Below are positions 1 to 22,938 of a stretch of 22,938 bases of DNA, piece after piece. Within the stretch, counting starts at the first letter, position 1; each line of letters begins with the position of its first letter. The notes under the pieces were generated by a model. The model worked only from the letters and a program-made list of their open reading frames with translations. It did no database searches and was not told the origin of the DNA. The position numbers were made by a program, and so were the translations under genes. The stretch is from Clostridiales bacterium. GTDB lineage: Bacteria; Bacillota; Clostridia; Christensenellales; Aristaeellaceae. The stretch covers positions 1-22,938 of the forward strand of contig JAAZEI010000196.1 in NCBI GenBank assembly GCA_012512355.1, given 5' to 3'.

Positions 1-186
1 AGCAGTAATGATTGAGAGTAGTATAACTATTGGGATGGATGAATTATAAAAAATACCCATCACAAAGGTTAAACAAAATAAATCGATGATAAGCGTTTCA
101 GACATTTATGCGGTTTTTTATTATTTAGAGAATGAAATTTTACTGCTACAAGTTGAAAATCTGTATCATGACCCGATAAAGAGAAT
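1..186. other. left-edge spacer without recognised gene
   Basis: AT-rich sequence between the left edge and the antiporter-operon terminator. A plus-strand frame open from base 2 ends with a stop at 47-49 and could be the last 15 codons of a gene lying outside the window, but it is too short to recognise. A 57-codon plus-strand frame from 86 lacks a ribosome-binding site and runs through the terminator hairpin, so I do not call it. I see nothing else here. Confidence 0.4.
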
Positions 187-221
187 CCCCGGAAGTCTCA
201 AAACACAGAGAGCTTCCGGGG
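187..221 (-). terminator. Rho-independent terminator of the mrp operon
   Basis: Nine-base perfect arms CCCCGGAAG (187-195) and CTTCCGGGG (213-221) form a GC-rich hairpin 55 bases after the stop codon of the last antiporter gene. Read on the minus strand, the second arm is followed by ATTCTCTTTAT, an imperfect U-tract. GAG/CTC bases next to the arms can lengthen the stem. Position and structure fit the end of the long minus-strand operon. Confidence 0.75.
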
Positions 222-275
222 GCTTTGCTGCTTCAACAGCGGTTAATCAAAAAGGATGAAGGATTTCCTCTGCTT

Positions 276-2471
276 TTATTTGATCAGCAGGAAAGCCAGC
301 AAGGCGACCAAAACCAAGCAAAAGAGAATTAAATCAAAGGAGAGTGTGTGCAAGAGACGGCGCACGTTGTCCTGTGCGCTGGTCCAGATGGCAGCGTACA
401 TAAACACATAATACTGGGGCTCTTTAGGACGCATACCAAACAATCTCCGCAGGCCCGATGTGAGAATATCAGCGCTATGTCCTAAGAAATAAGTCAGCCG
501 ATTTCCGGACGGAACCTGCCAGTCACTTTCATATTTCCTCTTGAGCACTGTGCGCAAAAGTATGAACGAAAAGCCATCCACTATCCCTTCAAGAAGCCGG
601 GACAGAAATGTAAATACATTGAAGAGAGAGGGAATTAAGACCTTATCCATTATCCCTTCAAGAAGCCGGGACAGAAATGTAAATACATTGAAGAGAGAGG
701 GAATTAAGACCTTATCCATCAATTTATCAAAGGGAGTAAAGACAAGAAAACCAAGCTTGATCAAAGCTTTGACAAGCGGTCTGTATATTTTGTCTTCAAG
801 ATCCAGCCAGACAGGCCAGCGGTTGAGGTAAAGTGAGACGCCATGCGCATCTTTTCCCATCAGCCACAAGCGCACCATTGTAAAATAAAGGATGACGCCC
901 AGCAAGATGGATTTGCCTGCGCCAACGAGATTGACCAAGGCCAGATAATACACTTCGTGCGCTGGTTTATGGGCAAGCAGGAAAGGCAGCGAACGGTTTG
1001 CCAGACCCGTCAGGAAGCCCTGAGGCCGAAGCCCTAACAAAAAGAGAACAAGAGCCGAACCGCCCAGCGCAGCCAGGGACAGCGGGCTCATCGAGGAAGC
1101 CATTTTGTCAAATTCATCTTGACGGCTTGGGTGCTTTTCAATGAAGAGGACGACAAACAGCTTGATCATATAACAAAGAGTCAGCCCGCCGGTGATGACA
1201 AACAGCCACTCCGCTCCCTGATACCACAAAGCGCTATGACCTGATAGCTTAAGATGCGCGATATACTCAATGATGCTCTCGTGCAGCAGCGTCTTTGACG
1301 CATAGCCGCTGAAAAAAGGTACGCCGCTGATGGAGGCAGCGCCTGTCAGAAAGATCAGCATCAAGCCCGGCCGTTTGCGGCCATATCCCCTGATATCATT
1401 GAGATTCAGCGCGTGCACATTGAGGTAAAACACGCCGGCTGCCATGAATAAAACAAGTTTGATGAGGCTGTGGTTGAGCATATGCAGAACGGTTCCCTGC
1501 GCCGCCAGCGCATTGTGCTCACCCAACAGGCTCTGCATCCCGATACCAAAGAGAATAAACCCGATCTGGCTCATGGAAGAGCAGGCCAGTGTACGTTTCA
1601 AATCCACAGAAAACAATGCAAGCAAAGCGCCCAGCATCATGTTGATGAGCCCCACACCCAATAGCAGATTGCCCCAAAGCAAATCATCAAAGAACAGGCG
1701 GGTCGAGATCACCAGGATGCCAAAAATGCCAACCTTGGTTAAAATACCGCTGAGCAGCGCGCTTGCCGGAGCGGGGGCTACCGGGTGTGATTTTGGCAGC
1801 CAGACATGAAGGGGAAACATGCCGGCTTTTGCGCCAAAGCCGGCCAAAATCAGGGTACCGGGCAGGTAAAGGCTGGTGCGGTCCACTTTGCGCATAGCCT
1901 CCGCCAGCTCACTGAAGTGAAGCGTGCCTATTTTCACATGCAGCATCATCAGACCCATCAGCATGCTCATGCCACCCAGGATGGCGATGGAAAGGTAGGT
2001 TTGTCCCGCCCGCATCGCCTCGGGCGTCTCTTCATGGATGACCCAGCAATAGCTGGTGAAGGAGAGAATTTCAAAAAACAAGAAGGCTGTCACTAAATCA
2101 TCTGAGAGAAAGACACCCAATGTAGCGCCTAAAGTGAGCAAGGTAAACAGGCAGTAGCGCCCCTGGGCATGTCCATGCTTCATATATTGTATAGAGAACA
2201 GCGAGGTCATCAGCCACATGAAAATAGCGACCAGGGCATATAAAGTTCTAAAACCGTCCCCTGTCAGGTTAAAGGTAAGCCCAATGATACCTTGCAGCGA
2301 AAATTTAGCTTGCTGCGATGTGAGAAATAAACTACCTGCCAGTATGAGTTCCGCCAGGGTGACGGCAATCATCAAAATGATACCCCAGCTCCATTTCTTT
2401 TTGGATATTGTATAAGCCGGCACTGCCGCGAGAAGAGGCAGAGCGACCAGGACAGGCAAAATCAGATTCAT
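276..2471 (-). CDS. Mrp/Mbh-type antiporter large subunit (NuoL/MrpD family) with long C-terminal extension
   Basis: This is a 731-residue polytopic membrane protein of the proton-conducting transporter (NuoL/M/N, MrpA/MrpD) family and the last gene of the operon. The ion-path residues of the family are visible: Glu134 in FFFEILSF, Lys215 and His222 in the GFGAKAGMFPLHVWLP segment, and Lys246 in SGILTKVG. The family core occupies roughly residues 1-490. The remainder adds a hydrophobic stretch near 505-535, a long region of amphipathic and hydrophobic helices (about 545-640), and a last membrane helix at 710-731, recalling the lateral-helix extension of NuoL. Residues 585-607 are repeated exactly at 608-630. 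The ATG is preceded by a strong AAGGAGG, and the gene starts 15 bases after the preceding stop. It probably forms one proton or Na+ half-channel of the complex. The exact orthologue (MrpA N-terminal part versus an extra MrpD) cannot be fixed by eye. Confidence 0.88.
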   Translation of the reverse strand: MNLILPVLVALPLLAAVPAYTISKKKWSWGIILMIAVTLAELILAGSLFLTSQQAKFSLQGIIGLTFNLTGDGFRTLYALVAIFMWLMTSLFSIQYMKHGHAQGRYCLFTLLTLGATLGVFLSDDLVTAFLFFEILSFTSYCWVIHEETPEAMRAGQTYLSIAILGGMSMLMGLMMLHVKIGTLHFSELAEAMRKVDRTSLYLPGTLILAGFGAKAGMFPLHVWLPKSHPVAPAPASALLSGILTKVGIFGILVISTRLFFDDLLWGNLLLGVGLINMMLGALLALFSVDLKRTLACSSMSQIGFILFGIGMQSLLGEHNALAAQGTVLHMLNHSLIKLVLFMAAGVFYLNVHALNLNDIRGYGRKRPGLMLIFLTGAASISGVPFFSGYASKTLLHESIIEYIAHLKLSGHSALWYQGAEWLFVITGGLTLCYMIKLFVVLFIEKHPSRQDEFDKMASSMSPLSLAALGGSALVLFLLGLRPQGFLTGLANRSLPFLLAHKPAHEVYYLALVNLVGAGKSILLGVILYFTMVRLWLMGKDAHGVSLYLNRWPVWLDLEDKIYRPLVKALIKLGFLVFTPFDKLMDKVLIPSLFNVFTFLSRLLEGIMDKVLIPSLFNVFTFLSRLLEGIVDGFSFILLRTVLKRKYESDWQVPSGNRLTYFLGHSADILTSGLRRLFGMRPKEPQYYVFMYAAIWTSAQDNVRRLLHTLSFDLILFCLVLVALLAFLLIK
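582..719 (-). repeat. perfect 69-bp tandem duplication inside the terminal antiporter subunit
   Basis: Bases 582-650 and 651-719 are identical over all 69 positions. The unit is 23 codons, so the frame is kept. It encodes the peptide starting MDKVLIPSLF and ending RLLEGI at residues 585-607 and again at 608-630, adding one hydrophobic/amphipathic helical unit to the C-terminal extension. The absence of any silent difference indicates a recent duplication or continuing slippage. Confidence 0.97.
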
Positions 2472-2486
2472 ACCAGCCGCACCTCC

Positions 2487-3929
2487 TTATATTGCGCCAT
2501 AAGCAGTTCGCGTCAGAAAATCAAGCAAAGGACCGCTGTAAAAACTCAAGACGACCATGAGAATACTCAGCCCCACCAGTGTCACTTTAAAACTGGCTTC
2601 CACCGGCATGATTTCCCTGACTTGTACAGGTCTTGTATACATGGTGACTGCCGGAACCAGCAGATAAATACCTGTGAGCAGCGAACTGATCAGCAGCGCC
2701 GCTACACCGGCAATAGGTAAAAATCCACCAAGGGAGAAGGCCGCTTGGGCCAAAGACCATTTGCTGATAAAGCCAACCAGCGGCGGAATGCCGGTCATTG
2801 CCAGCGCGCCCAGGGTGAAAACGCCGCTCAAAAGACCCAAAGGCCCGCCCAGACCGCGCAGTTCATTCACATAATAAGCATGAGCGCGCTTGTTGAACAC
2901 ACCGCAGGTGAGAAACAGGGTGATTTTCATCAGGGCATGAAAAACCAGATGCATCAGCCCTGCTGCCAGCCCCTGCGGGGTCAGGAGCATCGCCCCAAAC
3001 AGGATATAAGAAAGATTGGATACTGTTGAATAAGCCAGCCTGCGCTTGAGGTGCTTTTCTTTCAAGGCCATGGAACAGCCATATACAATGGTAAATGAAG
3101 TCAGTACCAGGGGAATATATTGCGCGTAACTTCCCTTGATCAGGCTGATGCCAAAGCTAAAATAGGTGACCCGGATGATGGCAAAAACGCCGGATTTGAC
3201 TACCGCCACAGCATGCAGCAAAGCAGTCACAGGGGTCGGGGCGACAGCGGCGGTCGGCAGCCAGCCATGTACAGGAAATACAGCGGCTTTGACGCTGAAC
3301 CCGAGAAAACACAGCAAATATCCCAGGCGCAGCTGGCTAGTATGCACCAGGCTGATCCCCTTGAACAGCCCTCCGGGAACAAATGCGGTTGTCCCGCCAA
3401 AATACACCAAATATACCAGACCAATGAAGGCAAAGGCAGACCCGCCCAGTGAATAGTACAGATACTTTAGTCCGGCAGAAATTGATTTCGTGCTTCCCCC
3501 ATGCATCACCAAGGGCACTGTGGACAGGGTCATGATTTCATAAAAGACATACAGTGTGAGCAGATTGGCACTCATCGCAATGCCCAGGGTCACACCATAA
3601 CTCATCAGAAAGAATGAAAAAAAGGTTGTTTGCTTTTCCATGTCCTTCATATAGCTGATGGCATACAGCAAAGAAATCGGCCACAGCAAAGCGATGATGG
3701 CAGAAAACACACGGCCCAGATCATCCAGCTTCAAGGTAAGATTCAAAATGTCGTTGAGGCTGACAATTTTCAGTATTGTCGTGTCTGAAAACAGCGCGAT
3801 TGCTACAAGTACACTCGTTGCAAGTGCAGACGCCATCAGATAGAAGTTGCGCGCACCTGTTTTCCATTTAAATAAGGGCAGCAATGCACCCAGCAGGATA
3901 GGAAGTACAACGGCTAAAAATAATATCAT
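2487..3929 (-). CDS. Mrp/Mbh-type antiporter subunit, third MrpD-like paralogue
   Basis: A roughly 480-residue integral membrane protein of the NuoL/M/N-MrpA/D family. Counted from a possible TTG start at 3941, the conserved Glu is residue 135 (YVFYEIMTLS), the TM7 Lys is 218 (GFSVKAAVFPVHGWLP), and a further Lys is 249 after APTPVTALLHA, a NuoL/MrpA-like signature rather than the HPVAPSPASA of its neighbour. I prefer the ATG at 3929: TGAGGG lies about six bases upstream and overlaps the stop codon of the preceding gene, so translation is likely coupled. The TTG at 3941 has no good ribosome-binding site. The protein presumably supplies another ion half-channel in the same complex as the flanking paralogues. 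Confidence 0.88.
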   Translation of the reverse strand: MILFLAVVLPILLGALLPLFKWKTGARNFYLMASALATSVLVAIALFSDTTILKIVSLNDILNLTLKLDDLGRVFSAIIALLWPISLLYAISYMKDMEKQTTFFSFFLMSYGVTLGIAMSANLLTLYVFYEIMTLSTVPLVMHGGSTKSISAGLKYLYYSLGGSAFAFIGLVYLVYFGGTTAFVPGGLFKGISLVHTSQLRLGYLLCFLGFSVKAAVFPVHGWLPTAAVAPTPVTALLHAVAVVKSGVFAIIRVTYFSFGISLIKGSYAQYIPLVLTSFTIVYGCSMALKEKHLKRRLAYSTVSNLSYILFGAMLLTPQGLAAGLMHLVFHALMKITLFLTCGVFNKRAHAYYVNELRGLGGPLGLLSGVFTLGALAMTGIPPLVGFISKWSLAQAAFSLGGFLPIAGVAALLISSLLTGIYLLVPAVTMYTRPVQVREIMPVEASFKVTLVGLSILMVVLSFYSGPLLDFLTRTAYGAI

Positions 3930-3937
3930 AGCATCCC

Positions 3938-5425
3938 TCAAAACAGTGAGCCGGCAAGTTTATTAAACAAATCAATCATGAAGCCCGGAAAAATGCCGAG
4001 AATGAGAGTCGCCAAAGTCAGCATCGAGATGGGGACAAGCATCATGAGGGAGGGGTCATTCTTCTTTTGTAAAGCAGGCGCAGCATCCCCTGGCGATATT
4101 CCGCCAAAGAAAGCGGATACGCTGATGGGCAGCAGATAACCGGCTGTCAAAATAGCAGAAATCAGCAGCACAACGGGCACCAGCCAGCTGAAAACGGCCG
4201 CCCCCGATACCAGTGCGCCTTCTGCGATATACCACTTGGCGATAAAACCGCCAAGGGGCGGGATGCCTACCAGAGAAATGCCGCAGATTGTGAACAGCCA
4301 CATCGTCCAGGGCATACTTTTGCCCAGGTGACGCATGTCATCCACCTGCGTGAATCCTGTCTTATAGATGATGGCGCCAGCGCACAGGAAGAGTGCGTCT
4401 TTTGTCAGCGCGTGAAATACCATCTGCAGCAAGGCGCCGCCCAGGGCCATTGTATCGAGCAGAAAAATACCGCAAAGAACATAACTGACCTGAGAAACGC
4501 TGGAGTAAGCCAGGCGCTTTTTAAGCGTTTTTTCTTTCAATGCGAGCATAGAACCCATAAACACAGTCGTCGCAGCACACCCGAGCAGCGTCCACTGCAC
4601 CCAGGTGCCTCGCAGATAATCAGGGCCTACGACATAGAAGATAATACGGAATATGCACAGCACGCCTGCTTTTGTAATCACGCCAGATAGCACTGCGCTG
4701 GCGGGAGAGGGAGCTACCGGATGGGCTGTAGGCAGCCATCCATGCATGGGAAACATGCCAGCCTTCGTCCCAAATCCAATCAGCGTGATGACAAGAATAA
4801 CTTGAAAAGCGGTGTGTGACAGGGTCAGCTGCCCTGTCAGCAAGGAGCCGCCCTCGACAAAATAAGGAGAGGCGATGTTTGGCGTGAGCATAAAGATGCC
4901 AAGAAGCCCCATGGTGGCGCCGGCGACAGAATAAATCAGGTATTTGATGCCCGCGGCAACAGCCTCCTTGGTTCTGCTGTGCAAAACCATGGGCATTGAC
5001 AGAAGGGTCATCAATTCAAAGAACAGATACATGGTCACCATGGTGGCCGACAGGGTGAGCGCTATGAGTGAGGCCATGGTTATTAAATAAAATGCATAGT
5101 AGGACTTTTCGTTTTGTTCATGACTCATGTAGCTGAAGGAGTAAAATCCAGCAATTGTCCACATCAGCGCCATGAGGACTGAAAAAATGCGGCTTGTGGC
5201 ATCTGAGCGCAAAGCGATGGGCAGCTGCTTGGTCATCTCAAAGAGAATGAGGGTACGCTCAGCGTCCAGCGCGATTATAAGAACCACTATACATTCCAGC
5301 ACCATCACAGCGCCGACAAAGAGGCAGCGGTCCTGCCGGCTTTGGTTCAGCCAGGGGAGATAAACCACCATCAGCGAGCCGGCGGCAGGCAGCAGGACAG
5401 CAACGAGCAAGAGCAAACCTTCCAT
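3938..5425 (-). CDS. mrpD: MrpD-like antiporter subunit, second paralogue
   Basis: A 495-residue polytopic membrane protein of the proton-conducting transporter family. Key residues are Glu137 (YLFFELMTLL), Lys221 and His228 (GFGTKAGMFPMHGWLP), and Lys252 within SGVITKAG after the HPVAPSPASA motif. This pattern is the typical MrpD/MbhH one, and the length matches that family (about 490-500). The ATG has AAGGAGG upstream and follows the preceding gene after 16 bases. MrpD subunits carry one ion-translocation path in Mrp Na+/H+ antiporters. Which of the three roughly 490-residue paralogues is the true MrpD orthologue is not decidable by eye; this one has the most canonical motif. Confidence 0.9.
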   Translation of the reverse strand: MEGLLLLVAVLLPAAGSLMVVYLPWLNQSRQDRCLFVGAVMVLECIVVLIIALDAERTLILFEMTKQLPIALRSDATSRIFSVLMALMWTIAGFYSFSYMSHEQNEKSYYAFYLITMASLIALTLSATMVTMYLFFELMTLLSMPMVLHSRTKEAVAAGIKYLIYSVAGATMGLLGIFMLTPNIASPYFVEGGSLLTGQLTLSHTAFQVILVITLIGFGTKAGMFPMHGWLPTAHPVAPSPASAVLSGVITKAGVLCIFRIIFYVVGPDYLRGTWVQWTLLGCAATTVFMGSMLALKEKTLKKRLAYSSVSQVSYVLCGIFLLDTMALGGALLQMVFHALTKDALFLCAGAIIYKTGFTQVDDMRHLGKSMPWTMWLFTICGISLVGIPPLGGFIAKWYIAEGALVSGAAVFSWLVPVVLLISAILTAGYLLPISVSAFFGGISPGDAAPALQKKNDPSLMMLVPISMLTLATLILGIFPGFMIDLFNKLAGSLF

Positions 5426-5441
5426 TTAACAGCAATCCTCC

Positions 5442-6938
5442 TTAGGAAAAAGTCATTAGGCCCGTTTGAATTACCCGCAAGATCGGCTCAGAGCCAATGC
5501 CCAGGTAGATAATGAGCAGCATTGAAGCAAACAGCGCGACAAGCGCATAGGGCGGTATCTTTTCAGCCGGAGGATAGGCAATATCCCCAGGAGGACGCCT
5601 GTAGATTGAAACCACGGTGTGCAAAAAATAAACGCCATTGAGCAAGGTGCTGATGGCCAGCGCAATCAGCACCAGCGAGCGCATCCATCCTCCAAACACC
5701 ATGCCCGAAATTGCCAGGTTTAGTTTCACGATGAACCCGCCGGTGAATGGGATACCTACCATGCTCATGGCAGCCACAGTAAAAACAATGCCGGCAGGGA
5801 CGTTTCTATAACCTGCGCCATGGAGATAACGGAAGCGTTTGCGGTCTCCCGAGACATTGATCAGTTCATAGGTAGCGAGGAAAAGCAGAGATTTGACAAC
5901 GGAATGAACCAGCATTTGAAAAAGTGCCGCTTCCACGCCTGCTGTGGTCCCTATGCCCAGGCCCATATAAATATAGCCGATTTGAGCCACAGATGAATAA
6001 GCAATCATGCGCCGGATATCTCGCTGGCTGATGGCCATTACAGAGGCCAAAATCATCCCGCTCACGCCGCAGACAAACAGAAAGGGGCTGATGTTCTGTG
6101 AAATGATGACATCCATTCCAACCACACGATAATAGAACTTAATCAGCACAAAAATGTATGTTTTGCTGATGATCCCGCTGAGGATGGCGCTGCTCAGCGG
6201 CGGGGCGTAGGCATAGGTGTCAGGGGCCCAGCTATGAAAGGGAAACATGGCACTTTTGATGGCCAGGCCCGCAGTGATGAGCGCGATGACCACCGTCAGC
6301 GGGCCCGCGTACTCACCGGTATCTACAATGGCGCGTACAGCCTCCCCCAGCGGTTCCATCAGAAGATGACCGGTGATGCCATAAAGCATGGAGATACCCA
6401 AAAGCAGCAAACCCGAACCAAACAGATGCATGATCATGTACCGGGTGATCGCGACGAGCGTATGCCCGTTTTGACGCACAACAACCAAGGCACAGGAGGC
6501 GATGGTCAGAATCTCGATAAAAACATAGACGGTGAACAAGTCATTGGTGTAAATCAAAACCAATACGGCTGCCAGCGCCAGATCCACCATGATACAGTAG
6601 AGGTTAACTTTTTTCTCGCTGACAAAGGCAGGGGAATGGCGCAGACCGCCAATCAGAGAAAGGCACAGCACCACAGAAAAGCCTGTAGCCATCAGTGCCT
6701 CCAGGCGGCCAATGCGAATTTCATTTCCCCAGGGCGATGGAAAGTGCCCCATCATGTAGGGATAGGCACTGTCTAGCCTAAGGGTCAGGGAAAGCGTCAA
6801 AACACTCAGCACCACAACGGATCCCGAAACAAAGAAAGTCAGCGCTTTTGCCGCTTTTGGCTTGAGAATCGACGTGACGATGCCTGCGATCATGCACAGG
6901 ATAATACTAAAAAAAGGGAAGTTTTGTGTTAATGTCAT
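5442..6938 (-). CDS. mrpD: MrpD/MbhH-like antiporter subunit, first paralogue
   Basis: A 498-residue polytopic membrane protein and the first of four large channel-type subunits after MrpC, the position held by MrpD in mrp operons and MbhH in mbh operons. Conserved residues are Glu142 (VYVFIEILTIAS), Lys228 and His235 (GLAIKSAMFPFHSWAP), and Lys259 (SGIISKTY). The segment after His235 reads DTYAYAPPLSSAILSG rather than HPVAPSPASA, as in some Mbh/Mbx-type homologues. Start ATG at 6938 overlaps the TGA of mrpC by one base and has GGGGAGG upstream. Predicted role: proton or Na+ translocation in the membrane arm. Confidence 0.9.
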   Translation of the reverse strand: MTLTQNFPFFSIILCMIAGIVTSILKPKAAKALTFFVSGSVVVLSVLTLSLTLRLDSAYPYMMGHFPSPWGNEIRIGRLEALMATGFSVVLCLSLIGGLRHSPAFVSEKKVNLYCIMVDLALAAVLVLIYTNDLFTVYVFIEILTIASCALVVVRQNGHTLVAITRYMIMHLFGSGLLLLGISMLYGITGHLLMEPLGEAVRAIVDTGEYAGPLTVVIALITAGLAIKSAMFPFHSWAPDTYAYAPPLSSAILSGIISKTYIFVLIKFYYRVVGMDVIISQNISPFLFVCGVSGMILASVMAISQRDIRRMIAYSSVAQIGYIYMGLGIGTTAGVEAALFQMLVHSVVKSLLFLATYELINVSGDRKRFRYLHGAGYRNVPAGIVFTVAAMSMVGIPFTGGFIVKLNLAISGMVFGGWMRSLVLIALAISTLLNGVYFLHTVVSIYRRPPGDIAYPPAEKIPPYALVALFASMLLIIYLGIGSEPILRVIQTGLMTFS

Positions 6939-7312
6939 CAGGCGTCCTCCCCTTTGGCAAGCAGCGCGATTTCATCTATGTTCAGCGTATGGTATCGCCG
7001 GTACAAACGTATCGTCAGTGCCAGCATGATTCCTGTAAAGCTGACGGCGACCACAATGCCCGTCAGCACCAGACCCGAGGGAATAGGGTTGATATAGGCC
7101 GCAGCTTCTGTAACACCCTCAGCAATGATTGGCGCTTTGCGGCCGCTGATGTACCCCATGGAAGCCAGAAACAGATAAATGGCCGTATCCATGATGTTCA
7201 GTCCAATGATTTTTCGAATGAGGTTACGCTGGAGCAGCAAAATGGTAAACCCAATGCAAAACAAAATAACAGACACCGTCTGTTCCAGGTTTTGATACAA
7301 TAATTGCCACAT
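6938..7312 (-). CDS. mrpC: Mrp antiporter subunit C (NuoK-like)
   Basis: A small (124-residue) protein with three hydrophobic segments resembling MnhC/MrpC, MbhG and complex I NuoK. The central stretch LLLQRNLIRKIIGLNIMDTAIYL matches the MnhC pattern in which basic residues precede a second membrane helix. I choose the ATG at 7312 because GAGGAAG lies seven bases upstream. A GTG at 7327 would give 129 residues and a four-base overlap (GTGA) with the stop of the preceding gene, and is also possible. MrpC sits beside MrpA/MrpD-type subunits in the antiporter complex and is required for its assembly. Confidence 0.87.
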   Translation of the reverse strand: MWQLLYQNLEQTVSVILFCIGFTILLLQRNLIRKIIGLNIMDTAIYLFLASMGYISGRKAPIIAEGVTEAAAYINPIPSGLVLTGIVVAVSFTGIMLALTIRLYRRYHTLNIDEIALLAKGEDA

Positions 7313-7323
7313 TGCCATCTTCC

Positions 7324-8343
7324 TCACAGACCGCCCTTACGAAAAAGCGCATAAAATATGTACATCGTACAGGCCACCACCAGCCCCACTGCAATGTTCA
7401 GCGGCATAATCAGCCCAGCGGAGATGATAGCCCCCGGTGTTCCCAAAGGAATGCCGCTATCAAGGCCATTTGCCCCGAAGTAAAAAGAATAGGTTTTAGC
7501 AATGCCATAAAAACTCAGGGAAAAGAAACTAACCATAACAAATGTTTTGTTTGTAAAGAACCTGCCGGATTTTTCAAATCCGAAGGCATTCAGATAGAGA
7601 ATCAGCCCCGCGCTGATAATGGCTCCTCCGGAAAAACCTCCGCCAGGCGACAGATGACCATTGAGGATGATATAAATGCCAAACAGCAAGATAATGGGTG
7701 TGAGAATCTTTGCGCTGCCCTGCAGAATACGGTCGCTCCTGGGTTCATAATGACGGTCATCTGATTCAGCGGCGATGAGTTCCTCAACCGGGGAGCCATC
7801 TTTATTTCGGTCGATACGCAATAAAATGAGCACAGCGCAGGCGGCAAGAAATAGGACAGTGGCCTCCCCCAGGGTATCAAAGGCACGATAATCCAGAATC
7901 ATGCCGGCGACAATATTGACAGCACCGGTCTCATCCAGGCCTTTTTCTATATAACGCTGGGAAACTTCATTGACGCCGGGTGCCTGAGTGTCTCCAAACC
8001 GCGGCATCAGGGCAACTGTTTCCAGGAGAAAGAATATCATCATGATGCTTAAGACCAAAGCCAGGATCACATGCAGTGCGGAAAGTACTTTTCGTCCTCG
8101 GGTTCTGGCCCACACCAGCACATTGTATTGATCCAATCGGTCTAGCGCCAGGGTGCGCTCATGTTTGCGGGTTTCTACCGCTTCTTCCTGGGCTTCCAGC
8201 AGGGCTTCATAGGATTGGTGCGGTTCGCTGTCCTGGCTGATCTGGCTGATGATTTCGTCATCCAGCGCCAAAAAACCCTCATGAAACCATTTGCGGATAC
8301 GAGCCTGCGGGCGCGTCTGCCAGTCACTTCTGCGCTTGCTCAT
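7324..8343 (-). CDS. mrpB: fused MbhE-like and MrpB (MnhB) subunit with cytoplasmic N-terminal extension
   Basis: A 339-residue fusion. Residues 1-84 are charged and lack a membrane segment. Residues about 85-175 are MbhE-like (corresponding to the C-terminal part of bacterial MrpA), with a membrane helix at 87-110 and the signature NIVAGMILDYRAFDTLGEA at 143-161. Residues about 205-335 are an MnhB/MrpB domain containing GSAKILTPIILLFG, NGHLSPGGGFSGG and GTPGAIISAGLIMPLNIAVG. In Pyrococcus mbh clusters the two domains are separate proteins (MbhE and MbhF). The ATG has AAAGGAG nine bases upstream and overlaps the preceding gene by 20 bases. The N-terminal extension is unexplained and could be a cytoplasmic docking element. 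Confidence 0.88.
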   Translation of the reverse strand: MSKRRSDWQTRPQARIRKWFHEGFLALDDEIISQISQDSEPHQSYEALLEAQEEAVETRKHERTLALDRLDQYNVLVWARTRGRKVLSALHVILALVLSIMMIFFLLETVALMPRFGDTQAPGVNEVSQRYIEKGLDETGAVNIVAGMILDYRAFDTLGEATVLFLAACAVLILLRIDRNKDGSPVEELIAAESDDRHYEPRSDRILQGSAKILTPIILLFGIYIILNGHLSPGGGFSGGAIISAGLILYLNAFGFEKSGRFFTNKTFVMVSFFSLSFYGIAKTYSFYFGANGLDSGIPLGTPGAIISAGLIMPLNIAVGLVVACTMYIFYALFRKGGL

Positions 8344-8590
8344 GCTCGCTGTCTCCTTTGATGGCGTGAATTTTCTTAAGTGTTACAAAAAACAGAACGC
8401 TGGTGATGCCGGCCCCTACGGCCGCCTCAGTGATGGCAAGGTCCGGGCTTTGTAAAAACATCCAAATCACTGCCATGATCAGGCTATAGGCCATATAAAC
8501 AATCAGCGAAGTCAGCAGGTTGCGGGTGAAGCTAACAGCCAGGGCGCAGACAATCAGCATGCCCAGAAGGATGATATGCACAAAGTTCAT
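8324..8590 (-). CDS. MbhD-like subunit (DUF4040, MrpA C-terminal part)
   Basis: An 88-residue membrane protein with three hydrophobic helices and the DUF4040/MbhD signature SPDLAITEAAVGAGITSVLFFVTL. In canonical bacterial Mrp this domain lies in the C-terminal part of the roughly 800-residue MrpA; here, as in archaeal Mbh, it is a separate gene. The start at MNFVHIIL (8590) makes an ATGA overlap with mrpG. A longer reading from 8638 would add 16 residues inside mrpG and is unlikely. It contributes to the core that links MrpC to the small subunits. Confidence 0.85.
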   Translation of the reverse strand: MNFVHIILLGMLIVCALAVSFTRNLLTSLIVYMAYSLIMAVIWMFLQSPDLAITEAAVGAGITSVLFFVTLKKIHAIKGDSEHEQAQK

Positions 8591-8928
8591 AGATTGCCCT
8601 CCCCTGACCTGTCGGTTTTTGGGGGCAGCTGCTGCCACATCGGGTTGATGGTAACTTCAAGCCTGGCAATCAGGTGACTGCTGACAGGGCTTGAAAACCA
8701 CAGGAAGGCAATAATGAGCAGCAGCTTCAGCGCCATCCATATGTCGGGTGAACTAAAGGTCAGGCCCAAAAGACAAAAGAGAATCCCCAGGGTATCGCCC
8801 ATGGCAGCAGCGTGCATACGGTTCAATACGTAGTCAAATTTATATACGCCGAACACCGCGGTGATCAAAATCATCAGCCCGCTGAGCAGGAAGCCGGCAG
8901 TCAGGATGAAACGCAGCCATTCAAGCAT
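8587..8928 (-). CDS. mrpG: Mrp antiporter subunit G
   Basis: A 113-residue protein with three predicted membrane helices and the MnhG/MrpG hallmark GVYKFDYVLNRMHAAAMGDTLG around residues 24-45, followed by a short cytoplasmic tail. The start MLEWLRF at 8928 overlaps the end of mrpF by eight bases; the open frame extends 25 codons further upstream but that part has no MnhG character. The stop overlaps the next start as ATGA. MrpG is a structural subunit of the antiporter's small-subunit cluster. Confidence 0.9.
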   Translation of the reverse strand: MLEWLRFILTAGFLLSGLMILITAVFGVYKFDYVLNRMHAAAMGDTLGILFCLLGLTFSSPDIWMALKLLLIIAFLWFSSPVSSHLIARLEVTINPMWQQLPPKTDRSGEGNL

Positions 8929-9241
8929 GATCCTGCCCTTCCTTTCCCTGATTTGCCTGACGCTCCAGGAACACACCCATGTAGACCTTGCACAGCACCA
9001 CAACCGCCAGAAAGCTGATCATCGCGTAAAGAATTGAAACATCTATAAGATAGCCTTCCTTCCACATCGACGCAATCACGCCCGCCATGATGATGATCTG
9101 GGTTCCAATCATGTTAATGGCGACAATGCGGTCCGCGATGGAAGGGCCTTTTACTGCGCGGATAAAGCAAGCGATGAGCAGAAGAGATATTACACCCAGG
9201 ACAATCATATAAAGAGTGTCGTAAGCATTTTGTATGTTCAT
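8921..9241 (-). CDS. mrpF: Mrp antiporter subunit F
   Basis: A 106-residue, three-helix membrane protein. The motif GPSIADRIVAINMIGTQ (residues about 31-47) is the typical MnhF/MrpF signature, and the third helix and charged tail also fit. The ATG at 9241 overlaps the TGA of mrpE as ATGA. In MrpF the conserved Asp of the ADR motif lies in the membrane and is important for antiport. Confidence 0.92.
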   Translation of the reverse strand: MNIQNAYDTLYMIVLGVISLLLIACFIRAVKGPSIADRIVAINMIGTQIIIMAGVIASMWKEGYLIDVSILYAMISFLAVVVLCKVYMGVFLERQANQGKEGQDHA

Positions 9242-9729
9242 CGTGTCACCGCCTTTTCCCAGACAGCTTCTTTGTTAAGCAGACGTTTTTCAAACTCACT
9301 GCTGCGCAGCCCTTCTTCCATGCTTTCATCAAGGCAATGTACCAGGTATTCATTTTCTTCAAGGTGGACTGTGATGGTGCCTGGAGTCAGGGTGATACAG
9401 TCCGCCAGGACGATTCGGGCGGTATTTGTCTTCAGTTTTGTATTTAGTGTCACCAGCTTTGGCACCACCACATCCCTGTCTGTGAGGATCAGACGCATCA
9501 CAGCGAAATTGGCCAGGGTGATCTCTTTAATCAGCAGCCAAACATAACGCAGATAACCCGGAACCTGCGCTGCGATCTTCCATTGATTTCTCAGGGTAAA
9601 CTTTGGGGTGATAAATCGCTGAATAAACCAGGCCAAGGCAGTAGAAATGACCAGGCCAAAGGCAGCCAGTTCCCAGGTCAGCTTCCCGTTGAAGATAATC
9701 CACAGGAAGAACAAAGCCAGCGCGATCAA
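9238..9729 (-). CDS. mrpE: Mrp antiporter subunit E
   Basis: A 163-residue protein with two N-terminal membrane helices (about residues 1-13 and 20-37) and a cytoplasmic domain carrying the MnhE signature LADCITLTPGTITV at about residues 108-121. It is the first gene of the operon. The start codon is TTG (9727-9729), supported by AAGAAGGTGA immediately upstream; no ATG gives the full family length. Transcription starts from the consensus promoter described at 9782-9809. Confidence 0.9.
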   Translation of the reverse strand: MIALALFFLWIIFNGKLTWELAAFGLVISTALAWFIQRFITPKFTLRNQWKIAAQVPGYLRYVWLLIKEITLANFAVMRLILTDRDVVVPKLVTLNTKLKTNTARIVLADCITLTPGTITVHLEENEYLVHCLDESMEEGLRSSEFEKRLLNKEAVWEKAVTR

Positions 9730-9754
9730 GAGTTCACCTTCTTTGACAACTCAT

Positions 9755-9780
9755 TTGGTAGGAATTTTGTTCACCTACAA
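9755..9780. promoter_or_regulatory. inverted repeat in the mrp leader, possible operator
   Basis: TTGGTAGG (9755-9762) and CCTACAA (9774-9780) form a nearly perfect inverted repeat with an 11-base AT-rich centre. It lies just downstream of the mrp promoter -10 element and before the mrpE ribosome-binding site, where a repressor could act. The binding protein is unknown; the sequence does not match the Rex consensus. Confidence 0.35.
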
Positions 9781-9781
9781 G

Positions 9782-9809
9782 ATTATAGCAAGACCGGGTG
9801 CATTGTCAA
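9782..9809 (-). promoter_or_regulatory. SigA-type promoter of the mrp operon
   Basis: On the minus strand there is a perfect -35 box TTGACA (9804-9809), a 16-base spacer and a perfect -10 box TATAAT (9782-9787), about 53 bases upstream of the mrpE start codon. Both hexamers match the housekeeping sigma consensus exactly, indicating strong expression. Confidence 0.85.
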
Positions 9810-10005
9810 ATACAACACAAGTTTTAAAGAAACAGGAAGAGATGTAAATGATGGGATAGAACATGAAGATATACCTGCTAAAAGGCAGAATAAAACAAAA
9901 CACAGCACACTGGCTGCAAGGTCTTTATCAAGGCGGATTAAAAATATCAAAAACGGGTATCTTCCTATTGGTGATATTTGTGAATCATGAAAGGAATATA
10001 AGCAT

Positions 10006-10548
10006 ATGATGAAAAAAATTGGGATTGTTGTTGGAAGTCAGCGAAATGGCAGCTACACACACAGCATCGCAAAAGAATTTCTGCACCTTGTGCCCCAAGG
10101 TTATGAGGCAAAGATTTTCGACATCAGCCAGCTGCCTATTTACAACCAGGATTATGACGATGTTGGCCCGCTGCCTCAAAGCTATATTGATTTTCGAAAC
10201 GAAGTGGAAGGCACCGATGCCTTTATATTTGCCACACCCGAACACAACCGTTCTTATACCGCGCTTATCAAGAATGCCATCGATGTTGCATCTCGCCCTT
10301 ATGGTGAGAATAAGTGGGGCGGCAAACCGGGCGCTGTCGTCAGTGTATCTCCCGGCAGCCTGGGAGGATTTGGCGCCAACCACCACCTGCGTCAGGTACT
10401 GACTTTTATCGATGTTCAGCCAGTTCAGCAGCCGGAAGTTTACATTGGCGGTGTCCTCAGCCTGCTGGATGAGGAAGGCAACCTGAACAAAGAAGATACC
10501 CGTGCTCTTTTAAAGGCACTGTTAGATACTTTAATTGCCAAGATGTAA
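10006..10548 (+). CDS. NADPH-dependent FMN reductase-like flavoprotein
   Basis: A 180-residue flavodoxin-fold protein of the NADPH-dependent FMN reductase/azoreductase family. The FMN phosphate loop is GSQRNGSYT (residues 10-18) after the first strand IGIVV. TPEHNRSYTALIKNAID (77-93) is the characteristic family segment contacting the isoalloxazine ring, and SPGSLGGFGANHHLRQ (115-130) follows. Such enzymes reduce flavins, quinones or azo compounds with NAD(P)H in the cytoplasm. Two adjacent ATGs are possible; AAAGGAA about ten bases upstream supports the first. The gene stands alone on the plus strand, divergent from the mrp operon and convergent with rex. The physiological substrate cannot be inferred. 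Confidence 0.88.
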   Translation: MMKKIGIVVGSQRNGSYTHSIAKEFLHLVPQGYEAKIFDISQLPIYNQDYDDVGPLPQSYIDFRNEVEGTDAFIFATPEHNRSYTALIKNAIDVASRPYGENKWGGKPGAVVSVSPGSLGGFGANHHLRQVLTFIDVQPVQQPEVYIGGVLSLLDEEGNLNKEDTRALLKALLDTLIAKM

Positions 10549-10616
10549 GCAGTTCTTTTGTTTTGACAGTTTAAGCATCATCATTTATTTATCATTTGAT
10601 AGATAAAGGCATCAAA

Positions 10617-10632
10617 TGTTTCACGTGAAACA
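10617..10632. promoter_or_regulatory. parS site 1 (ParB/Spo0J binding)
   Basis: TGTTTCACGTGAAACA is an exact match to the chromosomal parS consensus bound by ParB/Spo0J. The palindrome extends to 20 bp (10615-10634). It lies in the spacer between the FMN reductase stop and a bidirectional terminator. parS sites cluster around the replication origin and nucleate ParB spreading and SMC loading. Confidence 0.93.
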
Positions 10633-10644
10633 TTCCAAAATAGA

Positions 10645-10675
10645 AAACGACCAAGACGTTCCGGCTTGGTCGTTT
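10645..10675. terminator. bidirectional terminator between the FMN reductase and rex
   Basis: Perfect 11-base arms AAACGACCAAG (10645-10655) and CTTGGTCGTTT (10665-10675) surround a nine-base loop. A residues before and T residues after the arms give a short U-tract in both directions. It separates two convergent genes and can end both transcripts. Confidence 0.8.
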
Positions 10676-10690
10676 ATCTTTGCATAAATA

Positions 10691-11377
10691 TTATTCGCTA
10701 ATCCAGCTCTTATCCTCTTCCAGTACTTGTTTTTCGTGCATACGAAATGCCAGCATCATCAGGCTATCGGTCAGGTGGACATTATTGACCAGAATGCTAT
10801 CAGGTGCCTGCAGGTCAACAGCAGCGAAGTTCCAGATGCCCTTGACACCGCCTGCAGCCAGAGGTTCAACCAATTCCTGCGCACCGGCAGCGGGTGTGCA
10901 GATGACGGCAATGTCCGTCGGATTTTTTTGCAGATATTTTGCAAGTCCATTGATGGCATAAACGCGTGCTCCGCCAAATCGCTTTCCCACCAGTTCAGAA
11001 TTGGCATCAAATAAAGCCATCAGTTTAAAACTATGCTCTGAAAATCCTTTATACTGCGCCAGCGCCTTGCCCATGTTGCCAATCCCGATGATAATCAAGT
11101 TATGTTCTCTGTTGATGTCCAGGATATCTCCAATAGCCTTGCGCAGGAGCTCTACGTTATAACCGCGTCCTCTGCGGCCAAAGCCGCCAAAAGCATTAAA
11201 ATCATGACGGATCTGCGAATCGGTCAGGCCCATGCGCCTGGCAAGTTCTTTGGAGGAGATGACAAGAAAACCCAAGTTTTCCAATTCGAGCAGCCGGCGG
11301 TAATAGGCAGGCATTCTTCTGGTCATGGCATCGGACACGCGCCCCGGGTTGTTGTTACGGTCAATAATTTCAGACAT
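10691..11377 (-). CDS. rex: redox-sensing transcriptional repressor Rex
   Basis: A 228-residue protein with the full Rex architecture. The N-terminal winged helix (about 20-80) includes SSKELARRMGLTDSQIRHDFNAFG and the FGRRGRGYNVELL wing. The Rossmann domain has the dinucleotide loop GIGNMGKAL (98-106) and an acidic FDA at 123-125, and there is a C-terminal swapped helix. Rex binds DNA when NADH/NAD+ is low and releases it when NADH rises, controlling fermentative and respiratory genes. It starts ten bases after the stop of the upstream gene, with GAGGATAAAGA before the ATG, so the two form an operon. No canonical Rex operator (TTGTGAA-N4-TTCACAA) was found in the window. Confidence 0.95.
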   Translation of the reverse strand: MSEIIDRNNNPGRVSDAMTRRMPAYYRRLLELENLGFLVISSKELARRMGLTDSQIRHDFNAFGGFGRRGRGYNVELLRKAIGDILDINREHNLIIIGIGNMGKALAQYKGFSEHSFKLMALFDANSELVGKRFGGARVYAINGLAKYLQKNPTDIAVICTPAAGAQELVEPLAAGGVKGIWNFAAVDLQAPDSILVNNVHLTDSLMMLAFRMHEKQVLEEDKSWISE

Positions 11378-11386
11378 TCTTTATCC

Positions 11387-12088
11387 TCACAGTTTAACTT
11401 CAGTACAGCCGCACTTGCGCATCAGGCGCAGCGCCAGTTTTTCTTTGATGGTACCGGGTATGTCCAGCCAATGCCGCTCCTGCTGACAATCATTGCACCT
11501 GAATGTTTCCCGGTGTCGCCCGAGCTTTAAGTCACGCTCCATCTTTCGGATAATCAAAGCATCCTCAACATCTTGCTGGTCGGGCAAATGCGTAAAATGC
11601 ATGCGCAGCACATCGCTTTCTTCATAGATGGAGTCTCTGCTGCTTTGGGCGACAAAACGGCCATCCGCATACCGGCCGGTTTCTATGAGCCCAATGCCCA
11701 TGCCCACATTAAATTCATCCAGTACAAAGAAACTTTCAGGGTTGCCCTCTTTGAGTGACATCAGGCCCACGCGTTCTCTTTCAGCTTTTAAGTATGCTTT
11801 TGTCCGGAGGGAGTAATTGTATAAAAGCATGGAGGTGGCTTCATCATCCAGCTCATAATAGTCGCGATACACATCCCCGCAGGTGGTACGAACGCCATCA
11901 TGACCGCCCTTTCCTGGAAAGAGCATCGGGGTCATGTCGCGTTTGAGCAGGATAATTTGTCCTTCCTGTGATTTGACGCGCAATTCGTGCACATTCACAT
12001 CTTTATCACCTACTTTTAACACCGTCACGAGGTTACCTTCCTGAAACTCATATCCCATGGTCCTGAGTTCATCAATTAGTTTTCCCAT
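11387..12088 (-). CDS. uncharacterised protein with C-terminal Zn-ribbon-like cysteines
   Basis: A 233-residue soluble protein that I do not recognise. The N-terminal 55 residues are beta-rich (EFQEGNLVTVLKVGDKDVNV), the middle is rich in acidic residues and aromatics, and the C-terminus has CNDC at 198-201 and CGC at 226-228, a spacing suited to one Zn ribbon. There is no signal peptide or membrane segment. The ATG at 12088 has AAAAGGAG six bases upstream; a TTG at 12127 would add 13 residues but lacks such a site. It is co-transcribed with rex, with nine bases between them, so a role linked to redox or nucleic-acid control is possible but is only inference. Confidence 0.75.
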   Translation of the reverse strand: MGKLIDELRTMGYEFQEGNLVTVLKVGDKDVNVHELRVKSQEGQIILLKRDMTPMLFPGKGGHDGVRTTCGDVYRDYYELDDEATSMLLYNYSLRTKAYLKAERERVGLMSLKEGNPESFFVLDEFNVGMGIGLIETGRYADGRFVAQSSRDSIYEESDVLRMHFTHLPDQQDVEDALIIRKMERDLKLGRHRETFRCNDCQQERHWLDIPGTIKEKLALRLMRKCGCTEVKL

Positions 12089-12127
12089 CAGATACTCCTT
12101 TTCATCTTTATCTTCTAGACAATCCAA

Positions 12128-12530
12128 CCAGTCTTATGAATAACTTAAAATAACTTTATCACTATATTCAACAAAAGGGAAGACTTTTTCACAAAGCTTG
12201 TGAAAAATATTCTTATATTCTTTATTTTTTGTCCTAATATCCCTGATTATTTGGAAGTTAGAATGGCCTCATGATGATTGATATCATCCTGCCTTGTCAT
12301 ACCAATCAACATGTTTGAAATTTAATTTCGATCCTCATAAAAACTTTTAAAAATAATCTAAGGAATGAAGACAAATATCCCACGACAACCAGCGTGAATA
12401 GACAGCATAAAGGTACTTTTTTAAACCTAGAGGATTCGTAAAATAAATCAAAACTGACCTAAACTGTTTTCATCAAATTAAAACTATATTCTGATCTATA
12501 TGTTTTTTTTTACGGTCGATGAAGGGTTTT
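12128..12530. other. AT-rich intergenic region upstream of the rex operon
   Basis: About 400 bases without a supported gene. It must hold the promoter of the Zn-ribbon/rex operon on the minus strand; a weak candidate is TTGTTG with a 16-base spacer and TATTTT between about 12138 and 12165. It also contains the hairpin at 12185-12207. A plus-strand TTGAAA-17-TAAAAA (12315-12343) precedes the terminator at 12531, which leaves room for a small RNA, but such matches are expected by chance in AT-rich DNA. Confidence 0.4.
12185..12207. repeat. hairpin with inside-out Rex-type half-sites
   Basis: Perfect ten-base arms TTTTTCACAA and TTGTGAAAAA separated by AGC. The half-sites TTCACAA and TTGTGAA are those of Rex operators but in reversed order (the consensus is TTGTGAA-N4-TTCACAA). 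It lies about 100 bases upstream of the rex operon start codon. It could be a weak bidirectional terminator, an operator for another regulator, or an atypical Rex site. Confidence 0.5.
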
Positions 12531-12570
12531 AAAAATCTGTCGGTTAATTTATAGATGCCGACAGGTTTTT
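12531..12570. terminator. bidirectional terminator after the ABC exporter operon
   Basis: CTGTCGG (12537-12543) pairs with CCGACAG (12558-12564), and flanking A and T runs lengthen the stem to about 13 bp. In the minus direction it is followed by ATTTTTAAAA and ends the ABC permease transcript. In the plus direction it is followed by GGTTTTTTCT, so it can also stop transcription toward the ABC genes. Confidence 0.75.
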
Positions 12571-12586
12571 TCTAAATATTTAAGAT

Positions 12587-12602
12587 TGTTTCACGTGAAA
12601 CA
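12587..12602. promoter_or_regulatory. parS site 2 (ParB/Spo0J binding)
   Basis: TGTTTCACGTGAAACA is a second exact parS match, 1,970 bases from the first. Its palindrome spans 20 bp (12585-12604) and directly abuts the stop codon of the ABC permease gene, before that operon's terminator. Confidence 0.93.
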
Positions 12603-12604
12603 AT

Positions 12605-13462
12605 TTAGTTTTTATAGTCGACGCGCCGAAACAAAAACCAGCTCAGCAGCAGGGAAAGCGCAAAAACGCAGCCGGCCACAAGGTACAGGATATTGTCCCC
12701 AACGGGCGCGCCCTGGCTAAACTGCATCCCGCTCTGATTCATCAAACTTGACATGCTGCCAGGTATCTGTGCCTTTGATGCCAGGTTCATCATGCCGTAC
12801 CTGATCAATTTAAAGGGCAAGACATTGAGCCAGTCAATCAGCAGATATAAAAGCGACTGAATATTCAGGCTGAGAATCAAAGCCGTGATGACCGCCGCCG
12901 CTTTTGATTGCAATAGCATCACCATCACCATAATCAAAGAAAACAGGGCCATATCAACCAATACCTGACCGGCAATAAAGGGCAAAATTTCGCTCAGATG
13001 AATCACCATCGGGTTGCCATATAACATCAGTGCCACCACGCAGGCCAAAGCGAACACCATGTAATAAACAATCGCGGCAATGAATACCGTCAGTGACTTT
13101 GATACCATCCACTTTTCACGCATCCGGGGCAGGCAAAACAGGTTTTTTAAATAACCCGTGTGATGTTCTTTGGACAGGTAGCCGGCAGCAAATAAAGCCA
13201 GGAGCACATGATGCATCCGCATACCGGGAATACTAAAAAAGAAACTGAAAAAGAAATTGAAGGTGATCAGTTTTCTGACCTGGTCGAGAACTTGGGAAGG
13301 TACCGCATGCGACCCCGGCGGCAGCATCTCTTCGGCCATGCCTTCCACATAATAGCTGGCGGTCGCAAAGATGGAAAGAAAAATAATGATGATGAGCATG
13401 GATACATAAAATGATTTGGTGCGAAACAGCCTTCTTAAATCCATCGACAGATATTTAATCAT
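12605..13462 (-). CDS. ABC-2 type exporter permease
   Basis: A 285-residue membrane protein with about six hydrophobic segments: about 17-36, a second near 70-95, a cluster at about 125-210, and a last one at 258-278. It begins with the cytoplasmic MIKYLSMDLRRLFRTKSFY motif common in ABC-2 permeases of the bacitracin/lantibiotic (BcrB/LanE-like) type. Its ATG overlaps the stop of the ATPase gene as ATGA, so translation is coupled. Together the two genes would form an exporter; the substrate is unknown and no biosynthetic genes lie nearby. Confidence 0.85.
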   Translation of the reverse strand: MIKYLSMDLRRLFRTKSFYVSMLIIIIFLSIFATASYYVEGMAEEMLPPGSHAVPSQVLDQVRKLITFNFFFSFFFSIPGMRMHHVLLALFAAGYLSKEHHTGYLKNLFCLPRMREKWMVSKSLTVFIAAIVYYMVFALACVVALMLYGNPMVIHLSEILPFIAGQVLVDMALFSLIMVMVMLLQSKAAAVITALILSLNIQSLLYLLIDWLNVLPFKLIRYGMMNLASKAQIPGSMSSLMNQSGMQFSQGAPVGDNILYLVAGCVFALSLLLSWFLFRRVDYKN

Positions 13463-14370
13463 AACTTGCTTCCTCCTGTCATGGACATAAAATAGTTTTC
13501 CAGTGATTCGTGGCGAACAGAAAATTGGGATACATAGATGCCTTGATCAAACAGAAAACGACTGATCTGCGCATACTGTTCCACCGCATCTTTGAGCATA
13601 AGGGTGGTGTCATCAATTCTTGAAATATCCTGAAACTTCATTTCTTCTCGCAAAATATGTTCTACCTTTTCAATGTCCGGGCTCTGGATCTCGATGCCGG
13701 AACGATTCTCCTCATTGAGCTGCTCGCGGGTGAACTCACGCATCACCATCCCATCTTTGATGATGCCGTATCTCGTGGCAAATTTAGACAGCTCATCGAG
13801 GATATGACTTGATATGAGAATCGTGGTTCCCATGTCTTTGTTGATTCTCACCAGCATTTCTCTGATATCTTTGATTCCCTGCGGGTCCATGCCGTTGATG
13901 GGCTCATCCAGCATCAGCAAATCAGGTTCATCGACCAGTGCCAGGGCTATCGACAGGCGCTGTTTCATTCCCAGTGAAAACTGCTTGGCCTTTTTTTTGC
14001 CGGTATCACCAAGCTCGACCACCCTTAACAGGTCCAAAATATAAGATTTTTTGTTTTTTCCCAAGGCCATGCTTTTATATATCAGGTTTTCATAGGCTGA
14101 ACAGTCAGGATACAAACCGGGTGATTCCACCAGAGCGCCTATTTTTATGCCGGGTTTTCCAAATTGCATCAATTTGTCTCGGTTGTATATCTCTCCCGAT
14201 GTTTTGGTAATCTGGCTGTTGATCAGCTTGAGCAAAGTGGTTTTTCCCGCGCCGTTTCGGCCAATGAGGCCATAAATGTCGCCCTGGTGGATGTGAACAT
14301 CCGCATCCTTGAGGGCAAAGCGGTTGCCATACTTTTTAGATAAACCTTTGGTGCTGAGCAATTGGGTCAA
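13459..14370 (-). CDS. ABC transporter ATP-binding protein, BcrA/CcmA-type
   Basis: A 303-residue ATPase with a complete nucleotide-binding domain: Walker A GRNGAGKTT (37-45), signature FSLGMKQR (131-138), Walker B LLMLDEP (151-157), D-loop NGMDPQG, and switch His in SSHIL (187-191). About 100 C-terminal residues follow, as in exporters of the bacitracin/antimicrobial-peptide resistance group. The start is TTG at 14368-14370, with GAGGAGG about eight bases upstream. It lies 67 bases after dnaN on the same strand without an obvious terminator between them, so read-through from dnaN is possible. It powers the permease encoded next. Confidence 0.9.
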   Translation of the reverse strand: MTQLLSTKGLSKKYGNRFALKDADVHIHQGDIYGLIGRNGAGKTTLLKLINSQITKTSGEIYNRDKLMQFGKPGIKIGALVESPGLYPDCSAYENLIYKSMALGKNKKSYILDLLRVVELGDTGKKKAKQFSLGMKQRLSIALALVDEPDLLMLDEPINGMDPQGIKDIREMLVRINKDMGTTILISSHILDELSKFATRYGIIKDGMVMREFTREQLNEENRSGIEIQSPDIEKVEHILREEMKFQDISRIDDTTLMLKDAVEQYAQISRFLFDQGIYVSQFSVRHESLENYFMSMTGGSKL

Positions 14371-14437
14371 AGCCTTAGCCTCCTCATGAATCGATTGGTG
14401 CAGAAAAAATAACCTGTCTTTTAATATTTTTTTCTAT

Positions 14438-15547
14438 TTACTCGGAGACGCGCACAGGTAAAACAAGATAGGTGTATCGATTGCCGCTCACAGGACAAAT
14501 AACGCAGGGACTGACATTGGTGTTAAAGCGCATTGCAAAATCAGCTGTATCGATATTTTTGATCACATCCATCAGATACCTGGCATTAAACGCAATGTTC
14601 AAAGGCGAACCCTCAAAATCAATGGACATTTTTTCAACCACATTGGAAGCCTCTGCATTGGCCATAATGACCAGCCCATCCTCATCAATTTTAAGCTTCA
14701 GCAGGTTGTTGCTTCCCCTGGCAATCAGCGCCGCGCGCTCGATGCCCGACATGATGCGGGATTTGTCCGCGCGCAGAGCAGTTGTCCAGTTGGTGGGAAG
14801 AATTTGTTTATAATTGATGTATTCACCCGGAATCAGGGGACTGTATACCTTGGTTTTGCCAAAGGATGCCATCATGTGGGTATTTGAACAGTTTATACAC
14901 ACAGGCTCTTGGCTATCTTCGACCATGCGGGCAATTTCACCAATGATCGATCCGGGCAGGATAGAAGAATATAACTCTTTGTCCTGAGGCATCTCATTTT
15001 TATTTTCGACCCGCTGCATGGCCAGACGAAATCCATCCATGCAGACAAAACGAATATCTTCAGCTGTTGTTTCCATCAAACATCCTGTGAGAATACGCCT
15101 TGTCTCATCATTGGAAACGGCAAAAATAATGCGGCTGACAGCTTCTTTCAGACTGCTTTGAGCCAATTGCGTGACATAAACGGATTTCACATCCTCAATA
15201 TCAGGAAAATTTTCGGCATCCAGGCACATCATGGTGGTGGTGCTGCCCTGCCCTGAAATGGTGGCAGTCTGTGCTCCTTCCACATTGATGACAATGTCGC
15301 CTTCCATGTTGCGCATCAGTTCAAACAGAAGTTTGGCCGGCAAAAGCGCGCATCCATCCTCCTGGATGATGGCATTCATCATTGTTTTGATGCTCATCTC
15401 GCCGCTGGTGCAGCATAATTGAACACCATCCTCCATCGTCTGAATAAAAACCCCTTCGTAGGCCGGTTTGACAGACCTGGGCAGGAGTGCCCTTGTGACC
15501 AAATTAAGGCTGTGATTGATGTCGACCGAGCTAACTGTAAAACGCAT
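14438..15547 (-). CDS. dnaN: DNA polymerase III beta sliding clamp
   Basis: A 369-residue protein with the three-domain clamp layout and family motifs: an N-terminal MRFTVSSVDIN strand, LPAKLLFELMRNMEGD near 70-85, GQGSTTTMMCLDAENFPDIE near 100-120, and the C-terminal YLVLPVR typical of beta clamps. It tethers replicative polymerase to DNA. I start at the ATG at 15547, preceded by AAAGGA; the open frame extends 28 codons upstream but encodes a low-complexity leader produced by the TAG repeat of the origin-like region. dnaA is not upstream, and recF and gyrB do not follow, unlike in most Firmicutes. Confidence 0.95.
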   Translation of the reverse strand: MRFTVSSVDINHSLNLVTRALLPRSVKPAYEGVFIQTMEDGVQLCCTSGEMSIKTMMNAIIQEDGCALLPAKLLFELMRNMEGDIVINVEGAQTATISGQGSTTTMMCLDAENFPDIEDVKSVYVTQLAQSSLKEAVSRIIFAVSNDETRRILTGCLMETTAEDIRFVCMDGFRLAMQRVENKNEMPQDKELYSSILPGSIIGEIARMVEDSQEPVCINCSNTHMMASFGKTKVYSPLIPGEYINYKQILPTNWTTALRADKSRIMSGIERAALIARGSNNLLKLKIDEDGLVIMANAEASNVVEKMSIDFEGSPLNIAFNARYLMDVIKNIDTADFAMRFNTNVSPCVICPVSGNRYTYLVLPVRVSE

Positions 15548-15972
15548 GCTGATTCGTCCTTTCGCTGATGCAGTGGTAGTAATAAAGGGTAGTAGTAGTA
15601 GTAGGGGCTGTGGATTGCGTGGATAAGGCATCCGGCATCCATGGCCTGCTGAGTTTTACCTCTTGATAAGCTGTTGATAAAAGAGAAGGATTTTTGTATA
15701 GCCAGTGGATATACAGGACCTTGGGGATAAAAGTAACAAAATTCGCGGAGAGAATGCTTTTAATTTGTTATCCTGAATTGAATGATCAGGAAGGTTTTAT
15801 AAAAAGTGATAATTTCAGACGGATTGTTTTAATTTATGCCAATGATTCTTGCTTTGTCCACTTCATCCCCATTGGACAATCAACAGGCTGTTGGTAACTT
15901 GGTCTCATAGCCGCCCACTTTTTTAGAAGTTTGACTCGAATCATCCACAGGTATATCCACAATTGAGTTCGT
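15548..15972. other. candidate replication origin (oriC-like DnaA-box cluster) upstream of dnaN
   Basis: A 425-base non-coding stretch between dnaN and nagB. At least five 9-mers match the DnaA box TTATCCACA/TGTGGATAA at eight of nine positions: 15618-15626, 15672-15680, 15722-15730, 15941-15949 and 15953-15961. Weaker matches lie at 15609-15617, 15661-15669, 15704-15712 and 15768-15776. The middle (about 15750-15840) is AT-rich. dnaN next door and two parS sites within 5 kb fit an origin. Against it, dnaA is not adjacent, no box is a perfect consensus, and the AT-rich stretch is not directly next to the TAG repeats. It may be the active origin or part of a split one. Confidence 0.6.
15590..15626. 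promoter_or_regulatory. DnaA boxes, GC tract and DnaA-trio-like TAG repeats
   Basis: Five TAG trinucleotides (15590-15604) are followed by GGGC (15605-15608), TGTGGATTG (15609-15617) and, directly abutting, CGTGGATAA (15618-15626). Degenerate TAG-TAA-TAA continues at about 15577-15585. Read on the other strand this is two DnaA boxes, a GC-rich tract and TAC/CTA trios, the arrangement described for the basal unwinding system of Bacillus-type origins. Confidence 0.55.
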
Positions 15973-16692
15973 TTATAACAGTGATGCTGCCTGAGGGTCA
16001 AGCAGGATGACCGTATCAGGATGAATCCTCAGGATGCTTGCCTGTACCTGAGGGTCCAGTTCCCCTGTCACCATCGCGCGTACAGCTTCGGCTTTGGTTT
16101 CACCCAGAGCGACCAGGACGATTTTACGTGCTTTCATGATGCCGCCGGCTCCCAGTGAAATGGCCTGGGTGGGGACTTTTTCATCAGCTTTAAAGAAACG
16201 TTTGTTGGCTTCGATGGTGCTTTTTGTCAGATTGACAATTTGCGTTCCATAGTGAAAGACACTGTCGGGTTCATTAAAACCAATATGGCCATTTTGCCCA
16301 AGACCTAAAAACTGGATATCGATGCCGCCGGCTGCTTCGATTTCTTTGTCATAGCGGCCGGCTTCTTCTAAAAGATCTTTGGCATCACCGCTGGGGACAT
16401 GCGTTTTTTTCATATTGATGTGATCAAAGAGCTGTTCTTTCATAAAGCGGTGGTAGCTGCAGGCATGGTCGGCGCTGAGGCCGACATATTCATCCAGGTT
16501 AAAGCTGGTGCATCCTGAGAAATCCAGCAGGCCGCTCTGGTGCATGTCAATAAGCTGCTGATAGGTTTCTATGGGGGTAGAACCGGTTGCAAGTCCCAGC
16601 ACAGCATCAGGTTTTGAAAGAATACAGGCGCAAAATAAGCTTGCCGCGGCAAGGCTGGCCTGGTCCTTGTTTTCATAGATGTGTACAATCAT
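15973..16692 (-). CDS. nagB: glucosamine-6-phosphate deaminase
   Basis: A 239-residue NagB-type enzyme that converts glucosamine-6-phosphate to fructose-6-phosphate and ammonia. Visible motifs: substrate loop GLATGSTP (33-40), FNLDEYVGL with catalytic Asp67, and GLGQNGHIGFNEP (130-142) with His136 and Glu141. The position equivalent to E. coli Asp141 is Asn134, the usual form in Gram-positive NagB. The length is that of the short, non-allosteric Firmicutes type. The ATG has GGAGG seven bases upstream. It stands alone, without nagA. Confidence 0.95.
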   Translation of the reverse strand: MIVHIYENKDQASLAAASLFCACILSKPDAVLGLATGSTPIETYQQLIDMHQSGLLDFSGCTSFNLDEYVGLSADHACSYHRFMKEQLFDHINMKKTHVPSGDAKDLLEEAGRYDKEIEAAGGIDIQFLGLGQNGHIGFNEPDSVFHYGTQIVNLTKSTIEANKRFFKADEKVPTQAISLGAGGIMKARKIVLVALGETKAEAVRAMVTGELDPQVQASILRIHPDTVILLDPQAASLL

Positions 16693-16716
16693 TTTGATAC
16701 CTCCATCTTTTTATAT

Positions 16717-16725
16717 ATTATATCA
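16717..16725 (-). promoter_or_regulatory. extended -10 promoter of nagB
   Basis: On the minus strand TGATATAAT contains an extended -10 element (TG-N-TATAAT), with the TATAAT at 16717-16722, about 25 bases before the nagB start codon. No clear -35 box is seen, as often with extended -10 promoters. Confidence 0.55.
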
Positions 16726-16830
16726 CAATATCTCAGGTTTATAACAATAGACAACCCCAAATAAGCATCCGCAATCATTCAAATCCTTATTGCTTTGTTT
16801 TAACCCACATAGGCAAAAGGTTTGTCAATC

Positions 16831-16839
16831 TGTTATAAT
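16831..16839 (+). promoter_or_regulatory. extended -10 promoter of galT
   Basis: TGTTATAAT is an extended -10 element with TATAAT at 16834-16839, about 29 bases upstream of the galT start codon. A convincing -35 box is absent. Confidence 0.55.
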
Positions 16840-16867
16840 AGATAAAGAGATCTATAGGAGGACAGAT

Positions 16868-18370
16868 ATGCAAGGGCAAATGGAATGGACAGCTGAACAG
16901 GCGGTGTCACTTTTTTGTCAGGCGGCAGTACAGTCGGGGCTTATCGAGCAGGAAGATGTCGATTATTCGATTAACCTGCTGCTTGATTTGCTTAAGCTGT
17001 CTGCACCGCAGGAGGCAGCGAGCCTGCTGCCGATTCATGACCTGGCAAATTATTTGGTGGACTATGCCATCAGCATTGGATTATGTGATAAAGGAAATGA
17101 GGCGCGAGACCGATTTAAAACCAAGCTGTTTGGCCGGGTCACTCCCGGTCCCGCTGCCATTCGGGAGAAATTTAATCGCATCAATTTAAAAAGCGGCGCC
17201 AAAGCAGCGACCGATTGGCTGTATCACCTGTGCTGCGCCAATGATTATATTAAAATCAGGAGAATCAACCGGAATATCAGGCATCAGGCAGTTTTGCCGC
17301 AGGGCGAGCTTGAATTGTTATTTGATTTGGCAAAACCAGAAAAAGATGAAAATGACCTTGTTGCCGCCAGGCTGACACCGCAGCAAAGCTACCCCAAATG
17401 TGTCTTATGCCGTGAAAACCCAGGTTACGCTGGCAGGCCGGGGTTTCCTGCCCGTCAAAATCACCGCATCATTCCCATGCAGCTGCATCACGAAACCTGG
17501 TATTTTCAGTTTTCCCCTTATCAGTATTACCCGCAGCAGTACCTGGTTATCAACAGCAACCACCAGATCATGAGTTTAAGCCTCTCTGACTTTCAGAGAA
17601 TGTTTGAAGTCATAGATACTTACCCTCATTATTTTATTGGTTCAAACGCAGATCTGCCCATCGTGGGCGGTTCAATCCTGACCCATGAACATTTCCAGGG
17701 CGGCAGCTATGACTTTCCTCTGAAAAAGGCCAAAACCTGGTTTACAATTGACACAAAAGACGATGAGGTCAAAGGGGAAGCACTGCGCTGGCCGATGACC
17801 TGCATGAAGTTTAAAAGCGCTTCCAAGGATAAATTGCTGAACATCATGATCCGCATTCTTGATTCCTGGAGCACATACAGCGATCCGGAACTTGGCATTG
17901 TGGCAAGAAGCCAGGAGAGGCATAACTCTCTGACATCTATTATTACAAAAGACGGCGACAGTTATTCTGTTTATCTGCTGCTTCGCAACAATCGCTGCAC
18001 ACCGGAGCATCCGCACGGGATTTTCCATCCGCATGAGGAATATCAGCACATCAAAAAAGAAAATATTGGCTTGATCGAGGCGATGGGGCTGATTATCCTG
18101 CAGGGAAACCTGCGCAAGGAGCTTGACCAGGTGGAAGACTTTTTACTCAATGAAAGTCCGCTGCCGCCTGAAAGCCCCCACCGCCTTTGGGTAAAAGAGC
18201 TGCTGGAAGCCCTGCCCGAAACACCGCTTGATGAAAGCGGGATGAAAGAATTTGTTTTGGAGCAGCTGGGCATTGTCTGCTATAAACTGATGTGCGACAC
18301 TGGCGTATACAAACAGGACCAATCCGGTGAAGAGGGGCTGAAAAAATACCTGGACACAGTGTTTCAATAA
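16868..18370 (+). CDS. galT: UDP-glucose--hexose-1-phosphate uridylyltransferase, class II
   Basis: A 500-residue enzyme of the Leloir pathway, transferring UMP between UDP-glucose and galactose-1-phosphate. The length and the motif GGSILTHEHFQGG (His273, His275, Gln277) identify the Firmicutes class II (GalT2) family, whose active site is HxHxQ rather than the HPHGQ of class I. A CVLC pair (178-181) may bind metal. The C-terminal part contains HPHGIFHPHEEYQHIKKENI. The ATG at 16868 follows AGGAGG; the open frame extends 26 codons upstream across the promoter and is not used. galK and galE are not in the window. Confidence 0.95.
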   Translation: MQGQMEWTAEQAVSLFCQAAVQSGLIEQEDVDYSINLLLDLLKLSAPQEAASLLPIHDLANYLVDYAISIGLCDKGNEARDRFKTKLFGRVTPGPAAIREKFNRINLKSGAKAATDWLYHLCCANDYIKIRRINRNIRHQAVLPQGELELLFDLAKPEKDENDLVAARLTPQQSYPKCVLCRENPGYAGRPGFPARQNHRIIPMQLHHETWYFQFSPYQYYPQQYLVINSNHQIMSLSLSDFQRMFEVIDTYPHYFIGSNADLPIVGGSILTHEHFQGGSYDFPLKKAKTWFTIDTKDDEVKGEALRWPMTCMKFKSASKDKLLNIMIRILDSWSTYSDPELGIVARSQERHNSLTSIITKDGDSYSVYLLLRNNRCTPEHPHGIFHPHEEYQHIKKENIGLIEAMGLIILQGNLRKELDQVEDFLLNESPLPPESPHRLWVKELLEALPETPLDESGMKEFVLEQLGIVCYKLMCDTGVYKQDQSGEEGLKKYLDTVFQ

Positions 18371-18375
18371 AATTA

Positions 18376-18410
18376 AAACGGCTGTCCTCATGAATTGAAG
18401 GCAGCCGTTT
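18376..18410. terminator. bidirectional terminator between galT and the LRR gene
   Basis: AAACGGCTG (18376-18384) and CAGCCGTTT (18402-18410) are perfect arms, with CCT/AGG extending the stem past a bulge. A and T residues flank both sides. It lies five bases after the galT stop and also after the convergent LRR gene. Confidence 0.75.
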
Positions 18411-18446
18411 ATGTTGATTTTCTTTTTTGCTGATAGATTGCTCGTT

Positions 18447-19325
18447 TTATTCCACTGGATCAAAGGGTTTGTAGACAGAGGTTTTGAAGATCTCAAAGAT
18501 GGTGTCATAGCGCGGGTGTTCCCGCCATCCGCCCAAGGTACCCGCAGAGACGCCGTTGATAAGACAGCCTGGCAAGTGCTCCTGGATTTCCCTGAGGGTG
18601 GCGCGTTTCATGGGACCGGCATTATAACCATTGCTCTGGTAAAGCCATAGCCGTTCCAGGTTTTTTAGTGCGTAAAGAGGAGAGTAATCGCTGACATAAT
18701 TATATCCCAGGTTGATATCCAGAAGGTTGGAAAGGCCGGTAAGAGGGGAAATATCACGAATTTTGTTGCGGAATATTTCCAGATACTCCAGCTGTTTGAG
18801 ATTGCTTAACACACTGATGTCTTCAATCTGATTCAACGCCAGGATGAGGACCTTGATGCCGGTGAGGTTCTCAATAAAAGAGATATCCGTGATGGCATTA
18901 TGGCCCAGGTCAAGGGCTTCAAGTCGGGTACAATATCTAAGGACATCAAAGTCACTGCTGGTGTGGGTAGGAGATTTGTTGTTGTGCAGGGTTGAAAAGG
19001 CCGTCATATCTGTTCTGAGACGATGCTCCGCGATTTGTATGCTGAAACCAAAAAACACATCGGGATAAGCCCGGGTGAGCGCCGACATATCCGCTTTTTC
19101 CAGCGGCCAGTCATACAGCAATACTTCCTGCAGGTTCGTAAAACGCTCTAGGGATGCGATAAGGGTCTGTGCTGTGAGAACTTCCTGCCCTTCCAGGTCG
19201 ATTACGGCGATGTCGGGTGAAAGGTTTTGCAAATAAGCCTCCGCGCCTCCTGCAAAAACCAGAGAACTAAAAACAAAACCGAAGATCAGACAGACGATCA
19301 TCAGGTAAAATGCACTTTTTTTCAT
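18447..19325 (-). CDS. secreted leucine-rich-repeat protein, internalin-like
   Basis: A 292-residue exported protein. Residues 1-25 are a signal peptide (MKKSAFYLMIV...SSLVFA) with likely cleavage after VFA. The N-terminal domain (about 30-130) resembles the cap of clostridial LRR proteins. Residues 135-222 hold four 22-residue repeats of the LxxLxLxxNxIxDISxLxxL type, beginning LEALDLGHN, IKVLILALN, LEYLEIFRN and LLDINLGYN, and a fifth degenerate copy starts at 223. No cell-wall sorting signal, membrane anchor or lipobox is present, so it is probably released or held non-covalently. AAAGGAGG precedes the ATG. Such repeats usually bind proteins or glycans; the partner is unknown. Confidence 0.85.
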   Translation of the reverse strand: MKKSAFYLMIVCLIFGFVFSSLVFAGGAEAYLQNLSPDIAVIDLEGQEVLTAQTLIASLERFTNLQEVLLYDWPLEKADMSALTRAYPDVFFGFSIQIAEHRLRTDMTAFSTLHNNKSPTHTSSDFDVLRYCTRLEALDLGHNAITDISFIENLTGIKVLILALNQIEDISVLSNLKQLEYLEIFRNKIRDISPLTGLSNLLDINLGYNYVSDYSPLYALKNLERLWLYQSNGYNAGPMKRATLREIQEHLPGCLINGVSAGTLGGWREHPRYDTIFEIFKTSVYKPFDPVE

Positions 19326-19361
19326 GGTTTTCCTCCTTTGGTCATTTTATTTGTTAAGTAA

Positions 19362-19391
19362 ATTGTAGACTGTAAGAAGCTCCCCTGTCAA
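19362..19391 (-). promoter_or_regulatory. promoter of the LRR gene
   Basis: On the minus strand, TTGACA (19386-19391), an 18-base spacer and TACAAT (19362-19367) lie about 36 bases upstream of the LRR start codon. It is a good housekeeping-sigma match. Confidence 0.7.
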
Positions 19392-19427
19392 TGTATGCTG
19401 TCATTGTGTCTTTATAATGGTATATAA

Positions 19428-19456
19428 TTGACAAATTAATTTGATGCCTATAAAAT
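19428..19456 (+). promoter_or_regulatory. promoter of the glycosidase/Lgt-like operon
   Basis: TTGACA (19428-19433), a 17-base spacer and TAAAAT (19451-19456) lie 32 bases upstream of the start codon. It is back-to-back with the LRR promoter, so both transcripts start within about 100 bases and could share control. Confidence 0.75.
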
Positions 19457-19488
19457 AACTATATTAAAAAGAGAAGGAGCCAGAATCT

Positions 19489-20391
19489 ATGATAAAGAAG
19501 AATAGCTGTATCATGGGCATATTTATATTTTTATTGGTTTTGTTTGTCATGATAACAAGCAGCTTTGCAGATATATCTCCCTTGAAAGTTGACGACAGCC
19601 ATGGGCCTGCGCCTCTATTATCAAGCTATGGTGAAGATGGCGGTTATGAGGATGAAAGCATCAAAGTCATCCTCAGCAGCGGCCGTATCCATGAGACCGA
19701 CTATTGGGTCGGACGCATTACCATCAGCTATCCCAGCCAGCTGCGAACGGCATCCGCATCAGGTTTTGAATCATCCCGAACGATGAATGGCCTGGCGCTA
19801 TATCGCCGCATGAAGGCCGTACTGGCCATCAATGGCGATTATTTTTCCTATATCCCAGATGGCTATCTCGTCAGACAGGGGACTCTTTACCGCGATTTGC
19901 CAAGCGGAAAACGCGACATTCTGCTGGTAGATGATCAGGGTGATTTTTATCCTGTCCCCCTGGCAGACGAGACTGATTTATTGCCTTTCAAAGACCTTAA
20001 TGTCGTCAATAGCTTTAACTTCGGCCCCGCCTTGGTCATCGAGGGGAAACGGGTAGAGGAGTACTTTGAAAACAACAATGCTGCTTTTAAACCACGTCAG
20101 CGCATGGCCGTCGCCCAGGTAGAGCGCGGCCGCCTTGAATATGTTGTGGTCGCCTGCGCGGGCCCCAGAGGTCACAATACGGGCCTGACCCTCGAGGAGT
20201 TCAGCAAGCTTGTTTTTGATCAGGGTGTTGATAATGCTTATAATCTCGATGGCGGCTATTCGACCATGCTGATGTTTGACAACGCCTACATCAACACAGG
20301 CGATGTGGGCAATATCCGCCCCATCAGTGATATTATCTACTTTGCGTCTGCTGTCAGTGATCCGGGTGAGAGGCAGGATGAAAAGCAATAA
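19489..20391 (+). CDS. exported phosphodiester glycosidase (NAGPA-like) family protein
   Basis: A 300-residue protein with an N-terminal signal or anchor helix (residues about 7-27, ending SSFAD). The NAGPA/phosphodiester glycosidase domain (about 60-290) shows AINGDYF (113-119), NFGPALV (177-183), PRQRMAV (202-208), LDGGYSTML (253-261) and NIRPISDIIYF (275-285), all typical of the family related to the enzyme that uncovers mannose-6-phosphate. Bacterial members are linked to exopolysaccharide or wall-glycan processing outside the cell. AAGGAG precedes the ATG, and its stop overlaps the next start as TAATG. The substrate is not known. Confidence 0.88.
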   Translation: MIKKNSCIMGIFIFLLVLFVMITSSFADISPLKVDDSHGPAPLLSSYGEDGGYEDESIKVILSSGRIHETDYWVGRITISYPSQLRTASASGFESSRTMNGLALYRRMKAVLAINGDYFSYIPDGYLVRQGTLYRDLPSGKRDILLVDDQGDFYPVPLADETDLLPFKDLNVVNSFNFGPALVIEGKRVEEYFENNNAAFKPRQRMAVAQVERGRLEYVVVACAGPRGHNTGLTLEEFSKLVFDQGVDNAYNLDGGYSTMLMFDNAYINTGDVGNIRPISDIIYFASAVSDPGERQDEKQ

Positions 20392-21308
20392 TGGCCAGTG
20401 AAGCAACCTATGTGCTGAGCTTATTCATCTCGATTATTATGGGCCTGGGCTTGTACCTGCGCTCTGTTCGCTGGCTTGATTTAAAGCGTACGGCGCTCTT
20501 TTTTGTTCCGGTGCTGTCAGCTGTGCTGGTTCCGCTTTGCGCCAGGCTGTTCTTTTTTATTGCGCGCATCAATTTTTTACTGCCCACGCAGGGTTGGGGC
20601 GGCCTGCTTGATTTCAGACCTGAGGGGATGGCTTATACGGGTGTTATCATAGGCCTGGGCCTTTCGGGTTTTCTGACTGCAAAAATAACCGGTGAAAATT
20701 ATAACAAGCTGCTTGATGCGATCACTCCCGGGGCTCTGCTGGCCCTGCTGCTAAGCCGTTTGTCGGAGTTTTATGTCACCTCAGGTCAGGGAAAGTACAT
20801 TGAGCAAGATATTCTGCGCTTCTTTCCTTTGGCTGTTGAAAATGAGTGGGGCGAGTGGTACTATGCCGTCTTTATGCTGGAAGCCCTGTTTGCCTTTATG
20901 ATTCTCATCGATGCGCGCAAAAACAGGGAGCGCTCCTATGGGTATCTTTGGCAAAAGGCGCTGCTGTTCTTGTTTTGCAGTCAAATTCTCTGCGAGAGTC
21001 TGCGTGCGGAGACACTCAGGTGGGGCTTTGTGCGTGTATACCAGCTGTTCTGCGCTTTTGGTATCACGTGGTTTTATGTGAAGTGGTCAAGCCGGGCCCG
21101 TAAGCGGGGTGTCAGCATGTCCCTTATTTGGCCTTCTCTGGTCTTGCTTGTAATTGTTCTGTTTGGTCTGGTGGGCATAGAGTTTGCCCTGGACAAATGG
21201 CGGGAAATGCCGCATTGGCTGCTTTATGCCGTGATGAGTTTAGGACTTTCTTTTCTCGCTTTTGCGGGCATGCGCCTGCTTAAGCGATCCAAGGGCATGG
21301 TGCTGTAA
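20391..21308 (+). CDS. divergent Lgt-like integral membrane protein
   Basis: A 305-residue protein with about seven or eight hydrophobic segments and a layout recalling prolipoprotein diacylglyceryl transferase (Lgt): EGMAYTGVIIGLGLSG (79-94), LLDAITPGALLALLLSRLSEFYVTSGQG (107-134), and a C-terminal CESLRAETLRWGFVRVYQL (201-219). Compared with Lgt, the catalytic-region His of the HGGL motif is replaced (YTGV), and the GRxGNF motif reads SRLSEF, so Arg123 remains but Asn is Glu126. It may not be a functional Lgt and could act on another lipid or glycan substrate. It is translationally coupled to the glycosidase gene by a one-base overlap, suggesting a joint role at the cell envelope. Confidence 0.65.
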   Translation: MASEATYVLSLFISIIMGLGLYLRSVRWLDLKRTALFFVPVLSAVLVPLCARLFFFIARINFLLPTQGWGGLLDFRPEGMAYTGVIIGLGLSGFLTAKITGENYNKLLDAITPGALLALLLSRLSEFYVTSGQGKYIEQDILRFFPLAVENEWGEWYYAVFMLEALFAFMILIDARKNRERSYGYLWQKALLFLFCSQILCESLRAETLRWGFVRVYQLFCAFGITWFYVKWSSRARKRGVSMSLIWPSLVLLVIVLFGLVGIEFALDKWREMPHWLLYAVMSLGLSFLAFAGMRLLKRSKGMVL

Positions 21309-21335
21309 GGCTTTATATCAGTATGATGCAATCAT

Positions 21336-21372
21336 AAAACAGCAGCTGTAAATCATGTGCAGCTGCTGTTTT
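21336..21372. terminator. bidirectional terminator between the Lgt-like gene and the glycosylase
   Basis: Perfect 13-base arms AAAACAGCAGCTG (21336-21348) and CAGCTGCTGTTTT (21360-21372) around an 11-base loop. A and T runs at the ends serve both directions. Confidence 0.85.
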
Positions 21373-21380
21373 GACTGTAT

Positions 21381-21986
21381 TTATGCTTCTTTGGATATTT
21401 CCCATAAATATAAAGAGGCAACGGTATTATAGGGTGAGTATATTTTTCTGAAGGCGTCAAAAGTTTCTTTAGACAGTTCATCAAGACCATGCAATTTCTT
21501 AATCCCTCTTCGAATCGCCAGGTCTTTGAAGCTCAGCACATCGCTTCTTTGCAGTGAATGAATCAGAATCATTTCACCTGTCCATTCCCCCACACCCTTC
21601 AGCCTGGTCAATACTTTGATAACGCCCTCATCTGTTAATGTGTGCAGGCCTTGGAAATCAATATCTTTTGTCACAATGCGATGGGCCATATCTTTAATAT
21701 AAGTGGCCTTTTTAAATGACATCCCGCATTGCTGTACTTGATCCAGTGCCAAACGATTGATATTTTCCGCTGTAAAGGTTCCTGCCAGATTCAGCAGCCT
21801 GTCATTGATCGTGATCGCGGCTTTTGTGGAGATCTGCTGGCTGATAATCGTCGACAGGAGTGCTGAGAATAATTCCGGATTTGTTTTTCTTTTGATCATA
21901 CCAATCCTATCAATTGCTATGCCCAGCTTATTGTCTTTTTTCTGTAAATACTTGATTTCTTTTTCGCCATATTGAAAATAGTTCAT
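21381..21986 (-). CDS. DNA-3-methyladenine glycosylase, AlkA-like HhH-GPD family
   Basis: A 201-residue base-excision glycosylase lacking the N-terminal domain of E. coli AlkA, as in short bacterial homologues. The SALLSTIISQQISTKAA segment (41-57), the helix-hairpin-helix LKGVGEWTG (129-137) and the catalytic Asp155 in SFKDLAIRRGIKK fit the AlkA subfamily. There is no C-terminal iron-sulfur cluster of the EndoIII/MutY type. It removes alkylated purines such as 3-methyladenine. The ATG overlaps the stop of the beta-mannosidase remnant as ATGA, so it may depend on translation of that fragment or of its ancestor. Confidence 0.9.
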   Translation of the reverse strand: MNYFQYGEKEIKYLQKKDNKLGIAIDRIGMIKRKTNPELFSALLSTIISQQISTKAAITINDRLLNLAGTFTAENINRLALDQVQQCGMSFKKATYIKDMAHRIVTKDIDFQGLHTLTDEGVIKVLTRLKGVGEWTGEMILIHSLQRSDVLSFKDLAIRRGIKKLHGLDELSKETFDAFRKIYSPYNTVASLYLWEISKEA

Positions 21987-22386
21987 GCAATATCATAGAT
22001 GGATCTGAGGGTGATGCCTATGGAGTCACCTTCTATAATTTGAACGCGCATCTCCCCTGCATTCATGTCAAACCAATTGTCCGACAGCTTCAAAATCCCA
22101 TCCGCAGAGTCGATAAAGATACTCTTGGCAAAGGCCTTTGCCTTCATAACGACCTCCTACGCAGTGAGTCAAGCAAGGAGTCCGCCACTTCAAATGAACG
22201 CTCGTAATCAAAGTCATTGTCCATCAAAGCCAGTACCTGTTCCTCGTTATCACGGTAGAAGGGGTCCTCCATGCGGCCGGCGGCCAGCATATCCTGATAC
22301 ATTGAGCCGGGTACCTGGGCTGCAATCCACTCATTCTCTCCGGCGATGCGCATCTGCCATGAGCCATTTAATGATACAGTCTGCAT
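21983..22386 (-). pseudogene. GH2 beta-mannosidase remnant with large internal deletion
   Basis: Two pieces of one gene are visible. The first (22386 down to about 22165) encodes a GH2 beta-mannosidase N-terminus: MQTVSLNGSWQMRI, WIAAQVPGSMYQDMLAAG, DPFYRDNEEQV, DFDYERSFEV. It then runs into 13 unrelated codons ending at a stop at 22144-22146. The second piece (22147-21983, 54 codons) is the typical C-terminus: FAKSIFIDSADG followed by LSDNWFDMNAGE. A functional enzyme has about 800-850 residues, so some 700 codons, including both catalytic glutamates, are missing. The second piece starts with ATG after AGGAGG and overlaps the first stop as ATGA, so it might still be translated. The start at 22386 has GGAAGGAAA upstream. 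Confidence 0.82.
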
Positions 22387-22401
22387 AGGATTTCCTTCCA
22401 A

Positions 22402-22712
22402 AAATATAATTCAGTTTCCATACAAGGTTGACTTAAGGGTTGATGTATCAATGTCTCCAATTTTCAAATTATCACAATGGATCAGGTTTACTTTGGCGCT
22501 TCACTATATCAAAAAAACTGCAGGGTTAACAGAGAAACATTGGACAGGTTCGATTTTTAATCAAAGATCTTGTTGTCAACCGTTCAGCAAGACTCAGGTA
22601 TGATAAAATCAAAAATTATTGCGCTTTTGGTTTTCGGAGTATATCAACCTTTTTTATTTATTTTCTGCACATCCCTGTGTTATCTGGGAATACAAAAATT
22701 GTGTGATATAAA
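22402..22712. other. AT-rich spacer upstream of the beta-mannosidase remnant
   Basis: About 310 bases without a supported gene. It should contain the old promoter of the beta-mannosidase/glycosylase operon on the minus strand. A TTGACA occurs on that strand at about 22572-22577 but has no good -10 at proper spacing. The plus-strand open frames here have no ribosome-binding site or recognisable protein features. Confidence 0.4.
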
Positions 22713-22740
22713 AGAATACCCCCAATGGGCGGGGTATTCT
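22713..22740 (-). terminator. terminator of the sugar ABC transporter operon
   Basis: Perfect ten-base arms AGAATACCCC (22713-22722) and GGGGTATTCT (22731-22740) around an eight-base loop. On the minus strand the hairpin is followed by TTTATATC, a U-rich tract, and it lies about 47 bases after the permease stop codon. Confidence 0.8.
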
Positions 22741-22786
22741 GTGCTTTGCTGACCAAATATGAGATTGGATAAGTTGAGTGCATGTT

Positions 22787-22938
22787 TTATTCTTTGACAC
22801 CGCCCAAAGCGACGCCCTGAATGATATATTTGGATAGGCTGAAGTATACAATCAGCAGCGGCGCCGCCGTGAGACTCAGCCCCAGGTAGATGGAGCCATA
22901 CTCCGTGCGGTAAATATCGCCGCGCAGCGTGCGCACCA
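22787..22938 (-). CDS. carbohydrate ABC transporter permease, C-terminal fragment (MalG/UgpE type)
   Basis: The window's right edge cuts this gene; the last 50 codons are visible. The peptide contains DIYRTEYGSIYLGLSLTAAP, then a hydrophobic helix LLIVYFSLSKYIIQGVALGG, and ends VKE, the highly typical C-terminus of binding-protein-dependent sugar permeases of the MalG/UgpE family. It lies upstream of the beta-mannosidase remnant on the same strand, suggesting the two once belonged to a mannoside uptake-and-degradation locus. Confidence 0.88.
   Translation of the reverse strand, partial: VRTLRGDIYRTEYGSIYLGLSLTAAPLLIVYFSLSKYIIQGVALGGVKE

Follow-up and report, generated by a model that had tools for sequence, protein, structure and literature searches.

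A likely chromosome origin beside dnaN and apart from dnaA in a Clostridia lineage

Where does replication begin in a chromosome in which the spacer beside dnaN resembles an origin and dnaA lies elsewhere? Origin prediction in Firmicutes relies on dnaA or on the dnaA-dnaN pair, and the rnpA-rpmH-dnaA-dnaN context appears to be conserved in this phylum (PMC7561715). The window analyzed here (22,938 bp) is the complete contig C97 of a metagenome-assembled genome (G000; 2,004,592 bp, 367 contigs, completeness 79%), and a dnaN search against named genomes brought up mainly Clostridia MAGs as relatives, one of them titled Christensenella sp. UBA5327. As a first-pass annotation of the window had pointed out, the spacer is flanked by dnaN and, on its other side, by nagB; dnaA is not directly upstream of dnaN, as it is in a canonical origin, and what is likely the genome's own dnaA was located on contig C249. 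On the evidence presented below, the nagB-dnaN spacer is very probably the chromosome origin (oriC), with its initiator gene on another contig; this assignment is a prediction from sequence comparison that is well supported and short of proven.

The spacer was searched for DnaA boxes, defined as sequences with at most one mismatch to TTATCCACA (consensus from PMC8287927). This search resulted in five boxes within 425 bp, against an expectation of 0.11 based on the remainder of the window; in 2000 Markov copies of the spacer, the mean was 0.14 boxes and no copy reached five, and other 425-bp windows taken in 25-bp steps contained at most one. The positions of these and the other features are collected in Table 1. 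Because most relatives' alignments begin only at about residue 20–29 of the listed dnaN ORF, which starts at 15631, the dnaN start is most likely 15547, and the box pair and trios described next therefore sit upstream of dnaN.

Table 1. Features of the nagB-dnaN spacer and its surroundings (positions in the window)
Feature	Position	Strand	Remarks
Likely oriC: nagB-dnaN spacer with DnaA-box cluster and unwinding module	15548..15972		box count, conserved core
dnaN, DNA polymerase III beta clamp	14438..15547	-	TIGR00663, E 2.6e-71; start from alignments
Putative unwinding element and dnaN leader	15548..15589		function predicted
Five DnaA-trios, (CTA)5	15590..15604	-	(TAG)5 on plus strand, 3'-GAT-5' x5
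GC cluster GCCC, separates boxes from trios	15605..15608	-	mostly conserved in aligned loci
DnaA box 2, abuts box 1, CAATCCACA	15609..15617	-	2 mismatches
DnaA box 1 of unwinding module, TTATCCACG	15618..15626	-	1 mismatch
DnaA box TTATCAACA	15672..15680	-	1 mismatch
DnaA box TTATCCCCA	15722..15730	-	1 mismatch
DnaA box TCATCCACA, nagB side	15941..15949	+	1 mismatch
DnaA box ATATCCACA, nagB side	15953..15961	+	1 mismatch
nagB, glucosamine-6-phosphate deaminase	15973..16692	-	borders spacer opposite dnaN
parS TGTTTCACGTGAAACA	12587..12602		perfect palindrome
parS TGTTTCACGTGAAACA	10617..10632		perfect palindrome

The basal unwinding system (BUS) has been described as tandem DnaA boxes followed by at least three DnaA-trios, with 13 bp as the most common spacer and 3'-GAT-5' as the preferred trio (PMC8287927). 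Read on the minus strand from 15626 to 15590, the spacer contains TTATCCACG, CAATCCACA, GCCC, and (CTA)5 in direct succession, so that box 1 lies 13 bp and the near box 4 bp from the first trio. Under the published BUS rule (a DnaA box with at most two mismatches, a tandem partner with at most four, and at least three 3'-NAN-5' trios no more than 16 bp from the box), the locus qualifies with abutting boxes of one and two mismatches and with five 3'-GAT-5' trios 13 bp from the better box. A strict search for a pair, a gap, and at least three trios gave a single hit in the window, at this locus, and 60 simulated windows yielded no hit. The first-pass annotation had described at least five eight-of-nine box matches, two abutting boxes (15609-15626), GGGC, and five TAG trinucleotides (15590-15604), and had likened their order to the Bacillus-type unwinding system; the box count was recovered, every coordinate holds, and the likeness is borne out by the rule. 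One property speaks somewhat against an origin: the AT content after the trios (15550-15589) is only 55%.

Conservation of the module was examined among relatives. In eight aligned loci, TCCACA of box 2, CCCTACTACT, and TACTACT of the trios are invariant. With up to one mismatch allowed, the core pattern CCACANNCCYTACTACTAC has a single match in the 2.0-Mb G000 assembly, at the nagB-dnaN spacer, and 67 matches in 200 genomes of the family, spread over 62 of them. All 30 exact matches are at a dnaN start and on the dnaN strand; of the 37 one-mismatch matches, 20 are at a dnaN start, 11 are elsewhere, and six belong to genomes for which no dnaN is listed. The reversed pattern gave about 86 matches at up to one mismatch in the same 200 genomes (summed by hand), more than the 67 of the pattern itself, and the genome-wide count was therefore dropped as evidence and only the exact matches and their position at dnaN were used. 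The pattern was designed after inspecting dnaN spacers, and at least nine of the 30 exact matches come from those same sequences (eight G genomes and G159, which is L012).

A BUS precedes dnaN in 23 of 38 rows, compared with 10 of 760 simulated copies and none of the 38 opposite strands; this count uses our own version of the published rule, and the 38 rows include one record twice. An alternative trio rule gave 22 of 38 rows versus 3 of 760 simulated copies. Among the 26 dnaN rows not shown to be linked to dnaA, one of which (G026) is of ambiguous linkage, 18 pass either rule by hand count, and the strict rule is failed by G026, G013, G008, G006, G029, G030, G031, and G035; despite this failure, CCACANNCCYTACTACTAC is matched exactly in G026 and with one mismatch in G030. 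The dnaN upstream regions of 25 unlinked rows together contain 76 DnaA boxes against 2.82 expected, and no box with up to one mismatch was detected upstream of dnaN in L006 and L008. The boxes and trios had been expected to persist in close relatives, and this holds for the pair-trio core and fails for the full set, since of the five boxes with up to one mismatch G001 keeps one and G003 keeps two. The conserved part is thus the pair-trio core, and the full five-box set is not conserved.

The location of dnaA was then compared across the family. Of the 200 genomes, 132 had both genes placed among the matches listed; among these matches, dnaA and dnaN were adjacent in 16 of 132, shared a contig at a distance of 7.7 kb to 1.38 Mb in 10, and were on different contigs in 106, of which 78 had at least 2 kb of contig at the neighbor's expected place. 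The 7.7-kb case (G220) depends on a dnaN truncated by a contig end. The largest distances, 1.21–1.38 Mb, were found in four near-complete genomes of one genus (G186 and G208 with one contig each, G117 and G156 with two each); in G186, dnaA lies 1.32 Mb from dnaN, inside a chromosome arm. When "not adjacent" is mapped as a label onto a 44-row dnaN tree, four changes are required, versus 14.4 in shuffles, and the unlinked rows of the family fall into two groups, one of 21 rows plus the row of ambiguous linkage (support 88/81) and one of three (G029, G031, G035). Such a tree would fit two losses of adjacency, or one loss and a regain. With adjacency in only 16 of 132 genomes among the matches listed, the earlier proposal that rearrangement separated the origin from dnaA fits the gene order in relatives.

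The separation could in principle be an artefact of metagenome assembly: G000 is fragmented into 367 contigs, and its 5.1-kb contig C137 (L103) carries a second dnaA-dnaN pair in canonical order. This explanation is almost certainly wrong, because the genes are equally separated in relatives, including the single-contig genomes G186 and G208, and because nagB is upstream of dnaN in seven of 17 other dnaN loci searched (L005, L006, L007, L008, L012, L096, and L099). The C137 pair was considered as the true canonical origin of G000 and set aside as a likely contaminant, its DnaN being only 29% and its DnaA 40% identical to the C97 and C249 proteins. Composition does not mark C137 as foreign, since with a GC content of 0.481 it differs little from C97 (0.475) and C249 (0.471). 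The contig also carries an LTXXQ-like ORF that is below the Pfam cut-off.

If the spacer is the origin, GC skew is expected to switch there, and the first-pass annotation had proposed a skew minimum at this site as a check. In the window, the cumulative skew reaches its minimum at 15457, 90 bp inside dnaN; because G000 is in 367 contigs, its skew is not traceable genome-wide. In the single 3.39-Mb contig of G186, the cumulative skew along 220 kb is lowest at 2,744,282, 0.1 kb inside dnaN (which runs from 2,744,174), and across twenty 20-kb samples the sign changes at dnaN and a second time somewhere from 0.87 to 1.02 Mb. The negative skew continues through the dnaA of this genome, at 1,423,266 and roughly 70–77% down the arm. 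In G029, the skew switches at 62–64 kb, where dnaN occupies 63.6–64.7 kb and dnaA is at 16 kb; its samples are positive up to 2.02 Mb, negative from 2.2 Mb, and -0.001 at 3.8 Mb. Among ten dnaN contigs with at least 60 kb of sequence, the minimum was within 3 kb of the dnaN start in five, representing four genera (G186, G029, G030, G018, and G159), and away from dnaN in the other five (G019, 5.7 kb; G209, about 20 kb; G028, about 49 kb; G117, about 50 kb; G204, about 124 kb); G117, of the same genus as G186, and G204 show a skew step at dnaN despite the distant minimum. Of 13 shorter dnaN stretches, only three (L108, L010, and L012) had the minimum within 1 kb of dnaN; two of these are already counted among the long contigs, L108 coming from G030 and L012 being the G159 record, and in L011, a near twin of L010, the minimum is not at dnaN. 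It is likewise not at dnaN in the 37–46-kb contigs of G173, G090, and G119. In G186, the best chromosome, the skew minimum is at dnaN and not at dnaA, and in half of the ten long contigs it lies away from dnaN.

The two parS sites named in the first-pass annotation are perfect palindromes, and their position supports an origin in the spacer. No further perfect parS was found in the G000 assembly, in which C28 carries a single one-mismatch site. In G186, G208, G117, and G156, which belong to one genus, all parS sites found (at most one mismatch) are 1.2–1.9 kb from dnaN and none is near dnaA. A set of 16 unlinked family genomes with a parS and a placed dnaN, taken from 60 relatives, was read by hand; parS was on the dnaN contig in nine (in G029 dnaA is there too), on a dnaA contig without dnaN in none, and on neither in seven. 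The distance from parS to dnaN is 0–7 kb in G204 and G173; distances of about 23 kb in G019 and G029, 23–32 kb in G090, and 37 kb in G159 were counted against the origin, and no parS was found in the stretches of G209 and G119 that were searched. In other bacteria DnaA acts as a gene regulator, and the module is within the predicted dnaN leader, as would be expected if the boxes served only DnaA-mediated transcriptional control of dnaN or nagB with no role in initiation. An ordered pair-gap-trio module, the skew switch, and the clustering of parS would then be left unexplained, and we regard a purely regulatory role as very unlikely.

The regions upstream of dnaA bear on two further explanations. 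These regions are rich in DnaA boxes (55 across 20 genomes, where 2.26 are expected), and in seven of the 20 dnaA loci (L052-L057 and L068) two perfect boxes on the same strand are 14–15 bp apart. Both observations are what would be seen if the true origin were beside dnaA and the boxes at dnaN were left over from an earlier dnaA-dnaN intergenic region. A BUS, on the other hand, was found upstream of dnaA in only one of 20 genomes (G011), the trio module being missing in the other 19; the skew minimum was within 3 kb of dnaA in none of six dnaA stretches (G186, G117, G204, G029, G023, and G030), and the skew runs on through dnaA in G117 as in G186. The parS counts given above also favor dnaN, the genes next to dnaA differ within a genus, and the paired boxes fit a candidate autoregulatory site. 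An origin at dnaA is accordingly a most improbable alternative to one in the nagB-dnaN spacer.

The presence of boxes at both genes would also be explained if the origin were bipartite in trans, with the dnaA boxes and the dnaN unwinding module cooperating through long-range looping, and opening of the C. difficile origin in vitro is reported to have required both halves (PMC7561715). A constant loop is implausible given that dnaA and dnaN on the same contig are 7.7 kb to 1.38 Mb apart in 10 genomes among the matches listed; the helper role can fall to boxes inside the dnaN spacer, and the presence of a BUS in only one of 20 dnaA regions, together with the absence of a skew minimum near dnaA in the six stretches, speaks against a second half there. 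No dnaA lies between two box clusters, as would be the case in a bipartite oriC. The suggestion in the first-pass annotation that the spacer is one half of a bipartite origin therefore found little support, and we give cooperation in trans very little credence; the origin-like, BUS-type layout with an unlinked dnaA that this annotation described is supported by conservation, by skew in some relatives, and by the position of parS.

By analogy to B. subtilis, DnaA expressed from the distant gene would bind the box pair at 15609-15626, aided by the other boxes of the spacer, and would then polymerize leftward onto the five trios (15590-15604) along the plus strand. The duplex would be opened toward dnaN, where the helicase would be loaded, and the parS pair, located 3 and 5 kb away, may help to segregate new origins. 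DnaA binding, unwinding, and the start of replication at the spacer are thus predicted steps.

Reports on B. subtilis locate its unwinding region between dnaA and dnaN (PMC6669920) and describe an element (incC) that resembles the present module in its tandem boxes, 4-bp GC gap, 3'-GAT-5' trios, 13-bp spacer, and position upstream of dnaN (PMC8287927, PMC6669920). The spacer differs in having nagB rather than dnaA as its upstream neighbor, and unwinding here is predicted only. A very similar trio sequence, there CACCTACTACTATTACTACTATGA, is upstream of dnaN in oriC2 of C. difficile, whose dnaA lies between oriC1 and oriC2; the spacer described here has neither dnaA nor a linked oriC1 (PMC7561715). 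Canonical rnpA-rpmH-dnaA-dnaN origins of Firmicutes have the dnaN-side unwinding module in common with this locus, in which dnaA is not adjacent. Since the module corresponds to that half of the usual Firmicutes bipartite origin which lies in the dnaA-dnaN intergenic region (incC or oriC2), the locus would retain just the dnaN half of such an origin, together with nearby boxes. The arrangement also suggests that a bipartite origin cannot be reduced beyond its dnaN-side module.

The closest parallel in arrangement is that of cyanobacteria, including S. elongatus PCC 7942, in which oriC is described beside dnaN, at the skew switch and apart from dnaA (PMC7198777, PMC4674748, PMC6323995); in N. 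punctiforme, dnaA and dnaN are given as about 52 kb apart (PMC5987646). The cyanobacterial box is TTTTCCACA, which is absent from the nagB-dnaN spacer; this locus instead has a BUS with long trio runs, its relatives belong to another phylum (Bacillota), and its family still has members with adjacent dnaA and dnaN. The spacer would therefore work like a cyanobacterial dnaN-side oriC in arrangement without being a member of that group, and the two arrangements presumably arose independently. In the open-access literature (titles and beginnings of abstracts in the best-listed part), we found no description of this arrangement in Clostridia or Christensenellales, so that a dnaN-side origin with a distant dnaA, known in cyanobacteria, appears to be new for Bacillota.

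With moderate confidence, we lean towards a broader reading in which, in a large Clostridia lineage, dnaA departed from the dnaA-oriC2-dnaN unit, probably on two occasions within a single family, and came to lie as far as about three quarters down a chromosome arm, leaving the dnaN half as a self-sufficient origin; the rule would be that the dnaN side keeps the origin when the pair is split, as it does in cyanobacteria. If true, the dosage of the initiator gene relative to the origin would drop when forks fire. In this family, dnaA as a marker would misplace the origin by up to 1.38 Mb. The arrangement uncouples the locations of the unwinding module and the initiator gene, which are normally confounded, and the family may provide natural test cases for whether dnaA must be origin-proximal for proper control of initiation.

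The dnaA on C249 stands before hrcA-grpE-dnaK-dnaJ (L102, 2659-9135), with a perfect CIRCE element between dnaA and hrcA and the same gene order in G003. Membership of dnaA in this heat-shock operon was considered and rejected, as the CIRCE element and a terminator-like hairpin (identified by eye) intervene and G001 has no hrcA match by its dnaA. The ATPase and helix-turn-helix domains of the C249 DnaA (L001, 964-2346) were found with Pfam; the N-terminal DnaA_N domain, present in the C137 DnaA, was not found at an E-value of 0.001, and domain I of the C249 protein may have diverged. Elsewhere in the window, in which no Rfam family reached its gathering score, rex, an ABC transporter, and galT are encoded together with a Mrp-type cation/proton antiporter operon with four large NuoL/M/N-like subunits (276-9729) and a leucine-rich-repeat protein (LRR_4, LRR_8; 18447-19325).
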